A stretch of 64,000 nt of DNA, taken from positions 786,411 to 850,410 of the forward strand of contig NZ_FOQT01000001.1 in the NCBI RefSeq assembly GCF_900113805.1, written 5' to 3'. The translations under genes and the position numbers were made by a program. The notes beneath the pieces were generated by a model that was not told where the DNA came from, searched no databases, and worked only from the letters and a program-made list of their open reading frames with translations. Positions 1 through 64,000 of the stretch are shown one piece after another (position 1 is the stretch's first letter; every line of letters starts with the position of its first letter). The DNA comes from Halpernia frigidisoli. Its GTDB lineage: Bacteria > Bacteroidota > Bacteroidia > Flavobacteriales > Weeksellaceae.

Positions 1-1081
1 GATATTCCATATCGGCAAAACCCTGAAAAGACGTCATTGTTGGAAATGGATATTCAATTCCCGGCCAGTTTTTAGAAAACCAAGCGATGTTATATTGCTG
101 CCATTCAACATAATGTTCGAAATCTTTTGCACCATTTTGATACGCCGATTGAACGCTTACTTTTTTTGAATCTAACTGCACGCTTGAAGCATCCCAAACA
201 TAAGTAGAACTTGCTGCCCAACAAAAATCGGTGATGTTATCTGCTTTAAATTTAAAAGTATTTTGATTGTTTTGAAGCGTAATTTTTCCAGCAGCAATTT
301 CGCCATCTTTTGCGATGTGAATAATATCAGTACTTACCAAAGATTTTTTAAAATCATTTAAAACATTTGTTTGCAACACTTCCTGCGGATTTTGCATTAC
401 GCCCGTCGCATAAACTACAAAGTTTTTAGGAACCGAAATCGCAACATTATAATTATTAAAATCATTATAAAATTCATTTCTTCCTGTGTGCGGAATTCTG
501 TCCCAACCATTGTAATCATCATAAACGGAAATTCTTGGGTAAGAATACGCGGCAAAAAAAGTCGTCTCATTGATTTGACCTTCTCTTCCACTTTCCTTTG
601 ATAATGGATATTCCCAAGCAATTTCAAAGATATTTTTTGATTTTGCAAGCATTGGATTTTTCAATTTGACGTTCCCAACTGTTCCCCAATCTTCACTTTT
701 CGTCTCGTAAGTTTCACCATTTACTTTAAAAGATTTTATGATCAAACCTGCATCTAAAAAATCTTTTGAAGATCCGCCTGATCTTTCGGAAGTTGGTTTG
801 TGTAAATTATTTACAAATCTTATAACTGCCGTTTTTAAACTGTCGGGTGAATTATTAAAATATTCAATTTTTTCTGTGCCGGAAATTATTTTAGTGTCTG
901 GATTTAGAGTTAATTTCATATCATAATTACCAGAATTTTGCCAGTAATTTTTACCCGGACTTCCATTTTCTGTCCGAGTTCCTTCTTCTATGGCATTTTT
1001 AATGTTTCTTGGCGTGTATAATTTTTGAGAATACGCCTGAAATGAGCATAAAATTGCCGCAGCAAAAAGAAGATTTTTCAT
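1..1081 (-). CDS. M1 family metallopeptidase, C-terminal part outside window
   Basis: The minus strand is open from an ATG at 1079-1081 to the window edge, giving the first 360 residues. It starts with a typical signal peptide (MKNLLFAAAILCSFQAYSQ), so the protein is exported. The remainder resembles the N-terminal beta domain of M1 aminopeptidases, and the visible part ends in the FQGFADMEY segment that in this family precedes the catalytic domain. The zinc motif HExxH would lie beyond position 1 and cannot be checked. M1 enzymes remove N-terminal residues from peptides. It is separated from the upstream gene by a terminator. Family call is by recognition; catalysis is not verifiable here. 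Confidence 0.85.
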   Translation of the reverse strand, partial: MKNLLFAAAILCSFQAYSQKLYTPRNIKNAIEEGTRTENGSPGKNYWQNSGNYDMKLTLNPDTKIISGTEKIEYFNNSPDSLKTAVIRFVNNLHKPTSERSGGSSKDFLDAGLIIKSFKVNGETYETKSEDWGTVGNVKLKNPMLAKSKNIFEIAWEYPLSKESGREGQINETTFFAAYSYPRISVYDDYNGWDRIPHTGRNEFYNDFNNYNVAISVPKNFVVYATGVMQNPQEVLQTNVLNDFKKSLVSTDIIHIAKDGEIAAGKITLQNNQNTFKFKADNITDFCWAASSTYVWDASSVQLDSKKVSVQSAYQNGAKDFEHYVEWQQYNIAWFSKNWPGIEYPFPTMTSFQGFADMEY

Positions 1082-1197
1082 AATTTTAGGAAGTGATTTG
1101 AAATTATATAATAAAAGTAAGATTTCACCTTTATTAAAAAGGACTTTCAAATTTAAAAATTTTAAAGCAGAACTTATTATAAATCTTATTTAAAATG

Positions 1198-1227
1198 AAA
1201 AAGGCTTTCAAAAATGAAAGCCTTTTA
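1198..1227 (-). terminator. Rho-independent terminator after holin-like gene
   Basis: Perfect stem aaaggctttca / tgaaagccttt (1200-1210 with 1215-1225) with a 4-nt loop. On the minus strand it is followed by a U-rich run. It lies just below the stop of the gene at 1245-1592. Confidence 0.8.
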
Positions 1228-1244
1228 TTAATTATAAAATTAGT

Positions 1245-1592
1245 TTAATCTTTTGAAGTGAATAAACTATTTAAAAGTGAAGTTACAACTGATAAACAGA
1301 TACTAAAAATCAAAGCCCACCAAAAACCATCAACAGACATTCCGGTTACAAAATAACCTGCCAAAAGAATAATTAAAGCGTTAATAACAAAAGAAAAAAG
1401 TCCGAAAGTAATTATTGTTAAAGGTAAACCCAAAATTGATAAAATAGGTTTTATAAAAATATTTAAAATGGCCAAAACGATCGCAAAAACAATTGCGGTA
1501 CCGAAAGATGCAATGTGCACGCCTGATAAAAAATATTTTGACAGTAAAAAGGCAACACCAGCGGTTACCAAAAGGCGAATAATGAAGTTCAT
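1245..1592 (-). CDS. Phage holin family (YvlD-like) small membrane protein
   Basis: A 115-residue protein made almost wholly of hydrophobic segments, about four transmembrane helices (near 3-23, 28-50, 54-80, 88-110), with the IKPILSILGLPLTIITFG pattern typical of the PF04020 'phage holin family 4, superfamily IV' proteins. Despite the name, these are widespread chromosomal inner-membrane proteins of unknown function and there is no phage context here: no endolysin or structural genes are adjacent. It is a single-gene unit with its own terminator. Start chosen at the only early ATG. Confidence 0.85.
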   Translation of the reverse strand: MNFIIRLLVTAGVAFLLSKYFLSGVHIASFGTAIVFAIVLAILNIFIKPILSILGLPLTIITFGLFSFVINALIILLAGYFVTGMSVDGFWWALIFSICLSVVTSLLNSLFTSKD

Positions 1593-1758
1593 AGTTTTAT
1601 TTTTTTGTTATTTAAAGATATAAAAAAATATTTTTAAAAAAGTATTTAACGAAAATATGTAAAGAATTTATTATATCATTTAACATCTTAAATTTTATTC
1701 ATAAGTACATTTCTGAAATAATATAATTATCTTTAAAAATGCGTTTTAAAATTTCTTA

Positions 1759-2313
1759 ATGATGAAGATAAAAAAGTTTTTAAATCTTATATTTTTATTA
1801 TTTCTTATTTCTTGTGTAAATTCTAAGATTCAAATAATTAATAATCAAACTTGTACATTAGCAAAAAATAGTAGAGATGCAATATTAGATTTAAAAAGTA
1901 GCATTTTACAAGACAATATTTTAGATTATTATAAAAACAGTGCTAATAAATATGACATCATTTTTTATGGATCGAGATCTGGCAGCATTGATATTTGATT
2001 TCGTAGAATATATAGAAATTCCAAAAATAAATGGATTTTTATTGATATTTACAACGATAAGATTATCTCGCAGAAAGAAATAGAAATAAATAATTCTGAT
2101 ATTGAAAAATTATTCATTGATTTTAAAACAGAAGGAATGTATAAATATTGCGGTGCTTGTTATGATTGTAGTGATTATATATATTTAATTAAAAAAGATA
2201 ATGACTTTTTCAGCCTTTCGACAGATTCAAGATCTAATGATTTAACTGATAAAAAATTTAAAGAATTAAATCCATATTTAGAAATTTTAAATTTTTTCAA
2301 AAAATTTGAGTAA
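1759..2313 (+). pseudogene. Lipoprotein gene interrupted by one in-frame TGA
   Basis: An ATG at 1759 opens a lipoprotein signal peptide (hydrophobic core and lipobox LISC, Cys19). The frame stops at a TGA at 1996-1998 after 79 codons, then continues without any other stop for 104 more codons to a TAA at 2311-2313. The continuation has ordinary codon use and a Cys-rich patch (YCGACYDCSDY), so the whole 555 bp looks like one 184-codon gene with one nonsense change. I do not recognise the family. Alternatives are a sequencing error or two short genes, but no start or ribosome site is apparent after the stop. A terminator follows. Confidence 0.7.
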
Positions 2314-2351
2314 TGAAATTAAGAATATTAAAACTCATATATATTAAATCA

Positions 2352-2385
2352 AAAAAAACCTGAAAAATCAATTTCAGGTTTTTTT
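2352..2385. terminator. Bidirectional terminator
   Basis: Stem aacctgaaa / tttcaggtt with A-run on the left and T-run on the right, placed between the convergent broken lipoprotein gene (+) and etfA (-), so it can serve both. Confidence 0.8.
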
Positions 2386-2402
2386 ATAATATATTTAAAA
2401 AT

Positions 2403-3353
2403 TTAACGACCTTTTAAAGCCCTGATTTTTTCCGTTAAAGCCGGAATAATTTGAAAAGCATCACCAACCACGCCATAATCTGCAGATTTGAAAAAAGGTG
2501 CTTCTGCATCATTGTTTATTACCACAATAGTTTTTGAAGAATTGACACCAGCCAAATGTTGAATAGCACCGGAAATTCCGATTGCAATATATAAATTAGG
2601 TGAAATTGCTTTCCCGGTTTGACCAACGTGTTCTGAGTGAGGCCTCCAACCAATATCTGACACTGGTTTTGAACATGCCGTTGCCGCGCCTAAAAGACTG
2701 GCTAAATCTTCAACCATTCCCCAGTTTTCTGCACCTTTCAATCCCCTTCCTGCAGAAACGACAACTTCCGCTTCTTTTAAATCTAAAGTTCCGGATGATT
2801 GCTCGTGCGAAAGAACTTTTGTGTCTTCATTTGCAATCGACAATTCTTTGATTTCTTCTGAACCGGAAACCACATTTTCTTTTGCTCCAAAAGAGTTTTG
2901 AGAAACAGTTACAATCACACCTTCAGTTTCAGATTTTGCATGCATAAAACCTTTTCCGGAAAATGCTTTTCTTTTTACCTGAAAAGGCGATAAACTTTCT
3001 GGTGCTTCGATGACATTTGTTATTAAAGAAAAATTCTTTAAAATTGACAACATCGGCGCAACGGAAGAAGCATCTGTTGTGTGAGGAAAAATGATTGTTT
3101 TACCATCAAAAACTTGGTTTACTGCTTCTGAATAGGCTTTTGCACTAAAGTTTTTTAACCCTTCATCTTTAATATTGATCACTTTTTCAGCGCCATATTT
3201 ATAAAGTAAGTCTGAAGAATCTGTTGGATTTACGGAAATTGCTGTTACTGAATCTCCGGCTTTGTCAGCGATTGATTTAGCATAAGCGACTGCTTCAAAA
3301 GCGGCTTTCTTGTAAATTCCGTTTATATTTTCTGCATATACGAATATTGCCAT
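2403..3353 (-). CDS. etfA: Electron transfer flavoprotein subunit alpha
   Basis: The 316-residue protein has the full ETF-alpha length. Its C-terminal FAD domain carries the family signature: SAGRGLKGAENW near residue 200, then GQTGKAISPNLYIAIGISG and the ADYGVVGD stretch. With EtfB it forms the soluble heterodimer that accepts electrons from acyl-CoA dehydrogenases and passes them to ETF:quinone oxidoreductase in the membrane. It lies 29 bp downstream of etfB in the same direction, so they are almost certainly cotranscribed. The shared palindrome upstream of etfB links it to the beta-oxidation operon at 16.4-23.1 kb. Confidence 0.97.
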   Translation of the reverse strand: MAIFVYAENINGIYKKAAFEAVAYAKSIADKAGDSVTAISVNPTDSSDLLYKYGAEKVINIKDEGLKNFSAKAYSEAVNQVFDGKTIIFPHTTDASSVAPMLSILKNFSLITNVIEAPESLSPFQVKRKAFSGKGFMHAKSETEGVIVTVSQNSFGAKENVVSGSEEIKELSIANEDTKVLSHEQSSGTLDLKEAEVVVSAGRGLKGAENWGMVEDLASLLGAATACSKPVSDIGWRPHSEHVGQTGKAISPNLYIAIGISGAIQHLAGVNSSKTIVVINNDAEAPFFKSADYGVVGDAFQIIPALTEKIRALKGR

Positions 3354-3382
3354 TTTTTTAAATTTTTAAATTAAATAATGAA

Positions 3383-4129
3383 TTAAATAACTTTTGCTTC
3401 TTCGTGAAGAAATCTTACCAATTCATCTAAATTGTCTGCATTTACCAATTTCACTGCAGCTCTCGGTGGAACGCTGTCGAATGAAACGGAATCTACTTTT
3501 GACTCTGAATTAGTCGGTTCTACGACATTTAAGGCTTTAGTTCTTGCCGACATGATGCCACGCATATTTGGAATTATTAAATCCTTTTCTTCGACCAAAC
3601 CTTTTTGACCAGCAATAACCAACGGTAATTTAACGGAAACTTTTTCTTTACCTCCTTCAATTTCTCGGATCGCGCTAATTTCTTCGCCATTAACCTCTAA
3701 ACCAACGCAAGCATTAATAAAAGGTTGATTTAAAAGTTGCGCAACCATCGCTGGAACCGCACCACCATTATAGTCCAAAGATTCTTTTCCACATAAAATT
3801 AAATCATAACCGCCATTTTGTGCAACGGCTGCGATTTCTTTTGCCACAGAAAAACTATCTTTTGCTTCCGTATTTACACGAATTGCGTCATTCGCGCCAA
3901 TCGCTAAAGCCTTTCTGATAACGGGTTCTGAAATTGCGTCACCAACATTTACAACTGTAACTGCTGCGCCTTGAGATTCCTGTAATTTCACGGCTTTGCT
4001 TAAAGCGAATTCATCTAATGGATTAATAACCCATTGAATTCCGGTTTTATCGAAAGCAGATTTGTCTGCCGTAAAATTAATCTTGGACGTAGTATCCGGG
4101 ACACTACTTATACAAACTAATATTTTCAT
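3383..4129 (-). CDS. etfB: Electron transfer flavoprotein subunit beta
   Basis: The 248-residue protein begins MKILVCISSVPDTTSKI, the standard ETF-beta start, and contains the DLILCGKESLDYNGGAVP segment and the IREIEGGKEKV stretch of the family. It binds AMP and forms the electron-transferring heterodimer with EtfA. It is the first gene of an etfB-etfA pair. The 12-bp palindrome at 4173-4184 lies 44 bp upstream of the start and matches the one in front of the marR-fad operon, so control by that MarR protein is likely but inferred. Confidence 0.97.
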   Translation of the reverse strand: MKILVCISSVPDTTSKINFTADKSAFDKTGIQWVINPLDEFALSKAVKLQESQGAAVTVVNVGDAISEPVIRKALAIGANDAIRVNTEAKDSFSVAKEIAAVAQNGGYDLILCGKESLDYNGGAVPAMVAQLLNQPFINACVGLEVNGEEISAIREIEGGKEKVSVKLPLVIAGQKGLVEEKDLIIPNMRGIMSARTKALNVVEPTNSESKVDSVSFDSVPPRAAVKLVNADNLDELVRFLHEEAKVI

Positions 4130-4172
4130 CTATTTAAGATTTTTATTTCTGCTAAGTTAATAATTAATTTAC

Positions 4173-4184
4173 TATGCATGCATA
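4173..4184. promoter_or_regulatory. Predicted MarR operator upstream of etfBA
   Basis: Perfect palindrome TATGCATGCATA. The identical 12 bp occur at 16385-16396 in front of the marR gene, and a near-copy at 16302-16313. On the minus strand a -7-like box (TAACTTAG, one mismatch to TAnnTTTG) lies a little downstream at 4152-4159, so the palindrome would fall between the -33 and -7 boxes. Binding by the MarR protein is inferred from the shared site. Confidence 0.65.
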
Positions 4185-4218
4185 ACATATTTTAGAAAAA
4201 TATATTTTCAGCATAATA

Positions 4219-4926
4219 TTAACTATTTGGTTTTGATGGTCTAACTTCAATTTTACTTGGTAAAGTTCTTGGGTTCATTTTTAAAAGATCCAAAACCAAA
4301 TGCCCAATATCTTCCGGTTGAATTTTCCAGGCGTCTTTTTCAGTAACTTCATGATCGTTGAAATTAGTGGCTACAGAACCAGGCATGATAGTAGAAACTT
4401 TGATATTATATTTTCTCAAATCGATCATTGCGGCTTGCGTAAAACCAACAACACCAAATTTTGAAGCGTTGTAACCAGCGCCTTTTTCAAAGAAATTTGT
4501 TCCCGCTAAACTTGAAATTGTAATATAATAACCTTAGGATTTCTTTAGTTCTTCTACACTTGCTTTTAAAGTGTGGAAAGCGCCTGTCAAATTGGTTTCG
4601 ATCATGTCATTCCAATTTTCTATGCTCATTTCGTCAACTGGCGCAAAATGTCCTAAACCTGCATTGGCAATTACGATATCTAAATTTCCAAACTGTTCTT
4701 TTATTTTTGAGACTGCATTTTCTTCATCTTCAAATTTTCGGACATTTGAAACAATACCAATAATCTGATCCTTATAATCTGAAAGTTTTAGTAATGCTTC
4801 CTCTAAATCTTTCTCTTTTCTCCCACTAATTGCAACATTATAACCGTTTTTAAGCAAAATTTTTGCAACTCCAAAACCTATTCCTTTGCTTCCGCCTGTT
4901 ACGTGGGCTGTTTTTTTATCTGACAT
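4219..4926 (-). pseudogene. Short-chain dehydrogenase (SDR) split by an in-frame TAA
   Basis: One frame of 236 codons from the ATG at 4924-4926 to the TAA ending at 4219, interrupted by a TAA at 4534-4536 (codon 131). The first part has the NAD(P)-binding TGGSKGIG (residues 10-17) and the ANAG motif; the second part has the Ser pair (138-139) and the catalytic YNASK (Tyr152, Lys156). The stop therefore cuts away the active site, so the product cannot be a working SDR unless the codon is read through or is a sequencing error. An internal ATG at 4426-4428 would make only a 69-residue tail without the catalytic Tyr. Substrate unknown. Its own copy of etfBA lies just downstream but with a separate promoter. 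Confidence 0.85.
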
Positions 4927-4957
4927 TTTATAAACTTTTTTATTGATTTAAATATAC

Positions 4958-4988
4958 AAAAAAACGCTCCAAAATGAAGCGTTTTAAT
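4958..4988 (-). terminator. Terminator after T9SS protein gene
   Basis: Stem aaaacgct / agcgtttt (4961-4968 with 4978-4985), followed on the minus strand by a U-run. Downstream of the gene at 5008-6015. Confidence 0.75.
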
Positions 4989-5007
4989 TTTCAATATAAA
5001 AATTTAA

Positions 5008-6015
5008 CTATTTTTTAATAAATTTTCTGGTTTCTAAACCGTTTTCTATTGTTTCAAATTGAATCACATAAGAACCTTTTGTTAATTTTGAGACATTTAC
5101 GGAGAGATCTATTGGTCTACCGTTTAAAACAACTTTTCCAGAAGCATCAAACACTTTATAATTTAATACCTTTTTTGTATTGGAAATATTCAACACATCA
5201 GTTGTAGGATTAGGATAAACGCTTATTTTGGAAATTTCACCTTTTACAGCGTCACTCGTGGCTAATAATGAGGCATTAGTTGCAGATAATTTGTAGTTAT
5301 CAAAGCCGTAAGCACGTGCTGCTGATGCATTCGTAGCTACGAAAAAATCTTGCTCATCTGGATTATTATTTGGTATCACACTAACAGTAGCATTTGATGT
5401 ATTATCCCATGTATACGCTGAACCATTTGGAAAGATGAATTTTCCATTTCCGGTGGTGTAATCATATTCGTATCCAACTTTATACCAGGCATTTTCAGCT
5501 AAAACCGGAGTGCCGGTAAATGATAAATTATAACCGCCTTCAGCTCCCGTAGAAATTAAGGTTAGACCCAGATAACCATTTAATGTTTTTGTGTTGGCAT
5601 TCCATGTGATACCAATAACTCCATTTCCGGTAGAATTGAATACATAAGAACCTGCGCGGCCAGCTGTGATAACAGTTGAAGTTCCTGTAAAGATATCAAA
5701 TTCACCTTTTAAGATGTTATTTCCCGCTGTTCTGCCAGACCAAGAACTTCCTAATGTACTTGCGGCTGGAAAATAATATCTCGACGCTGTTGTTGCAGTT
5801 GTACCGCCCGATCCTGATATCTGAAGATATTTTAAACGTGTGGCATCATTTAAGATTTGATAATCTGCCGCAACACCATTAAAAATTGTGTAACCGTTTT
5901 GTCCATCTGCATTTCCTAACGTGAAATTTTCAAAATTAAGTGATTCCAAAACATTTTGTGCCTCCATTTGAAAACCTGCAAATAGTAATGTTGCAATAAG
6001 TAAAGTTTTTTTCAT
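5008..6015 (-). CDS. Secreted protein with T9SS type A sorting domain
   Basis: The 335-residue protein has a signal peptide (MKKTLLIATLLFAGFQMEAQ) and a C-terminal sorting domain of about 70 residues starting ISVYPNPTTDVLNIS and ending GSYVIQFETIENGLETRKFIKK. That domain directs export through the type IX system and attachment to or release from the cell surface. The middle, rich in Gly, Thr, Asn and aromatic residues, looks like a beta-sandwich similar in style to the protein at 31644-32558, but I cannot assign a function. Monocistronic with its own -7 box and terminator. Confidence 0.9.
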   Translation of the reverse strand: MKKTLLIATLLFAGFQMEAQNVLESLNFENFTLGNADGQNGYTIFNGVAADYQILNDATRLKYLQISGSGGTTATTASRYYFPAASTLGSSWSGRTAGNNILKGEFDIFTGTSTVITAGRAGSYVFNSTGNGVIGITWNANTKTLNGYLGLTLISTGAEGGYNLSFTGTPVLAENAWYKVGYEYDYTTGNGKFIFPNGSAYTWDNTSNATVSVIPNNNPDEQDFFVATNASAARAYGFDNYKLSATNASLLATSDAVKGEISKISVYPNPTTDVLNISNTKKVLNYKVFDASGKVVLNGRPIDLSVNVSKLTKGSYVIQFETIENGLETRKFIKK

Positions 6016-6052
6016 AATATAAAATTAAGGGTTAATATGTTAAAATACATAA

Positions 6053-6060
6053 CAAAAATA
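6053..6060 (-). promoter_or_regulatory. -7 promoter box of T9SS gene
   Basis: Minus-strand TATTTTTG matches the Bacteroidetes TAnnTTTG -7 consensus, 37 bp above the start of the gene at 5008-6015. No convincing -33 box at the usual distance. Confidence 0.4.
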
Positions 6061-6144
6061 TAAAATTATTCAATACAAATTATATATATTTCTATAATTA
6101 TCGCAAAATATTATTAATAATTGATATTTTAATCCTTAATCAAA

Positions 6145-6175
6145 AAAAAAAGCACTTTCTGGGAAAGTGCTTTGT
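6145..6175 (-). terminator. Terminator after M20 dipeptidase
   Basis: Perfect stem aaagcacttt / aaagtgcttt (6149-6158 with 6164-6173), followed on the minus strand by a long U-run from the 9-A tract at 6142-6150. Confidence 0.85.
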
Positions 6176-6191
6176 AAATTTTACGAAAATT

Positions 6192-7574
6192 TTAACCTTC
6201 TGTATAGTATTTAAAAAAGAGCGGAATACTTTCAATTCCTTTATAAAAATTAAATAAACCATAATGTTCGTTCGGGGAATGGATGGCGTCAGAATCTAAA
6301 CCAAATCCCATCAAAACAGATTTTGCATTCAATACTTTTTCAAACATTGACGTAATAGGAATACTTCCACCACTTCTGTAAGGCAAAACTTCTTTTCCAA
6401 ATGCTTCTTCCATGGCTTTTTTTGCCGCCAAAAATTCTTTCGTGTCACTTGGCAAAACGTAAGGCATTCCGCCGTGATGTGGCGTTATTTTCACTTTTAC
6501 ATTATCTGGCGCTATTTTCTTAAAATAATTGGTGAATTTTTCTGTAATTTCTTCAGGTGTTTGATAAGGCACCAATCTCATCGAAATTTTTGCGTAGGCT
6601 TTTGATGGAATAACAGTTTTTGCACCTTCACCAATATAACCGCCCCAGATTCCATTGGCGTCTAAAGTTGGGCGAATTGAAGTTCTTTCTAAAGTCGTAA
6701 AACCGGCTTCACCTTCTACTCCATTTAAACCAATTGATTTTTTGAAATGTTCCGGATCGTCTTTTAACTCATTCATTTTTCCTCTTTCTTCAAGAGAAAC
6801 TTCTTCCACGTTATCATAAAATCCGTCAATTGTAATTCTGCCATTTTCATCCACTAATTTGGCGATCATTCTAGATAAAATATGAATCGGATTTGGAACT
6901 GCGCCGCCATAAAGCCCGGAATGCAAATCTCTGTTTGGTCCTTCTACTTCCACTTCAACGTAACTTAAACCACGCAAACCTGTCGTGACAGTTGGTTGGT
7001 CGTTAGAATAAATGTGAGTATCAGAAATCAAAATAACATCGCACTTCAATTTTTCTTTATTTTCATTAACGAAAACACCCAGATTTTCAGAACCAACTTC
7101 CTCTTCACCTTCAATTATAAATTTAACATTGCAAGGCAAAGTATTAGTTTGCATCATCGCTTCAAAGGCCTTTAAATGCATGAAAAACTGGCCTTTATCA
7201 TCTGCAGAACCGCGAGCGAAAATAGCACCTTCGGGATGAAGTTCTGTTTTTTTAATAACCGGTTCAAAAGGTGGCGACGTCCATAATTCGATTGGATCTG
7301 CGGGTTGAACGTCATAATGACCATAAACCAAAATTGTCGGTAAACTTTCATCTAAAAATTTTTCACCGTAAACAATCGGATTTCCTATAGTTTGGCAAAC
7401 TTCTACATTATCTGCACCGGCATTTTTTAAGAATTTTGCTACTTCATCCGCACATTTCAAAACTTCACTTTTAAAAGCAGGATCAGCCGAAACAGATGCA
7501 ATTTTTAAAAGTGAAATAAGTTCATCTACGAAGCGAGATTTATTTTCTTCGATGTATTTCAGCGTATTTTCCAT
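6192..7574 (-). CDS. M20 family dipeptidase
   Basis: The 460-residue cytosolic enzyme has the M20 metal site in order: GHYDVQ (His86), GSADDKGQ (Asp125 or 126), EGEEEVGSENL (Glu157-158), SDTH near 185 and HSPNEHYG near 435. The VQPADPIELW and GLYGGAVPNP segments place it in the dipeptidase branch (carnosinase / PepV-like, two zinc ions). It hydrolyses dipeptides for amino-acid supply. No signal peptide. It is followed by a strong terminator and preceded by another, so it is transcribed alone. Exact substrate range cannot be told. Confidence 0.93.
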   Translation of the reverse strand: MENTLKYIEENKSRFVDELISLLKIASVSADPAFKSEVLKCADEVAKFLKNAGADNVEVCQTIGNPIVYGEKFLDESLPTILVYGHYDVQPADPIELWTSPPFEPVIKKTELHPEGAIFARGSADDKGQFFMHLKAFEAMMQTNTLPCNVKFIIEGEEEVGSENLGVFVNENKEKLKCDVILISDTHIYSNDQPTVTTGLRGLSYVEVEVEGPNRDLHSGLYGGAVPNPIHILSRMIAKLVDENGRITIDGFYDNVEEVSLEERGKMNELKDDPEHFKKSIGLNGVEGEAGFTTLERTSIRPTLDANGIWGGYIGEGAKTVIPSKAYAKISMRLVPYQTPEEITEKFTNYFKKIAPDNVKVKITPHHGGMPYVLPSDTKEFLAAKKAMEEAFGKEVLPYRSGGSIPITSMFEKVLNAKSVLMGFGLDSDAIHSPNEHYGLFNFYKGIESIPLFFKYYTEG

Positions 7575-7602
7575 ATTGAATTATAAATTTAATGATTGTA
7601 AA

Positions 7603-7640
7603 AATAAAAAAAATGCCCTGCAAAAGCAAGACATTTAGTT
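7603..7640 (-). terminator. Terminator after small lipoprotein gene
   Basis: Stem 7612-7621 with 7626-7635 pairs fully on the minus-strand RNA when G-U pairs are allowed, then runs into a U-tract. Lies below the gene at 7662-7913. Confidence 0.7.
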
Positions 7641-7661
7641 TAATATTTATTTGTAGAAAGA

Positions 7662-7913
7662 CTACTTGGCAACTTCTGTCGCAGGTTCCGCTGCAGTTTG
7701 CTTTTTCATCATCAAATCAGGTTCTATCAAATTTGGCTTTTTTACTGCGCCAGTATCAATTTTCTCCACGTAAGTTGACTTTTCCGCATGTTCATCAGTG
7801 TAATGTGCAACGCTGTCTGTTAATTTTAAATTATCGAGATTCCCGCCTGGTCGGTATTTTTGGCAAGAAATAACAGCAGAAGCAAAAACAAGTAATAAAA
7901 TATATTTTTTCAT
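7662..7913 (-). CDS. Small lipoprotein of unknown function
   Basis: An 83-residue protein with a lipoprotein signal peptide: hydrophobic stretch and VISC at residues 14-17. The mature part is polar, Lys/Asp/Thr-rich and without a recognisable fold (RPGGNLDNLKLTDSVAHYTD). It stands alone between two terminators. A real gene is likely because of the clean signal peptide, the start at ATG and a terminator directly after it. No function can be proposed. Confidence 0.7.
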   Translation of the reverse strand: MKKYILLLVFASAVISCQKYRPGGNLDNLKLTDSVAHYTDEHAEKSTYVEKIDTGAVKKPNLIEPDLMMKKQTAAEPATEVAK

Positions 7914-7970
7914 TTATTTATTTAAAGTACAAAAATAGGAAATATTAAGATTTTATCAAAACATTTAAAT

Positions 7971-9155
7971 TTAATTTTTAGTAGATCTCAATATTATCTT
8001 AGATTTCATAGTTTGTGTGAAAATTAAATAATTTTCCCCACCGTCTTTTATTTTGTATTTATTTTTAATTTCATCCGGTTTTAAAGGATAATTTTTACTG
8101 ATTATATTATAAAAATCTCCTTTTTTTATTTGTTTTGAATCTATTTTTTCAACTTTCAAAACTCTTCCTGGAAAATTTTTTGTTAAATCGTTTGAAGTGT
8201 AAAAATGAGAATTTGGATGAAGTTTTTTTAAATTAAATTTTTGCGAAATAGAATTAAATGCACCTGATTTTAAAACGGAATTATTCGGAATATAAACATA
8301 ATTTAATAAGTCAGAAAATTCGGAATTTAAAGTTTTTTCTTCATCAAAAATAAACTCAAAATCTGGCTCGTCACTTTCTAAATTTGCACAAATACATTTT
8401 ACTTTTCCTAAAGTTTTCTTTGAATTTAAAAGAACAGCAATTTCTTTCACTTCATTCTTAAAAGCAATGATATAAATGTTTTCAAGGTTTTTTAAAACGG
8501 AAATTAAATAAGACAAATCAATTAAAGGTGATAATTTAATTAATATTTTAGAAGAAATATTTAATAATTCATCCTGAATTTCAAGGATATTTGGCGAAAG
8601 ATCTTCAAGTAAAAAAACCTTCTTTTTATCTAAATTTCTTCTTGCAGGATCAAGGTAAATTAAATCAAAATTTTGATAATTCTTATCTAAAAAATTTTCT
8701 AAATTTTCGTTTTTAAAAGTGGCTTTTTTATCTAAAATTTTCCAGTTGTGTTCTACGATTTTTAAAAGTTCAGTATTTTTTTCAACTAAAGTAATTTCAT
8801 TAAAATTTTCCGAAAGAAAATAGGCGTCAATCCCAAAACCTGAAGTTAAATCTAAAAATTTTTCGCCGCTAAAAAGTTGGGATTTATATTTTGAGGTTGC
8901 TTCCGAAGAACTTTGTTCCAGATTTAAATTTGGCGGAAAAATAATTCCTTCTTTTAATAAAAAAGGAAATTTTTTCGCTGCAACATTTCTACCTTTTATT
9001 TGCTGCACAATTTCTTGCATTGAAACTTCTGGAAACGGTGATTTTTTTAATAACAAAGAATGCAAATCGGTTTTTAGATTTGCATTGATAAAATTTTGGA
9101 TTTGTGTTTTTAAAATTGGGTTGATTATAATTGTAAGATATAAATTATTCTTCAC
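7971..9155 (-). CDS. THUMP-like class I SAM-dependent methyltransferase
   Basis: The 394-residue protein has a helical N-terminal part (KSPFPEVSMQEIVQQIKGR near 39-56), a Rossmann methyltransferase core with motif I FLDLTSGFGID (100-110) and the acceptor-side LDPARR (168-173), and a C-terminal THUMP-like region. This layout is that of the Bacteroidetes PG1098-like RNA methyltransferases (related to RlmK/RsmD-type enzymes); the RNA target is not known. Its start overlaps the preceding gene by 11 bp, so the two are translationally linked. Codon usage is very AT-rich. Confidence 0.85.
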   Translation of the reverse strand: MKNNLYLTIIINPILKTQIQNFINANLKTDLHSLLLKKSPFPEVSMQEIVQQIKGRNVAAKKFPFLLKEGIIFPPNLNLEQSSSEATSKYKSQLFSGEKFLDLTSGFGIDAYFLSENFNEITLVEKNTELLKIVEHNWKILDKKATFKNENLENFLDKNYQNFDLIYLDPARRNLDKKKVFLLEDLSPNILEIQDELLNISSKILIKLSPLIDLSYLISVLKNLENIYIIAFKNEVKEIAVLLNSKKTLGKVKCICANLESDEPDFEFIFDEEKTLNSEFSDLLNYVYIPNNSVLKSGAFNSISQKFNLKKLHPNSHFYTSNDLTKNFPGRVLKVEKIDSKQIKKGDFYNIISKNYPLKPDEIKNKYKIKDGGENYLIFTQTMKSKIILRSTKN

Positions 9156-9597
9156 TTCTAATTAATCTTGCGGTATCATTTTTATTTTCCTCTGTGAAAT
9201 TTGTATAATTTTTATTTTCAAAATCTAACAAAATTAAAATTTCATTTTTATTAACAAATTTCAAAAAACCTTTCAAAATACCTTTTTCAATAATTAAATC
9301 ACCTTTTTTAAATTTTGCGATCAAATTAATTTTGATTGGATTAGATTTAAAATCAACTTTATAAATTACTTGACCAAATTTACCGTCATTTGATCCTCCA
9401 TGAATTTTAAAATTTTTTCCGTCTATAAATTCCCCATTTATAGAAAAACTTATAAAATTGTCTTTTGAGAAAGTTATTGACCAAATGTTTTTTGTAGAAT
9501 CTACACCTTGCCATTTTCCTATTAAATCTTCATTAGTTTGAGCCTTAAACGAAAGGAAACAGATGAAAAGTAATATTACCTGTAAAATTTTTTTCAT
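9145..9597 (-). CDS. Small secreted protein, lipocalin-like pattern
   Basis: A 150-residue protein with a signal peptide (MKKILQVILLFICFLSFKA) followed by LIGKWQGVDSTKNIWSITF, a pattern of alternating strands that often marks lipocalin-like secreted domains in Bacteroidetes. I do not recognise a specific family. It lies 6 bp after the mutase-like gene and overlaps the methyltransferase by 11 bp, so it belongs to the same minus-strand operon without an obvious functional link. Confidence 0.75.
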   Translation of the reverse strand: MKKILQVILLFICFLSFKAQTNEDLIGKWQGVDSTKNIWSITFSKDNFISFSINGEFIDGKNFKIHGGSNDGKFGQVIYKVDFKSNPIKINLIAKFKKGDLIIEKGILKGFLKFVNKNEILILLDFENKNYTNFTEENKNDTARLIRSEE

Positions 9598-9603
9598 GAT
9601 TTT

Positions 9604-10767
9604 TTACTCAAACATTTCCGCCCAACGAACTGGTTTTAAAACCGCTTCATTATATAAATCTGAAATTTCTTCAGTCTGATTTAATTTCGGATAAAGATTG
9701 ACGCCAATCAATTTAATTTTTCCTTCTTTTACCCAATTTTGTTCCTGAATTGCTTGATTGTAAATTAATTCCTGAAGTTCGGCAGATTTCATCATTTCAG
9801 AATATCCACCTTTTTCTTCAAATTCTAAAAATAATTGCCAGGATTTTTCAGCAATTTGTTGGGTAAGATCTTCAACGAAAAAACTTCCATTTGCCGCATC
9901 ATCAAACACATTAATGATACTTTCATACGCCAAAACAATTTGCTGTTTAAAGGAAATTTCAGTGGAAAGTTCGGTCGGATTTGCCAATAAATAATTATTG
10001 CTAAAAACTGCATCTGCGCCGCCAATCATTGCTGCGGATAATTCCAAAGTTGAACGAATCAGATTGTTTTCCGGATCGTTTTTAGATTTATTTCTTAAAG
10101 AAGTTTCCGCAAAAATGTAAGGAATTTCATCTTTTCCGTATTCTTTTGACAATTGATTAAAAACCAATTTAAAAGCGCGAATTTTTGAAATTTCAAAGAA
10201 ATAATTTGAGCCAACCGCCAATTTAAAAATCAATTTATTTAAAATATCTGAACCAAAAATCTCAATTAAATCTTTAGTTTTTGAAAGTGCGATCGCCAAT
10301 TGTTGATTAATTGAAGCGCCACAATTTTGATGAAAACTGACATCAATACAAATATTTCGTTGGAAATTTTTTGCTGATAATTCTTTTGCCAATTGTTCGT
10401 TTATTTCTCCAAAATTTTCATCAAAAACGTCAATTAAGGAAAAATAAGTGTTTTCATCTTCAATTTTGATATGTTCTGCTAAATCTTTATCGGCAATAAA
10501 TAATGTTTTATCTTGCAGATTATCAACGTTTTCTGTCAACAAAAATGCGAAAACATCTTCTTCTAAAGATTCATCATATTTTGAAACTAAATGTGTACTT
10601 TCTGCAATCTTGGGAAGATTTTTTAAAGTTTTTAAAACTTCAGAATTATAGGCTTTTACAGTCAGATTTTCTAAATTTTCAACATTTAAAATCCCGTAAA
10701 TATCCTCAGATTTTAACTGTTTTTTTACGAGATCTCCCCAATCAGAAAGTGAAGTTTTTGGAAACAT
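9604..10767 (-). CDS. Methylmalonyl-CoA mutase small-subunit-like protein
   Basis: The 387-residue protein starts FPKTSLSDWGDLVKKQLKSEDIYG, the usual start of the MutA (small, non-catalytic) subunit, and keeps the barrel segments ICIDVSFHQNCGASINQQLAIALS and AAMIGGADAVFSNNYLLANP. It lacks the C-terminal B12-binding domain (no DxHxxG), as expected of the short form found in Flavobacteriia. The large catalytic subunit is not next to it in this window. In a complex it would support conversion of succinyl-CoA and methylmalonyl-CoA. It follows the FtsB-like gene after 31 bp. Confidence 0.85.
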   Translation of the reverse strand: MFPKTSLSDWGDLVKKQLKSEDIYGILNVENLENLTVKAYNSEVLKTLKNLPKIAESTHLVSKYDESLEEDVFAFLLTENVDNLQDKTLFIADKDLAEHIKIEDENTYFSLIDVFDENFGEINEQLAKELSAKNFQRNICIDVSFHQNCGASINQQLAIALSKTKDLIEIFGSDILNKLIFKLAVGSNYFFEISKIRAFKLVFNQLSKEYGKDEIPYIFAETSLRNKSKNDPENNLIRSTLELSAAMIGGADAVFSNNYLLANPTELSTEISFKQQIVLAYESIINVFDDAANGSFFVEDLTQQIAEKSWQLFLEFEEKGGYSEMMKSAELQELIYNQAIQEQNWVKEGKIKLIGVNLYPKLNQTEEISDLYNEAVLKPVRWAEMFE

Positions 10768-10798
10768 TTATTTAAAAATTAAAATAATAAAATTAAAA

Positions 10799-11158
10799 CT
10801 AAGGATTTGCTTTTTCTGCAATATTTGAACTATCAACTACGATAATAAAAATTTCTTCATTAGGTTTTTTCATGAAATAATTTTCACGTGCAAATTTTTC
10901 TTTTTCAGATTTATTGTTCATTAATTTCTCGTAAAAAGAATTATTTTTTTCATATTCACTTTTATAATGCGCTAACTGTTGTTCGTTTTTGGTGATATTT
11001 CCATCAATTTCGTTAATTACCAAAAAAGAAGTACTGTCAAAAAAAACCATCCAGATCAAAAACAAAAATATAGTAATAACATATTTATTTAAAATATATT
11101 TTTTTACTAATCGAAAAACCTCATTCGGTTTCTGAATGTCTTTAATTAGATTTTTCAT
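10799..11158 (-). CDS. FtsB/DivIC-like septum formation initiator
   Basis: A 119-residue bitopic protein: cytoplasmic N-terminus, one transmembrane helix near 26-42 (YVITIFLFLIWMVFF), a predicted coiled coil near 50-95 rich in Glu, Lys and Asn, and the ARENYFMKKPNEEIFII ending that matches the DivIC/FtsB family. These proteins form a complex with FtsQ and FtsL at the division site. Its start overlaps the stop of udk, so translation is coupled (ATTAATG arrangement at 11155-11161). Confidence 0.88.
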   Translation of the reverse strand: MKNLIKDIQKPNEVFRLVKKYILNKYVITIFLFLIWMVFFDSTSFLVINEIDGNITKNEQQLAHYKSEYEKNNSFYEKLMNNKSEKEKFARENYFMKKPNEEIFIIVVDSSNIAEKANP

Positions 11159-11775
11159 TAATGTGTTTTTTTAAGTGAATTATTGATCACTGTTGTCAGA
11201 AAGTCAATAGCAACAGAGTTTTTCTTCATATTTGGAACGATTAGATCCGCTTCATTTTTTGAAGGTTCAATAAATTCCTGATGCATCGGTTTTAAAGTCG
11301 TTTGATAACGGTGCAAAACTTCCTGCAAATCTCGTCCTCTTTCCTGCGTATCACGACGAATCCTGCGAATTAAGCGTTCATCCGAATCTGCGTGAACAAA
11401 AACTTTCAAGTTGTATTCTTTTAATAATTCAGGATTTGTTAAAACCAAAATCCCTTCCACAATCAAAACATTTTTCGGTTCAACAGTAACGTAATCACCT
11501 GATCTTGAATGCGTAACAAAAGAATAAATAGGCTGCTCAATTGCCTGATTATTTTTTAAGGCACGAACATGATTTAGCATCAATTCAAAATCGATGGATT
11601 TTGGATGATCGTAATTTAGCATCTCTCTTTCAGATAACGTAAGATTCTGATTATCATGGTAATAATTATCCTGAGAAAGTACATTTACACCTTCGGCGTT
11701 CAACTGCTGAAGAATTTTATTAACAACCGTGGTTTTCCCTGAACCGGTGCCACCTGCAATACCAATAACGAGCAT
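11158..11775 (-). CDS. udk: Uridine kinase
   Basis: The 205-residue cytosolic kinase has the P-loop GIAGGTGSGKTT (5-16), the NYYHD substrate loop, the FDHP-like NYDHPKSIDFE segment and the RRIRRDTQERGRD lid. It phosphorylates uridine and cytidine in pyrimidine salvage. It heads the operon udk-ftsB-mutase-like, with a -7 box about 12 bp above the start and hence a very short leader. Confidence 0.96.
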   Translation of the reverse strand: MLVIGIAGGTGSGKTTVVNKILQQLNAEGVNVLSQDNYYHDNQNLTLSEREMLNYDHPKSIDFELMLNHVRALKNNQAIEQPIYSFVTHSRSGDYVTVEPKNVLIVEGILVLTNPELLKEYNLKVFVHADSDERLIRRIRRDTQERGRDLQEVLHRYQTTLKPMHQEFIEPSKNEADLIVPNMKKNSVAIDFLTTVINNSLKKTH

Positions 11776-11787
11776 AAAAATTTTTTA

Positions 11788-11795
11788 CAAATATA
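11788..11795 (-). promoter_or_regulatory. -7 promoter box of udk operon
   Basis: Minus-strand TATATTTG, an exact TAnnTTTG match, 12 bp above the udk ATG. Confidence 0.55.
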
Positions 11796-11873
11796 ATGTT
11801 TTTAAAAAGTGAAAGGTAAATTTTAAAAGTGAATGATACATTTTAAATCTTCATTCCAAAAAATTTACGATTC

Positions 11874-12494
11874 TTAACCTTTTGGTGAAATCCCAAAAAT
11901 AAAATAAACCACAGCCTGAACTCTTGCAAGAAATTCCCTCGACTGATTGCGGTAAAAACTGCTATTTGTATAAACATCCTGCGCATCGTAACCCAACGCA
12001 TTCATGTGCTGATTTCTGGCAAAAAATAACGCGCGAAGATTGTGAAATCCCTGTGAAACGATGATGACACTGTTTTTATGGTAAACATTTTTACAGTTTA
12101 AAATACTTTTATGCGTATTAAAACCAATAGGATCTTCAATTATAATATTTTCCGGTACGCCTTCCTGGTAAATTAAAAACTCCTTCATTGCCGCGGGTTC
12201 ATCGTAATTTTTACTTTTTTCGCCACTGACGATTATTTTTTTTATCTTTCCGTGATGATACAAAGTTGCGGCAGCATCCATTCTTTTTGTGAAATAAGGA
12301 TTCGCATTTCCTGACATCATCCTAGGGGAAGTTCCCAATACCAGAGCCACTTCGCGTGAAGGAATTTGAGAAATTTTAGTGTAAGTCCGACCATTTGTTA
12401 AGGCAAAAACCCAAATATTAGCCGTGATCATAAATAGTAATCCAATTTCCACCAGATTAAAAAATAATTTAAATATGTTAATTATTTTTATCAA
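11874..12494 (-). CDS. SanA/YdcF family (DUF218) membrane protein
   Basis: The 206-residue protein has one N-terminal transmembrane helix (about 12-32) and a DUF218 core with ALVLGTSP (50-57), the KIIVSGEKS strand, the YDEPAAMKEFL helix and IIVSQGFHNLRALFFAR. This is the SanA / ElyC / YdcF fold, associated with envelope integrity and vancomycin exclusion in enterobacteria. The reading frame starts at a TTG at 12492-12494 that overlaps the TGA stop of the preceding reductase gene (TTGA), a coupling that supports this unusual start. Confidence 0.87.
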   Translation of the reverse strand: MIKIINIFKLFFNLVEIGLLFMITANIWVFALTNGRTYTKISQIPSREVALVLGTSPRMMSGNANPYFTKRMDAAATLYHHGKIKKIIVSGEKSKNYDEPAAMKEFLIYQEGVPENIIIEDPIGFNTHKSILNCKNVYHKNSVIIVSQGFHNLRALFFARNQHMNALGYDAQDVYTNSSFYRNQSREFLARVQAVVYFIFGISPKG

Positions 12495-13612
12495 ACTGAG
12501 TCAAAATTAACCTTTATTTTTTTACTCAAAACAATGGATTGACAGGCCAGAATTTTACCAGTTTTTTCTTCTTTTTCCGTTAAATATTCATTTTCAAGTA
12601 ATTCTACGTCACCTTCTTGCAAAGTACATTCGCAGATACCACAAATGCCGGATTTACAGGAATAAGGCACTTTAAAACCTTGATCTAAAAGTTGTTGCAA
12701 CAATTTATACTTATTATTTCGCAGGTTGGTTTTAAAATTTTCGCCATAAACTTTAAATTCAACTTCTATATTTTCAATTAAAGGAAACTCTTGTTCGGTC
12801 GGATAAATATCCTCATTAAAAGTATCAAACAACTCAAAATGAATATTTTTCTTTGGAATTCCCCTATTAAATGATTCGTTCGCCAAAGATTTTATCATCT
12901 CACCAGTACCACAAATTAAAATCTCATCAACAGCGTCCCAAATAGTCGATTCTTCGTCTGTATCATCTAAATTTAATATTTGATTTATTATTAAATGTAA
13001 TTTTTTATCATTCAAATGACCTTGAAATAATAAATCGGTAGTTTCTTTTGAATAAAAATAAAAAATTTCTAGACGATCTTTATATAGTAAAAGCAGATCA
13101 TCTAACTCATTTTTAAAAGGAATTTTTTTCGAATTTGCATTACCAAAAAAAAGATAAAAACGCGTTCTCGGTTCTTCGTGCAGAATATTTTTTAAATGAC
13201 TTAAAATAGGTGTAATTCCGATTCCCGCAGCAAATCCGAGAATTGTTCGGTGTTCGTTTGGCTTAGAAACCAAAGTGAATCTTCCCTTTGGTTCACTAAT
13301 TTCCAAAAAATCACCAACCTTATATTCTTCAAATAAATCGGTTGTAAAACTATCTTTATCGCCAAGTTTTATGCCTAAAGAAATTTTATTTTCAAAAGGT
13401 GCACTTGTCAAAGAATAATCTCTTATGATTTCTTGATCTAAATTCTTACCTTTTAAACTTAAATATTGTCCGGATTCAAAGGCAAAATTTTCCTTTAATT
13501 CAATCGGAATTTCAAATTCAAGCGTAAATATTGTTTTGGTCAGTAGTTCCTTTTTCGTTATTTTTAACGAATGAAAAACGGGTTTTTTGGCCTTTGTTAA
13601 ATTTAAATTCAT
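12491..13612 (-). CDS. Ferredoxin-NAD(P) reductase with C-terminal 2Fe-2S domain (PaaE-like)
   Basis: The 373-residue flavoprotein has three domains in order: FAD-binding with RDYSLTSAP (64-72), NAD(P)-binding with GFAAGIGITP (126-135) and a plant-type ferredoxin domain with Cys319, Cys324, Cys327 and Cys357 as cluster ligands. This is the PaaE-like class of reductase components. No paa genes or oxygenase subunits are nearby, so the electron acceptor is unknown. It has a -7 box directly above its start, shares a 33-bp divergent promoter region with the TlpA-like gene and is coupled to the SanA-like gene by overlap. Confidence 0.92.
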   Translation of the reverse strand: MNLNLTKAKKPVFHSLKITKKELLTKTIFTLEFEIPIELKENFAFESGQYLSLKGKNLDQEIIRDYSLTSAPFENKISLGIKLGDKDSFTTDLFEEYKVGDFLEISEPKGRFTLVSKPNEHRTILGFAAGIGITPILSHLKNILHEEPRTRFYLFFGNANSKKIPFKNELDDLLLLYKDRLEIFYFYSKETTDLLFQGHLNDKKLHLIINQILNLDDTDEESTIWDAVDEILICGTGEMIKSLANESFNRGIPKKNIHFELFDTFNEDIYPTEQEFPLIENIEVEFKVYGENFKTNLRNNKYKLLQQLLDQGFKVPYSCKSGICGICECTLQEGDVELLENEYLTEKEEKTGKILACQSIVLSKKIKVNFDSV

Positions 13613-13622
13613 ACTAATTACT

Positions 13623-13630
13623 CAAAAATA
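13623..13630 (-). promoter_or_regulatory. -7 promoter box in divergent region
   Basis: Minus-strand TATTTTTG (TAnnTTTG) 10 bp above the start of the ferredoxin reductase gene, inside the 33-bp gap to the divergent thioredoxin-like gene. Confidence 0.45.
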
Positions 13631-13645
13631 AGTAAAATAAAAGTT

Positions 13646-14224
13646 ATGCGAAAATTAATCTTATCAGTTTTAGTTTTAGGTGCACTTTCTGCGTGTAAAA
13701 AAGAAAAAAAAATTGTAGAAAATAATGACGAAATAAAAGATTCAACAATGGCAGTTACGACGCCTCAAGTTTCTACAGCATCGATAAATTTAAAAGAATT
13801 CTCACCTGCACAGGTTTCGGATTATTTAAAAAATAAAGAAAACGACACCTTATATGTGACTAACTTTTTCGCAACCTGGTGCGGTCCGTGTATGGCGGAA
13901 ATTCCACATTTTAAAGAAAAAATCGCTGAATTAAAAGGACAACCGGTAAAATTCACCTTCGTAGATATTGATGAAAAATCTGATTGGGACGGCGCTGTAA
14001 AAACATTCGCTGCAAAAAATGATCTTCAGGATCATATCATTTTAGTAGATAATAAAAAACTGGATCCTGCATTTTTTAAATCGACTTTCGAAAAATGGGA
14101 TGGACAGGCAATTCCTTACACAATTATGAAAAAGGGAAAAAGAACGGAAGAAACTTTGGGAAATATGAGCGCGGAAATGCTTGATCAAAAGTTGGCTTCT
14201 TTCATTTCTGAAAAAAAAAATTAA
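13646..14224 (+). CDS. TlpA-like thioredoxin lipoprotein
   Basis: The 192-residue protein has a lipoprotein signal peptide ending LSAC (Cys17), a charged linker, and a thioredoxin domain with the active site ATWCGPCMAEIPHF (Cys79, Cys82) and the cis-Pro strand AIPYTIM. It is anchored in the periplasm or outer membrane and probably reduces or exchanges disulfides of exported proteins. It is followed by a terminator and so is monocistronic. Partner protein unknown. Confidence 0.92.
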   Translation: MRKLILSVLVLGALSACKKEKKIVENNDEIKDSTMAVTTPQVSTASINLKEFSPAQVSDYLKNKENDTLYVTNFFATWCGPCMAEIPHFKEKIAELKGQPVKFTFVDIDEKSDWDGAVKTFAAKNDLQDHIILVDNKKLDPAFFKSTFEKWDGQAIPYTIMKKGKRTEETLGNMSAEMLDQKLASFISEKKN

Positions 14225-14286
14225 TAAAAATTAAGTAATCAGACTTAACTGTCGATGGCGGAATTTTCCCCAAATACACATTATGA

Positions 14287-14328
14287 TCAAAAAGCCGTTA
14301 ATTTAATTTTAAGCGGCTTTTTATTTTT
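14287..14328 (+). terminator. Terminator after thioredoxin-like gene
   Basis: Stem aaaaagccg / cggcttttt (14289-14297 with 14314-14322) with an AT-rich loop and a following T-run. Confidence 0.75.
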
Positions 14329-14357
14329 TTAATTTTATCTATATATATTTTTCTTTA

Positions 14358-15341
14358 ATGAAATTTAGTTTTAAAAATCTTGTATTTTTTTTAATAATAA
14401 TTGGTTTTGCGGCAATTATTATTAACTTATTTACAGGTTTTATACCTCTGCAATTTTCAGATTTTTTCTTAACAAATTCCTCAAATTTTGACATTGCACA
14501 ACTGCGTGTAAACCGTGTTTTAATAATGCTTTTGGCAGGTATTTCAATTCCAACTTCGGGATTTTTATTACAAGAATATTTTCAAAATCCACTGGCTGGA
14601 CCATCCGTTTTAGGAATATCTTCGGTCGCAAGTTTAAGTGTGGCTTTTTATATTTTTTTCTCGCAAAATTTAGTTCTCCCAGAATTTCTTCAAAACAGTT
14701 TTTTAAGCATCACTGCAATTGCTGGAAGTTTTGTTTTAATGCTTGTTTTACTGCTTTTCTCTGAAAAATTTCAGGATAAAAGTTTCATTATTATTTTTGG
14801 TTTTCTAATTTCTGCTTTGGCTGGCGCAATTGTTTCTATTTTACAATTTTATGCCGAAAATCAAAGTTTAAAAAATTATGTTCTTTGGAGTTTTGGCGCG
14901 AATAATCAGGTTAGCTTAGGTCAAATTACCGTTCTTTCAGTTTTAATTTTAGTAGGTTTATTTCTTAGTTTTAAATGTTTAAAACCTTTGATAGGAAATA
15001 GTTTGGGAACATCTTACGCGCAGAGTTTTGGCGTAAATTTAAAACACTTGAAATATTTAATAATTCTCGCTTCTTCCCTACTTTCTGCTTCAGTCACAGC
15101 ATTTCTTGGTCCGATTTTATTTATCGGAATTGTTGTTCCGCATTTTGCGAGATTACTATACAATCCTTCAAAACTTTGGCACCAGTGGATTTTAAATATG
15201 ATTTTAGGAATCTGTATTATGGAAGTTTTTTCTGTGGTTTCAGAACTCTCAAAATTACCTTTAAATATCATCACTTCACTGTTTGGGATTCCTGTGATTT
15301 TATTAATGTTGATTGGGAAGAATAAATTTACAAATGCTTAA
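14358..15341 (+). CDS. FecCD/BtuC-type ABC transporter permease
   Basis: The 327-residue membrane protein has about nine or ten hydrophobic segments and the FecCD hallmarks: RVNRVLIMLLAGISIPTSG, FQNPLAGPSVLGISSVASLS, and GPILFIGIVVPHFARLL facing the ATPase. It would import iron-siderophore, heme or cobalamin across the inner membrane. The ATPase gene follows after 6 bp. No periplasmic binding protein or TonB-dependent receptor is adjacent, so the substrate cannot be read from context. Confidence 0.93.
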   Translation: MKFSFKNLVFFLIIIGFAAIIINLFTGFIPLQFSDFFLTNSSNFDIAQLRVNRVLIMLLAGISIPTSGFLLQEYFQNPLAGPSVLGISSVASLSVAFYIFFSQNLVLPEFLQNSFLSITAIAGSFVLMLVLLLFSEKFQDKSFIIIFGFLISALAGAIVSILQFYAENQSLKNYVLWSFGANNQVSLGQITVLSVLILVGLFLSFKCLKPLIGNSLGTSYAQSFGVNLKHLKYLIILASSLLSASVTAFLGPILFIGIVVPHFARLLYNPSKLWHQWILNMILGICIMEVFSVVSELSKLPLNIITSLFGIPVILLMLIGKNKFTNA

Positions 15342-15347
15342 TTTAAG

Positions 15348-16265
15348 ATGAATATAGATTTAAAAAACATCACTTTTGGTTTTTCTAAACCTTTAATTTC
15401 TGAAGGGAATATGTCTTTAGAAACTGGTGATGTTTGTTTAATTATTGGCGATAACGGCGTCGGGAAAACTACTTTAATTAAATCCATTTTAGGTCAAAAT
15501 AAACTAATGTCGGGTGGTGTTTTTTTGGATGAAAATAATCTCAAAAATTTAGCTTCAAAAGAAATTGCCCAGAAAATCTCTATTGTTTTTTCAAAATCTC
15601 AAATCCCAAATCATTTCACAGTTTTAGATTTAATTTCTTTTGGTAAATACATTCATTATCCTTACTATTTTAAATTAAATAAAACTGATTTACAGGAAGT
15701 TGATGAAATTATCGAAAGTCTTGGTTTAAAAGAATTTGAAAATTTTCAATTGCAAAATCTGTCAGATGGTAATTTGCAAAAAGCCTTTATCGGTCGTGCT
15801 TTATCGCAAAATACGCCGATCATCATATTAGATGAACCAACGACGCATTTAGATGAAAAAAATAAGTTGATGATCCTCAATTTGCTTCGGCATATTGCCA
15901 AAACTCAAAATAAAATAATATTATTTTCTTCACACGACTGGCGATTGGCAAAGGAATTTAGTGATAAAATCTGTCTTTTAAAAAATGAACAATTATTTTC
16001 AGGAATTGCTGAAGATGTCCTTTTAAAACAGCCAGAATTAACGACGCCAAAACTATACAATTTACATTCTGAATTTTTGCCGCCACAGATTTTTGCGCCT
16101 GAATTAGAAAAGGAATTACTCTATTCTTTTCTACAAAAAAACCATCCAAAAAATCTGAAAAACTACAAATTTACCTGGAGCGATAATTTTTGGGAGATTT
16201 CACACAACGATAATCAACAAAAAGCAACTACCTTTAAGGAAATCACAAACATGCTCTCTAAGTAG
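15348..16265 (+). CDS. ABC transporter ATP-binding protein (iron/B12 importer type)
   Basis: The 305-residue ATPase has Walker A GDNGVGKTT (34-42), signature LSDGNLQKA (138-146; the canonical LSGGQ is changed to LSDGN), Walker B IIILDEP (158-164) and H-loop His196. It is cotranscribed with the FecCD permease just upstream. About 70 extra C-terminal residues after the nucleotide-binding domain are of unknown role. It energises the importer on the cytoplasmic side. Confidence 0.92.
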   Translation: MNIDLKNITFGFSKPLISEGNMSLETGDVCLIIGDNGVGKTTLIKSILGQNKLMSGGVFLDENNLKNLASKEIAQKISIVFSKSQIPNHFTVLDLISFGKYIHYPYYFKLNKTDLQEVDEIIESLGLKEFENFQLQNLSDGNLQKAFIGRALSQNTPIIILDEPTTHLDEKNKLMILNLLRHIAKTQNKIILFSSHDWRLAKEFSDKICLLKNEQLFSGIAEDVLLKQPELTTPKLYNLHSEFLPPQIFAPELEKELLYSFLQKNHPKNLKNYKFTWSDNFWEISHNDNQQKATTFKEITNMLSK

Positions 16266-16297
16266 CATTAAATCTACAAAATACTCGATTTTAAAAT

Positions 16298-16317
16298 ATA
16301 CTATGCGTGCATAGTAT
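16298..16317. promoter_or_regulatory. Predicted MarR operator, distal site
   Basis: A 20-bp near-perfect palindrome (atactatgcgtgcatagtat, one mismatched centre pair) lying 87 bp upstream of the promoter-proximal copy and 133 bp before the chosen marR start. Same core as 4173-4184 and 16385-16396. Confidence 0.6.
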
Positions 16318-16384
16318 TATGCATTTCATATTAATTAAAATATTGATATTCAGTTATTTGACTAAAACTCATTCTGTAAAGTAC

Positions 16385-16396
16385 TATGCATGCATA
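16385..16396. promoter_or_regulatory. Predicted MarR operator, promoter-proximal site
   Basis: Perfect palindrome TATGCATGCATA ending 8 bp before the -7 box at 16405-16412, so a bound protein would cover the promoter spacer. Autoregulation of marR and control of the fad operon are inferred. Confidence 0.7.
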
Positions 16397-16404
16397 ATAT
16401 TTTG

Positions 16405-16412
16405 TATATTTG
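16405..16412 (+). promoter_or_regulatory. -7 promoter box of marR-fad operon
   Basis: TATATTTG matches TAnnTTTG exactly. Transcription would begin around 16417, which lies after a possible TTG start at 16410 and decides for the ATG at 16431. Confidence 0.6.
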
Positions 16413-16430
16413 AGTAAGAGATATGTTAAT

Positions 16431-16883
16431 ATGAGTTCCAAATATAATGACAAAGTAGATAATGTGGATTTGATTTTAAAATCAACGTGGTTGGCTGTTT
16501 CAAAAATGTACAGTGATATGGCGCAAGATCACGATGCAACCGCAGTTCAAGCACTCACTTTATTAAAAATTGATCCAAAAGAAGGAACAAGAAGCACGAA
16601 TCTTGGACCGAAAATGGCGATTGAACCAACTTCTTTGACCCGCATAATCAAACTTTTGGAAGATAATGGCTATATATATAAGGAAAAAACAACTTTAGAT
16701 AAACGCGAAGTCATTATTAAATTGACGGAGAAAGGTATCGAGAGCAGAAATCTTTCGAAAGAAGTGGTCGTTAATTTTAACACAAAAGTGGCGCAGAAAA
16801 TTTCTTCAGAAAAATTAGATATTTTTAAAGAAGTCATGCTTGATATCTTAAGAATTGCAAACGAAATAAATAACAAAAAATAA
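16431..16883 (+). CDS. MarR family transcriptional regulator, likely of beta-oxidation
   Basis: The 150-residue protein has the winged-helix MarR fold: KSTWLAVSKMYSDMAQ dimerisation helix, a helix-turn-helix around EGTRSTNLGPKMAIEPTSLTRIIKLLEDNGY, and the wing with TLDKREVIIKLTEKG (the conserved D-x-R-x-x-x-x-x-L-T pattern). The ATG at 16431 is preferred over the in-frame TTG at 16410 because the -7 box overlaps that TTG. It is 5 bp before the fadN-like gene. Ligands of such local MarR proteins are often acyl-CoAs or fatty acids; this is inferred from context. Confidence 0.92.
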   Translation: MSSKYNDKVDNVDLILKSTWLAVSKMYSDMAQDHDATAVQALTLLKIDPKEGTRSTNLGPKMAIEPTSLTRIIKLLEDNGYIYKEKTTLDKREVIIKLTEKGIESRNLSKEVVVNFNTKVAQKISSEKLDIFKEVMLDILRIANEINNKK

Positions 16884-16888
16884 CAAAT

Positions 16889-19294
16889 ATGAACAGACAC
16901 ATCAAACATGTAACTGTTTTGGGTTCAGGAATTATGGGTTCCGGCATTGCTGCACACTTCGCCAACATCGGCGTTCAGGTGCTTTTGCTGGATATTGTCC
17001 CTTTTGAACTGACGGAAGCAGAAACTAAAAAAGGTCTTACGAAAGAACATAAAGCGGTACGAAACAGAATTGCGACGGAGAATTTTGTAAAATTACAGAA
17101 ATCCAGTCCAGCACTACTCTATTCGCCAAAATTTGCAGATAGAATTACAGTTGGAAATTTTGATGATGATTTAAAGAAAATCAAAAATACCGACTGGATC
17201 ATTGAAGTGGTTATTGAAAGACTGGACATCAAGAAATCGGTTTATGAAAAAATTGAAGCCGTTCGTAAAGATGGGACTTTAATTTCTTCCAACACTTCCG
17301 GAATTCCTATTAATCAATTGGTAGAAGAACGTAGTGATGATTTTAAAAAATATTTTGCCGGAACACATTTCTTTAATCCGGTTAGATATTTACCACTTTT
17401 AGAAATTATTCCAACAAACGACACCGATCCGGAAATCATTGATTTTTACATGAATTACGGTGCTAAATTTTTAGGAAAAACTACGGTTTTAGCTAAGGAT
17501 ACACCGGCATTTATCGCAAACAGAATTGGAGTTTTCTCTATGATGAATTTGCTTCACAGCGTAAAAGATCTCGGCTTAAATGTTTCTGACGTTGATAAAC
17601 TGACCGGACCAATTATCGGTCGGCCAAAATCTGCGACTTTTAGAACCGCTGATGTCGTTGGTTTAGACACTTTGGTTCACGTTGCGAAAGGGGTTGAAGG
17701 CAGCGGAACGGAACAGGAAATTTTCCAGAAAGGTTTTGCGATGCCTTCTTACATTGATTTTATGATGGAAAAGAAAATGCTAGGTTCTAAAACCGACGGC
17801 GGATTCTACAAAAAAATCAAAAATGCAGAAGGAAAATCTGAAATTCAGGGTCTAAATCTTGAAACTTTAGAATACGAACTTCAGGGCAAAAACTCTTTCC
17901 CGACTTTAGAATTAACCAAAAACATCGACAAACCTTTAGACCGTTTTAAAGTTTTGGTCGGTGGAAAAGACAAGGCTGGTGAATTGTACAGAAAATCTTT
18001 AGGCGCTTTGTTCGCTTACGTTTCTCATAAAGTTCCGGAAATTTCTGATGATATTTATAAAATTGATGACGCACTTCGCGCCGGTTTTGGTTGGGAAAAC
18101 GGTCCGTTCGAAATCTGGGATGCCGTTGGCGTAGAAAAAGGTATTGAACTTGCAAAAGCAGAAGGATACGAAGTTTCTGATTGGGTTAAAAATTTAGCCT
18201 CAAAAAATCAGACTTTTTACAAAGTAAATGAAGAAGGTCAAAGCACTTTTGTTAATAAAGATTCCGCCGAATATTCTAAAATTCCGGGACAGGATTCTTT
18301 TATTATTTTAGATAATATTAGAAAAAACAAAACTCTTTGGAGCAATTCCGAAGCACAGATTCAGGATTTAGGCGACGGAATTATCAATTTTGAAATTAAA
18401 TCTAAAATGAATTCCCTTGGCGGTGGCGTTTTAGACGGTTTAAACCGCGCGATCGACTTGGCAGAAAAGGATTACGACGGTTTGGTGATTGCCAATCAGG
18501 GCGCTAATTTTTCTGTCGGCGCAAACCTTGCGATGATCATGATGATGGCGGTTGACCAGGATTGGGACGATCTAAATATGGCCATCAATTATTTCCAAAA
18601 ATCAATGATGCGTGTGCGATATTCTTCAATTCCGGTTGTCGTTGCCCCTTTCGGGATGACTTTAGGCGGCGGTTGCGAGATGACACTGCACGCCGACAGA
18701 GTTGTTGCTGCGGCAGAAACTTATATTGGTTTGGTTGAAGTTGGTGTCGGCGTAATTCCCGGCGGTGGCGGAACGAAAGAAATGACTTTAAGAACTTCCC
18801 GCGATTTCCATAATGATGATGTTAAAAATAACCGTTTGCGCGATGCTTTTATGAATATCGCGATGGGAAAAGTCGCCACTTCTGCTTATGAAGCCTATGA
18901 TATGGGGATTTTAGAGCAAGGAAAAGATATTGTAGTTGTTAATAAACAATCTCAAATCATGACCGCAAAAATGATGGCGAAAAGTTTGTCCGAGCACGGT
19001 TACACGCAACCCATCGAGCAAAAAGTAAAAGTGGTTGGCAAAGATGCTTTGGGAATGTTCTACGTTGGAACAGACCAAATGCTCGCTGGAAATTACATTT
19101 CTGAACACGATAAAAAAATCGCAGATAAACTCGCTTACGTAATGGTTGGTGGTAATTTATCTGAACCAACAGTCGTTACCGAGCAGTATTTATTGGATCT
19201 TGAAAGAGAAACGTTCCTTCAACTTTGTGGTGAAAGAAAGACTTTGGAGAGAATTCAGTTCATGTTGCAGAAAGGGAAACCTTTACGTAATTAG
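16889..19294 (+). CDS. fadN: 3-hydroxyacyl-CoA dehydrogenase / enoyl-CoA hydratase (FadN-like)
   Basis: The 801-residue bifunctional enzyme starts with the NAD-binding HVTVLGSGIMGSGIA (GSGIMG from residue 12), followed by the dehydrogenase body with HFFNPVRYLPLLEII, and ends with a crotonase domain holding GANFSVGANL and GGGCEMTLHADRVV / GVGVIPGGGG. The dehydrogenase-first order is that of Bacillus FadN, not of enterobacterial FadB. It carries out the hydration and oxidation steps of beta-oxidation. Its TAG stop lies inside the left repeat of the first four-helix-bundle cassette. Codon use is less AT-biased than the neighbours, suggesting high expression. Confidence 0.95.
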   Translation: MNRHIKHVTVLGSGIMGSGIAAHFANIGVQVLLLDIVPFELTEAETKKGLTKEHKAVRNRIATENFVKLQKSSPALLYSPKFADRITVGNFDDDLKKIKNTDWIIEVVIERLDIKKSVYEKIEAVRKDGTLISSNTSGIPINQLVEERSDDFKKYFAGTHFFNPVRYLPLLEIIPTNDTDPEIIDFYMNYGAKFLGKTTVLAKDTPAFIANRIGVFSMMNLLHSVKDLGLNVSDVDKLTGPIIGRPKSATFRTADVVGLDTLVHVAKGVEGSGTEQEIFQKGFAMPSYIDFMMEKKMLGSKTDGGFYKKIKNAEGKSEIQGLNLETLEYELQGKNSFPTLELTKNIDKPLDRFKVLVGGKDKAGELYRKSLGALFAYVSHKVPEISDDIYKIDDALRAGFGWENGPFEIWDAVGVEKGIELAKAEGYEVSDWVKNLASKNQTFYKVNEEGQSTFVNKDSAEYSKIPGQDSFIILDNIRKNKTLWSNSEAQIQDLGDGIINFEIKSKMNSLGGGVLDGLNRAIDLAEKDYDGLVIANQGANFSVGANLAMIMMMAVDQDWDDLNMAINYFQKSMMRVRYSSIPVVVAPFGMTLGGGCEMTLHADRVVAAAETYIGLVEVGVGVIPGGGGTKEMTLRTSRDFHNDDVKNNRLRDAFMNIAMGKVATSAYEAYDMGILEQGKDIVVVNKQSQIMTAKMMAKSLSEHGYTQPIEQKVKVVGKDALGMFYVGTDQMLAGNYISEHDKKIADKLAYVMVGGNLSEPTVVTEQYLLDLERETFLQLCGERKTLERIQFMLQKGKPLRN

Positions 19295-19297
19295 AAG

Positions 19298-19310
19298 TTA
19301 GATATTAGAA
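19298..19310 (+). repeat. Left inverted repeat of IVP cassette 1
   Basis: TTAGATATTAGAA; exact reverse complement of 19708-19720. It sits in a run of TTAGAA/TTTAGAA units (19290-19322) between the fadN stop and the cassette start codon. Confidence 0.75.
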
Positions 19311-19322
19311 TTTAGAATTTAG

Positions 19323-19685
19323 ATGAAAACGCACAGATTACGAGAGTTAATTATTTGGAAGAAATCGATGGTTTTAGTTAAGGATGTTTATCTATTAACC
19401 GAAACTATTCCTTCAACTGAAAAATTTGGACTGATTTCTCAAATTCGAAGATGTGCTGTATCAATACCTTCTAATATCGCTGAAGGAGCTGGAAGAAATA
19501 ATCCTAAAGAATTTTATCAATTTTTAGGTATTGCAAATGGTTCAAGTTATGAATTAGAAACGCAATTAATATTATTAGTTGATTTAAATTTTCAAAGCGA
19601 GGAAGAAATTCAGCCTTTACTAAATATTTTAACAGAAATTCAAAAGATGATTTATAAATTCAAAACAAATTTAATGAACGGTTAG
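19323..19685 (+). CDS. Four-helix-bundle protein, S23/IVP family (cassette 1)
   Basis: The 120-residue protein has the signature of the 23S rRNA intervening-sequence protein family (four helix bundle, TIGR02436): LIIWKKSMVLVKDVY, FGLISQIRRCAVSIPSNIAEGAGR and EFYQFLGIANGSSYELETQLILL. These proteins form pentameric basic barrels; the relative Avd binds RNA in diversity-generating retroelements. Here the gene lies between two beta-oxidation genes, not in rRNA, and is flanked by a perfect 13-bp inverted repeat. It shares the direction of the operon. Function in this setting is unknown. Confidence 0.93.
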   Translation: MKTHRLRELIIWKKSMVLVKDVYLLTETIPSTEKFGLISQIRRCAVSIPSNIAEGAGRNNPKEFYQFLGIANGSSYELETQLILLVDLNFQSEEEIQPLLNILTEIQKMIYKFKTNLMNG

Positions 19686-19707
19686 ATTCTAATTTCTAAC
19701 ATCTCAT

Positions 19708-19720
19708 TTCTAATATCTAA
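19708..19720 (+). repeat. Right inverted repeat of IVP cassette 1
   Basis: TTCTAATATCTAA; exact complement of 19298-19310. It follows the cassette stop codon within a run of TTCTAA units (19684-19724), 10 bp before the thiolase ATG. Confidence 0.75.
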
Positions 19721-19729
19721 ATTTAAAAA

Positions 19730-20911
19730 ATGAAACAAGCATATATAATTTCCGGTTACAGAACTGCTGTCGGTAAAGCACCAAAAGGATCATTAAGATT
19801 TACGCGTCCCGACGTGATGGCAGCAACCGTTATTGAAAAATTAATGGCAGATTGTCCAAAACTGGATAAAAATAGAATCGACGATCTTATAGTTGGAAAC
19901 GCAATGCCGGAAGCCGAACAAGGCTTAAATGTAGCGCGATTAATTTCATTAATGGGATTAAACACGGACAAAGTTCCGGGCGTAACAGTGAACAGATATT
20001 GCGCTTCCGGAAGTGAGGCGATTGCGATTGCCTCAGCGAAAATACAGGCTGGAATGGCAGATTGTATTATTGCTGGTGGAACAGAATCAATGAGTTACAT
20101 TCCAATGGGTGGTTACAAACCAGTCCCGGAATCTAATATCGCAAAAACAAATCCAGATTATTATTGGGGAATGGGTTATACCGCGGAAGAAGTCGCAAAA
20201 CAATACAATATTACCCGCGAACAACAGGATGAATTCGCTTTTCACTCGCATGAAAAAGCCTTAAAAGCCAATGCAGAAGGCAGATTTAAAGACCAGATCG
20301 TTTCCATTCCGGTAGAATATAATTTCCTTAACGAACAGCAAAAATCAGAAACTAAGAAATTCGATTTTTCTGTAGATGAAGGTCCACGAGCAGGAACTTC
20401 AATGGAAGCCTTAGCAAAATTAAAACCCGTTTTTGCCAATGGCGGAAGTGTAACGGCTGGAAATTCCTCACAAATGAGTGATGGCGCTGCTTTCGTAATT
20501 GTGATGAGCGAAGAAATGGTAAAAGAATTAGGTCTGGAACCACAAGCAAGATTGGTTGCTTATGCCGCAGCCGGTTTAGAACCAAGAATTATGGGAATGG
20601 GTCCATTGTACGCAATTCCAAAAGCCTTGAAACAAGCAGGTTTAGATTTAAAAGATATTGATTTAATTGAACTTAACGAAGCATTCGCTTCACAATCAGT
20701 TGCGGTAATGAACGAATTAAATTTAAACAAAGAAATCGTCAACGTCAACGGTGGCGCAATCGCACTTGGACATCCGCTTGGTTGTACAGGAACAAAATTA
20801 ACGATTCAACTGTTAGATGAAATGAAAAAACGTGGCAATATGAAATATGGAATGGTCACAATGTGCGTCGGAACTGGACAAGGAGCGGCGAGTATTTTTG
20901 AACTGCTTTAA
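19730..20911 (+). CDS. fadA: Acetyl-CoA C-acyltransferase (thiolase)
   Basis: The 393-residue thiolase has nucleophile Cys91 in NRYCASGSEAIA, His348 in GGAIALGHPLGCTG and Cys379 in MCVGTGQGAAS. It splits 3-ketoacyl-CoA to acetyl-CoA and a shortened acyl-CoA, the last step of beta-oxidation. It lies between fadN-like and acyl-CoA dehydrogenase genes in the same order as Bacillus fadNAE, so the degradative role is more likely than acetoacetyl-CoA synthesis. Flanked by four-helix-bundle cassettes on both sides. Confidence 0.96.
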   Translation: MKQAYIISGYRTAVGKAPKGSLRFTRPDVMAATVIEKLMADCPKLDKNRIDDLIVGNAMPEAEQGLNVARLISLMGLNTDKVPGVTVNRYCASGSEAIAIASAKIQAGMADCIIAGGTESMSYIPMGGYKPVPESNIAKTNPDYYWGMGYTAEEVAKQYNITREQQDEFAFHSHEKALKANAEGRFKDQIVSIPVEYNFLNEQQKSETKKFDFSVDEGPRAGTSMEALAKLKPVFANGGSVTAGNSSQMSDGAAFVIVMSEEMVKELGLEPQARLVAYAAAGLEPRIMGMGPLYAIPKALKQAGLDLKDIDLIELNEAFASQSVAVMNELNLNKEIVNVNGGAIALGHPLGCTGTKLTIQLLDEMKKRGNMKYGMVTMCVGTGQGAASIFELL

Positions 20912-20918
20912 AAATTTT

Positions 20919-20931
20919 AGATTTTAAATTA
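20919..20931 (+). repeat. Left inverted repeat of IVP cassette 2
   Basis: AGATTTTAAATTA; exact reverse complement of 21313-21325. It begins 8 bp after the thiolase stop. Confidence 0.65.
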
Positions 20932-20946
20932 TAAATTTTAGATGAA

Positions 20947-21303
20947 ATGAGTTTCAAAGAAGATAATTTAATTCAAATAAAGACATTTGAGTTTGCATTG
21001 AGAATCATCAAATTCTATTCAATATGCAAATCTCAAAATGAATATATTTTATCTAAACAAATTCTTCGTTCAGGAACTTCAATCGGGGCAAATGTTGAAG
21101 AAGCAATTGCCGCTCAATCAAAAAAGGATTTTATTTCCAAACTTTCAATTGCAAATAAGGAAGCACGGGAAACAAAATATTGGCTAAAACTTTACAAATC
21201 TTCGGATTTGGTAAAAGTGGAAATTGATTCCTATTTAATTGAAATCGAAAGCATTATCAATATTTTAACTAAAATCATTAAAACGTCATCTGAAAATTTA
21301 TAA
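20947..21303 (+). CDS. Four-helix-bundle protein, S23/IVP family (cassette 2)
   Basis: The 118-residue protein belongs to the second common subtype of the same family: IKTFEFALRIIKFYSIC, SKQILRSGTSIGANVEEAIAAQSKKDFISKLSIANKEARETKYWLKLL-like region near residues 35-85. It is clearly different in sequence from cassette 1, so the two arose by separate insertions, not tandem duplication. It lies between thiolase and acyl-CoA dehydrogenase genes, flanked by its own 13-bp inverted repeat. An ATG at 20942 is out of frame and stops at once; the ATG at 20947 is the start. Confidence 0.92.
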   Translation: MSFKEDNLIQIKTFEFALRIIKFYSICKSQNEYILSKQILRSGTSIGANVEEAIAAQSKKDFISKLSIANKEARETKYWLKLYKSSDLVKVEIDSYLIEIESIINILTKIIKTSSENL

Positions 21304-21312
21304 CAGCAAATC

Positions 21313-21325
21313 TAATTTAAAATCT
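21313..21325 (+). repeat. Right inverted repeat of IVP cassette 2
   Basis: TAATTTAAAATCT; exact complement of 20919-20931, starting 9 bp after the cassette stop codon. Confidence 0.65.
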
Positions 21326-21353
21326 ATAATCCAAAATTTAAAATTAATATAAT

Positions 21354-23123
21354 ATGTCAACAATAAAAAAAGGCGGCGAATTTCTAATCAAACCAACACC
21401 CGCAGCAGAAATTTTCACTTTAGAAGATCTTTCTGAAGAACAAAAAATGATACGCGATTCCGCGAAAGAATTTATCGACCGCGAAGTTATGCCACATCAC
21501 GACCGTTTTGAGCATAAGGATTACGCTTTAACGGAAGAAACGATGCGCAAATTGGGCGAAATGGGACTTTTAGGAGTTACAGTTCCAGAGCAATACGGCG
21601 GTTTGGGAATGGGTTTCGTGACCACAATGCTTGCTTGCGATTACGTTTCCGGTGGAAATGGATCTTTGGCAACGGCTTTCGGCGCACATACAGGAATCGG
21701 AACTTTACCGATTTTACTTTATGGAACTGAAGATCAAAAAAATAAATATTTGCCAGATTTAGCAACCGGAACTAAATTCGGCGCTTATTGTTTGACAGAA
21801 CCAGACGCAGGTTCTGACGCAAATTCTGGGAAAACAAAAGCCGTTTTATCTGAAGACGGAAAAACTTATACGATAAACGGACAAAAAATGTGGATCTCAA
21901 ACGCAGGATTTGCAGAGATTTTTATTGTTTTTGCAAGAATTGAAGATGATAAAAATATTACCGCTTTTATCGTAGAAAAAGAAGGTACTGAAGGTTTGAC
22001 TTTTGGCGAGGAAGAACATAAACTGGGAATTCGTTCCTCTTCTACCCGACAGGTTTTTTTCAATGACATGAAAGTGCCGGCAGAAAATCTTTTGGGGCAA
22101 AGAAATAACGGTTTCAAGATCGCAATTAATTCTCTAAATGTTGGTCGGATTAAATTGGCTGCAGCAAATATTGACGGACAAAGAAGAATTTTCGGTCATT
22201 CTGTGAAATATGCGAGTGATAGAAAACAATTCGGCGTTTCTATCTCCACTTTTGGAGCGATCAGAAAAAAATTAGCAGAAATGGCAACCGGGATTTTTGT
22301 AAGTGAAGCTGCAACTTACCGCGCTGGAAAAGACGTTCAGGATAAAATTGACGAATTAATCGCGGGCGGAATGGGTCATCAGGAAGCAGAATTAAAAGGC
22401 GTAGAAGAATTCGCAGTTGAATGTTCTATTTTGAAAGTTTTCGTTTCAGATCTAACGCAACATTCTGCAGATGAAGGAATCCAAATTTACGGTGGAATGG
22501 GCTTTTCTGAAGATATGCCAATGGAAGCCGCTTGGAGAGATTCCAGAATTGGAAGAATTTACGAAGGAACAAATGAAATCAACCGTCTTTTAGCCGTTGG
22601 AATGTTGATCAAAAAAGCAATGAAAGGCCAATTGGATTTAATGGGACCTGCAATGGCAGTTGGCAAAGAATTAATGGGAATTCCATCTTTTGAAACACCG
22701 GATTATTCTGAATTTATGTCAGAAGAAAAAGCATTATTAGAAAACCTGAAAAAAGTTTTTATGATGGTTTCCGGTTCTGCCTTGCAAAAATATATGGGAG
22801 ACATTGATAAACAACAACATTTATTATTAAACGCTTCCGAGATTTTAAACCAAATTTACATGGCAGAATCTACAGTTTTAAGAGCAGAAAAAAGTTTTGA
22901 TGCTGATTCTGTACAGGCTGCAATGGCAAAATTAAATCTTTACAAAGCCACAGAAAAAATTATCGCGGCTGCAAAAGAAGGTATTATTTCCTTTGCTGAC
23001 GGTGATGAGCAACGCATGATGCTTTCTGGTTTACGAAGATTTACAAAATACACCAACCAACCAAATGTGATTGCATTAACTGAAAAAATCGCAGCGCATT
23101 TTGTTGAGAAAGGAAGTTATTAA
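21354..23123 (+). CDS. fadE: Acyl-CoA dehydrogenase (FadE-like, long form)
   Basis: The 589-residue flavoenzyme has the acyl-CoA dehydrogenase signatures CLTEPDAGSDANSGKTKA and QIYGGMGFSEDMPMEAAWRDSRI, with YEGTNEI carrying the probable catalytic base Glu404. About 180 extra C-terminal residues make it resemble the VLCAD-like branch used for long chains. It oxidises acyl-CoA to enoyl-CoA and gives electrons to ETF, whose genes (etfBA) share the putative operator. It is the last gene of the operon and is followed by a strong terminator. Confidence 0.94.
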   Translation: MSTIKKGGEFLIKPTPAAEIFTLEDLSEEQKMIRDSAKEFIDREVMPHHDRFEHKDYALTEETMRKLGEMGLLGVTVPEQYGGLGMGFVTTMLACDYVSGGNGSLATAFGAHTGIGTLPILLYGTEDQKNKYLPDLATGTKFGAYCLTEPDAGSDANSGKTKAVLSEDGKTYTINGQKMWISNAGFAEIFIVFARIEDDKNITAFIVEKEGTEGLTFGEEEHKLGIRSSSTRQVFFNDMKVPAENLLGQRNNGFKIAINSLNVGRIKLAAANIDGQRRIFGHSVKYASDRKQFGVSISTFGAIRKKLAEMATGIFVSEAATYRAGKDVQDKIDELIAGGMGHQEAELKGVEEFAVECSILKVFVSDLTQHSADEGIQIYGGMGFSEDMPMEAAWRDSRIGRIYEGTNEINRLLAVGMLIKKAMKGQLDLMGPAMAVGKELMGIPSFETPDYSEFMSEEKALLENLKKVFMMVSGSALQKYMGDIDKQQHLLLNASEILNQIYMAESTVLRAEKSFDADSVQAAMAKLNLYKATEKIIAAAKEGIISFADGDEQRMMLSGLRRFTKYTNQPNVIALTEKIAAHFVEKGSY

Positions 23124-23145
23124 AAAAATACTTTTCTTTAAAATT

Positions 23146-23177
23146 TGAAACGCCTCAGGAAACTGAGGCGTTTTTTA
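23146..23177 (+). terminator. Terminator of the fad operon
   Basis: GC-rich perfect stem aaacgcctca / tgaggcgttt (23148-23157 with 23164-23173) followed by TTTTTT. Confidence 0.9.
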
Positions 23178-23201
23178 TTGTTAAAATATTTATGAATTGT
23201 A

Positions 23202-23846
23202 TTACTTCTTTTTAAATACATTAAAAAAACTCAAAAATGATTTAGCGCCTTCTCTTTGTAAATCTTTAGATGACACAGTTTGATTTTTTATTGAGGGACT
23301 TTAATCATCCAGATTTAAGATAAAACTACCATCTGCATTTTTTTTAGGCACAAAAGATAGCATACAAGTACATCCAATTCCCTTACAAGTACAATTTCTG
23401 TGAGGCAATGTATATTCAGTTAAAAATTTACTGACTTCATAAATTTTTGATCTATCTGCAAGACAAACACCGCAACTATTATCTGAAACATTTATTACAA
23501 CTTCATAATCATTTATAGTTGACGTCTTTGATTGAAAATCTAGGATTCGAGCATTTATAGATAGTTCTTTCATTTTAGAAACTCTTTCTTTTTTTTCATG
23601 CCTAAAGTCGAAAACTGCCATTGACCAATAATTGTATGCCTGCTTTTGAAAATCCCGAGAAAATATTAGAATTGATTTATTATAAAAATGCCAAATAAAA
23701 TCTTTTAAACTAATTAAATTTCCTTCAGCTATTTTTGCTGCTAAATACTCAATATCAATGAATTTTTTTGAATGACCTAATGATTCGAAATCTTTGAAAG
23801 CCTCATTTTTAACAGTTTGAAATTTCTTTAAAACTTTATCTTCCAT
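23202..23846 (-). pseudogene. Unknown Cys-rich protein gene with in-frame TAA before its C-terminus
   Basis: From the ATG at 23844-23846 the frame gives 181 residues, then a TAA at 23301-23303, then 32 further sense codons to a TAA at 23202-23204. The continuation (SPSIKNQTVSSKDLQREGAK and on to FKKK) looks coding. The protein is helical and basic in its first 110 residues; the C-terminal part has a Cys cluster (CGVCLAD then PHRNCTCKGIGCTCM) that could bind a metal. I do not recognise the family. Either the stop is a recent nonsense change that trims the tail, or the short form is the real one; the short form keeps the Cys cluster and could still work. Confidence 0.6.
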
Positions 23847-24032
23847 AATAAAAATTTGAGATAATAAATCTACAGAAACTTTCCATTTCGAACAAAGTCG
23901 CGGATGAATTTAAAACTTTGGGATGACGTTAACTAATAGTATATATTTTCACTTCACCTTTATTTAACCTTCCAACAATTTCCCCTTGCATTCCACTCCA
24001 ATTTTCGTTATTTTTCCACGAACTAAAATAAT

Positions 24033-25109
24033 ATGAAAATTAAATCTATTTTACACTGGACGGTTGTGCTGCCGCTGATTGCTGCACTATTTTATCTGCT
24101 CGGTTTCTTAAACAATACTTTGGTCAGTAATATTATAGGAGCAGGTCTACTTTTTGGAAGTGTTTTAGCAGCAGTTCATCATGCGGAAGTGATTGCGCAT
24201 AAAGTGGGCGAACCTTACGGCACCATTATTCTGGCGATCTGTATAACGGTTTTAGAAGTTGGATTGATCGTTTCCTTTATGCTTTCCGGCAGCGAGGGCG
24301 CAGAAACATACGCGCGGGACACGATTTTTGCTGCAGTGATGATCATTCTAAATGGTATTTTGGGCATCTGCATTTTTGTAGGAAGCCGAAAATATAAAGA
24401 GCAATTTTTTATCACTAAATCTGCAACCACTTATCTGGTGAGTCTGGTTTCAATTTTAGTTTTGACTTTAATTTTACCAAATTACACTTCCACTTCGATC
24501 GGTCCACATTATTCCGGGTCACAATTGATTTTCGTTTCTCTTGCCTGCTTAACTATTTACGGCAGTTTTTTACTTTTTCAAACCGTTCGACACCGCAATT
24601 ATTTTATCTCAGAAATTCCAGGCGAAGTCGTGCATGAAGTGGATCCGCCAACTACTACAAAAATGATCATAAGCTCAATTCTTTTGATTATTTGTCTTGC
24701 CGTTGTAATCTTTATGGCAAAAGGTCTTTCTCCAGTTATAGAAAATTTTGTATCACAAATCGGTGCGCCAAGAGCTTTAGTAGGCGTTATAATAGCAGGC
24801 GTTGTTTTATTACCGGAAGGTTTGGCGGCAATTCGCGCAGCTAGAAATAACCAGATACAGGATTCTATAAATCTAAGTCTGGGTTCTGCGCTTGCAAGTG
24901 TGGGCTTAACTGTGCCTGCGATTTCTGTAGTTTGCATTTATAATGATATCCCATTTATTTTGGGTCTGGATATGAAATCAATTATTCTTTTAGCACTTTC
25001 AGTTTTCATCGTGATGATGTCATTAAGTCGGGGAAAAACAAATCATTTATACGGAACAGTACTTTTGGTAAATCTTGCGGCGTACATTTTTACGGTGATC
25101 GTACCTTAA
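24033..25109 (+). CDS. Calcium/proton antiporter (ChaA/CaCA family)
   Basis: The 358-residue membrane protein has about eleven transmembrane segments in two homologous halves, each with the acidic CaCA motif: HAEVIAHKVGEPYGTIILAICITVLEVG in the first half and GVVLLPEGLAAIRAARNNQIQDSINLSLGSALASVG in the second. It exports Ca2+ (or Na+/K+) in exchange for protons or sodium. It is a single gene. The exact ion cannot be told from sequence. Confidence 0.92.
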   Translation: MKIKSILHWTVVLPLIAALFYLLGFLNNTLVSNIIGAGLLFGSVLAAVHHAEVIAHKVGEPYGTIILAICITVLEVGLIVSFMLSGSEGAETYARDTIFAAVMIILNGILGICIFVGSRKYKEQFFITKSATTYLVSLVSILVLTLILPNYTSTSIGPHYSGSQLIFVSLACLTIYGSFLLFQTVRHRNYFISEIPGEVVHEVDPPTTTKMIISSILLIICLAVVIFMAKGLSPVIENFVSQIGAPRALVGVIIAGVVLLPEGLAAIRAARNNQIQDSINLSLGSALASVGLTVPAISVVCIYNDIPFILGLDMKSIILLALSVFIVMMSLSRGKTNHLYGTVLLVNLAAYIFTVIVP

Positions 25110-25197
25110 TAATTAAAATATAAAATCGAGTTAAGTTTGAAATGAAGGTGAAATCTTTCAAACCGGAAACTTTACTTTTAACAATAGAAAAGTCATT

Positions 25198-26454
25198 ATG
25201 AATAACAATAATCCCAAAATCCACATTATTGGCGCCGGAATCAGCGGTTTAATCGCCGCGCAAACCTTAGAAAAAAACGGCTTCTCTTCCACTATTTTAG
25301 AATTGACAAATTCTGTGGGCGGTCGTGTGAAAACGGATATTATAGAAGGTTATCAATTGGATCACGGTTTTCAGGTTTTGCTTACTTCTTATCCCGCAGC
25401 AAAGCGTTTTTTAGATTTTAAGGCTTTAGAATTACAGGAATTTTTGCCTGGCGCGACTATTTTTAATAGTGGAAAATCTCAAACAATTGGCGATCCATTG
25501 CGTGATCTTTCTTTGCTTTTTCCGACGGTTTTTTCAAGTATTATTCCTTTGATGGATAAAATTAAAATCCTGAAACTGAACTTAATTTTAAAAAAGAAAA
25601 GAATTGCAGACATTTTTGCCGAAAAAGAAATTTCAACTTTAGATTATTTAAAGAATTTTGGCTTTTCTGAACAAACCATTTCTCAATTTTTTAAACCATT
25701 TTTCAGCGGAATTTTTCTGGAAACTAAACTGGAAACTTCCAGTAGAATGTTTGAGTTTGTTTATAAAATGTTTGGTAGCGGAAACGCGGCTCTTCCAAAA
25801 GCGGGAATTCAAGCCATTCCAGATCAACTTGCACAAAATTTAAAAACTACAAAAATCCTTTTTAACACCAAAGTTTCATCTGTGGAAGACGGCGAAATTA
25901 CTTTAGAAAATGGTGAAGTTTTAGAAAGCGATTTTACAATAATTGCTACAGATGCAAAGCATTTAATTTCTGATTTAAAGCAAGAAAATGTAAAATGGAA
26001 ATCGTGTTTTACGCTTTATTTTGAAACTGAAAAACGCGTGCTTGAAAAACCGATCATCGGACTTTTACCCAAAGAAAATTCATTAATAAATAATATTTTT
26101 TACAACACAAGTTTGGAAACCAGCAAAAATGGTGGGAAGGAATTGCTTTGTATAACAGTCGTTGATAATCAAAATCTTAAAGGAAATGAACTTATTGAAA
26201 AAGTAAAAATTGAATTAAAAAACTATTTCAACATCGACGTTTTAAGATTAATTAAAATGTACGAAATCCCAAAAGCACTACCCGATTTGAAAAATATTAA
26301 ATACAGTTTAGATTTAGCAGAAACTCAATATTCAAAACAAATTTATCTTGCAGGCGACATTTTGGTAAACGGTTCTCTTAATGCGGCAATGCTTTCCGGT
26401 GAAAGTGCTACTCTGGCGGTGATTGAGAATATAAAGAGTAATCTTAAAGCTTAA
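25198..26454 (+). CDS. FAD-dependent amine oxidase / phytoene-desaturase-like oxidoreductase
   Basis: The 418-residue protein starts with the dinucleotide motif IHIIGAGISGLIAAQTLEKNG (GAGISG at 12-17) followed by the second FAD contact NSVGGRVKTD, the hallmark of the NAD(P)/FAD amine-oxidase superfamily, and ends with LAGDILVNGSLNAAMLSGESA, the FAD-closing strand. Substrate unknown; it is not next to carotenoid or heme genes. Cytosolic, single gene. Confidence 0.88.
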   Translation: MNNNNPKIHIIGAGISGLIAAQTLEKNGFSSTILELTNSVGGRVKTDIIEGYQLDHGFQVLLTSYPAAKRFLDFKALELQEFLPGATIFNSGKSQTIGDPLRDLSLLFPTVFSSIIPLMDKIKILKLNLILKKKRIADIFAEKEISTLDYLKNFGFSEQTISQFFKPFFSGIFLETKLETSSRMFEFVYKMFGSGNAALPKAGIQAIPDQLAQNLKTTKILFNTKVSSVEDGEITLENGEVLESDFTIIATDAKHLISDLKQENVKWKSCFTLYFETEKRVLEKPIIGLLPKENSLINNIFYNTSLETSKNGGKELLCITVVDNQNLKGNELIEKVKIELKNYFNIDVLRLIKMYEIPKALPDLKNIKYSLDLAETQYSKQIYLAGDILVNGSLNAAMLSGESATLAVIENIKSNLKA

Positions 26455-26583
26455 ACATATATTTCCATATCTCTTTAATTAAATTTAAAACTAACAATTG
26501 AAATTTTTGAATTGATAATTTATGACGTAAAAGTTTAGCAAAAAATTAACGTTGAAAAAAAATCAAAACGTTAAAATGTACTA

Positions 26584-26591
26584 TAAATTTG
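26584..26591 (+). promoter_or_regulatory. -7 promoter box of the GH18-CE4-GT2 gene
   Basis: TAAATTTG, exact TAnnTTTG match, 16 bp before the ATG at 26608. Confidence 0.5.
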
Positions 26592-26607
26592 CTGAAAATA
26601 TTCTTGG

Positions 26608-29600
26608 ATGTCAGACAATGGTAATCAGATTTTTCAGACCTTAAATAACAAACGTTATAACCGAACAAAATGGACGTTTCGCATTGTCGGAATTTTAGCG
26701 TTAACCGCTTTATTACTCGTAATTTTTACCGTCGTTAGGGGAAAAAATCCGAATCTTCCACAAATGACATCAGTGAGTGAATCCTATAAAACAAAACTGG
26801 ATCCTTCTTCTCCATTCACTTTTTCGACCAGACTTAATAAAAAATTCAAGGGTTTTAAAGATTTTTTAAATAAAAGAATTGCCTTTGAAAATAAAAATGG
26901 CTCGCCGAAAGACGCAAAATTAGTGCGCGCAGCTTTTTATGTTCCGTGGAGTCCGCTATCATTGACGGATCTTCGCACCAATGGAAACAGGCTGAATACT
27001 ATTTATCCAGAATGGTTTTTTATCAATCCAAAAACGTACAGATTAGACAGCCGGATCGACAAGGAAGCGCTGGGCGTGATGAAGCATTTTGGTTTAAGTA
27101 TTCAGCCAATTTTAAATAACTTTATTTCTGTCGCAGGAAAACAAGGCGATTTTAATGCAAATTTAATCAAAACAGTACTTCACAATCCCAAAATTCAGGA
27201 TCAACTGATTTCTGATATAATTAAAACGATTAAACAAAACCAACTACAGGGAATCAATATCGATTTTGAGGAAATGAATGAAAGTTCCGATGAATTCTTA
27301 AATGCTTTTTCAAAAAAATTATATACCGCTTTCAAGCAAAATAATCTTCTGGTATCAATGGATGTAATGCCGGATAATTCTGATTATAATTTAAAATACC
27401 TGCAAAATTATACGGATTATTTTATTTTAATGGCTTACGATCAATATAATGATCCTTCACAAGCCGGCCCGATCAGTGCGCAAAAGTGGATTGAAAAACA
27501 AATGGATGAGGTTGCAAAAATTGTCCCGAGCAGTAAATTAATTTTAGGAATCGCAGGTTATGGAAGACAATGGATAACGGACAGCAATGGGACAAGAACG
27601 GAAGATATCAATTACAGTGAAGCTGTAGATCGCGCCAAGATCAGTCATTCAACTATTGATTATGATGATGATACTTACAATCTTCATTACGATTACAGTT
27701 TTTCAGGAAGTGAGACGGATGACGCTACTAAAAATTCGGTCTGGTTTACAGATGCAGCCACTACTTATAATGTTTTGCGATATTCTGACGATTACAGAAA
27801 TGCGGGAACTGCGCTTTGGCGTTTAGGAAGTGAAGACCCAAGAATCTGGAATTTTTATAACCGCGATCTCAGCTCTGAGGCTTTAGCGAAGAAACCTTTT
27901 AATTACACGCTTTTAACAATGATGCCCGCGAATTTTAACGCAAAGCCAACATCAGTAGGAAGTGGTGAAATTTTAAATATTTTGTTTTCCCCACAGCAGG
28001 GACGTACAAAACTTGAAGTTGATAAGAATGAAAATCTAATCTCAGAACAGCATTACACCCAACTTCCCTCCGGATTTTTGTATGAAAAATTTGCCGAAGA
28101 TCCTTCAAAATTAGGACCCGGACATAAAATAATCTTAACTTTTGATGATGGACCAAGCGCTGAATGGACACCAAAAATTCTGGATATTTTGGAAAAAGAA
28201 AAAGTGCCCGCCACATTTTTTTTAATAGGTGAAAATGCAGAATCCAATATTCCTTTGGTTCAACGAATCAGCCGTGATGGTTTTGAATTTGGAAATCATA
28301 CTTTCACGCACGGCAATCTGGCTAAAATGTCCCCGGAAAGAGCCGATCTGGAATTAAAAACTACCCGTTCACTTTTAGAATGTATCACGGGAAAATCAAC
28401 AATATTATTTCGTGCGCCTTACAACGCCGATTCTGAACCGCAAACTTATGAGGAACTTGAACCGATTGCCAGAAGTAAATCCAGCAATTACATAACGGTC
28501 GGCGAAAGTATCGATCCGAATGATTGGGATCCGCGGATGAATTCCGATTCTATTGTCAACAGAACGATCAGATTTGCCAATCAAAATGATGCGAGTATTA
28601 TTTTGCTGCATGATTCTGGTGGTGATACGCGTCAACCAACTGTAGATGCATTACCAAGAATTATTAAATATTTCAAAGACAAAGGTTGCAAATTTACCAC
28701 GATTGCAGATCTGATGCACGTGAAAGACAGTCAATTGATGCCGCCAGTTCAAAGAAGCTGGAAAAACAACCTTAATTTTATTTTTGTTTCTGCCGGTTAT
28801 TGGCTTGGTCAGTTTATTTATGTTCTGTTTTTGGTCGGTATTTTTCTGTCGATTATTAGGATGATTTTTATGGGAATTCTGGCTTATTTTCAATCAAAAA
28901 AAGAGAAAAAATTAAAGTCAAAATTCAAAGGAATTCCGTCAGGTTTAAAAGTCAGCGTTATCGTTCCTGCTTATAATGAAGAAATAAATGCTGTGAGAAC
29001 AGTAAATTCATTGTTACAACAAGATTATGAATTTCTTGACATCGTTTTTGTCGATGACGGCAGTAAAGATCAAACTTTTGAGAATGTAAAACAGGCTTTC
29101 TTAAATAATCCAAAAGTCAAAGTTTTAACCAAAAAAAATGGCGGAAAAGCGTCCGCTTTAAATTTTGGAATTTCTCACACACAATCTGAATTTGTAGTTT
29201 GCATCGACGCCGATACGCAATTAAAAGAAGATTCTGTTTCAAGATTGATCGACGCATTTTACATGGAAAATATACCGCAGGAAACCGGCGCGGTTGCTGG
29301 AAATGTAAAAGTCGGCAACGAAATAAATATGATCACAAAATGGCAAAGTATCGAATATATTACCTCTCAAAATTTTGACAGACGGGCTTTTGGTTATTTA
29401 AACTGCATTACCGTAATTCCTGGTGCAATCGGTGCTTTCAGAAGAAAAGCAGTGATTGAAGCAGGCGGTTTTACCACCGATACTTTGGCTGAAGATTGTG
29501 ATTTGACCATGCGTTTACACAAAGCCGGTTACATTATCGCCAATTGTAATGATGCACTTTCTTACACGGAAGCACCGGAAACGATCGATCAGTTTTTAAA

Positions 29601-30051
29601 ACAGAGATTCCGCTGGAGTTTTGGTATTTTACAAAGTTTCTGGAAACACAGAAATGCTATTTTCCGCAAAGAATATAAAAATTTTGGACGGGTTGCGCTT
29701 CCAAACATTTTGCTTTACCAAATTATTCTGCCGTTTTTAGCGCCTTTGGCAGATCTTTTATTGGTTGTGAGTTTACTGTTGTCAGGATTTGGACTTATCG
29801 TCGCAGATCCGATACACATCATCGTTTACTACATTATATTTTCACTGGTAGATATTTTGGGCGCAGCAATAGCGTTTGCCTTTGAAAAAGAAGATTTCAA
29901 AAAACTCATCTGGATGATTCCACAGCGACTTGTTTACCGACAATTGATGTATTATATTTTATTTAAATCCATCAGAAAAGCCTTGAAAGGTGAAATACAA
30001 AACTGGGGCGTTTTGAAAAGAACCGGAAATAATAAACTTGAAAATGCTTAA
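26608..30051 (+). CDS. Trimodular GH18 / polysaccharide deacetylase / GT2 synthase
   Basis: A 1147-residue membrane protein. Helix near 24-43 anchors the N-terminus. A GH18-like domain (about 90-430) has GINIDFEE with Asp219 and Glu221; the first two Asp of the classical DxxDxDxE are Gln214 and Asn217, as in YaaH/SleL-type enzymes. A polysaccharide deacetylase (CE4) domain (about 505-720) has TFDDGP (Asp513, Asp514) and HTFTH (His564, His568). After membrane helices near 730-765 comes a processive GT2 domain with DAD 867-869, ED 962-963 and QRFRW 999-1003, then more helices. The layout suggests synthesis, deacetylation and trimming of a beta-1,4 or beta-1,6 aminosugar polymer by one polypeptide. 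Polymer identity is inferred only. Confidence 0.92.
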   Translation: MSDNGNQIFQTLNNKRYNRTKWTFRIVGILALTALLLVIFTVVRGKNPNLPQMTSVSESYKTKLDPSSPFTFSTRLNKKFKGFKDFLNKRIAFENKNGSPKDAKLVRAAFYVPWSPLSLTDLRTNGNRLNTIYPEWFFINPKTYRLDSRIDKEALGVMKHFGLSIQPILNNFISVAGKQGDFNANLIKTVLHNPKIQDQLISDIIKTIKQNQLQGINIDFEEMNESSDEFLNAFSKKLYTAFKQNNLLVSMDVMPDNSDYNLKYLQNYTDYFILMAYDQYNDPSQAGPISAQKWIEKQMDEVAKIVPSSKLILGIAGYGRQWITDSNGTRTEDINYSEAVDRAKISHSTIDYDDDTYNLHYDYSFSGSETDDATKNSVWFTDAATTYNVLRYSDDYRNAGTALWRLGSEDPRIWNFYNRDLSSEALAKKPFNYTLLTMMPANFNAKPTSVGSGEILNILFSPQQGRTKLEVDKNENLISEQHYTQLPSGFLYEKFAEDPSKLGPGHKIILTFDDGPSAEWTPKILDILEKEKVPATFFLIGENAESNIPLVQRISRDGFEFGNHTFTHGNLAKMSPERADLELKTTRSLLECITGKSTILFRAPYNADSEPQTYEELEPIARSKSSNYITVGESIDPNDWDPRMNSDSIVNRTIRFANQNDASIILLHDSGGDTRQPTVDALPRIIKYFKDKGCKFTTIADLMHVKDSQLMPPVQRSWKNNLNFIFVSAGYWLGQFIYVLFLVGIFLSIIRMIFMGILAYFQSKKEKKLKSKFKGIPSGLKVSVIVPAYNEEINAVRTVNSLLQQDYEFLDIVFVDDGSKDQTFENVKQAFLNNPKVKVLTKKNGGKASALNFGISHTQSEFVVCIDADTQLKEDSVSRLIDAFYMENIPQETGAVAGNVKVGNEINMITKWQSIEYITSQNFDRRAFGYLNCITVIPGAIGAFRRKAVIEAGGFTTDTLAEDCDLTMRLHKAGYIIANCNDALSYTEAPETIDQFLKQRFRWSFGILQSFWKHRNAIFRKEYKNFGRVALPNILLYQIILPFLAPLADLLLVVSLLLSGFGLIVADPIHIIVYYIIFSLVDILGAAIAFAFEKEDFKKLIWMIPQRLVYRQLMYYILFKSIRKALKGEIQNWGVLKRTGNNKLENA

Positions 30052-30354
30052 AATTTTTTGAAGCATCAAGTATTCGTATTTTCAGAAAACCCGTCCCGCT
30101 CTCCGCTATATCTTTTTTTTTGCGCTCGCTTCGCTCGCGCACAAAAAAAGATGCCGCTGCGATCGGGGCTAGAAGATCGGGATTTTCTCTTTTTCACTGG
30201 TGAAAATATTTTCTATAATAAAAGCGCGAAAATTTGCACTAAATTTCACAATGTATTACTTTTAATTATTGAAATCGCTGTTATAAAATTTAAAAATAAA
30301 ACGAATTTTTGATCTAGCTTTCATCTACCGGAAATTAAAAAATGAAATCTTCAA
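30052..30354. other. Intergenic gap of about 300 bp without a gene
   Basis: Holds hairpin repeat copy A (30095-30171). A frame open at 30058-30312 translates the repeat itself and is not accepted as a gene. Otherwise AT-rich sequence before the HD hydrolase with no other structure seen. Confidence 0.6.
30095..30171 (+). repeat. Intergenic hairpin repeat, copy A
   Basis: Conserved ends CCCGCTCTCCGCTATATCTT and GATGCCGCTGCGATCGGGGC enclose an A/T-tract hairpin with a GC-rich tip (tgcgctcgcttcgctcgcgca). Same family as 33422-33496 (opposite strand) and 61017-61084. Confidence 0.65.
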
Positions 30355-30795
30355 ATGAAAGAAAAAATGCTCAACAGAGCTATAAAAATAGCTGAAAAAG
30401 CACACAGAAAGCAAACCGACAAATTTGACACGCCTTATATTTCGCACGTCATGCGCGTCATGAATTCGGGAAAAACTTTGGATGAAAAAATAGTTGGCGT
30501 GCTTCACGACGTTATTGAAGATTGTCCGGAAGTTACACTCGAAGATCTGCGACTGGAAGGATTTTCTGAAGAGGTAGTTTTTGCGGTAGACTGTCTTTCA
30601 AAAACTTCTGACCTTATGGATTATGACGAATTTATTAAAAAAGTAGAACGTTCACCCCTTGCGATTGCCGTGAAAATTAATGATCTAAAAGACAATATGG
30701 ATCTCACGCGATTCACCTCTTTACTTACAGACCGTGACCACAGAAGACTAAATAAATACCTGAAAGCGTATCAATATTTAATTGAAAAGTATTAA
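30355..30795 (+). CDS. HD-domain hydrolase, small alarmone hydrolase-like
   Basis: A 146-residue single-domain protein with the HD motif in order: YISHVMRV (His31), GVLHDVIED (His51-Asp52) and VKINDLKDN (Asp110). This arrangement is that of the RelA/SpoT hydrolase domain and of free-standing (p)ppGpp hydrolases (SAH/Mesh1 type), so alarmone breakdown is possible; a general nucleotide phosphohydrolase is the alternative. It converges on rluF with 2 bp between them and no terminator. Confidence 0.85.
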   Translation: MKEKMLNRAIKIAEKAHRKQTDKFDTPYISHVMRVMNSGKTLDEKIVGVLHDVIEDCPEVTLEDLRLEGFSEEVVFAVDCLSKTSDLMDYDEFIKKVERSPLAIAVKINDLKDNMDLTRFTSLLTDRDHRRLNKYLKAYQYLIEKY

Positions 30796-30797
30796 TT

Positions 30798-31520
30798 CTA
30801 ATTGATCGTTTTATCAGAATCTTTTAAAAGTTCATTTAAATCCTGCAATTCTTCTTCTGTTAAATCACGCCATTTTCCCGATGGTAAGTCGAGTTTAATA
30901 TTCATGATTCTCAATCTTTTCAGCTTTCTTACTTCATAACCAAGATACTCGCACATTCTCCGGATTTGTCTGTTCAATCCTTGCGTCAAGACAATTCTGA
31001 ACTGAAAATTATCGAGTTTTTCAACTTCACATTTTTTGGTAATTTGATCTAAAATGGGAACACCATTTTTCATTTTCTCTATGAAAGTATGCGTAATGGG
31101 CTTATCAACGCGAACTAAATATTCTTTTTCATGGTTATTTCTGGCGCGCAGGATTTTATTCACAATGTCACCGTCGTTGGTCATCAAAATCAAGCCTTCA
31201 CTTGGTTTATCAAGCCTTCCAATGGGAAATATACGTTTTGGATGATTTATAAAATCAACGATATTATTTTTTTCACGTTTTTGATCTGTTGTGCAGACAA
31301 TACCGATTGGTTTATTTACGGCAATATAAACTGGTTTCTCTGTGCTTTCACGGATCAGTTTGCCTTCTACGCGCACTTCATCTTCGTCAGAAACCTTAGT
31401 TCCCATTTCCGGAATTATTCCATTAATGGTAATTTTTCCTTCTTCCAAAAGCTTGTCTGCAGCGCGTCTTGAACAAAATCCAACTTCAGAAAGGTATTTA
31501 TTAATGCGTGTTTTTTCCAA
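30798..31520 (-). CDS. rluF: 23S rRNA pseudouridine synthase RluF-like
   Basis: With the TTG at 31518-31520 as start the protein has 240 residues: an S4 RNA-binding domain ([22 protein letters not shown]) then the RsuA-family catalytic domain with [10 protein letters not shown] (Asp104) and [14 protein letters not shown]. It isomerises a uridine in large-subunit rRNA. The longer frame from an ATG at 31563-31565 is rejected because a -7 box (31546-31553) lies inside it and because the family normally begins at [13 protein letters not shown]. The C-terminus is hydrophilic and charged. Confidence 0.88.
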
Positions 31521-31545
31521 ACTATAAATTCTATTTTTATTAGTG

Positions 31546-31553
31546 CAAAAATA
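31546..31553 (-). promoter_or_regulatory. -7 promoter box deciding the rluF start
   Basis: Minus-strand TATTTTTG, exact TAnnTTTG match, 25 bp above the TTG at 31520 and inside the longer alternative reading frame. Confidence 0.45.
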
Positions 31554-31591
31554 CGTGATTTTCATTTTAAAAAACCTGAATTTTTGTCACA

Positions 31592-31627
31592 AAAAAACCT
31601 TTAATCAAAAATGGTTAAAGGTTTTAA
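31592..31627 (-). terminator. Terminator after T9SS gene
   Basis: Stem aaaacctttaa / ttaaaggtttt (31594-31604 with 31615-31625) with a U-run on the minus strand. Confidence 0.8.
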
Positions 31628-31643
31628 ATTTTTAGAGAAAAAA

Positions 31644-32558
31644 TTATTTTTTCATTAATTTGGTGGAATATTCACCTTTATCAGTTTTTACCTTTAAGAT
31701 ATAAATCCCTTTTTTTAAATCTTCTACATTTAATAATTCTGAAGTATTTTTTGAAGATTTCACCAACTTACCTGAAGCGTCAAAAATCTGCGCGTTTTCT
31801 ATTTTCCCTTCAGTCGTAATCTTAACAAAATCTACAGCCGGATTTGGAGAAATTCTTAAATTATTTTTAGAATTTATGACTTCATTTGTTGCTAATGCAC
31901 CTAAGTTTCGAATCTGAATGTTATCAAAAAAAGCATCAGTACCAAAATTATCAATAGCAAAATCTGTTTCTGTAAGGGTATTGCCACTCCCGTGATATGG
32001 TCCTGAAAAAATTGATGTGCCATTTAAAAAGACTTTTAAAGTTACAGCAGCAAAATCTACCTGCACTTCCACTTTAGCCCATCTAGCAGCACTGAAAGTC
32101 CCAATTGTGGAAAAAGCATTTGAAATTGGATCATAAATTCTTACGTTACCTTGATAATCCAGATCAATTATTGTAGCTGTACCGACATTATCATAAAGAA
32201 AAAATAAATTATCAGATCCATCTAACGCAGGAACAAATAAATCATAAGAAATAGAAGTTTTTTGATAAACAGGAATTCCGGTAACGTAAATACCTCCAAT
32301 AGTTGCATCGCTGTAATCCATGATTTTTAATGAATTAACGCCATCATTTGCACGCTCATTTGTAACTTCTGCGATATTTGTTTCGCTAGTGTAAGTGGTT
32401 GTTCCATCATCGTAATAAGTATCAATCTTTGGATTTTGACCCAATACATCTCCAAGAGTAAAGCCCTCAGCGGTTTCAAAAGAATATTTTGTCGTTTGTG
32501 CATTTACTGTAAATGCTAATGCAGTAGTTGCAAATAAAGAAAGTAGAATTTTTTTCAT
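31644..32558 (-). CDS. Secreted protein with T9SS type A sorting domain
   Basis: The 304-residue protein has a signal peptide (MKKILLSLFATTALAFTVNA), a jelly-roll-like middle (YSFETAEGFTLGDVLGQNP, then FAIDNFGTDAFFDNIQIRN, a pattern of LamG/concanavalin-like folds) and a C-terminal T9SS domain from LRISPNPAVDFVKI to GEYSTKLMKK. It is exported to the cell surface; a carbohydrate-binding role is possible but not shown. Own terminator, single gene. Confidence 0.9.
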   Translation of the reverse strand: MKKILLSLFATTALAFTVNAQTTKYSFETAEGFTLGDVLGQNPKIDTYYDDGTTTYTSETNIAEVTNERANDGVNSLKIMDYSDATIGGIYVTGIPVYQKTSISYDLFVPALDGSDNLFFLYDNVGTATIIDLDYQGNVRIYDPISNAFSTIGTFSAARWAKVEVQVDFAAVTLKVFLNGTSIFSGPYHGSGNTLTETDFAIDNFGTDAFFDNIQIRNLGALATNEVINSKNNLRISPNPAVDFVKITTEGKIENAQIFDASGKLVKSSKNTSELLNVEDLKKGIYILKVKTDKGEYSTKLMKK

Positions 32559-32696
32559 AATATATCTATTTTAATTTAATCAATATTACAAAATAATTAC
32601 TTTTTATCAAAATTGCATACTTTAAAACAGCTATTTTGAATCATTTTTTATCATAGTTTTTAACTATAGATAAGAAGGTTGTTAATACTTAAAATT

Positions 32697-33386
32697 TTAA
32701 AAGTGATAATCATCATTCACAAAGTCACTGTTAGCATCTTTTACAACATAATCCCCAATTTTTGTTCTGCGCAAATTTGTTAAATAAGCCCCAACCTCCA
32801 AAGCCTGCCCAATATCATGCGCCAAACTTCTGATATATGTTCCTTTGCTGCAACCAACCGTGAAGCGAACAAAAGGTAATTCTATTTGAATTTCGTTAAT
32901 ATAATTTATGGTAGTTTTTCTGCTTTTCATCTCAACTTCAACGCCTGCTCTCGCTAAATCGTAAGCTCTTTTTCCCTCAATTTTCAAAGCGGAAAAAACA
33001 GGTGGTTTTTGATCGATTTCTCCGATAAAATCATTTAAAACTTCTAAAATTTTCTCCGCTGTCATAAACGAAATATTAGTTTCTAAAATTTCGGGTTTTT
33101 CTGTATCGTAACTTTCTGTTTGAAAGCCAAGTTTAATTTCTGTGCGGTATTCTTTCGGTGCATCCTGTATTTCTGAAATTTTCTTTGTGAATTTCCCGGT
33201 GCAGACAATTAATAAACCAGTTGCTTTGGGATCTAAAGTTCCGGCGTGGCCGATCTTAAATTTTTTAGGAAGATCAAATTGGTTTTTGAGTTTGTATTTT
33301 AATTTATTGACTGCCTGAAAACTCGTCCAATTTAACGGTTTATCAAGTAAAATTATTTGACCTTCTAAAATATCCTGATCTGTCAT
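32697..33386 (-). CDS. truB: tRNA pseudouridine(55) synthase
   Basis: The 229-residue enzyme has the TruB motif GHAGTLDPKATGLL with catalytic Asp52, and the later KRAYDLARAGVEVE and SKGTYIRSLAHDIG segments. It makes pseudouridine 55 in the T-loop of tRNAs. The short C-terminus lacks the PUA domain seen in longer family members, which is common. It lies downstream of uppP in the same direction, separated by hairpin repeat copy B. Confidence 0.95.
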   Translation of the reverse strand: MTDQDILEGQIILLDKPLNWTSFQAVNKLKYKLKNQFDLPKKFKIGHAGTLDPKATGLLIVCTGKFTKKISEIQDAPKEYRTEIKLGFQTESYDTEKPEILETNISFMTAEKILEVLNDFIGEIDQKPPVFSALKIEGKRAYDLARAGVEVEMKSRKTTINYINEIQIELPFVRFTVGCSKGTYIRSLAHDIGQALEVGAYLTNLRRTKIGDYVVKDANSDFVNDDYHF

Positions 33387-33421
33387 TATTAAAAATATAT
33401 TTGGTAAAGATTACAAATCTA

Positions 33422-33496
33422 CAGCCCGACTTGAGTGGAAATCCTTTTTGATTTTTTTCAAAAAAAAAATAAAAAGATTGGGAACGGAAGGCGGAT
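33422..33496 (-). repeat. Intergenic hairpin repeat, copy B
   Basis: Read on the minus strand it runs from CCGCCTTCCGTTCCCAATCT through an A/T hairpin to GGATTTCCACTCAAGTCGGG. Same order of conserved blocks as copies A and C, so it is one family. Confidence 0.65.
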
Positions 33497-33514
33497 GAAG
33501 CTGCCCAAAAATCC

Positions 33515-34333
33515 CTATTTGTAATAACTAAAATAGACCAAAAGCGCAATCCCAACAATGATTCTGTACCAACCCCACGGTCTGAAACCATATTTATTTA
33601 ATAGAGAAATAAAAGATTTAATGGCAATTAAGGCAACGATAAATGCAATAATATTTCCCAGTAGAAAAAGCAAAATATGCTGCTGATCGGCCATTATCAT
33701 TTGATAACCTTTCATAGGATTTGGCGTGGTTTTGCCCCAGGTTTTTACAAAAACTGAATAAACAGTAACTGCGGCCATCGTAGGAACGGCGAGGAAAAAT
33801 GAAAATTCTGCAGCGGCTTTTTGGGTCAGTTTCTGCGACATTCCACCTATGATAGAGGCAGCACTTCTACTCGTCCCCGGCATCATCGCGAGACACTGCC
33901 AAAAACCAATAATTACCGCTTTTTTTACGGATAATTCTTTTTCGTCGTGAACTGTAGGGTTTTTGAACCAATTGTCAACGAATAATAAAACAATTCCGCC
34001 CAAAACCAACATCGTTGATATTGCAATTTGATTTCCCAAAACTGCTTCAATCTTATCATCAAATAAAAAACCTAAAAGTAAGGCCGGAATAACCGCAAAA
34101 GCTAATTTGTAGTAAAATTTAAGATTAGAAAAATCAAAAAACTTTTTCCAGTAAGCCGCAACAACGGCTAAGATGGCTCCAAACTGGATGGAAACCTGAA
34201 ACATTTTTAGAAATTCTGTTTCTTCCATTCCCATCAAATTGGCGGCGAAACCCATGTGCGCAGTGGAAGAAATGGGAAGAAATTCGGTAAGACCTTCCAC
34301 GATTGCCAAAATGATAGCTTGTAATGTATCCAT
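33515..34333 (-). CDS. uppP: Undecaprenyl-diphosphatase
   Basis: The 272-residue membrane enzyme has the family's EGLTEFLPISSTAH (13-26) and MPGTSRSAASIIGG (near 150-160) motifs and about seven or eight transmembrane segments. It dephosphorylates undecaprenyl diphosphate to recycle the lipid carrier for peptidoglycan and other envelope polymers. It belongs to an envelope cluster: ftsX, DUF3098 protein, uppP and truB in a row on the minus strand. Confidence 0.95.
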   Translation of the reverse strand: MDTLQAIILAIVEGLTEFLPISSTAHMGFAANLMGMEETEFLKMFQVSIQFGAILAVVAAYWKKFFDFSNLKFYYKLAFAVIPALLLGFLFDDKIEAVLGNQIAISTMLVLGGIVLLFVDNWFKNPTVHDEKELSVKKAVIIGFWQCLAMMPGTSRSAASIIGGMSQKLTQKAAAEFSFFLAVPTMAAVTVYSVFVKTWGKTTPNPMKGYQMIMADQQHILLFLLGNIIAFIVALIAIKSFISLLNKYGFRPWGWYRIIVGIALLVYFSYYK

Positions 34334-34405
34334 AGTTTTATTTCAAAAAAAATTTGCCAAAGATGTAAACTTTGACAAAATTAAAAAATACGTTAGTTAT
34401 TAAAT

Positions 34406-34711
34406 TTAAATTTTATTTCGTTTTAAAATAGCGAAGATCTGAATGACAAAACCTGCTATAACGAACAATGGTGCGATTCTCACTCTTCTGATAGAAAATA
34501 TGGCTTCATTCCAAACTTTTGGGTCGTACTTTCCGTCCACCGTGTTTGCATCCGAACCCATCATCAGCAAAAATCCGATAACCGTGATCACAAAACCAAT
34601 GATCATCCATTTATAATTAGTTTTACCGAAGTAAAATTTTTGTTTTTCTTCTGCAATTACTTCTTTTTGACCATACTGATCAGCAGAGAATTTTTTTGTG
34701 TTTTTAGCCAT
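34406..34711 (-). CDS. DUF3098 small membrane protein
   Basis: A 101-residue protein with a charged N-terminus and two transmembrane helices (about 34-52 and 78-96). The sequence between them, GSDANTVDGKYDPKVWNEAIFSIRRVRIAPL, matches the Bacteroidetes DUF3098 family found beside ftsX and uppP. Function unknown. Its start overlaps the stop of ftsX by one base, so the two are coupled. Confidence 0.88.
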   Translation of the reverse strand: MAKNTKKFSADQYGQKEVIAEEKQKFYFGKTNYKWMIIGFVITVIGFLLMMGSDANTVDGKYDPKVWNEAIFSIRRVRIAPLFVIAGFVIQIFAILKRNKI

Positions 34712-35607
34712 TATGAATAGTATAAATCATCTGCATTAGAGCGAAGAAAACGCCAGGTCGCAACAACTGTGCTGAGAACTGTTATAAAAATCCCGAGGAT
34801 AAAAACCCCTAAAATTAAATAAGCATATTGATCTGTTTCCTGAACGAAAGGTGTTTTGATGTTAGTTGTAAAATAATACCACACGCCAAAAAGCGCTATT
34901 AAACCTAAAACTGCACCAACTGCACCTAAAATTATCGCTTCAATAACAAAAGGTTTGAGAATGAAACGTCTTTTAGCGCCCACCAACTGCATTGTTTTTA
35001 TGATAAAACGTTTTGAAAATATTTTTAAACGTATTGAATTATTAATTAAAACAATCGCTAATACTAAAAATAAGATTGACAAACCTAAAACCCATTTTAG
35101 AATAGTGTCTAATTTACCGTAAACTTTAGAAGATTCTGAGTCATTTTTCACGTCAGTGATACCCGGAATACTCTTAAGCTGATTAATTGCCGTTTTAACA
35201 TTAATAGAATCTGTGAACTCCGGTTTTAATGATACTTCCACAGATGAGGGAAAAATATCAGATTCAAACAACGCCTGACTGTCGATACCCAAACTTTTTT
35301 TGGCTTCAATACTTGCCTGTTTTCTGGAAATGTAAGTTGCACGTTTTACGCTTGGCAAAAGTTCAATTTTTTTAACCGCATCACTTTCAAGTTTTGCTAC
35401 TTTTAATGAATCCTGGGCTGAAAAATTTTGATCAAAATAAGCATTTACGACGAGCTGCTCTTTTAGATAATCTGAATATTTTTGCGCATTTAATAAGATC
35501 AATCCAAAGAGGCCGACCAAAAATAAAACGAGCGCTATACTAATAACAACCGTTATATTACTTGACTTTAGTCTGCTTTTATTAAAATCTTCAACTGTCT
35601 TTGCCAT
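34711..35607 (-). CDS. ftsX: Cell division ABC transporter permease FtsX
   Basis: The 298-residue protein has a first transmembrane helix near 20-42, a periplasmic domain (about 43-170) and three C-terminal helices with the FtsX signature RFIIKTMQLVGAKRRFILKPFVIEA. With FtsE it controls cell-wall hydrolases at the division site. ftsE is not adjacent, as is usual in Bacteroidetes. The gene heads the ftsX-DUF3098-uppP-truB group and is divergent from rsmA. Confidence 0.94.
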   Translation of the reverse strand: MAKTVEDFNKSRLKSSNITVVISIALVLFLVGLFGLILLNAQKYSDYLKEQLVVNAYFDQNFSAQDSLKVAKLESDAVKKIELLPSVKRATYISRKQASIEAKKSLGIDSQALFESDIFPSSVEVSLKPEFTDSINVKTAINQLKSIPGITDVKNDSESSKVYGKLDTILKWVLGLSILFLVLAIVLINNSIRLKIFSKRFIIKTMQLVGAKRRFILKPFVIEAIILGAVGAVLGLIALFGVWYYFTTNIKTPFVQETDQYAYLILGVFILGIFITVLSTVVATWRFLRSNADDLYYS

Positions 35608-35733
35608 TAAATCTTGAATTTTGCGCTAAATTAGAAAAAATCTTCCGAAATTAGCCCCTGAAATCAAAAAATGAGTGTTAACGAATCATAAATAATAACA
35701 TTCAGACATTCTAATTTATTTAAAAAAAACATC

Positions 35734-36495
35734 TTGAGCGTAAAAGCAAAAAAACATTTAGGGCAACATTTTCTTACCAGCGAAAGTATTGCAGAAAATA
35801 TTGTAGAATCTTTAGATTTTATAGAAGGCGAAACGCTTTTAGAAGTCGGACCGGGAACAGGTGTTTTGACAAAATATTTAATAAAGAAAAACCAGGATTT
35901 ACTACTTGCCGAAATTGATGAAGAGTCAATTACTTATTTAAAACAAAATTATTTGAACCTTTCTGAATCACATTTTATTGGTGATTTTTTAAAGTACAAT
36001 TTTGCTGAAACGAATTCTCAAATAGCAGTAATTGGTAATTTTCCGTATAATATTTCCTCGCAGATCTTATTTAAAATCATTGAAAATTTTCAGCAGGTGC
36101 CACAAATGGTGGGAATGTTTCAAAAGGAAGTCGCGGAAAGAGTTGCCGCCGTCCCACGCACTAAAGATTACGGTATTCTGTCTGTTTTGGTTCAGGCTTA
36201 TTATGACACAGAATATTTATTTACTGTAAATGAAGACGTATTTGACCCGCCACCAAAAGTGAAATCAGGCGTTATAAAACTGAGAAGAAATGTAACTGAA
36301 GGTTTGGTGGGAAAAGAAGCTTTATTTAAAAAAATAGTGAAAGCCGGTTTTGGTCAAAGAAGAAAAAAACTAAGTAATTCTTTAAAGGTGATCGGTATTC
36401 CCGAAAATTTGTTGGAGCATCGATTTATGACGCAGCGCGTAGAAGAACTTTCTGTAAAAGATTTCTTGGAACTAACGCATCTTTGGGAAAATTAA
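35734..36495 (+). CDS. rsmA: 16S rRNA dimethyladenosine transferase
   Basis: The 253-residue enzyme starts at a TTG (35734-35736) giving MSVKAKKHLGQHFL, the regular N-terminus of the family. It has the SAM motif LEVGPGTGVLT (36-46) and the catalytic NFPYN (102-106). It dimethylates two adjacent adenines near the 3' end of 16S rRNA. No ATG occurs before the conserved start, so TTG is chosen. A bidirectional terminator follows. Confidence 0.96.
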   Translation: MSVKAKKHLGQHFLTSESIAENIVESLDFIEGETLLEVGPGTGVLTKYLIKKNQDLLLAEIDEESITYLKQNYLNLSESHFIGDFLKYNFAETNSQIAVIGNFPYNISSQILFKIIENFQQVPQMVGMFQKEVAERVAAVPRTKDYGILSVLVQAYYDTEYLFTVNEDVFDPPPKVKSGVIKLRRNVTEGLVGKEALFKKIVKAGFGQRRKKLSNSLKVIGIPENLLEHRFMTQRVEELSVKDFLELTHLWEN

Positions 36496-36510
36496 AAAAG
36501 TTTACGCAAA

Positions 36511-36547
36511 AAAAAAACACCATTTCAAATTAAGAAATGGTGTTTTT
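36511..36547. terminator. Bidirectional terminator between rsmA and secDF
   Basis: Perfect stem aaaaacaccatttc / gaaatggtgttttt (36513-36526 with 36534-36547) flanked by A-run and T-run. Confidence 0.9.
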
Positions 36548-36563
36548 TTATATAAATTTTAAT

Positions 36564-39479
36564 TTACTTTTTTAATGGAATTTCCTTTGATGAAGTTGTG
36601 ATACCGTGAAGATCTTCATCCTGTTTTCCTTTGCCTTTTAAAAGATCATAAGCGATCGCCGAAGCCACGAAAATTGAGGAATAAGTTCCAAAACCAATAC
36701 CCAAAAGTAAGGCAAACATGAAACCGCGAAGGTTTTCTCCACCGAAAATAAATATCGCTAAAATCACCAATAAGGTTGTAAACGATGTATTGAAAGTTCT
36801 TCCCAACGTACTTGAAATAGAATCATCAAATAATCCCGCCAGAGAAATTGATTTTTTCTCCCGAAGATATTCTCTAATTCTGTCAAATACAATAACCGTA
36901 TCATTAATAGAGTAACCAAGAACCGTTAAAATTGCGGCAATAAAATCCTGATTAATTTCCATGTTAAAAGGCGCATATTTATAAAATAATGAATAAGCTC
37001 CCAAAATAATAATTGAATCGTGGATCAAAGCGACAATCGCACCAAGTGAAAACTGCCATTTTCTAAATCTTAATAAAATGTAGATAAAAATACCCACAAT
37101 TGCCAAAATAAATGCCTGTGTTCCGCCTGTTTTAATATCATCTGCGACCGTTGGACCAACTTTCGTGGAAGACACAATTCCTGCGTGAGCAATATCTGCG
37201 GATTTAAATTCCTGTAATGTAAGATTTGCCGGTAAATTTGGTTTTAAACCTTCAAATAGTTTTGATTCAATTGTTTGATCCGCTTTTAGAGAAGCATCAT
37301 CTATTAAATAATCTGTTGAGATTTTAAGCTGATTGTCTTTACCAAAAGTTTTCACTTCCACAGAACTATTCTGGCTGTTTGATGTTTTAAAAACGCCTGT
37401 TAAGGTTTTTTGAACCTCTGATGCAACAACTGGTTTTTCGAATTTAACAACGAAATTTCTACCTCCAGTAAAATCAATTCCATATTTAAAACCATTCACA
37501 TAAATAGAAAGTAAACTTCCTACCGTCAATACGATTGAAAATATATAAGTGTATTTTCTTTTTCCAATAAAATCCAACCAAACATTTCTGAAAAGATTTT
37601 TTGTAGGTTTCGTCCAAACTGATAAGCTTTTACCTTTATTTAATCTGGTAAAGATCATTACTCTGGATAAAAGTACTGATGTGAAGAAAGTCATTAACAA
37701 ACCAATTCCTAAAGTAACAGCAAATCCTTTAATTGGACCGGTTCCGAAGAAAAACAAAACAGCTGCAGTTAACAAAGTGGTTGCGTGACCGTCAATAATT
37801 GCCGAAAGCGCATGTTTGAAACCGTCTTTGTATGCTTCTAAAATATTTTTCCCTGCGAAGAGCTCTTCTTTTGTTCTTTCATAAATAATTACATTCGTAT
37901 CAACCGCAAGTGCCATCGTAAGTACGATACCCGCGATTCCAGGAAGTGTAAGCGTCGCACCGATCGAATTCATAATCCCAAAAAGGAAAAATAAATTGAT
38001 GATCATCGCTATAACTGCGAAAACTCCTGCTCCACCGTAATAAAAAATGATGTAAACGATAATAATACAAAATGCGATAACAAAGGATAAAAATCCAGCG
38101 TTGATAGATTCTGCACCCAAAGATGGTCCTACAACATCTGCCTGAACGATTTTCGCGCCAGCTGGTAATTTACCTGCGCTTAAAACATCTGTTAAATCTT
38201 TAGCTTCTTCCGGAGAAAAATTTCCGGAGATCTGTGTTCTTCCGTTAGGAATAACGCCCTGTACATTTGGCGCAGTATAAACTCTGCCGTCAAGCGTTAC
38301 AGCAACTTGTTTCCCAACATTTTTTTCCGTTAAAGATTTCCATTCTTTAGACCCTTTTTGATCCATCTGCATATCCACAACTACTCTACCAAGGTCGTCA
38401 TAATTAACACGCGCAGTTTCTACTGCTCCGTCAACCGGCGCTCTTTGGGTAATATTCCCTCTGATAGCATATAATACTAAATTAGTTGGATCAGTAGTTT
38501 CCGGTTTGTAGCCCCAGATAAACTGTGTATATTTTACGTTTGAAGGTCTTAAATTTTGTGCAATTTTGCTATTTAAAATTTTATTTACAATCGCTGTGTC
38601 TGCTAATTTTACGTTAGCCGCACCTTGAGATCTTGAAGTAGTAAGTTGTAAAAGATTAACTAAGTTAGTTCTGTTAGAAACTCCCATAGAATCACCTTTC
38701 GAAGCGATCGCCTGAGCCAGTTCCTGAAAATAAGGACCAACTTCATTTATTTGCTGAACTTCCCAAAACTGCAATTTTGCAGAAGATTGCAATAATTTTT
38801 TTACACGGTCAATATCTTTAATACCAGGCATTTCCACAAAAATACGCGCTGTTCCGGGAACACGCTGAACGTTTGGTTGAACCGCGCCGGTTTTGTCAAT
38901 CCTAGTTCTGATAACCTCGTAAGCAGTTCCGATAGATGCTTCAACCTTTTTTCTAACAATTGATTTTACTTCTTCATCCGAAGTATTATATTTAATTTCT
39001 GTTAAACCCTGATTTCCAAAAATTTCAGGATCAGCAAGTTTTAAGTTGGTTCCTTTTTCCTTATTTACATTAGCGAATTCAATAAAGAAATCATCAATAT
39101 AATTTTTAGTCGATCTTTTTTGAACCTGATCAGTTCTGTTTAAAGCTTCGATCAAAACAGGATTTACGGAATAATTCGTTAGATCATTAACAAGATCTTT
39201 TTGATTAATTTCCAATAAAACGTTGATACCGCCTTTCAAATCCAGACCAAGTTTCATTTCATTTTGCTTGGCAGAATTATAATCTAATTTTTTAATACCT
39301 AAATTAAAGGTGTCTTTTGCAAGCCTGTCTAACTCTTTTCTGTATTTTACCGGGTCATTTCCGGCAAGAGCCTGCGCCCGGTTTTCTATGTTACTTGCAT
39401 AAAATGTAGGCACAAGTGCACTAAGACAAATAAGTCCTAAAATAACTGCGATGGTAACAATAAGTCCTTTTCCTTGCAT
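36564..39479 (-). CDS. secDF: Protein translocase SecDF fusion
   Basis: The 971-residue protein joins SecD and SecF in one chain, the usual state in Bacteroidetes. The SecD part has the first helix, the DLKGGINVLLEI (D1) motif, the large periplasmic domain and helices with AVDTNVIIYERTKEE. The SecF part has GIDFTGGRNFVVKFEKP and GYSINDTVIVFDRIRE. Total about twelve transmembrane helices. It uses the proton gradient to pull exported proteins through SecYEG. Single gene with its own -7 box. Confidence 0.97.
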   Translation of the reverse strand: MQGKGLIVTIAVILGLICLSALVPTFYASNIENRAQALAGNDPVKYRKELDRLAKDTFNLGIKKLDYNSAKQNEMKLGLDLKGGINVLLEINQKDLVNDLTNYSVNPVLIEALNRTDQVQKRSTKNYIDDFFIEFANVNKEKGTNLKLADPEIFGNQGLTEIKYNTSDEEVKSIVRKKVEASIGTAYEVIRTRIDKTGAVQPNVQRVPGTARIFVEMPGIKDIDRVKKLLQSSAKLQFWEVQQINEVGPYFQELAQAIASKGDSMGVSNRTNLVNLLQLTTSRSQGAANVKLADTAIVNKILNSKIAQNLRPSNVKYTQFIWGYKPETTDPTNLVLYAIRGNITQRAPVDGAVETARVNYDDLGRVVVDMQMDQKGSKEWKSLTEKNVGKQVAVTLDGRVYTAPNVQGVIPNGRTQISGNFSPEEAKDLTDVLSAGKLPAGAKIVQADVVGPSLGAESINAGFLSFVIAFCIIIVYIIFYYGGAGVFAVIAMIINLFFLFGIMNSIGATLTLPGIAGIVLTMALAVDTNVIIYERTKEELFAGKNILEAYKDGFKHALSAIIDGHATTLLTAAVLFFFGTGPIKGFAVTLGIGLLMTFFTSVLLSRVMIFTRLNKGKSLSVWTKPTKNLFRNVWLDFIGKRKYTYIFSIVLTVGSLLSIYVNGFKYGIDFTGGRNFVVKFEKPVVASEVQKTLTGVFKTSNSQNSSVEVKTFGKDNQLKISTDYLIDDASLKADQTIESKLFEGLKPNLPANLTLQEFKSADIAHAGIVSSTKVGPTVADDIKTGGTQAFILAIVGIFIYILLRFRKWQFSLGAIVALIHDSIIILGAYSLFYKYAPFNMEINQDFIAAILTVLGYSINDTVIVFDRIREYLREKKSISLAGLFDDSISSTLGRTFNTSFTTLLVILAIFIFGGENLRGFMFALLLGIGFGTYSSIFVASAIAYDLLKGKGKQDEDLHGITTSSKEIPLKK

Positions 39480-39514
39480 TGTTTTTTATTTACAACATTA
39501 AAAATTATAGGGCG

Positions 39515-39522
39515 CAAATATA
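39515..39522 (-). promoter_or_regulatory. -7 promoter box of secDF
   Basis: Minus-strand TATATTTG, exact match to TAnnTTTG, 35 bp above the secDF start. Confidence 0.5.
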
Positions 39523-39692
39523 ATGTTTTTCAGTACAATTAAGAACTTTTAACAAAATATTTTAATTTATAATTTGAAGCAATTTTAAAATAAACCAAAG
39601 TAAAATTTAAAGTTAAAAATTTAAATTTTATAAATATCACAACATTTAAAATAAATGTTTTAACTTCACAATACTTTAAAAACCAAAATATT

Positions 39693-41054
39693 ATGAAAAA
39701 ATTATTACTTTTTATGGGAAGTATTTCTTCAATGTTGATTTTTTCCCAAAATATAGTTTTGCAGGAATTTGCAACAGGTTTTGCTAATCCCGTGGAAATT
39801 ACAAATGCGAAAGATAATCGACTTTTCGTCGTTCAGCAGAATGGGGAAATTAAAATTGTGCAACCTTCAGGAAGTGTAAATCCCGCAGATTTTATAAACC
39901 TTAACTCTAAGATCACTTTTGGCGGCGAAAGGGGTTTGCTGGGTTTGGCATTTCATCCACAATTTGCTACAAATGGCTATTTTTTTGTTTATTATAATGC
40001 TGTAACTACCGGTAACATTACGGTTGCAAGATATTCCGTAAATGCTACAAATCAAAACACAGCAGATCTCAGTTCTGAAAAAATACTGCTTAATATTCCC
40101 AAACCTTTTGATAATCATAACGGCGGAAGTCTGCACTTCGATCCGGACGGAATGCTTTGGATCTCAACTGGCGACGGTGGTAGCGGCGGTGATCCAAATA
40201 ATAATGCACAAAATAAAAATTCACTTTTAGGTAAAATTTTACGGATTGACGTTAATTCTACGGCAGCTTATAATATTCCTACAAACAATCCATTCGTAGC
40301 TGGCGGCGGCGCTCCGGAGATCTGGTCTTACGGACTGAGAAATTCCTGGAAATATTCATTTGATCTTACTTCCGGTAATGTTATGATTGCAGATGTAGGC
40401 CAAAATTTAATTGAGGAAATTGACAGAATGCCAATTTCGCAAGCCGGAATAAACTACGGTTGGCGCTGCTATGAGGGCAATGCAGATTATAATACAGCAG
40501 CTTGTGCCAATAAATCAACCATGACTTTTCCTATAGTAACTTACGATCATTCCGGTGGAAAATGTTCCATAACAGGAGGTTACGTTTATAGAGGAACCAA
40601 TTATTCTGCTTTAACCGGAAAATATATTTTCGCAGATTACTGTTCTACACAACTTGGAATTTTAAATTCAGATAATTCGATAAATTTTAGTGCGGCTTTT
40701 ACAGGAAATAATTTCGCAACATTTGGCGAAGACAATAACAAAGAATTATATGTCGCCGCGGTGAATAACGGTAAAGTTTTCAAAGTCACGACCTCTACTC
40801 TTTCAACTAATGATAATACTTTTAATAAAACAAAGATTTCCCCAAATCCTGCGTCAGGAAATGTTTTTGTTAAAGGTTTAATGACAAAAAATAATTCCGT
40901 TGAAATAATAAATACAGAAGGCAGAAAAATACTGGAAAATGATTTAAATGAAAATGGAAAGGTTGACATTTCAAATTTAAAATCAGGAATTTATTTTATC
41001 ACAATAAAATCCGATGGTCAGAAAATCTATTCTCAAAAACTGATCGTGAAATAA
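39693..41054 (+). CDS. PQQ-type sugar/sorbosone dehydrogenase with T9SS domain
   Basis: The 453-residue exported protein has a signal peptide (to about residue 19), a GSDH beta-propeller (about 20-370) with the family strings GERGLLGLAFHPQFATNGYF, HNGGSLHFDPDG, GDGGSGGDPNNNAQN and the Cys pair region WRCYEGNADYNTAAC, and a C-terminal T9SS domain from KISPNPASGNVFV to YSQKLIVK. The family includes soluble PQQ glucose dehydrogenases, but many members are not characterised. It would act outside the cell. Confidence 0.92.
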   Translation: MKKLLLFMGSISSMLIFSQNIVLQEFATGFANPVEITNAKDNRLFVVQQNGEIKIVQPSGSVNPADFINLNSKITFGGERGLLGLAFHPQFATNGYFFVYYNAVTTGNITVARYSVNATNQNTADLSSEKILLNIPKPFDNHNGGSLHFDPDGMLWISTGDGGSGGDPNNNAQNKNSLLGKILRIDVNSTAAYNIPTNNPFVAGGGAPEIWSYGLRNSWKYSFDLTSGNVMIADVGQNLIEEIDRMPISQAGINYGWRCYEGNADYNTAACANKSTMTFPIVTYDHSGGKCSITGGYVYRGTNYSALTGKYIFADYCSTQLGILNSDNSINFSAAFTGNNFATFGEDNNKELYVAAVNNGKVFKVTTSTLSTNDNTFNKTKISPNPASGNVFVKGLMTKNNSVEIINTEGRKILENDLNENGKVDISNLKSGIYFITIKSDGQKIYSQKLIVK

Positions 41055-41078
41055 AATTCTGAATCATTTTAAAAATTA

Positions 41079-41108
41079 AAATTCCTGCGCAGTTGCAGGA
41101 ATTTTTTT
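41079..41108 (+). terminator. Terminator between convergent genes
   Basis: Stem aaattcctgc / gcaggaattt (41079-41088 with 41095-41104) followed by T-run; serves the GSDH gene and may also serve the minus-strand gene at 41107. Confidence 0.8.
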
Positions 41109-41511
41109 ATTTTAAACATTTGCTTTTGTAAAGTGGCAATAGTTTTTTATTATATTTAATAGGAATTAATACGTTATTTAAATTATCACGCTTGTAAAGT
41201 GTAAGATTTTTTGGTTTAAAAACATAGGTCCGAAAATTAAAATTGCGATCAGAATAAGTTTCGTGCAGGACGATTTCGTAAAAATCGGATTTTGAGAGCG
41301 CATTGTATCTTTCCGGATTTGGACTGCTGTACATGATCCACCCGATGCCTTTTCCGCCATTTTTTATCACCGCTTTTTCTAAACCATTTGTCGCCCATTT
41401 ATAACTTTTTGAAGAACTTACAATTGCAAAAACAGCGTCTTCACACGTTTTATTTTGAGCAAAAATAATGTTTGAAAAAATTATAAAAAGAACAAAAAGC
41501 TTTATTTTCAT
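41107..41511 (-). CDS. Small secreted protein of unknown function
   Basis: A 134-residue protein with a signal peptide (MKIKLFVLFIIFSNIIFAQ), then a compact domain with two Cys near the ends (Cys23 and Cys132) and a Lys-rich C-terminus. The IGWIMYSSPNPERYNALSKSDFYEIVLHE stretch does not match a family I know. It lies 36 bp downstream of hemN on the same strand and may be cotranscribed. Confidence 0.7.
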   Translation of the reverse strand: MKIKLFVLFIIFSNIIFAQNKTCEDAVFAIVSSSKSYKWATNGLEKAVIKNGGKGIGWIMYSSPNPERYNALSKSDFYEIVLHETYSDRNFNFRTYVFKPKNLTLYKRDNLNNVLIPIKYNKKLLPLYKSKCLK

Positions 41512-41547
41512 TTTAAAATTCTTAATCTTTTTTAAAATTTAAAATAA

Positions 41548-42912
41548 CTAAACAGTCATTGAAAAAATTCTTGTTTGCGGCTGTTTTCTAAGCATTCTGA
41601 GGTCAAAAGTCATGGCGACATTTCTAGTGAAAGCGCGGCCTTTTTCGGTAATTTTAATTTTATTTTCGGTGATTTCTATTAAACCGTCAGATTCCATTTC
41701 CTTTAAATTTCCTATGGCATTTTCAAGTTCAGGAAAAGCAGTTTGAACATCCCAGGAGGTTTCTAAACGGCACATCAAATTTAAAATATGCTGTCTTATT
41801 TTTAAATCTTCATCATCTAAAATATGACCTCTAAAAACAGGAATTTTGCCTTCTTCTACCCTTGTCTGATAATCTTCTACTGTTTTTTCATTTTGGGCAA
41901 AAGCATACCAGGAATCTGAAATCGCTGACATTCCTAAACCTATCATTAGCTGTGTTTTGCTGGAAGAATAACCCATAAAATTCCGGTGTATATTTCCGGA
42001 TTTTAAAGACTGGTAAAGGTCATCGTGCTCTAAAGAAAAATGATCCATTCCCACTTCCTTATAACCGAGGTCCTCTAATAATTTTTTACCATTTTCGTAA
42101 AGTTTTCTTTTTTCGTCGCCGCTTGGCAAATCATTTTCATCGAAACCACGCTGTCCGACGCCTTTTATCCAGGGAACGTGAGCGTAGGAATAAAACGCCA
42201 AACGATCTGGTTTTAATTCCATCGTTTTGTGAATACTGTGTTCCATTTTCTCCCAGGTTTGATGCGGAAGACCGAAAATTAAATCGTGGGAAACGCTTTT
42301 ATAACCAATTTCACGCGCCCATTCCGTCACATTTTTTACATTTTCAAAAGGTTGAATTCTGTTAATTGCTTTTTGCACGATCGGGTCATAATCTTGCACA
42401 CCAAAACTGCAGCGTGTAAAACCAAGATCAAATAAAACCTGAAGATGTTCTTTCGTCGTGTTATTTGGATGTCCTTCAAAGCTAAATTCCTGATTTTCTG
42501 CAATTTCTACTGTCGAAAATAAACCTTCCAAAAGCGTTTTCAAATTTTCTGGGGAAAAAAAAGTAGGCGTTCCGCCACCGAGATGAAGTTCTTTTAACTT
42601 TGGTTTTTTACCGTTAAATAATTTTAAATAAAGATCCCATTCTTTCAAAACGCTTTCTAGATAAGGCGTTTCGACGGAATGTTGTTTGGTAATTCTTTTG
42701 TGACAGGCGCAAAATGTGCAAAGCGCTTCACAAAAAGGTAAGTGAATATAAATTGAAATTCCTTCTTCAGAATCACTTTCATTAAAAGATCTTATCACGG
42801 AATTTTTCCAGGCATTTCCACTAAAACCAGCTTCATCCCAATACGGAACTGTTGGATAAGATGTGTAACGCGGACCGGGAATATTATATTTATTTACCAA
42901 AGAATTTTCCAT
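41548..42912 (-). CDS. hemN: Oxygen-independent coproporphyrinogen III oxidase
   Basis: The 454-residue radical SAM enzyme has the HemN cluster motif HLPFCEALCTFCACH (Cys61, Cys65, Cys68), the HLGGGTPTFF motif and the typical N-terminal YNIPGPRYTSYPTVPYW. It decarboxylates coproporphyrinogen III to protoporphyrinogen IX without oxygen, in heme synthesis. A -7 box ends only 4 bp above the ATG, which suggests a leaderless transcript. Confidence 0.96.
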   Translation of the reverse strand: MENSLVNKYNIPGPRYTSYPTVPYWDEAGFSGNAWKNSVIRSFNESDSEEGISIYIHLPFCEALCTFCACHKRITKQHSVETPYLESVLKEWDLYLKLFNGKKPKLKELHLGGGTPTFFSPENLKTLLEGLFSTVEIAENQEFSFEGHPNNTTKEHLQVLFDLGFTRCSFGVQDYDPIVQKAINRIQPFENVKNVTEWAREIGYKSVSHDLIFGLPHQTWEKMEHSIHKTMELKPDRLAFYSYAHVPWIKGVGQRGFDENDLPSGDEKRKLYENGKKLLEDLGYKEVGMDHFSLEHDDLYQSLKSGNIHRNFMGYSSSKTQLMIGLGMSAISDSWYAFAQNEKTVEDYQTRVEEGKIPVFRGHILDDEDLKIRQHILNLMCRLETSWDVQTAFPELENAIGNLKEMESDGLIEITENKIKITEKGRAFTRNVAMTFDLRMLRKQPQTRIFSMTV

Positions 42913-42916
42913 ACCA

Positions 42917-42924
42917 CAAAATTA
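42917..42924 (-). promoter_or_regulatory. -7 promoter box directly at the hemN start
   Basis: Minus-strand TAATTTTG (TAnnTTTG) with only 4 bp to the ATG at 42912. Confidence 0.45.
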
Positions 42925-42996
42925 CGAAAATGAATTCTGAATTTTGATCTGAAAATTATGAATTTTATCTTGATGAATTCACCAAATTTAAAAAAT

Positions 42997-44022
42997 CTAA
43001 AAATTGATCTCTGCTTTTAAAATTCGATCTTTTCCTGCGAAAACCAAGGTGTTTTCATCAACCCATTCGCAAACGTAAAGATTTTTTTCATCTGAAATTT
43101 TAGTTCAGGTTTTGCCAAAATCATTGGAAAAAGAAATATGCTGATCACCGACGGCGACAATATCTTTGCCTTTTGAATTGGGACGGATTTTAACACAAGT
43201 CATATAACCAGCATTTTTTCCTGATGCCTGAATTTGCCAGGTTTCTCCACCATCATTTGTGGTTGCAATATTATTGATGTTTTCGGCTTGTTTGGTGTAA
43301 TCTCCGCCGACTGCAATGCCAAATCTTGATTTATAGTAAAGATCCATAGAATAGATGCCAGAAGAACTAGATCCATTCACAAAGTCCAATTTCTTCGCAA
43401 TTAGTTTATCACCGGAATTATAAGAATAATATTGTCTGGAGATATTTCCGCCGGTCACAAACCACATCTCTCTGTTTTTTAAATATATATTTGAATTGCT
43501 TGCTGCAAAGGCTGCTTCACCATTTAGTAGTTCCGGCACATATTTACAGTCTAATTTTTTCCAGGATTTGCCTGAATTTTCAGTTGTTACAATTGACATA
43601 CATTTTCCGTTTGGATCGCCTAATGCTACACCATACCCGTCTTTTTGAAAATTTAATGCATCGTAAAATGCTGTTTTTAAAGTATCGGAATAAACAACTT
43701 CACTTTTAAGGTTTTTCTTATCGATTTTAAAAAAATATGCTGGACTTTCAATATTAACAGCATAAAAATTATTTTTATCCTGCGCTAAAGTTCTAAACTG
43801 CAAATTTTTATCATATAATTTTAGTTGTTTTTGATTTTTAGAATCTTTTAAATCAACAAACCCAAACTTTGAATCCGTCCCGGAATACCAGACTTTTCCA
43901 TCATAAAGTTGAAGTGCACGAATTGATATTTTGTCATTTAATAATGTCTCAAATTTTAAAGTTTGTGCAGAAAAATTTTGCGAAAGAATGATTATGATAA
44001 GGCAGGAAATAAATTTTTTCAT
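42997..44022 (-). pseudogene. BNR-repeat (YCF48-like) exported protein with in-frame TGA
   Basis: From the ATG at 44020-44022 the frame runs 305 residues to a TGA at 43105-43107 and then another 35 sense codons to a TAG at 42997-42999. The protein has a signal peptide and beta-propeller repeats with BNR/Asp-box motifs (TTENSGKSWKKL, TTNDGGETWQIQ). The stop falls in SNDFGKT-stop-TKIS, exactly where the third Asp-box needs its Trp, so TGG to TGA is the simplest explanation. The tail finishes the last blade. The truncated product would lack part of a blade. Function of the family member unknown. Confidence 0.88.
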
Positions 44023-44050
44023 TTTTTTTAAATTTAGATAAAAAATAAAA

Positions 44051-44078
44051 ATCCCGCAAAAATAAATTTGCGGGATCT
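44051..44078 (-). terminator. Terminator after amino acid permease
   Basis: Perfect stem atcccgcaaa / tttgcgggat (44051-44060 with 44067-44076), U-run on the minus strand. Confidence 0.85.
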
Positions 44079-44088
44079 TTATTATATT

Positions 44089-45783
44089 TTATTTGGCTTT
44101 TTTAACCAAATAATAAATGTATATCGCTAAATGAATAATCACCATTGCTCCTGAGAATGCAATTAAATTAGTAGTTGAACCACCCGCAACAACATCCAGG
44201 TGATGAACATATCCTAAAACTGCCAGTATTGCAGTCATTGCTAAACCACAATAAGCAGTAATTCTGTAGGTTTTATTATCATTTCCTTGTCCATCGGCAT
44301 TCCCTAAGACACTATTTTTTATACCTCTGTAAAGGTAAACATCAAGACCAATCATCATCCACGCTATCAAACGAATCCAAGTATCTAATGGTAAAAATAC
44401 CATCATTCCTAAACAAGTTAAAACTCCTAATATTGGAACCAAAGGAACTAAAGGCGTTCTAAAAGCACGCGGTGCATCCGGCTGAGTTTTTCTCATTACC
44501 AAAACGCCGATACATACCAAAATAAATGCAAATAAAGTTCCGATAGAAGTCATCTCACCAACAACTCTTCCAGGTACGAAGGCAGCAAATAAACTTACAA
44601 AAACTAAGAAAAATAAGTTGGATTTATAAGGTGTTCTATATTTCGTATGGATCTGCGAAAATACTTTTGGCAATAAACCATCTTTACTCATAGAGTAAAA
44701 CACACGACTTTGACCCATTAACATAACCAAAATTACAGATGAATATCCTAATAAAATAGCAAAAATAATGGTGGTATTTAACCACGGATATTCCGGAACC
44801 ATTACGCCATTCACCATACTTCCCATATGCTCAATTGCAGTCGCAACCGGAGCTAAATGGTCTGCACCCGAACCGGCGGTAAACTCTTTATAATTAACAA
44901 CACCTACCATAACGTAAGCAAAAATAATATACAAAACGGTACAGATCAATAAAGATCCCATAATACCGATCGGCATTGCTTTTTTCGGGTTTTTAGTTTC
45001 CTGTGCAGCTGTGGAAACAGCATCGAAACCAATATAAGCGAAAAAGACGACGGCAGCTGCGCGAATTATCCCAGACCAGCCATACTGACCAAATTTACCA
45101 GTATTTTCAGGAATTAGCGGTGTAAGATTTTCCGCTTTTACATATTTGAAACCAACAAAAATAAATACAAATACAATTGTCACTTTAAGAAAAACAATAA
45201 AATTGTTCACCATTGCAGATTCGCTGGTTCCCTTTATCAATATTAATGACATGATTGAAACTATGAAAACTGCCGGTAAATTAATAAAACCTGCATGAGT
45301 TGTTCCATCAATTAAAGTATATGTATCAAAAGGCGTATTCATTAAACTCTGGGGAAGCGATACACCAAAGGCAGCAAATAATTTACCGAGATAGCCTGAC
45401 CAACTTGAAGCTACCGTGGCAGAACCAACTGCGTATTCTAAAACAAGATCCCAACCAATTATCCAGGCAATAAATTCACCCATTGTGGCATACGAATAAG
45501 TATAGGCACTTCCTGCAACAGGAATCATTGAAGCAAATTCAGCATAACAAAGACCTGCGAAAGCACAACCTACGGCGGCAATTATAAAGGAAATCATAAT
45601 CCCTGGTCCTGCATAATCTGCAGCAGCTAAACCTGTGATTGAAAATAATCCAGCTCCGATGATTGCACCAATGCCTAATGCTACGAGCGCTCCTGCGGAA
45701 AGCGTTTTTTTAAGTCCGTCCTCCGACTCCTCAGATTCGTGAAGAAGTTGCGATAATGGTTTTGTCTTCCAAATATTCGACAT
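44089..45783 (-). CDS. APC-family cationic amino acid permease
   Basis: The 564-residue membrane protein has 12 to 14 transmembrane segments and the APC first-helix motif GIGAIIGAGLFSITG, then FAGLCYAEFASMIPVAGSAYTY and FFAYIGFDAVSTAAQETKNP, the CAT-type (SLC7) signatures. It imports amino acids, probably basic ones, by proton symport or exchange. Single gene with terminator. Confidence 0.93.
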   Translation of the reverse strand: MSNIWKTKPLSQLLHESEESEDGLKKTLSAGALVALGIGAIIGAGLFSITGLAAADYAGPGIMISFIIAAVGCAFAGLCYAEFASMIPVAGSAYTYSYATMGEFIAWIIGWDLVLEYAVGSATVASSWSGYLGKLFAAFGVSLPQSLMNTPFDTYTLIDGTTHAGFINLPAVFIVSIMSLILIKGTSESAMVNNFIVFLKVTIVFVFIFVGFKYVKAENLTPLIPENTGKFGQYGWSGIIRAAAVVFFAYIGFDAVSTAAQETKNPKKAMPIGIMGSLLICTVLYIIFAYVMVGVVNYKEFTAGSGADHLAPVATAIEHMGSMVNGVMVPEYPWLNTTIIFAILLGYSSVILVMLMGQSRVFYSMSKDGLLPKVFSQIHTKYRTPYKSNLFFLVFVSLFAAFVPGRVVGEMTSIGTLFAFILVCIGVLVMRKTQPDAPRAFRTPLVPLVPILGVLTCLGMMVFLPLDTWIRLIAWMMIGLDVYLYRGIKNSVLGNADGQGNDNKTYRITAYCGLAMTAILAVLGYVHHLDVVAGGSTTNLIAFSGAMVIIHLAIYIYYLVKKAK

Positions 45784-45910
45784 AATAATTTTTGTTTAAG
45801 TTTTAGAATTTACGAAAATAGGAAAAAATAACAACTTTTAACTTTTTTTTAACCATATTATTTAAATTTTAAAAATGTAATTAATTTAAATAATAATTGC
45901 TTTAAAGTTT

Positions 45911-45918
45911 TATATTTG
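45911..45918 (+). promoter_or_regulatory. -7 promoter box directly at the pnuC start
   Basis: TATATTTG (TAnnTTTG) ending 5 bp before the ATG at 45924; implies almost no leader. Confidence 0.5.
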
Positions 45919-45923
45919 AAATT

Positions 45924-46595
45924 ATGAATTTTTACGATCTCTTTTTAAAACCTTACGAAAGCTACACCGCCATTCAGATTATTTTAGAATCTACGGCAGC
46001 AGTTTTTGGAATTTTAAGTGTTTATTTTTCCATTAAAAAAAATATTTGGGTTTATCCTACCGGGATTATCAGCACGATTTTATACGTTTATATTCTATTT
46101 AATTTTGGACTTTTAGGAGATATGATGATCAATTTCTATTATTCCGTTATGAGCATTTACGGCTGGATCTTATGGTCGCATAACGCTGAAGATAAAATTC
46201 ACGTAGAAGTTTCCTGGGCGACTAAAAAACAGTGGTTTTTTGGTGGTATTTTATTTATTTTAAGTTTGGCGTTGGTCACGTTGGTATATTATTTTAAACC
46301 TTATATTGATAATAATTTTTCCTTTAAAGACGTAAGATTGGGATTATACCATTTAGATTGGGCCAACTGGCTGGATATTTTTACAACATCCTTATTTTTG
46401 GTGGGAATGTGGTTTATGGCTAAACAGAAAATTGAAAACTGGTTATTTTGGATAGTTGGAGATCTTATCTGTATTCCAATGATGATATATAAAGGTCTTG
46501 GAATAACTTCAGTACAATATTTTCTTTTCACAATAATGGCAATCGTAGGTTTTATTGAGTGGAAAAAAAGCATTAATTTCGAGAAAAAAGTATGA
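45924..46595 (+). CDS. pnuC: Nicotinamide riboside transporter PnuC
   Basis: The 223-residue membrane protein has about seven transmembrane helices and the PnuC patterns ESTAAVFGILSVYFSIKKN, WVYPTGIISTILYVYI, FYYSVMSIYGWILW and WLFWIVGDLICIPMMIYKG. It takes up nicotinamide riboside for NAD synthesis by facilitated diffusion coupled to intracellular kinase. No thiamine riboswitch-like sequence is seen upstream. An IS30 element has inserted just downstream. Confidence 0.93.
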   Translation: MNFYDLFLKPYESYTAIQIILESTAAVFGILSVYFSIKKNIWVYPTGIISTILYVYILFNFGLLGDMMINFYYSVMSIYGWILWSHNAEDKIHVEVSWATKKQWFFGGILFILSLALVTLVYYFKPYIDNNFSFKDVRLGLYHLDWANWLDIFTTSLFLVGMWFMAKQKIENWLFWIVGDLICIPMMIYKGLGITSVQYFLFTIMAIVGFIEWKKSINFEKKV

Positions 46596-46662
46596 TTTTT
46601 ATTTTTATTTAATTGATTTTAAAACTTTGTAAGTTCAACACATAAATGCGACAGTAATATTT

Positions 46663-46692
46663 AAAACAAGAGGAGCTAGCTCCTCTTGTTTT
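46663..46692. terminator. 30-bp perfect palindrome at the left end of the IS
   Basis: Perfect palindrome with half-site aaaacaagaggagct; it carries an A-run and a T-run and ends 27 bp before the transposase ATG. It can act as a terminator in both directions and also hides an AGGAG sequence in its stem, so it may protect the IS from outside transcription. Confidence 0.7.
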
Positions 46693-46719
46693 AGGACTAA
46701 TTGCTTAAATTAGTCTTGC

Positions 46720-47727
46720 ATGAAAAAATACAAACATTTAGCCCCAGAACAAAGATATCAATTATCTGCACTTTTAGAAACTAAAATCAGTAAAACACAG
46801 ATTGCTGTAATAATTGGCGTTGACAGAAGTACTATTTATCGTGAATTACAAAGAAATATTCCTGAGAGAGGAAGTACCGCTAAAAGATATATTGCCCAGC
46901 ACGCTCAAAACAAAACTGATAAAAGACACAGAGAAAAGCGAAAAGCCATGGTATTGACCGATGAGTTAAAACTCCGTATTTCAGGCTTAATGATGCACGA
47001 AAAATGGAGTCCGGAACTCATTGCTAAAAGATTAGCAGCAGATGGGGAATGCCAGATCAGCCACGAAACTATTTATAAATGGATTTGGACTGCTAAACAC
47101 AGTAATCGTGAAGAGCATAAAGAATATAAAACACTTTGTAAGCACCTTCGGTACACAGGCAGGCAACAAAAACGCTATAACGAAAAAGACAAACGAGGCG
47201 CAATAATAGGCAGAATAGGAATAGATAAAAGACCTAAAATTGTGGAAGAAAGAAGTAGGATTGGCGATATAGAAGTAGATCTAATGATGGGAAGCAATCA
47301 CAAATCCGCTTTGTTGGTGATGACAGACAGAACCACTTTAGTGACTATGATAGAAAAATTAAAAAGTAAAAATGCAGAAGAAGTGTACCAGAAAATGAAT
47401 ACAAGACTTATAAGATTTGATAGTTCCTGGATAAAAACCATCACCTTTGATAATGGAAAGGAGTTTGCCTACCATCACAAAATAGGCAAAGATCTAAACG
47501 CATCTACCTATTTTACAAGACCTTATACCTCTCAGGATAAGGGAACTGTTGAAAATAGAATTGGTGTTATCCGAAGATTTTTCCCGAAGAAAACGGATTT
47601 AAGAAACATATCAGAAGCACGAATAAAAGAAGTCGAGAAATTACTAAATTACAGACCTATTAGAAAATTCAATTATAAAAATCCAATCGAAGTCCTACAT
47701 AATAAAATTGTCGCACTTATTGGTTGA
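46720..47727 (+). CDS. IS30 family transposase
   Basis: The 335-residue transposase has an N-terminal helix-turn-helix (YKHLAPEQRYQLSALLETK, then TQIAVIIGVDRSTIYREL) and a DDE core with Asp187 (GDIEVDLMMG), Asp244 (TFDNGKEF) and Glu278 (GTVENRIG). The 33-residue Asp-Glu spacing is normal for IS30. All catalytic residues are present, so it may be active. It ends with TGA, rarely used here, which fits an acquired gene. Confidence 0.95.
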   Translation: MKKYKHLAPEQRYQLSALLETKISKTQIAVIIGVDRSTIYRELQRNIPERGSTAKRYIAQHAQNKTDKRHREKRKAMVLTDELKLRISGLMMHEKWSPELIAKRLAADGECQISHETIYKWIWTAKHSNREEHKEYKTLCKHLRYTGRQQKRYNEKDKRGAIIGRIGIDKRPKIVEERSRIGDIEVDLMMGSNHKSALLVMTDRTTLVTMIEKLKSKNAEEVYQKMNTRLIRFDSSWIKTITFDNGKEFAYHHKIGKDLNASTYFTRPYTSQDKGTVENRIGVIRRFFPKKTDLRNISEARIKEVEKLLNYRPIRKFNYKNPIEVLHNKIVALIG

Positions 47728-47796
47728 ACATGGCCTTTTAAAATTTCGGCAAAGTTTTGGTATTAGAAAAAGTATTAATTATTTAATACGATCATC

Positions 47797-48447
47797 ATGA
47801 AAAATTTTATAAAAAAAATAGCATTAGGAGCAGTGATTTTTGGAAGTTTAACTTCCTGCATTGCTTATTCAGACGGTTACGCCAATAACGATCAGAATTC
47901 TTACTACGGTGGGAACTATGATAACGGCAACTATTATGCGCCAAATTCCTATTATGGTAATGGCGGTTATTATGCCAATGATGGATATTATTATCGTGAT
48001 AATATGAATTATCAATATGATAATAATGTTCCTTATTATTATGGACAGAATCAGAGAAAAATTTACGTTCAAAGACAAACCACTTCTACACGTCCGCCGA
48101 ATGGACTTTACGATCCAAATACTTCATCATCGCGAAACAGACCTTCAGTAAGTTCATCTTCAAATGCGAGATATCGTAATGACGTTCAACAGAATACAAA
48201 TAATAACGTAAGAAATACTCAATCTCCGACAACGCGAACTCAAACAGGAAATCAGAGAAGCAATGATGGTTTTAGAAGTGGTCAGGTGCCACAATCAGAT
48301 CAAAGACAGCAAAATAATACTTTTACACCGCGAGATAATTCAGGACAAAGTCAAAACAGTAACGGCGGTGGATTCAGAAGCACACCAAGTCCACAACCAG
48401 CTCAAACACCGACAAGGATTGATTCAGGTTCAGGAGGAATGAGATAA
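47797..48447 (+). CDS. Low-complexity Tyr/Asn/Gly-rich lipoprotein
   Basis: A 216-residue protein with a lipoprotein signal peptide (LTSC at residues 18-21). Residues 25-85 are a Tyr-Asn-Gly-Asp repeat region (units such as NYYAPNSYYGNGGYY), residues 90-216 are rich in Ser, Asn, Gln, Arg and Thr. No folded domain is visible. Such proteins are often surface adhesins, matrix parts or assembly chaperones in Flavobacteriia, but the function here is unknown. The IS30 element lies 67 bp upstream and may have replaced its promoter. Confidence 0.75.
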   Translation: MKNFIKKIALGAVIFGSLTSCIAYSDGYANNDQNSYYGGNYDNGNYYAPNSYYGNGGYYANDGYYYRDNMNYQYDNNVPYYYGQNQRKIYVQRQTTSTRPPNGLYDPNTSSSRNRPSVSSSSNARYRNDVQQNTNNNVRNTQSPTTRTQTGNQRSNDGFRSGQVPQSDQRQQNNTFTPRDNSGQSQNSNGGGFRSTPSPQPAQTPTRIDSGSGGMR

Positions 48448-48463
48448 TTTAATATCAAAATTT

Positions 48464-48508
48464 AGCCAATAAGACAAAAATTTAAAATTGTTTTATTGGC
48501 TTTTTTTT
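48464..48508 (+). terminator. Terminator after low-complexity lipoprotein gene
   Basis: Stem agccaataa / ttattggct (48464-48472 with 48493-48501) followed by a T-run. Confidence 0.8.
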
Positions 48509-48509
48509 A

Positions 48510-48543
48510 TTGACTTATCTGCTGTTAATTATAACTAAATTTG
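48510..48543 (+). promoter_or_regulatory. Full promoter of dapF-mltG
   Basis: TTG at 48510-48512 and TAAATTTG at 48536-48543, 23 bp apart: the best complete Bacteroidetes -33/-7 promoter in the window. The ATG follows 16 bp after the -7 box. Confidence 0.6.
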
Positions 48544-48559
48544 CAAACTTAAATTTAAT

Positions 48560-49318
48560 ATGGAATTTTACAAATATCAAGCTACAGGAAATGATTTTAT
48601 AATCATTGATAACCGCGACCAACAATTTTTAAAAGACGAAAAAATAATCGAAAATCTATGCGACCGTCGTTTTGGCATCGGCGCTGACGGACTTATTCTT
48701 TTAGAAGAACATGACACGCTCGATTTTAAAATGGTCTATTACAACAGTGATGGCAAAGGCGAAAGTATGTGTGGAAATGGTGGAAGATGCATTGTCGCCT
48801 TCGCACATTTTTTAGATCTTTTTGAAGATCATACAAAATTTGAAGCAATTGACGGAGATCATCAGGCAGAAATAATCAACGGAATCGTAAAATTAAAAAT
48901 GATCGACGTCAACGAGATTTTTACTGATGAAGATGATTTTGTGATTAATACAGGTTCGCCGCATTATATAAAATTTACTGAAGATCTTGAACATTTTAAT
49001 GTTTTTAATGAAGGTTCAAAAATCAGAAATTCAGAGAAATATCATGAACAAGGCATCAACGTAAATTTTGTTCAAATTTTAGCGGCTGATTCTCTTTATG
49101 TAAGGACTTATGAACGTGGCGTAGAAAATGAGACTTATAGTTGTGGAACAGGCGTTACAGCCGCCGCATTGCCTTTTATTAATGAAAATAAAAAAATTAT
49201 GGTTAAAACTATTGGCGGAAATTTAACTGTTTATGCAGAAAAAGTAGAGAAAAGCTTCGTAAATATTTGGTTGGAAGGTCCTGCAAAACAGGTTTTTAAA
49301 GGAAAAATAAGTATCTAA
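48560..49318 (+). CDS. dapF: Diaminopimelate epimerase
   Basis: The 252-residue enzyme has the two catalytic Cys in MCGNGGRC (Cys71) and YSCGTGVTAAAL (Cys195), with the N-terminal FYKYQATGNDFIIID. It converts LL- to meso-diaminopimelate, the precursor of lysine and of the peptidoglycan cross-link. It is 6 bp before mltG, so both envelope genes share one transcript. Confidence 0.97.
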   Translation: MEFYKYQATGNDFIIIDNRDQQFLKDEKIIENLCDRRFGIGADGLILLEEHDTLDFKMVYYNSDGKGESMCGNGGRCIVAFAHFLDLFEDHTKFEAIDGDHQAEIINGIVKLKMIDVNEIFTDEDDFVINTGSPHYIKFTEDLEHFNVFNEGSKIRNSEKYHEQGINVNFVQILAADSLYVRTYERGVENETYSCGTGVTAAALPFINENKKIMVKTIGGNLTVYAEKVEKSFVNIWLEGPAKQVFKGKISI

Positions 49319-49324
49319 ATTTAT

Positions 49325-50350
49325 ATGAAAAAAGCAGGTTTATTTGTTGCGTTTTTAATTTTAGCTCTTTTAGCGGTTTTTGGTTTTCGCTATTACACGC
49401 AAAATTTTGGAAATAACGTAGCCAAAGAAGGTTATGTTCTGATTCCGCACAACGCGGGTTTAAACCAGATCATTGACTCAATTTCCCCTTATTTAAAAGA
49501 TAAAAGTAAATTTTCTCAAGTTGCAAAAGCTAAAAAGCTTGGTGAATTTTATAATGCAGGACGCTACAAAATCAAATCAGGAACTGGAAACAGTGATCTG
49601 GTAAATATGATAAAAGCAGGAAATCAGACCGAAAATTCTTTTAGAATTGGTGATTTTGATGATGTTTATCAAATGATCGGAAAAGTGACTAAAAAAACTG
49701 AAATTGATTCTTTACAATTCGTTAAAGGATTTTCTAAAATTGCAGATTCTAAAAATCTTTCAACACCTGAAGATTTAAAAACTTACTTTTTCATTGATAC
49801 GTACAATTTTTTCTGGACCGTAAAACCCGAAGAATTTTTTAAAAAATTTGAAAAACAGTACCTTGAATTCTGGACAGCAGAAAGAGTACAAAAAGAAAAA
49901 GATTTAAATCTAAACAGAGATCAAATTTATGCCTTAGCATCAATCGTTTTTAAGGAAAGTGGCGGAAAACCTGACGAAATGAAAACTATCGCGGGAATTT
50001 ATTTAAACCGTTATCATAAAGGAATGAAGTTGCAAAGTGATCCTACGGTTATTTACGCAGTCAACAAAGCCAGTAATTATTCAAAAAAAATAAAGCGTGT
50101 TTATTTTAAAGATCTAAAACAGAAATCACCATATAATACCTACGCAAATACAGGAATTCCGCCCGGACCGATTTGTATGGTTGATAAAAATTCAGTTGAT
50201 GCAGTATTAAATGCTCAAAAAAATGACTTTATTTTTATGTGCGCAGATCCCAATCGATTGGGTTTCCATAGATTCACAGATAATGCTGCGGAGCACGCCA
50301 TTAATGCAAGAGATTACCAAAACTGGCTAAATTCACATCAAATTAAATAA
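49325..50350 (+). CDS. mltG: Endolytic murein transglycosylase MltG
   Basis: The 341-residue protein has one N-terminal transmembrane helix (about 5-24), a LysM-like region near 30-80 and the YceG catalytic domain with SIVFKESG (Glu211) and GIYLNRYHKGMKLQSDPTVIYA. It cleaves nascent glycan strands and ends their growth. It acts in the periplasm, anchored in the inner membrane. Second gene of the dapF-mltG operon. Confidence 0.96.
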   Translation: MKKAGLFVAFLILALLAVFGFRYYTQNFGNNVAKEGYVLIPHNAGLNQIIDSISPYLKDKSKFSQVAKAKKLGEFYNAGRYKIKSGTGNSDLVNMIKAGNQTENSFRIGDFDDVYQMIGKVTKKTEIDSLQFVKGFSKIADSKNLSTPEDLKTYFFIDTYNFFWTVKPEEFFKKFEKQYLEFWTAERVQKEKDLNLNRDQIYALASIVFKESGGKPDEMKTIAGIYLNRYHKGMKLQSDPTVIYAVNKASNYSKKIKRVYFKDLKQKSPYNTYANTGIPPGPICMVDKNSVDAVLNAQKNDFIFMCADPNRLGFHRFTDNAAEHAINARDYQNWLNSHQIK

Positions 50351-50425
50351 AAAAATTGTGATAAGTTTAACTTTTTTATGATTAACGATTCGCAAAAATA
50401 ATACACTAATTAGTAAAATATATAA

Positions 50426-52978
50426 ATGCACTCTAGATTTGAATTTATTTCAATTATCAAAAAACGCACGTTAGGTCTTACTTTTATTTTAGGTGCGGCA
50501 AGTTTGGCTTTCGCTCAGCAAAAAACTCCGGTTAGTGGTACAGTTGTCGGCGCACAAGGCGCAACAGTTCCGTACGCATCCATTACATTTACAAACGGCA
50601 CTGATAAAATCAACAGTGACGCGGCCTTAACAGATGAAACGGGAAAATATTCTCTCACTTTAGCGCCGGGAAGCTATTCTGTAAGTATTGAAGCAATTGA
50701 TTTCAAAAAAACGACTTCGACTTTAATCGTAACAACTTCGGCAGCCGTAAAAAACTTTGATGTTTCTACGGAAACCTCAGTAACCAATAATAAAACTCAG
50801 GATATAGAAGGCGTGGTGATTGTTGCTGCTGCTCCAAAACCGTATAAAGTTGAACTAGATAAAAGAGTATATGATCCTTCATCAGATTTAATTAGCAAAG
50901 GAGGTAACTTACAAGATGTTTTAAGTAATGTCCCGTCGATCTCGGTGGATACTGATGGTACAGTTTCTATGCGTGGGAATACAAATATTAAGTTTTTAAT
51001 AAATGGCAAACCATCCGCACTTCTTGGTATTGATGACGGAGCAGATGCTTTAAAAAGTATTCCGGCTGATCAGATTGACCGTATAGAAGTAATTACCAAC
51101 CCTTCATCAAAATATGAAGCATCCGGAACTGCAGGTATTTTAAATATTATACTTAAAAAATCTAAAAAATTAGGTTTTAATGGCAGTGTAACAGGAACTT
51201 TAGGATATCTTCCACAAACATCCTTAAATACAAATCTCAGCTGGAGAAAAGGTGACTGGACTTATTTTCTCAATGGTGGCGGTGGTTACAACAGAAGCAA
51301 GTCAAAAAGTATACAACAATATCAAACTTTAAGAGATGCGGGCAGTTTGAAAAATTTTGATCTAATTTCTCGCTCGAGAGATCAGCAAAGTAAAGGAGAA
51401 GGAAATAACTATAATGCGACAGCAGGTTTCAACGTAGATTTAACACCGAAAGCCTCTGTAAATGCTTCCATTTTGCTAAGAACTTTTGACTACACTTCTG
51501 ATGAGGCTACAAATATATTTGAGAACAATTTTTTAGGAGCTGATTTGGGCGGAAATTTTGATGTTACAACTGCACAACAAGACAATGGAAAGCGTACCAA
51601 TAATTCTTATCAGGTAGACTTGGGTTACGATCAAAAAATTGGTGATAAAGGACAATTATTATCTATTTCCGGTAGTTTGCAAAACAGTAACGGCAATAAT
51701 AATTCTACTTCAAATATAAACAGTGTTTCTACCAAAACAAATATTATCAATATTCCTACGCGAACGATCACAAATAATTTAATTTACAGTTCAACTGACA
51801 ATAAAACCTATTTAGGGAAAGTAGATTATGAACTTCCATTAGGGGAAATTTCTAAAATTGAAGCCGGCGCGAGATATGATTTTACGAAAAACACCTATGA
51901 TTATACCGTTCTTCAAAGTATAAATAATTCACCGCAAAGACCACTTTCTAATTTTACAAGTAATACTTTTTATGAGGAAAAAGTAGCTGCTGCTTACGCA
52001 CAATTTAAAAGTAAAATTGATGCATTAGGTTATCAATTGGGAACTCGCGTTGAAAATACTGCCATTGATATTGATTTTAAAAATAATGGTACTGGCGACC
52101 GTGTTCAAAAAACAAAATCTTACACAGGCTTTTTTCCAAGTGTTTTTTTAAGTTATGATTTAGGCAAAAACAGTCAGTTTTTGATTAATTACTCCCGGAG
52201 AATTCAGCGTCCGCGTTCTTTCTTTTTAGTTCCGTTTAATTCCTATGATACCAGAAGTTCTTTTCAGGGAAATCCGGATTTAAATCCGACTTATGAAAAT
52301 TCTTTTGAGTTTGGATATAGTTTATCTTCTAAAAAGTTAACATTTAATCCAACATTATATTATAAAAAATCTCAGGATGAGGTAAATTTTGTTCAGGTTC
52401 CGGTAAAAGGTGCGGACGGAATAACGGCTATATTTACACAACCTGTTAATGCAGGATCGGAGGAAAATTATGGTTTGGATCTGAACGGTTCTTACGATCC
52501 TTACAAATGGTTTCGTTTAATGGGAAGCGTTAATCTATACGGCTACAAAACCACAGGTTCTTTTCAGGATTTTAATTTTGCAGGTAACGGTTTTTCCAGT
52601 AGAATTCGTTTAACTACAACCTTTAAACCTGATAAAGATACTTCATTTCAGTTTCAGGGATCTTATAGAGGAGCCGAAAAAAGTCTTAGTAATAATAGAA
52701 AACCAACTTATGTTATTAACTTCGGTGCTTCAAGAACGATTATGAAAGGCGATGGTACTTTAGCTTTTAATATTCAGGATATTTTTAATACCAGAGCGCG
52801 CGAATTTACCACTACAGGAGCAGATTTTACGCAGTACAATTACAATCAATTTCAACCGCGACAGTTTTCAGTTTCATTCACGTACCGTTTTAAACAAGGT
52901 GAAAAAATTGATCAGCAGAAACAGAAAAAAGATATAAATAATGATTATTCAGGCGATCAGGATCAAGATCCAATGTAA
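50426..52978 (+). CDS. TonB-dependent receptor-like outer membrane beta-barrel protein
   Basis: The 850-residue protein has a signal region ending AFAQ, a carboxypeptidase-regulatory-like domain (about 35-110, TPVSGTVVGAQGATVPYASI), a plug domain (about 130-245, GGNLQDVLSNVPSISVDTDGTVSMRG and SIPADQIDRIEVITNPSSKYEASGTAGILNII) and a long beta-barrel ending VSFTYRFKQ. This is the 'outer membrane beta-barrel family' branch of TonB-dependent receptors. No SusD partner is adjacent, so a role in peptide or signal uptake rather than glycan uptake is more likely; substrate unknown. Confidence 0.9.
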   Translation: MHSRFEFISIIKKRTLGLTFILGAASLAFAQQKTPVSGTVVGAQGATVPYASITFTNGTDKINSDAALTDETGKYSLTLAPGSYSVSIEAIDFKKTTSTLIVTTSAAVKNFDVSTETSVTNNKTQDIEGVVIVAAAPKPYKVELDKRVYDPSSDLISKGGNLQDVLSNVPSISVDTDGTVSMRGNTNIKFLINGKPSALLGIDDGADALKSIPADQIDRIEVITNPSSKYEASGTAGILNIILKKSKKLGFNGSVTGTLGYLPQTSLNTNLSWRKGDWTYFLNGGGGYNRSKSKSIQQYQTLRDAGSLKNFDLISRSRDQQSKGEGNNYNATAGFNVDLTPKASVNASILLRTFDYTSDEATNIFENNFLGADLGGNFDVTTAQQDNGKRTNNSYQVDLGYDQKIGDKGQLLSISGSLQNSNGNNNSTSNINSVSTKTNIINIPTRTITNNLIYSSTDNKTYLGKVDYELPLGEISKIEAGARYDFTKNTYDYTVLQSINNSPQRPLSNFTSNTFYEEKVAAAYAQFKSKIDALGYQLGTRVENTAIDIDFKNNGTGDRVQKTKSYTGFFPSVFLSYDLGKNSQFLINYSRRIQRPRSFFLVPFNSYDTRSSFQGNPDLNPTYENSFEFGYSLSSKKLTFNPTLYYKKSQDEVNFVQVPVKGADGITAIFTQPVNAGSEENYGLDLNGSYDPYKWFRLMGSVNLYGYKTTGSFQDFNFAGNGFSSRIRLTTTFKPDKDTSFQFQGSYRGAEKSLSNNRKPTYVINFGASRTIMKGDGTLAFNIQDIFNTRAREFTTTGADFTQYNYNQFQPRQFSVSFTYRFKQGEKIDQQKQKKDINNDYSGDQDQDPM

Positions 52979-53015
52979 AATTATTTAATTTAAATAATCG
53001 AAATTTTAATAATAA

Positions 53016-53048
53016 AAAAATCCTGAAATATAAAATTTCAGGATTTTT
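53016..53048. terminator. Bidirectional terminator
   Basis: Perfect stem aaaaatcctgaaat / atttcaggattttt (53016-53029 with 53035-53048) between the convergent barrel gene and galE. Confidence 0.9.
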
Positions 53049-53066
53049 TATTGATTTTTTTACTAT

Positions 53067-54086
53067 TTAATTTTGTCTAGTTTCGAGATATTTCTGCCAC
53101 TCCCAGGTTGTTCTAAGCGCTTCTTCCAGGGAAGTTTCAGCTTTCCAGTCCAATTCTTTTTCTGCTTTAGTAGCATCAGCGTAAGCAACTGTAATGTCGC
53201 CGGCTCTTCTTTCACAAATTTGATAAGGAACATTTATATTATTTGCCAATTCAAAAGCTTCTACAACTTCTAAAACTGAAGAACCCTTTCCCGCTCCAAG
53301 ATTATAAATATCAATTAAAGTTTCAGATTTCTCATTAATTAATTTTTGCAAAGCCTTCACGTGCGCTTTTGCTAAATCTACAACATAAATATAATCACGG
53401 ATCGCAGTTCCATCAGGCGTTGGATAATCATTTCCCCAAATATTTAATTTTTCTCTGATTCCCGCTGCAGTTTGAGTGACATACGGAACCAGATTATTTG
53501 GGATTCCCAAAGGTAATTCCCCCAAAAGTGAACTTGGATGTGCGCCAATTGGATTAAAATATCTTAAAAGCGACACTTTTCTTTGGTGAGAATTTGCAAA
53601 ATCTTTTAAAATTTCTTCACCCATTTGCTTGGTTTTTCCATAGGAACTTTCCGGCGTTTTTAATGGCGTATTTTCGTTGATCGGTTGTTCATCAGCTTGT
53701 CCATAAACCGTGCAGGAAGAACTGAAAATAAAATTAGAAATATTTCTGGTTTTAAATTCCTGCAAAATATTAATTAAAGAAAACAGATTATTCTCATAAT
53801 AATCAATTGGTTTTTCCTGGCTCTCGCCTACTGCTTTAAACGCTGCAAAATTAATACAACCATCTATTTGATGTGCTTCAAAAACCTGATGTAATAATTC
53901 TTTTCTTTTTAAATCAAAAGGATAAAAAATTGGTTTTTTACCAGCAATTGTTTCAATATTTTTTAAAATAAATTTTTCTGTGTTTGACAGATCATCAACA
54001 ATTACAACATCGAAATTGTTATTTAAAAGTTCTACAACAGTGTGTGAGCCGATGTAGCCGAGTCCGCCAGTTACGAGTATGGTCAT
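53067..54086 (-). CDS. galE: UDP-glucose 4-epimerase
   Basis: The 339-residue extended SDR has TGGLGYIGSH (6-15), the catalytic SSSCTVYG Ser region (122-129) and YGKTK (Tyr149, Lys153), with the galE-type insert VAYADATKAEKELDW near the end. It interconverts UDP-glucose and UDP-galactose, supplying envelope sugars. It shares direction with the small membrane protein and the DegT aminotransferase, suggesting a small surface-polysaccharide group. Confidence 0.95.
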   Translation of the reverse strand: MTILVTGGLGYIGSHTVVELLNNNFDVVIVDDLSNTEKFILKNIETIAGKKPIFYPFDLKRKELLHQVFEAHQIDGCINFAAFKAVGESQEKPIDYYENNLFSLINILQEFKTRNISNFIFSSSCTVYGQADEQPINENTPLKTPESSYGKTKQMGEEILKDFANSHQRKVSLLRYFNPIGAHPSSLLGELPLGIPNNLVPYVTQTAAGIREKLNIWGNDYPTPDGTAIRDYIYVVDLAKAHVKALQKLINEKSETLIDIYNLGAGKGSSVLEVVEAFELANNINVPYQICERRAGDITVAYADATKAEKELDWKAETSLEEALRTTWEWQKYLETRQN

Positions 54087-54122
54087 AATTTTATGAGCTG
54101 TGGTTAATGAGAAATGAGTAAT

Positions 54123-54461
54123 TTATTCACACCCACAATTTTCATTGTTAAATTGAATCATATCAATAGTTTGAATTACAAAAATCCAAAAAAAGAAAAC
54201 AATATTTAATATCAAAAAAATAAGTGAAAATTTGTCAATATAAATTAAGTTTTTAAATTTTATTAAACTTAGAATTAATGAAACTAAAAATATTAGAGAA
54301 AAAACTATTAAAACAAGTTTATAATCAATCTCATAACTATACTTTATTGTTTCAAGAGAATGTAATCCAAATTTTTTCAAATCAATAAAAACTATACTTC
54401 CTATTTTTAAAGAAAGAAAATATATAATGATTGCAATAAAAATTCTTAGAAAATATTTCAT
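54123..54461 (-). CDS. Small membrane protein of unknown function
   Basis: A 112-residue protein with three hydrophobic segments (about 3-28, 50-66, 78-100) and a Cys pair at the end (CGCE). Very AT-rich codons. It starts directly at the stop of the DegT gene (no spacing), so it is cotranscribed. I do not recognise the family; a late-acquired filler gene is possible. Confidence 0.6.
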   Translation of the reverse strand: MKYFLRIFIAIIIYFLSLKIGSIVFIDLKKFGLHSLETIKYSYEIDYKLVLIVFSLIFLVSLILSLIKFKNLIYIDKFSLIFLILNIVFFFWIFVIQTIDMIQFNNENCGCE

Positions 54462-55586
54462 TTATTTAAAAAACTCCAAAACAGAATCGGTAATATATTT
54501 CAATTGTTCTTCTTCTAATTCTGTGTGCATTGGTAAAGAAATTACTTCATCTAAAAGTCTGTCAGTATTCACAAAATCTTTTGGATCAGAATCCTGAAAA
54601 TAAGCTTTTTGTTTTCTGAGCGCAACAGGATAATAAATCATTGCCGGAATTTCTTTTGTACCTAAAAATTTTTGCAAGTCATTTCTTTGTCCATTAGTAA
54701 TTCTCAAAGTATATTGGTGAAAAACGTGGGAAGAATAATCTGCTCTTTTTGGTGTTAAAATATTTGGGTGGTTTGCAAAAGCTTCATCATAATAATCCGC
54801 TGCTTTTCTTCGCGCTTCATTATAAGAATCTAAAAACGGTAATTTTTTTCTTAAAACTGTTGCCTGTAAACTGTCTAAACGGGAATTTACGCCAATCTCA
54901 TCATGGTAATACCTTTCATACATTCCGTGGTTTACAATACCTCGGATTTTATGTGCCAGTTCATCATCATTGGTGAAAAGCGCACCACCATCTCCGTAAC
55001 AACCAAGATTTTTTGAGGGAAAAAAGGAGGTCGTACCAATAATTCCCATCGAACCGGATTTTTTTACCGTTCCGTCTGCAAATTTAAATTCAGATCCAAT
55101 TGCCTGCGCATTATCTTCAATAACATATAAATTATGCTCTTTTACAATTTTTAAAATTTCTTCCATATTAGAAGATTGTCCAAAAATATGAACCGGAATT
55201 ATTGCCTTAGTTTTTGGAGTAATTGCAGCTCTTAACTTTTCCGTATCCATTGTAAAAGTGTCGTAGTCAACATCAACCAAAACAGATTTTAGTTTTAAAA
55301 GATGGATTACTTCAACAGTTGCGGCAAAAGTAAAATCTGCAGTAATTACTTCATCGCCTTCTTTTAAATTTAAAGCCATCAAAGCAATCTGCAAAGCATC
55401 TGTTCCGTTTGCACAAGGAATTACATGTTTAATATCTAAATATTGTTCAAGTTCTGCCTGAAAAGCTTTTACTTCCGGACCGTTAATGAATGCCGCAGAA
55501 TCAATCACATTAAGTAATGCGTTGTCAAGATCGCTTTTTATTCTGTAATACTGACTTTGTAAGTCAACCATTTGGATTGGTTTCAT
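54462..55586 (-). CDS. DegT/DnrJ/EryC1/StrS family aminotransferase
   Basis: The 374-residue PLP enzyme has the PLP Lys192 in SFFPSKNLGCYGDGGAL, ANGTDALQIALMAL for the phosphate contact and the VIEDNAQAIGS strand. Members transfer an amino group to keto sugars on nucleotide carriers, for O-antigen or capsule aminosugars such as in WecE, ArnB or WbpE. The ...QYYRIKSDLD N-terminus is WbpE-like, but the exact sugar cannot be fixed. Confidence 0.93.
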   Translation of the reverse strand: MKPIQMVDLQSQYYRIKSDLDNALLNVIDSAAFINGPEVKAFQAELEQYLDIKHVIPCANGTDALQIALMALNLKEGDEVITADFTFAATVEVIHLLKLKSVLVDVDYDTFTMDTEKLRAAITPKTKAIIPVHIFGQSSNMEEILKIVKEHNLYVIEDNAQAIGSEFKFADGTVKKSGSMGIIGTTSFFPSKNLGCYGDGGALFTNDDELAHKIRGIVNHGMYERYYHDEIGVNSRLDSLQATVLRKKLPFLDSYNEARRKAADYYDEAFANHPNILTPKRADYSSHVFHQYTLRITNGQRNDLQKFLGTKEIPAMIYYPVALRKQKAYFQDSDPKDFVNTDRLLDEVISLPMHTELEEEQLKYITDSVLEFFK

Positions 55587-55838
55587 AGAAATTTTTTTTT
55601 GGTTAAATAAAATCGCCTGTTCTAAAATTTGCTAATACTTGAAAGGCTTTTTATAAAACTAATTTCTACAAAAATACGTATTTTTAGTTGTTAGTATTCA
55701 ATTTTACAACTCCTAAATTATTGATATTTATCAAAATTTTAATGGTATTAAAAATGAATTTTATGGCAAATTTTAAAAATAGTTGAACATAAACTTTAAA
55801 ACTAATTATTTATATATCTTTATTGTAAACTTTTTAAA

Positions 55839-57443
55839 ATGAAAAAAATTCTATTTCTTCTCTCTTTTATCTTCATAATTTTAGATAATGCGCAAACTGA
55901 ATTGGTTTTTGTTTATTTCAAAGACAAACCAAACAGCGCGGCTTTTTATTCAAATCAAACTTCAGAATTGACGCAAAAATCTTTAGACAGACGGACAAAA
56001 TTTGGAATTGCTTTAACTGATGAAGATGCACCAATTGAAGCGGTTTATATTCAAAATATAAAAAACCTGGGTTTCACTGTTACAGATTATTCAAAATGGT
56101 TAAATGGCGTTGCCGTTGAGGCAAATGCTGCGCAGGTGGCAGATTTACGAACAAAATCTTATGTTCGATCTGTAGAAAGTTTTGTCGTTCACAATTCTAC
56201 GGTCAACAAAACTAATGCTTCAATACCTAATAAATTTGAGGAATTTAATAAAAATACCCTCACAAATTTTAATTACGGAAACGCCGCTGCGCAAATTGAT
56301 CAGGTCAATCTTCGTCCCGTTCATGTGGCTGGATTTACAGGCGCAGGAACTACCATCGCCGTTATTGACACCGGATTTCCAACTGTAAACACAGGTTCAG
56401 TTTATTCCAGAATTAGAAATAACGGTCAAATAAAAGGTGGTTATAATTTCGTGCAAAAAAATGCAGATATTTATAATACCAATCTTAATTCTCACGGCTC
56501 ATATTGCTTAGGTGTTATTGCTGCATTTGTGGACAACAGTTTTGTAGGAACGGCGCCAGATGCAGATTTTTATCTTTATGCCTCAGAAAATGCTGCCGTA
56601 GAAATTCCACAGGAACAACTTTATTGGATTGAAGCTGCGGAAGAAGCAGATAGAAAAGGTGTCGATATTATTTCAACTTCTCTAGGCTATAATATTTTTG
56701 ATGATTCCCGCTATAATCTGGTTTATGCAGATCTGGATGGCAAAACCTCATTTATTGCCAGAGGTGCAGAAATTGCTACAAAAAAAGGAATATTCGTGCT
56801 TGTTGCCAATGGAAATTCAGCAACAGAACCTTGGCATTATCTTTTAACACCTGCGGATAATAATAAGGTTTTCTCAATTGGTTCAGTAGACTTAAACGGT
56901 AATTCTTCAAGTTTTTCTTCTTTTGGACCCAATGCAATTGGGAATATAAAACCTGATGCAAGTGCGAGAGGTGTAAACACATACATGGGATTTAATAATT
57001 CTGTTACTTCTGCTAATGGAACTTCTTTTGCGACACCCTTAGCAGCTGGCGGCGTTGCATGTTTAATCCAGTCGACGCCTGGTAAAAATCCTGCATTGCT
57101 AAGTGATCTTTTAAGACAAAGTGCTTCCTTATATCCCAATTCTGATCCTCAGAAAGGCTATGGCATTTTAAATTTTGGTAGTGTTTTAACCAAATTATTA
57201 TCCTCTGTAGAAGTTCAAAATTCTAAAAATTTAAAAATATTTCCTAATCCTGTAACGGATATTTTACATTTTCAAACTAAAGAAAAGATCATTAATATTG
57301 AACTTTATGACAGTTTAGGACGAAAAATTAAAAATCTTGAAATCGCAGCAGACATTAATGTTAGTAATTTAAATTCTGGCGTTTATTATCTTAAAATAAA
57401 TACTGAAAAAGAAAATTATATTGAAAAGTTTATAAAGAAATAA
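55839..57443 (+). CDS. Subtilisin-like (S8) serine protease with T9SS domain
   Basis: The 534-residue exported protein has a signal peptide (to about residue 19), a prodomain-like part (about 20-130), and an S8 domain with the triad Asp177 (AVIDTGFP), His219 (NSHGSYCLGVIAA) and Ser396 (NGTSFATPLAAG). The C-terminus from LKIFPNPVTDILHF to YIEKFIKK is a T9SS type A sorting domain. It should act on the cell surface or in the medium as a protease. Confidence 0.95.
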   Translation: MKKILFLLSFIFIILDNAQTELVFVYFKDKPNSAAFYSNQTSELTQKSLDRRTKFGIALTDEDAPIEAVYIQNIKNLGFTVTDYSKWLNGVAVEANAAQVADLRTKSYVRSVESFVVHNSTVNKTNASIPNKFEEFNKNTLTNFNYGNAAAQIDQVNLRPVHVAGFTGAGTTIAVIDTGFPTVNTGSVYSRIRNNGQIKGGYNFVQKNADIYNTNLNSHGSYCLGVIAAFVDNSFVGTAPDADFYLYASENAAVEIPQEQLYWIEAAEEADRKGVDIISTSLGYNIFDDSRYNLVYADLDGKTSFIARGAEIATKKGIFVLVANGNSATEPWHYLLTPADNNKVFSIGSVDLNGNSSSFSSFGPNAIGNIKPDASARGVNTYMGFNNSVTSANGTSFATPLAAGGVACLIQSTPGKNPALLSDLLRQSASLYPNSDPQKGYGILNFGSVLTKLLSSVEVQNSKNLKIFPNPVTDILHFQTKEKIINIELYDSLGRKIKNLEIAADINVSNLNSGVYYLKINTEKENYIEKFIKK

Positions 57444-57451
57444 AAAAATGT

Positions 57452-58285
57452 TTAGCGATTGTAAATGAAATTAAAAACCATCACGATCGCTGCGACCAAT
57501 AAACCCACGCCAATCATTTTTTCCAGAGTTTTATCTTGCAAATGGGTATTTAGCTTTTTACTGGCAAAAGCACCTAAAGCAAAACCAATTATTACGGGCC
57601 AGGATTTTAGGAAATCAATATGACCTTGAAGATAGTGACTTACGCTTCCTGTAATACTTGTAATAACGATCATAAAAAGTGCGGTTGCAGTTGCGATTTT
57701 TGCCGGAATTTTAAAAACTTTAATCATAATTGGCGTTTTCATAAAACCACCGCCTACACCAAAAAGTCCGGCTAAAATACCTGAAAAGCTTCCAAAAAAT
57801 ATTAACATAACAATGCTTACGCGGTACGCCACATAATTTTTATGATTTTTAATGATCATTTTTGGATTCATTTTGTTTAATCTGGCAAAGAATCCTTCTT
57901 TGTTTTTATCCTTTTGACCCAACTTTATAAAAAAAGATAAACCAAGTATAATTATCATTCCCGCAAATACGTATTCTAACTTTCTAGAGTCTACATAAGT
58001 TAACAGCAAACTGCCAATAACAACGCCAATTATCGTCGGAATTTCCAAAATAGTTCCCATTTTAAAATCAACAAAACTGTCTTTTCTATTATAATAAGTA
58101 GAGATCAAAGAGGAACCGACAAGGGAAATCATGCAGGTTCCTACGGCTAAATTTAAAGGAAAACCAAAAAAAGTAATGAGAATAGGAACCATAAATATTC
58201 CACCACCAAAACCAACTAAAGAACCATAAAGACCGATAAAAAAACTGACTACTATTAATAAAATGATGGTGAACTCTACAGGCAT
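57452..58285 (-). CDS. TauE/SafE family sulfite exporter-like permease
   Basis: The 277-residue protein has about eight transmembrane helices in two halves, each with the family Gly-rich motif: GLYGSLVGFGGGIFMVPILI near the N-terminus and GSFSGILAGLFGVGGGFMKTPIMI in the middle. Members export sulfite or organosulfur compounds, or move other anions. No sulfur genes are adjacent, so substrate is unknown. It converges on the protease gene with no terminator between. Confidence 0.93.
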   Translation of the reverse strand: MPVEFTIILLIVVSFFIGLYGSLVGFGGGIFMVPILITFFGFPLNLAVGTCMISLVGSSLISTYYNRKDSFVDFKMGTILEIPTIIGVVIGSLLLTYVDSRKLEYVFAGMIIILGLSFFIKLGQKDKNKEGFFARLNKMNPKMIIKNHKNYVAYRVSIVMLIFFGSFSGILAGLFGVGGGFMKTPIMIKVFKIPAKIATATALFMIVITSITGSVSHYLQGHIDFLKSWPVIIGFALGAFASKKLNTHLQDKTLEKMIGVGLLVAAIVMVFNFIYNR

Positions 58286-58416
58286 TTTTAATTTATTTAA
58301 TTGATGTCATAAAATGCTAAGTTAATATTACTCCATAAGATTGCCTAAAGAATATGATGTTAATTATTTAAATATGAAAGGCATTAAAATTGGTGCTGTT
58401 TTTAAAATTTTTAAAT

Positions 58417-58935
58417 ATGAAAACTCAAAAAATAATATTAGTAGGAATTGCTACCGGACTATTTGCATCCTGGTTAAAATCTTTATCAGAACCACCATTA
58501 GAAAAATTAGGTTTAAAATATTTTCCTGCGACAGAAGAAGAATTAAATTTAAAAGGTGCAGATTTAATAAATCATCCCGAAAATATGCCACCCGCAGTCT
58601 TGGCAAAAAAAAACTATCAATTTTTTAAATCAAAACCTTTGTCTGACAAGGAAGCGATTAAATTTTTGCCTTTTATCCATTACACTTTAGGAATCGCAAT
58701 TGGCATTTCATATATTTTTGCAAGAAATAAAGATAAAAAAGTCGCAATTTTAGGTGGAATTCCAGCAGGTGCGGTAATTTTTGCGGCAACCCACGGAAGT
58801 ATTATTCCTGCTTTGGGATTACAGGATAATTTAAGAAAAATGCCGAAGTCATGGTGGGTTTGGGAATTTGGCTCTCATCTCTTGTTCGGATTTTTTGTAG
58901 AACAAAGCACAAAAATATTTAAAAAGATCATTTAA
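58417..58935 (+). CDS. YagU/DUF1440-like membrane protein
   Basis: A 172-residue protein from the ATG at 58417 (a longer TTG frame from 58390 is rejected as it adds only non-conserved residues). It has about four hydrophobic segments (GIATGLFASWLKSL, FIHYTLGIAIGISYIFA, ILGGIPAGAVIFAATHG, FGSHLLFGFFVEQS) in a pattern resembling the YagU (DUF1440) inner-membrane proteins linked to acid resistance in E. coli. The family call is tentative. Confidence 0.65.
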   Translation: MKTQKIILVGIATGLFASWLKSLSEPPLEKLGLKYFPATEEELNLKGADLINHPENMPPAVLAKKNYQFFKSKPLSDKEAIKFLPFIHYTLGIAIGISYIFARNKDKKVAILGGIPAGAVIFAATHGSIIPALGLQDNLRKMPKSWWVWEFGSHLLFGFFVEQSTKIFKKII

Positions 58936-58980
58936 ACTGGGAACATTCCTATCTTTAAACTTAGTTTAAAACTTTAAAAA

Positions 58981-59772
58981 ATGAAAAAATTTTATCAAAT
59001 AGTAAATGGCGTTGCTTTAGTTTCGACAGTACTAATCAATTATTTATCAAACACAGGAATTCTAAATGGCAAATCAATCGGCGATGTTTCTAATAACATC
59101 CGAAGCCTATTTACTCCGGCAGGTTATGCTTTTTCCATTTGGGGATTGATTTATTTAATGCTTTTTGGCTTTATAATTTATCAGGGAAGAAGTTTATTTA
59201 ATAAAAATGCGGAAGATGATTTTATAGAAAAAATTGGACCTTGGTTTATTATTTCCTGCATTGCAAATTCCGGCTGGGTTTTTCTTTGGATATTTGGGTA
59301 TACGGGAATTTCCTGTATTTTTATATTCTTATTACTTTTTTCTCTGCTAAAAATCATTATGAACAACCGCATGGAAATCTGGGATGCGCCTGCAAAAGTA
59401 ATTTTGTTTCTCTGGTGGCCTTTCGTTTTTTACGCAGGTTGGGTAACTGTCGCAAGTATCGCAAATGTTTCGGCATTTTTGGTTAAAATAAATTGGGACG
59501 GTTTTGGTATTTCACCGGAAATCTGGACGATAATAATGATCGTAATTGCAACAATAATAAACGTAATAGTTGTTTACAAAAGAAATCTGCGAGAGTTTGC
59601 AACTGTAGGAATTTGGGCGTTAATTGCGATTGCAATCCCAAATCTAGAAAACCACAAAACGATTTCGTATGTAGCTTTTGCTGCTTCAGCGTTACTTTTT
59701 GTCATAATAATGATTCAAGGTTTTCAAAATAGAAAAACAAATCCTTTTATGAAAATGTTTTCAAAATCATAA
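58981..59772 (+). CDS. TspO/MBR-related tryptophan-rich membrane protein
   Basis: The 263-residue protein has about seven transmembrane helices and the aromatic patterns of the TspO superfamily: NNIRSLFTPAGYAFSIWGLIYL, NSGWVFLWIFG and FLWWPFVFYAGWVTVASIANVSA. It is longer than the five-helix TspO proteins, as in the Bacteroidetes 'tryptophan-rich sensory protein' group. Tetrapyrrole binding is the family theme; the role here is unknown. It follows the DUF1440-like gene by 45 bp in the same direction. Confidence 0.85.
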   Translation: MKKFYQIVNGVALVSTVLINYLSNTGILNGKSIGDVSNNIRSLFTPAGYAFSIWGLIYLMLFGFIIYQGRSLFNKNAEDDFIEKIGPWFIISCIANSGWVFLWIFGYTGISCIFIFLLLFSLLKIIMNNRMEIWDAPAKVILFLWWPFVFYAGWVTVASIANVSAFLVKINWDGFGISPEIWTIIMIVIATIINVIVVYKRNLREFATVGIWALIAIAIPNLENHKTISYVAFAASALLFVIIMIQGFQNRKTNPFMKMFSKS

Positions 59773-59780
59773 GAAATTTT

Positions 59781-59837
59781 TAAATTTCTTCAAAAATATT
59801 TCCCCAACCCTAAAGGGAGTATTTTTGAAGAAATTTA
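59781..59837. repeat. 18-bp perfect inverted repeat with palindromic loop
   Basis: Arms taaatttcttcaaaaata (59781-59798) and its exact complement (59820-59837), with a loop holding the palindrome ccctaaaggg; the related ccctttaggg occurs just after, at 59853-59862. It could end the upstream transcript, but there is no T-run directly after the stem. Confidence 0.7.
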
Positions 59838-59875
59838 GTGAGAAATTTTTCACCCTTTAGGGCGCGGAAAGAAAT

Positions 59876-59913
59876 TTCTGATGTAAACTTTTAAATTCTG
59901 ATGTAAACTTTTA
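59876..59913 (+). repeat. Tandem direct repeat, two 18-bp units
   Basis: TTCTGATGTAAACTTTTA at 59876-59893 is repeated exactly at 59896-59913, 20 bp apart. Confidence 0.7.
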
Positions 59914-59995
59914 GATATAAATTTGTAAAAAATCTGCGTGATCTGTTAAATCTGCGAGAGCAAACATTATAAAATTCTTACGAAATATAATCAAA

Positions 59996-60358
59996 ATGAA
60001 ATACAAAATACAAAAATCACCTTTTATCGTTCCGACAACTGACGGAAAATTAATAGAAGAAATTTGGGGAAATTCTACCAAAGATTCAGAAATTTCAATC
60101 GCACATATGATCGCGCCACCAAACTGGAGCGAACCTTTTCAGACGCCAAATTTTGACGAATTCACTTATATTATTTCAGGTAAAAAGCAATTTGAAATTC
60201 AGGGCGAAATCATCATTTTAGAAAAAGGACAAAGTATAAAAATTGAAAAAGGCGCGCGGGTAAAATACAGCAATCCTTTTGAAAATCCTTGTGAATATAT
60301 GGCGATTTGCTTGCCTGCTTTTTCTATGGATTTGGTGAATCGGGAGGACGAAGTTTAG
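59996..60358 (+). CDS. Cupin domain protein
   Basis: The 120-residue protein is one small beta-barrel with a cupin pattern: PPNWSEPFQTPNFDEFTYIISGKKQFEIQGE (motif 1, with Asp/Glu in place of some His) and EKGQSIKIEKGARVKYSNPFENPCEY. Metal ligands are partly replaced (no HxH), so it may bind a small molecule without metal catalysis. Single gene with a terminator. Function unknown. Confidence 0.8.
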   Translation: MKYKIQKSPFIVPTTDGKLIEEIWGNSTKDSEISIAHMIAPPNWSEPFQTPNFDEFTYIISGKKQFEIQGEIIILEKGQSIKIEKGARVKYSNPFENPCEYMAICLPAFSMDLVNREDEV

Positions 60359-60375
60359 ATTTAATAACATCTTCA

Positions 60376-60412
60376 AAAAAGTAAAGTCCAGGAAATTTAT
60401 TTCTTGGACTTT
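60376..60412 (+). terminator. Terminator after cupin gene
   Basis: Stem aagtccaggaaat / atttcttggactt with one G-U pair (60384-60396 with 60399-60411), then a T-run. Confidence 0.8.
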
Positions 60413-60436
60413 TTTTTAATTAATTAAACATAAAAA

Positions 60437-60460
60437 AAAGCGGCTTAAAAGCCGCTCTTA
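60437..60460 (-). terminator. Terminator after RNA-binding protein gene
   Basis: Perfect stem agcggctt / aagccgct (60439-60446 with 60449-60456) with the A-run on the left giving a U-run on the minus strand. Confidence 0.85.
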
Positions 60461-60466
60461 TTTATC

Positions 60467-60826
60467 TTACCAACGACCTCCGCCGCCTCCGTTTCCACCG
60501 CTACGGTTTCCACCGCCGCCGCTTCCACCTCCGTAACCTCCGCTGCCTCCGCCACGGTTGTTATCAAAAGATCTTCTTGGTTTGTCTTCTCTTGGTTTTG
60601 CCTCAGAAACGTTTAACGGTTTTCCGTCAAGTTCTCTTTCGTTAAGACCTTCGATAGCCTGTCTTCCTTCATCGTCACCCATTTCTACGAAACCAAATCC
60701 TCTGGATCTCCCAGTCTCTCTGTCAGTGATGATTTTAGCAGAAGATACTTCTCCGTACTCAGAAAATAAATCGTGCAACGCTTCTTCTTTGGTTGCATAG
60801 TTGATGTTTGAAACAAAAATGTTCAT
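60467..60826 (-). CDS. RRM RNA-binding protein with Gly-rich tail
   Basis: From the ATG at 60824-60826 the protein has 119 residues: one RRM domain with RNP2 IFVSNI (3-8) and RNP1 RGFGFVEM (42-49), then an Arg/Gly/Ser-rich disordered tail (about 80-119). Such proteins in Bacteroidetes bind RNA like eukaryotic hnRNP-type proteins and act post-transcriptionally. An upstream ATG (60890-60892) adds 22 hydrophobic residues that are not part of the family, so it is rejected; the shorter start is right after the A/T-rich leader. Confidence 0.95.
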   Translation of the reverse strand: MNIFVSNINYATKEEALHDLFSEYGEVSSAKIITDRETGRSRGFGFVEMGDDEGRQAIEGLNERELDGKPLNVSEAKPREDKPRRSFDNNRGGGSGGYGGGSGGGGNRSGGNGGGGGRW

Positions 60827-60902
60827 TGTAAAAAAATTATAAATTAAAAAAAATTGCTGTATATATAAGGAAAAGCAACAAATACTGAACAAATATTGAT
60901 TT

Positions 60903-60910
60903 CAAATATA
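60903..60910 (-). promoter_or_regulatory. -7 promoter box of the RRM gene
   Basis: Minus-strand TATATTTG, exact TAnnTTTG; implies a 5' leader of roughly 70 nt for the RRM mRNA, long compared with its neighbours. Confidence 0.5.
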
Positions 60911-61016
60911 AACAGGTGCAAGATACAATTAAAAATTATACAAACAACATTTTTATCATTAAAATTGCAAAATTCATAATAATGAGCAACAAACTCTCTT
61001 TTCTTCAAAAAGTCCT

Positions 61017-61084
61017 CCCGCTTTCCATTCCAATCTTTTATTTTTTAAATAAAAAATAAAGGGATTTCCATTTCAATCGCGGCT
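61017..61084 (+). repeat. Intergenic hairpin repeat, copy C
   Basis: CCCGCTTTCCATTCCAATCT, a perfect 10-bp A/T hairpin (61037-61046 with 61051-61060), and GGGATTTCCATTTCAATCGC. Same layout as copies A and B. Confidence 0.65.
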
Positions 61085-61207
61085 AATTCGAAGTTTATTT
61101 CTTTTTTTCGACCTAGCAAAATAAACTTTAGTGTCAGAGAAAGAAAATTTTATGATGAAGAAAATTAAATGATAAATAACGAACTTAATAACATAATATG
61201 TTAAAAA

Positions 61208-62068
61208 TTAATCAACCTCCTTTCCTCTTGAAGCCTCCAAAAGCAAAAACCAATCATCATGCTCCAGATTTATTTTTAAAGACGCAGCTGCGTTTTTCAA
61301 ATGTTTTATACTCGAAGTTCCAATAACTGGTAAAATTTTAGAAGGATGTTTTAAAATAAAAGCCAATAATATTTGATCTTCTTCACAGCCATATTTCTCG
61401 CAAAGTTTTTCAACCACTTTTTTAATTCTTAAATTCTGTTCCGTTTTCTCACTGAAATAATTTCCCATCGGCGACCACGCCATCGGACTTAACTTTTTCA
61501 TCATCAACTGCTCCAAAGTACCGTCATTAAAGGCCTTCGTTTCATTGATTGAAACTTCAATTTGATTCGTAATTAGCGGGAAATGTTGATCAATTAAATC
61601 AAACTGCGAAACCGAAAAATTGCTCACTCCAAATTCGTTCACCTTGCCTTGAGATTTTAAGATCTCAAAACATTCAATAATTTCTTCTGGATTCATCAAT
61701 GGCGATGGACGGTGCAACAATAGGACATCCAAATAATCAGTATGTAGATTTTTCAAACTGTTGTCAACGGAATTTAAAATATGGTGCTTAGAATAATTAT
61801 AGGCTTTAACTTTATAATTTCTGTTGTCACAAGGCATTTCAATACCACATTTAGAAATAATTTGAACAGAGTCTCTTTCAACAGACATTTCGCTGAATGC
61901 TTTTCCGAATAATTCTTCTGTCGTATAATTTCCATAAATATCCGCACAATCGAAAGTAGTTAAACCATCTTCTAATGACGCATCTATAAAATTTTGAGTT
62001 TCAGGAATGCTAAAATTGGCACCCCAAATTCCCCATCGCATCGTTCCTACTATTAATTTTGAAAACAT
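61208..62068 (-). CDS. Aldo/keto reductase
   Basis: The 286-residue TIM-barrel oxidoreductase has the AKR catalytic Asp40 and Tyr45 in FDCADIYGNYTTEE, the LLLHRPSPLMNPEE strand and the GVSNFSVSQFDL strand, and the end PVIGTSSIKHLKNAAASL that binds NADPH. The pattern is that of the YdhF-like 'oxidoreductase' branch. Substrate unknown. Single gene, with a -7 box 12 bp above the start. Confidence 0.92.
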   Translation of the reverse strand: MFSKLIVGTMRWGIWGANFSIPETQNFIDASLEDGLTTFDCADIYGNYTTEELFGKAFSEMSVERDSVQIISKCGIEMPCDNRNYKVKAYNYSKHHILNSVDNSLKNLHTDYLDVLLLHRPSPLMNPEEIIECFEILKSQGKVNEFGVSNFSVSQFDLIDQHFPLITNQIEVSINETKAFNDGTLEQLMMKKLSPMAWSPMGNYFSEKTEQNLRIKKVVEKLCEKYGCEEDQILLAFILKHPSKILPVIGTSSIKHLKNAAASLKINLEHDDWFLLLEASRGKEVD

Positions 62069-62080
62069 GTATTTTTATTT

Positions 62081-62088
62081 CAAAGGTA
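62081..62088 (-). promoter_or_regulatory. -7 promoter box of the aldo/keto reductase gene
   Basis: Minus-strand TACCTTTG (TAnnTTTG), 12 bp above the start codon. Confidence 0.45.
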
Positions 62089-62151
62089 AAAAATTTATAA
62101 GAAAATAGAATTTTTAAATGATTTTGCTAAATCGCCCCATTTTCTAATCAC

Positions 62152-62159
62152 TAACTTTG
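62152..62159 (+). promoter_or_regulatory. -7 promoter box of the thioesterase-copA unit
   Basis: TAACTTTG (TAnnTTTG), 19 bp before the ATG at 62179, with a TTG at 62124-62126 as a possible -33 box, slightly further than usual. Confidence 0.45.
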
Positions 62160-62178
62160 TAAAACAAAATTTAACTAC

Positions 62179-62574
62179 ATGAACTATCATACCAGAAAAT
62201 GGGTAAAACCGGAAGATCTTAATCCGAATCATTCGCTTTTTGGCGGTAGATTATTGCAATGGATCGACGAAGAAGCCGCACTCTACTCTATTATTCAGTT
62301 GGAAAATAACAAAGTCGTTACTAAATATATATCTGAAATTAATTTTATAAGTTCTGCAAAACAAGGCGATATTATTGAAATCGGTATTGAAATTTTATCT
62401 TTCGGGAATTCTTCATTAAATTTAAAATGTCAGGTGCGAAACAAAATGACGCATCAAACAATTATTACCGTAGAAAAAATTGTGATGGTTGCTTTAGACG
62501 AAAATGGAAATCCAGTTGCAAACGGAAAAACGCAAATGGAATACACGAAAGACCACTTAGAAAATGGACAATAA
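62179..62574 (+). CDS. Acyl-CoA thioesterase (hotdog fold)
   Basis: The 131-residue protein has the hotdog pattern of the YciA/BACH acyl-CoA thioesterases: PNHSLFGGRLLQWIDEEAALYS with the catalytic-site Asp/Glu and later GDIIEIGIEILSFGNSSLNLKCQV. It hydrolyses acyl-CoA to free acid and CoA. Its last 11 bp overlap the start of the P-type ATPase gene, so they are translationally coupled although no functional link is obvious. Confidence 0.9.
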   Translation: MNYHTRKWVKPEDLNPNHSLFGGRLLQWIDEEAALYSIIQLENNKVVTKYISEINFISSAKQGDIIEIGIEILSFGNSSLNLKCQVRNKMTHQTIITVEKIVMVALDENGNPVANGKTQMEYTKDHLENGQ

Positions 62575-64000
62575 AATACACCAGCAAAAAATATCGCCTT
62601 CTTCTGTTTACTATTGCCCGATGGAATGCGAAGGTGAAAAAGTTTATTTCGCCCCGGGAAGATGTCCGAAATGTAACATGTTTTTGGTTCCGGTTGAAGA
62701 ACGTGAAGACCAAAAAAATAAGCCACAAACTTTCTCAAAAACCAATTTACCGGAAAAGTTTAAAGAAAAGATCGGCGAATACTTTTGTCCGATGTTTTGC
62801 GAGGGTGATAAAACTTATTCTTCAGATTCGGGTTGTCCGGTTTGTCACATGCATTTGGAAGAAATTACTGAAGATTTAGTTAATAGTTCTCAGTTGTCGG
62901 TTGATGGTAATTCCAATTCAAAAACTGACAACCAAAAACCAACAACTGATAACCAAAAACCTGGCAAATATTATTGCCCGATGTATTGCGAAGGCGATAA
63001 AGTTTATGATTCTAACGTTGGTTGCCCCGTTTGTGGAATGGATTTATTGAAATATCCAGAGAAAAAATCAACACAATTTACTTGTCCGATGCATCCCGAA
63101 ATTGTGGAAAATGAACCCGGAAGTTGCCCGATCTGCGGAATGGATCTGGTGCCAATACCCAAAAGAAACAATGATGATGAAGAAGATGAAACTTATAAAC
63201 TTTTAAAGAAAAAATTGATAATTTCTCTAATTTTTACCACTCCTGTATTTTTACTTTCAATGGGAAAAATGATTGTTAATCTGCCTTTTTCTCCGAAAAC
63301 TTCGGCCTATTTAGAAATGATCTTAACTTTGCCGGTTCTATTTTATGCCGGTTGGTTTTTAATAAAACGCGGCATCAATTCCTTTAAAACCTGGAATTTA
63401 AATATGTTCAGTTTAATTGCCTTGGGAAGTGGCGCGGCTTTTATCTTTAGTTTAGTTGCTTTATTTTTTCCGTCAATTTTGCCAATGGAAATTAGCGGGC
63501 ATAATGGTGAAATTCCGGTTTATTTTGAAGCGGTTTCTGTGATCTTAACTTTGGTGATTTTAGGTCAATTGATGGAAGCAAAAGCACATCAAAAAACTGG
63601 AAACGCAATCCGGGAATTAATGAATTTATCGCCTTCAACGGCACATTTAATTAAAGATAATTCTGAAACTACAGTTCCGCTAGATCAAATTAAAAAAGGT
63701 GACTTCTTGAGAGTAAAACCTGGTGAAAAAATTCCTGTTGACGGTAAAATTACGGAAGGAAATTCTACGATCGATGAAAGTATGATCACGGGCGAACCGC
63801 TTGCAGTCGAGAAAAAAGAACATGAAAAAGTAACTTCCGGAACAATAAACGGCAACCAAAGTTTTGTAATGCAAGCCGAAAAAGTAGGCGATGAAACGCT
63901 GCTTTCACATATTGTAAAAATGGTAAACGAAGCGAGCCGAAGTCGAGCGCCAATTCAAAAACTGACTGATAAAGTGGCAAAAATATTTGTTCCAACTGTA
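62564..64000 (+). CDS. Copper-type P1B-ATPase with four N-terminal metal-binding motifs, 3' part outside window
   Basis: The frame from the ATG at 62564-62566 is open to the window end (479 codons). Four heavy-metal-binding segments of about 27 residues come first, each CPMxxE...CPxCxM: near 17-43, 73-99, 136-162 and 172-198; the fourth is the canonical CPMHPEI...CPICGMDL. Then follow the first transmembrane helices (about 215-345) and the actuator domain with TGEP (409-412). The CPC helix, DKTG and ATP site lie beyond 64000. Copper or silver export is expected from the family. The linker between motifs 2 and 3 has a repeated TDNQKP unit. Confidence 0.92.
   Translation, partial: MDNKIHQQKISPSSVYYCPMECEGEKVYFAPGRCPKCNMFLVPVEEREDQKNKPQTFSKTNLPEKFKEKIGEYFCPMFCEGDKTYSSDSGCPVCHMHLEEITEDLVNSSQLSVDGNSNSKTDNQKPTTDNQKPGKYYCPMYCEGDKVYDSNVGCPVCGMDLLKYPEKKSTQFTCPMHPEIVENEPGSCPICGMDLVPIPKRNNDDEEDETYKLLKKKLIISLIFTTPVFLLSMGKMIVNLPFSPKTSAYLEMILTLPVLFYAGWFLIKRGINSFKTWNLNMFSLIALGSGAAFIFSLVALFFPSILPMEISGHNGEIPVYFEAVSVILTLVILGQLMEAKAHQKTGNAIRELMNLSPSTAHLIKDNSETTVPLDQIKKGDFLRVKPGEKIPVDGKITEGNSTIDESMITGEPLAVEKKEHEKVTSGTINGNQSFVMQAEKVGDETLLSHIVKMVNEASRSRAPIQKLTDKVAKIFVPTV

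Follow-up and report, generated by a model that had tools for sequence, protein, structure and literature searches.

What is a small gene of the IVP/S23 family doing between two protein genes of a fad operon, and why is it enclosed by inverted repeats? The window, i.e. the whole stretch of 64,000 nucleotides of Halpernia frigidisoli DNA that was analysed, holds such a gene between its fadN-like and fadA-like genes, here called cassette 1:

16889-19294, + strand: fadN-like 3-hydroxyacyl-CoA dehydrogenase/enoyl-CoA hydratase, ending in a TAG stop codon that also serves as the first core of the left heptad array
19292-19323, + strand: left heptad array of cassette 1, TAGAAGT TAGATAT TAGAATT TAGAATT TAGA, five cores
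19323-19685, + strand: IVP/S23 four-helix-bundle protein 1, 120 aa (PF05635, TIGR02436, AlphaFold2)
19688-19719, - strand: right heptad array of cassette 1, read on the minus strand as TAGATAT TAGAAAT GAGATGT TAGAAAT TAGA, five cores
19730-20911, + strand: fadA-like acetyl-CoA C-acyltransferase (thiolase), from the ORF and family profiles

The sequence-only reading had placed an S23/IVP gene in this gap, with the fadN stop codon inside the left repeat run and a perfect 13-bp inverted repeat around the gene, and these points hold: the protein matches PF05635 (E 4.3e-40, 136.7 bits against a cut-off of 33.8) and TIGR02436 (E 1.3e-37, 128.3 bits against a cut-off of 24), the stop codon occupies 19292-19294, and TTAGATATTAGAA at 19298-19310 has its exact complement at 19708-19720. 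By repeat search, the arms are 29 nt long (19295-19323 and 19695-19723) and 83% complementary. That reading saw the inverted repeat but not that the arms are periodic at 7 nt and consist of five units, nor that the cassette has long resided at its site. The left array begins with the fadN stop codon and reaches the first base of the start codon of the IVP gene. In cassette 1, degenerate heptanucleotides, about five per array, form two inverted arrays, one on each side of the IVP/S23 gene. The gap after fadA holds a second IVP cassette:

20912-20942, + strand: left heptad array of cassette 2, word AATTTTA and near variants
20947-21303, + strand: IVP/S23 four-helix-bundle protein 2, 118 aa (PF05635, E 4.8e-23)
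21315-21345, - strand: right heptad array of cassette 2
21354-23123, + strand: acyl-CoA dehydrogenase-like gene downstream of cassette 2, named from its own sequence; orthologues are present

In the tree, the protein of cassette 2 belongs to an IVP clade distant from that of cassette 1. A search of 14000-26000 against Rfam at gathering thresholds gave no match.

The AlphaFold2 model of the 120-aa protein (pLDDT 92.7) predicts a four-helix bundle like that of 2gsc (TM 0.87-0.92), and its closest folds are 2gsc, 2rld and 4dwl. The structures 2gsc and 2rld contain five chains each, and the accessible text of PMC4990558 describes S23p of X. campestris, presumably 2gsc, as a toroidal homopentamer; by analogy with these relatives, the window IVP would be a homopentamer as well. 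The same fold is found in Avd of diversity-generating retroelements (DGR; 4dwl, TM 0.79-0.80, E 0.005-0.016), the homology of which to PF05635 is noted in the accessible part of PMC10053308. Chains of a DGR ribonucleoprotein (8ub7, 8ube), presumably Avd, have an IVP-like fold as well (E 0.017 and 0.074, probability 1.00), and the window IVP matches the DGR Avd equivalog model weakly, with 23 bits, below the cut-off of 80. No catalytic domain was found by family profiles or in the predicted model. S23/IVP proteins are widespread, with a match in 90 of the 118 genomes that were sampled within the phylum, and have no known function according to the accessible text of PMC4990558.

Inverted repeats accompany these genes more often than by chance. 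When one procedure was applied to the same loci, an inverted repeat with a score of at least 14 flanked 35 of 65 IVP ORFs compared with 1 of 166 other mechanically called ORFs, and in the window's own genome it flanked all seven IVP ORFs (7/7). Similarly, among 40 IVPs that were chosen by hand, not at random, from hit-list rows without a locus, 23 had a flanking inverted repeat compared with 3 of 143 other ORFs. These enrichments were compared by Fisher tests.

Periodicity and strand composition were analysed in the 82 of 116 cassettes in which the inverted repeat scored at least 13, the 34 below that score being left out; L001 and L004, which are the window again, and L091 and L098 were excluded from these analyses as well as from the word comparison and the unit counts. 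In the 82 arm pairs, identity was 0.614/0.626 at lag 7 and 0.599/0.601 at lag 14, compared with about 0.36 in shuffled arms at either lag, and no other lag from 1 to 16 was elevated. Lag 7 was dominant in 69 of the 82 left arms; a minority of arms have period 8.

Unit numbers were counted beside 156 IVPs without selection for inverted repeats. The 102 left arrays have three (20), four (18), five (46), six (11), seven (5) or eight (2) cores, and the 110 right arrays have three (16), four (28), five (48), six (8), seven (3), eight (6) or nine (1); these counts include orthologues and are not independent. Thus, over half of the arrays have a unit number other than five, and the finder detected no period-7 array in 54 left and 46 right flanks of the 156. 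Five is nevertheless the mode on each side in all three subsets (55 fad, 61 top and 40 picked IVPs), i.e. in 21/47, 16/35 and 9/20 left arrays and in 18/43, 19/42 and 11/25 right arrays, respectively. By contrast, shuffled flanks contained arrays in 21 of 312 cases, 16 of them with three units, and ordinary genes had arrays in 7 to 10 of 151 cases per side, mostly with three units. With an alternative score, the array threshold was reached on the left and right of 24 and 25 of the 40 picked IVPs, compared with 17 and 28 of 143 other ORFs in IVP loci. Counting by eye gave five units for 10 of the 12 arms in the window's clade and four for the left arm of the sister species (L098). Within the TAGA core, A and G are invariant in this clade, whereas spacer positions differ in as many as 0.6 of the comparisons; these position-by-position rates leave out the four-unit arms (L098 left, L013 right).

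Among lags 5 to 11, 851 kb yielded 38 arrays at period 7 and 4 at all remaining lags together. Seven heptad arrays were found in 400 kb of IVP-rich genomes and none in 381 kb of IVP-free genomes. The nominal P of 0.016 is too low, since a single stretch (L178) accounts for four of the seven arrays and most of the IVP-free genomes belong to other families. The IVP-rich genomes also contain heptad arrays that do not adjoin an intact IVP ORF.

The sequence-only reading had also likened the layout of an ORF between complementary arms to that of rRNA intervening sequences (IVSs), here in a protein operon. This likeness is borne out: the 23S rRNA IVSs of Coxiella, Leptospira and Azospirillum (L155) likewise have an IVP ORF between complementary arms, whereas the window cassettes lie between protein genes, outside rRNA. 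The IVP gene of L155 is a true insertion within 23S rRNA, in a helix loop, and has five heptad cores per arm as counted by eye; the automated scan, in which the start codon was set too far upstream and the left array fell outside, returned an inverted-repeat z of -0.7. In a plasmid sample of 10 of 27 matching records, inverted heptads flank five of the eight cyanobacterial plasmid IVPs on either side (L146, L147, L151, L152, L153), L149 has them on the right and weakly on the left, and L148 solely on the right, well apart from the gene. Pseudanabaena L150 has arrays of more than 100 nt on both sides in direct rather than inverted orientation (inverted-repeat z -2.2), and in Gemmatirosa L154 the finder detected no heptads, but octads in direct orientation are visible by eye.

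The heptad word differs from cassette to cassette and is common to both arms of one cassette. Among 93 cassettes with both array and protein, IVP pairs above 0.7 identity nearly always have the same word; as all of these pairs share a neighbour gene, they are probably orthologues. When pairs with a shared neighbour were left out, word and protein identity were weakly correlated (Mantel test, rho 0.17, 0 of 1000 permutations, likewise when controlled for GC); among pairs of like GC, the correlation was not significant (rho 0.05, P 0.13).

Are the arms the ends of a small mobile element whose DNA is recognised by the IVP, or else by a transposase or reverse transcriptase that it borrows, with any sense bias reflecting selection against harmful insertions? 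Both arms are inverted heptad arrays, as terminal inverted repeats would be, with the right arm as periodic as the left, and the Azospirillum cassette lies in a 23S rRNA helix loop. Moreover, by the tree, the fadN/fadA gap hosts IVPs of distant clades, and in other species a Y1 transposase-type gene with palindromic flanks fills it (15 of 78 loci in one protein cluster; the single member checked is PF01797). Such REP/RAYT cassettes resemble IVP cassettes in having a small gene, palindromic flanks and this very gap, and differ in protein and flank type. Against mobility, the IVP tree groups by site, with 9 changes for site 1 and five for site 2 compared with 22.6 and 24.4 when shuffled, and rows outside the fad sites gave 16 changes compared with 49.8. 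Sixteen further fad rows, treated as their own group, were unclustered (14 changes compared with 15.5) because they are spread over both site clades and beside rows without a site label. In a sample of 93 cassettes, which does not hold every IVP per genome, none of the 2563 pairs without a shared neighbour gene exceeded an identity of 0.66, i.e. there were no near-identical recent copies at unrelated sites; in addition, the profiles and the model showed no catalytic domain in the IVP. Among the 81 loci (80 and the window), the fad gap is empty, i.e. below 60 nt, in 19 loci at site 1 and in 20 at site 2, out of 78 each, the gene end being unaligned in L039, L053 and L072 and in L017, L039 and L063, respectively. 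These gaps are too short and diverged to resolve an insertion boundary, and a target-site duplication could not be shown. On the grounds of this grouping by site, an actively hopping element was rejected as the main account; the tree supports long-term residence of the IVP cassette in the fad operon, with occasional loss or replacement. We regard mobile-element termini as an unlikely explanation of the arms.

The sequence-only reading had proposed that the two arms could pair in the mRNA and that RNase III could cut the double-stranded site, separating the fad messages. As a full account of the cassette, this would be an rRNA IVS-like stem at which RNase III parts the messages of fadN, the IVP and fadA, with an incidental protein. 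The arms do pair in the predicted fold; the whole stretch folds modestly better than its shuffles (z -1.96, 3 of 100 shuffles as good). In addition, rRNA IVSs are excised by RNase III (PMC4990558, accessible text), the Azospirillum insertion has the same arm build, and cassettes stand in sense orientation in gene strings. A search for compensatory changes, one of the checks which that reading had named, does not support the upkeep of a base-paired stem. In the final covariation test of the arms, which was trimmed and included G-U pairs and a power simulation, complementarity beyond the heptad word was significant in 10 of 74 arm pairs that were long and varied enough (6 with G-U), with a median P of 0.44 (0.515), whereas 71 (72) of 74 simulated stems were detected. 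A first version of the test gave P<0.05 in 6 of 38 arm pairs. Taken together, the 74 pairs were slightly more complementary than expected (Wilcoxon P 0.001 and 0.010), and the arms of cassette 1 are as complementary as expected from their word (P 0.47, 0.415 with G-U and 0.99 in the first version). The proposal is thus only partly supported, because base-by-base pairing is mostly not kept beyond the common word; moreover, a pure stem leaves the exact 7-nt period and the mode of five unexplained, and we give a stem with an incidental protein little chance of being the main account.

That the arrays are neutral slippage products arising easily beside IVP genes, with template switching keeping the arms alike, would fit the range of three to nine units, the heptamer copy number that varies among Coxiella strains (PMC4990558, accessible text) and the arrays away from intact IVP ORFs, but is very improbable, given that slippage should favour short arrays of various periods rather than period 7 with a mode of five, that cores are constrained while spacers drift, and that arrays are confined to the IVP-rich genomes in the comparison above, subject to its uneven families and the one stretch with four arrays.

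Taken as a whole, the best explanation is that a five-subunit IVP ring reads five-heptad arrays, most likely on its own operon mRNA, a reading to which we assign just short of an even chance. The arrays would be the recognition site of the IVP protein, each of the five ring subunits taking one 7-nt unit; five units fit such a ring because 2gsc and 2rld are five-chained and X. campestris S23p is reported as a homopentamer. Of 105 IVPs, 92 point in the same direction as both of their neighbours, compared with 136 of 285 ordinary ORFs, G exceeds C in 75 of 82 left arms, and the left array ends a median of 6 nt from the IVP start codon. Because cassettes stand in sense in co-directional gene strings and the G-richer left array ends beside the IVP start, we propose that the site acts on RNA. 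The G-richer left strand in mRNA and the adjoining array end were found in Bacteroidota samples; sense orientation as a general rule was rejected, as it is true of the Bacteroidota samples but three of eight cyanobacterial plasmid IVPs are antisense to both neighbours. In this scheme, the ring would bind the left array of the nascent mRNA, control its own translation and compete with a loose pairing of left and right arrays, which, when unbound, could be cut by RNase III as in rRNA IVSs. A point against this scheme is that, if single-stranded RNA of the left arm alone were bound, the right array would need a separate reason.

TRAP (trp RNA-binding attenuation protein) resembles the proposed IVP ring in mode of action only, with a ring protein on tandem short AG-containing motifs at fixed spacing beside a start codon, and by analogy the IVP may bind in this manner. 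TRAP has 11 subunits, a shorter motif spacing and a fold unrelated to that of IVPs. In the IVP arrays, motifs recur with period 7 and their modal number, five, equals the ring size of the relatives, with over half of the arrays deviating.

Cyanobacterial STRRs are heptamer repeats. Other bacterial heptamers, compared with the IVP arms from paper text alone, are likewise intergenic 7-nt units: TAACTGA of Beggiatoaceae is a direct repeat lying mostly shortly upstream of start codons (PMC4679880), GGGAATC of Xanthomonas forms 70 and 75 inverted pairs in two genomes, and GGGGA(C/T)T of Nostoc forms few (PMC4692102), all according to the accessible text. The accessible parts of these papers contain no mention of S23, helix bundle or intervening (PMC4692102) and of S23, four helix, intervening or Avd (PMC4679880). 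In Coxiella, three tandem GACAGAT heptamers and one GACAGAA precede the S23p start (PMC4990558, accessible text), the sole report found of heptamers adjoining an S23 ORF; a search of the literature, in which subscription papers were mostly outside, found none tying heptamer repeats to the IVP family in general.

A wider proposal, which we consider slightly less probable than the ring on its own mRNA, is that IVP/S23 proteins are widespread pentameric, word-specific readers of five-heptad arrays, each lineage with its own word inverted around its own gene, and that rRNA intervening sequences, STRR heptamers, TAACTGA of Beggiatoaceae and GGGAATC of Xanthomonas may be targets or relics of one such family. 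Heptamer repeats have repeatedly been reported from bacteria, with no known binder. The combination of five heptads per arm with a protein whose relatives are rings of five subunits joins the function of IVPs and the heptamer repeats into one question, and the proposed link predicts that the binding word of each IVP would be given by its own flanks.

The gap between fadN and fadA holds a 120-aa ORF that matches PF05635 and TIGR02436, confirming the sequence-only reading, which had placed a gene of the S23/IVP family (PF05635, four-helix-bundle proteins) there. The exact 13-bp inverted repeat proposed around this gene was likewise found (19298-19310 and 19708-19720), and it lies inside 29-nt arms with 83% complementarity. 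A second IVP gene lies in the next gap, upstream of an acyl-CoA dehydrogenase-like gene.

Features of the two IVP cassettes, i.e. IVP gene plus arms, in the window
16889-19294, fadN, upstream border of the cassette 1 gap
19323-19685, IVP ORF 1, 120 aa, PF05635 (E 4.3e-40), TIGR02436 match
19730-20911, fadA, downstream border of the cassette 1 gap
20947-21303, IVP gene 2, distantly related to IVP 1, with its own arms

The left array of cassette 1 reads TAGAAGT TAGATAT TAGAATT TAGAATT TAGA, and the right array, when read on the opposite strand, is TAGATAT TAGAAAT GAGATGT TAGAAAT TAGA. The left array opens with the fadN stop codon, its first core, and its final base is the A of the IVP ATG. These observations show the anatomy of an IVP cassette with heptad arms. 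Moreover, the inverted repeat score was at least 14 at all seven PF05635 genes of this 3.02-Mb genome, as well as at 35/65 top IVPs vs 1/166 other ORFs and at 23/40 picked IVPs vs 3/143 other ORFs.

The arm words vary among IVP cassettes (TTAGA.., GACTTGA, GTAAAAT, AAAGAGA, AAGAACC and GCGAGCG) and have one common build. In the 82 of 116 cassettes selected solely by an inverted repeat score of at least 13, lag-7 identity was 0.614 in left and 0.626 in right arms vs 0.357 and 0.364 in shuffles, lag-14 identity was about as high, and all remaining lags from 1 to 16 were at or below background; lag 7 dominated in 69/82 left arms. Among the 40 picked IVPs, lag 7 had the highest mean best run (9.7 and 10.3), followed by lag 8 (5.1 and 6.6); for the rest of lags 4 to 12, the mean lay between 3.0 and 3.9. 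The two arms of a cassette share one word, with a mean similarity of 0.79 (71 cassettes). A minority of cassettes have octads, with arms at period 8 instead of 7 (loci L103, L211 and L224; AGTTACAG among other words).

Period 7 is unusual in itself, because 38 strong period-7 arrays, 15 of them in IVP gaps, were found in 851 kb (window and orthologous loci) vs four at the other periods from 5 to 11 together. At round-number positions, there were none in 381 kb of IVP-free genomes vs seven in 400 kb of IVP-rich genomes, a comparison that is weak because four of the seven lie in the single stretch L178 and none adjoins an intact IVP ORF. These four arrays, with two words, lie within 4.2 kb (L178:5137-9303), and an IVP ORF was not found in this stretch. 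Strong heptad arrays (TTGATAA and other words) also lie outside the orthologues of the two fad gaps at L010:8851-9239, L014:9763-10025 and L084:7881-9863.

The number of units was counted around 156 IVPs taken regardless of inverted repeats (55 fad-operon cassettes, 61 top loci and 40 picked). Period-7 arrays were found in 102 left and 110 right flanks, and the core number peaked at five (46 left and 48 right arrays) rather than at the minimum of three; five was the mode in all three sets on both sides. Period-6 arrays were rarer (22 and 31, peak three), and period-8 arrays numbered 28 on the left, with a peak at three, and 36 on the right, of which 12 had five units and 11 had three. Shuffled flanks gave 21 arrays in 312, 16 of which had three units, and ordinary genes had arrays at 7/151 left and 9/151 right flanks in IVP-free stretches and at 10/151 and 9/151 in IVP-rich stretches, with three units in most. 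These controls strengthen the five-unit result. In a second scoring of 116 of the same cassettes, five was again commonest (31/80 left and 38/84 right arrays), with 19/232 shuffled flanks over threshold.

The sequence-only reading took the arms as an RNA stem that RNase III might cut, separating the fad messages. Conservation as a stem would predict complementarity at the variable spacer positions too. With the heptad word preserved in the null model, complementarity beyond this word reached P<0.05 in only 10/74 arm pairs (6/74 with G-U), with a median P of 0.44 (0.515 with G-U), while simulated stems with 10% change were detected in 71/74 (72/74 with G-U). A small overall excess was left over (Wilcoxon P 0.001; 0.010 with G-U); the window's own arm pairs gave P 0.47 and 0.865 (0.415 and 0.285 with G-U). 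Within the clade to which the window belongs, ten of 12 arms had five units and two had four, counted by eye; in the five-unit arms (five left, five right), the core A and G were invariant and the two middle spacer positions differed in 0.2 to 0.6 of comparisons. Thus, the stem model of the sequence-only reading is partly supported: the ORF with complementary arms stands, but spacer pairing beyond the word is mostly not seen. Because the spacers are mostly unpaired and the core A and G constant, the arms resemble two occurrences of a recognised word more than two halves of one helix.

The coding strand was G-richer in the left arm in 75/82 cassettes (three opposite, four ties). Moreover, both neighbours were co-directional for 92/105 Bacteroidota IVPs, and 5/105 were antisense to both; for ordinary ORFs of 100-260 aa, the figures were 136/285 and 42/285. 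The left array ended a median of 6 nt before the start codon, and the right array began a median of 4 nt after the stop. Together, these patterns point to use of the arrays in a transcript, a reading weakened by the antisense orientation of 3/8 cyanobacterial plasmid IVPs.

Inverted heptads were present on both sides at 5/8 of these plasmid loci, with words such as AGTAGGG (Nostoc edaphicum), CAGGGAA (Nostoc C052) and AAAAGGG (Geminocystis); one locus had clear heptads only at the right, the left side being weak, one had them at the right only, at a distance, and Pseudanabaena L150 had long arrays in direct orientation. In two plasmids, the IVP gene with its arrays lies between cas6 and cas4 (L146:1501-1869, inverted; L150:1504-1863, direct), and such a locus in the Anabaena sp. 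90 plasmid is annotated as type I-D. The IVP gene of Azospirillum L155 is situated within 23S rRNA, in a helix loop of model RF02541, and five cores were read by eye in both the left (AGAGGAC GGATGAC AGAGGAC GGAGGAC AGA) and the right arm (AGAAGAC GGATGAC AGAAGAC AGAGGAC GGA). PMC4990558 describes GACAGAT heptamers upstream of the S23p start in the Coxiella rRNA insertion, with a copy number differing by strain.

Among 78 loci, site 1 (the fadN/fadA gap) held an IVP in 26, an ORF of one cluster in 15, another ORF in one and neither in 36; site 2 (the gap after fadA) held an IVP in 29, other ORFs in six and neither in 43. The site 1 cluster gene (L012:3929-4390 and 14 other loci; 153-171 aa) matched the Y1 transposase family PF01797 (Y1_Tnp) in the one member tested, and AGCTCCGTAGGAGCGACCTGTTAATA-like palindromes accompany it at many of the loci. 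The site 2 ORFs have 181-185 aa (L014:5682-6224, L027 and L036) or 758-793 aa (L034:5729-8002 and L054); no Pfam match was found for the three searched (L014, L036 and L034). The IVP tree, which has few columns and many weak forks, required nine changes for site 1 vs 22.6 when shuffled and five vs 24.4 for site 2, with several separate site occupations, and of the IVP loci that ranked best in other genomes, 16/58 had a flanking gene in common with the fad sites. Clustering by site in the tree is far stronger than in the shuffles, and the cassettes therefore appear to be long-standing residents subject to loss and replacement; the sampled loci gave no sign of recent hopping. Some gaps have heptad-type hairpins or arrays but lack an IVP ORF (site 2 in L047, L053 and L079; site 1 in L063, L067 and L076), and site 2 of L009 has an apparent internally shortened IVP, as if these cassettes had lost their gene.

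Cassettes with a protein identity above 0.7 nearly always had a common word, but a neighbour gene was shared in every such pair. Once these shared-neighbour pairs were removed, the correlation of word and protein was weak (rho 0.17, reached by 0/1000 permutations, also when GC-controlled) and it disappeared when only pairs with similar GC were compared (rho 0.05, P 0.13); therefore, co-evolution of word and protein is not proven.

The predicted model of IVP 1 (pLDDT 92.7) matched 2gsc with TM 0.87-0.92 and, further, 2rld, the retroelement protein Avd (4dwl) and DGR ribonucleoprotein chains. The X. campestris S23 protein is described in PMC4990558 as a homopentameric torus. Both 2gsc and 2rld contain five chains. 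The simplest reading would be that five subunits correspond to five heptads, and a path of 5 x 7 nt round a pentameric ring of this kind also seems sterically plausible. The IVP ring would then recognise the heptad arrays and act at the RNA level, a tentative combination to which we give slightly less than an even chance.
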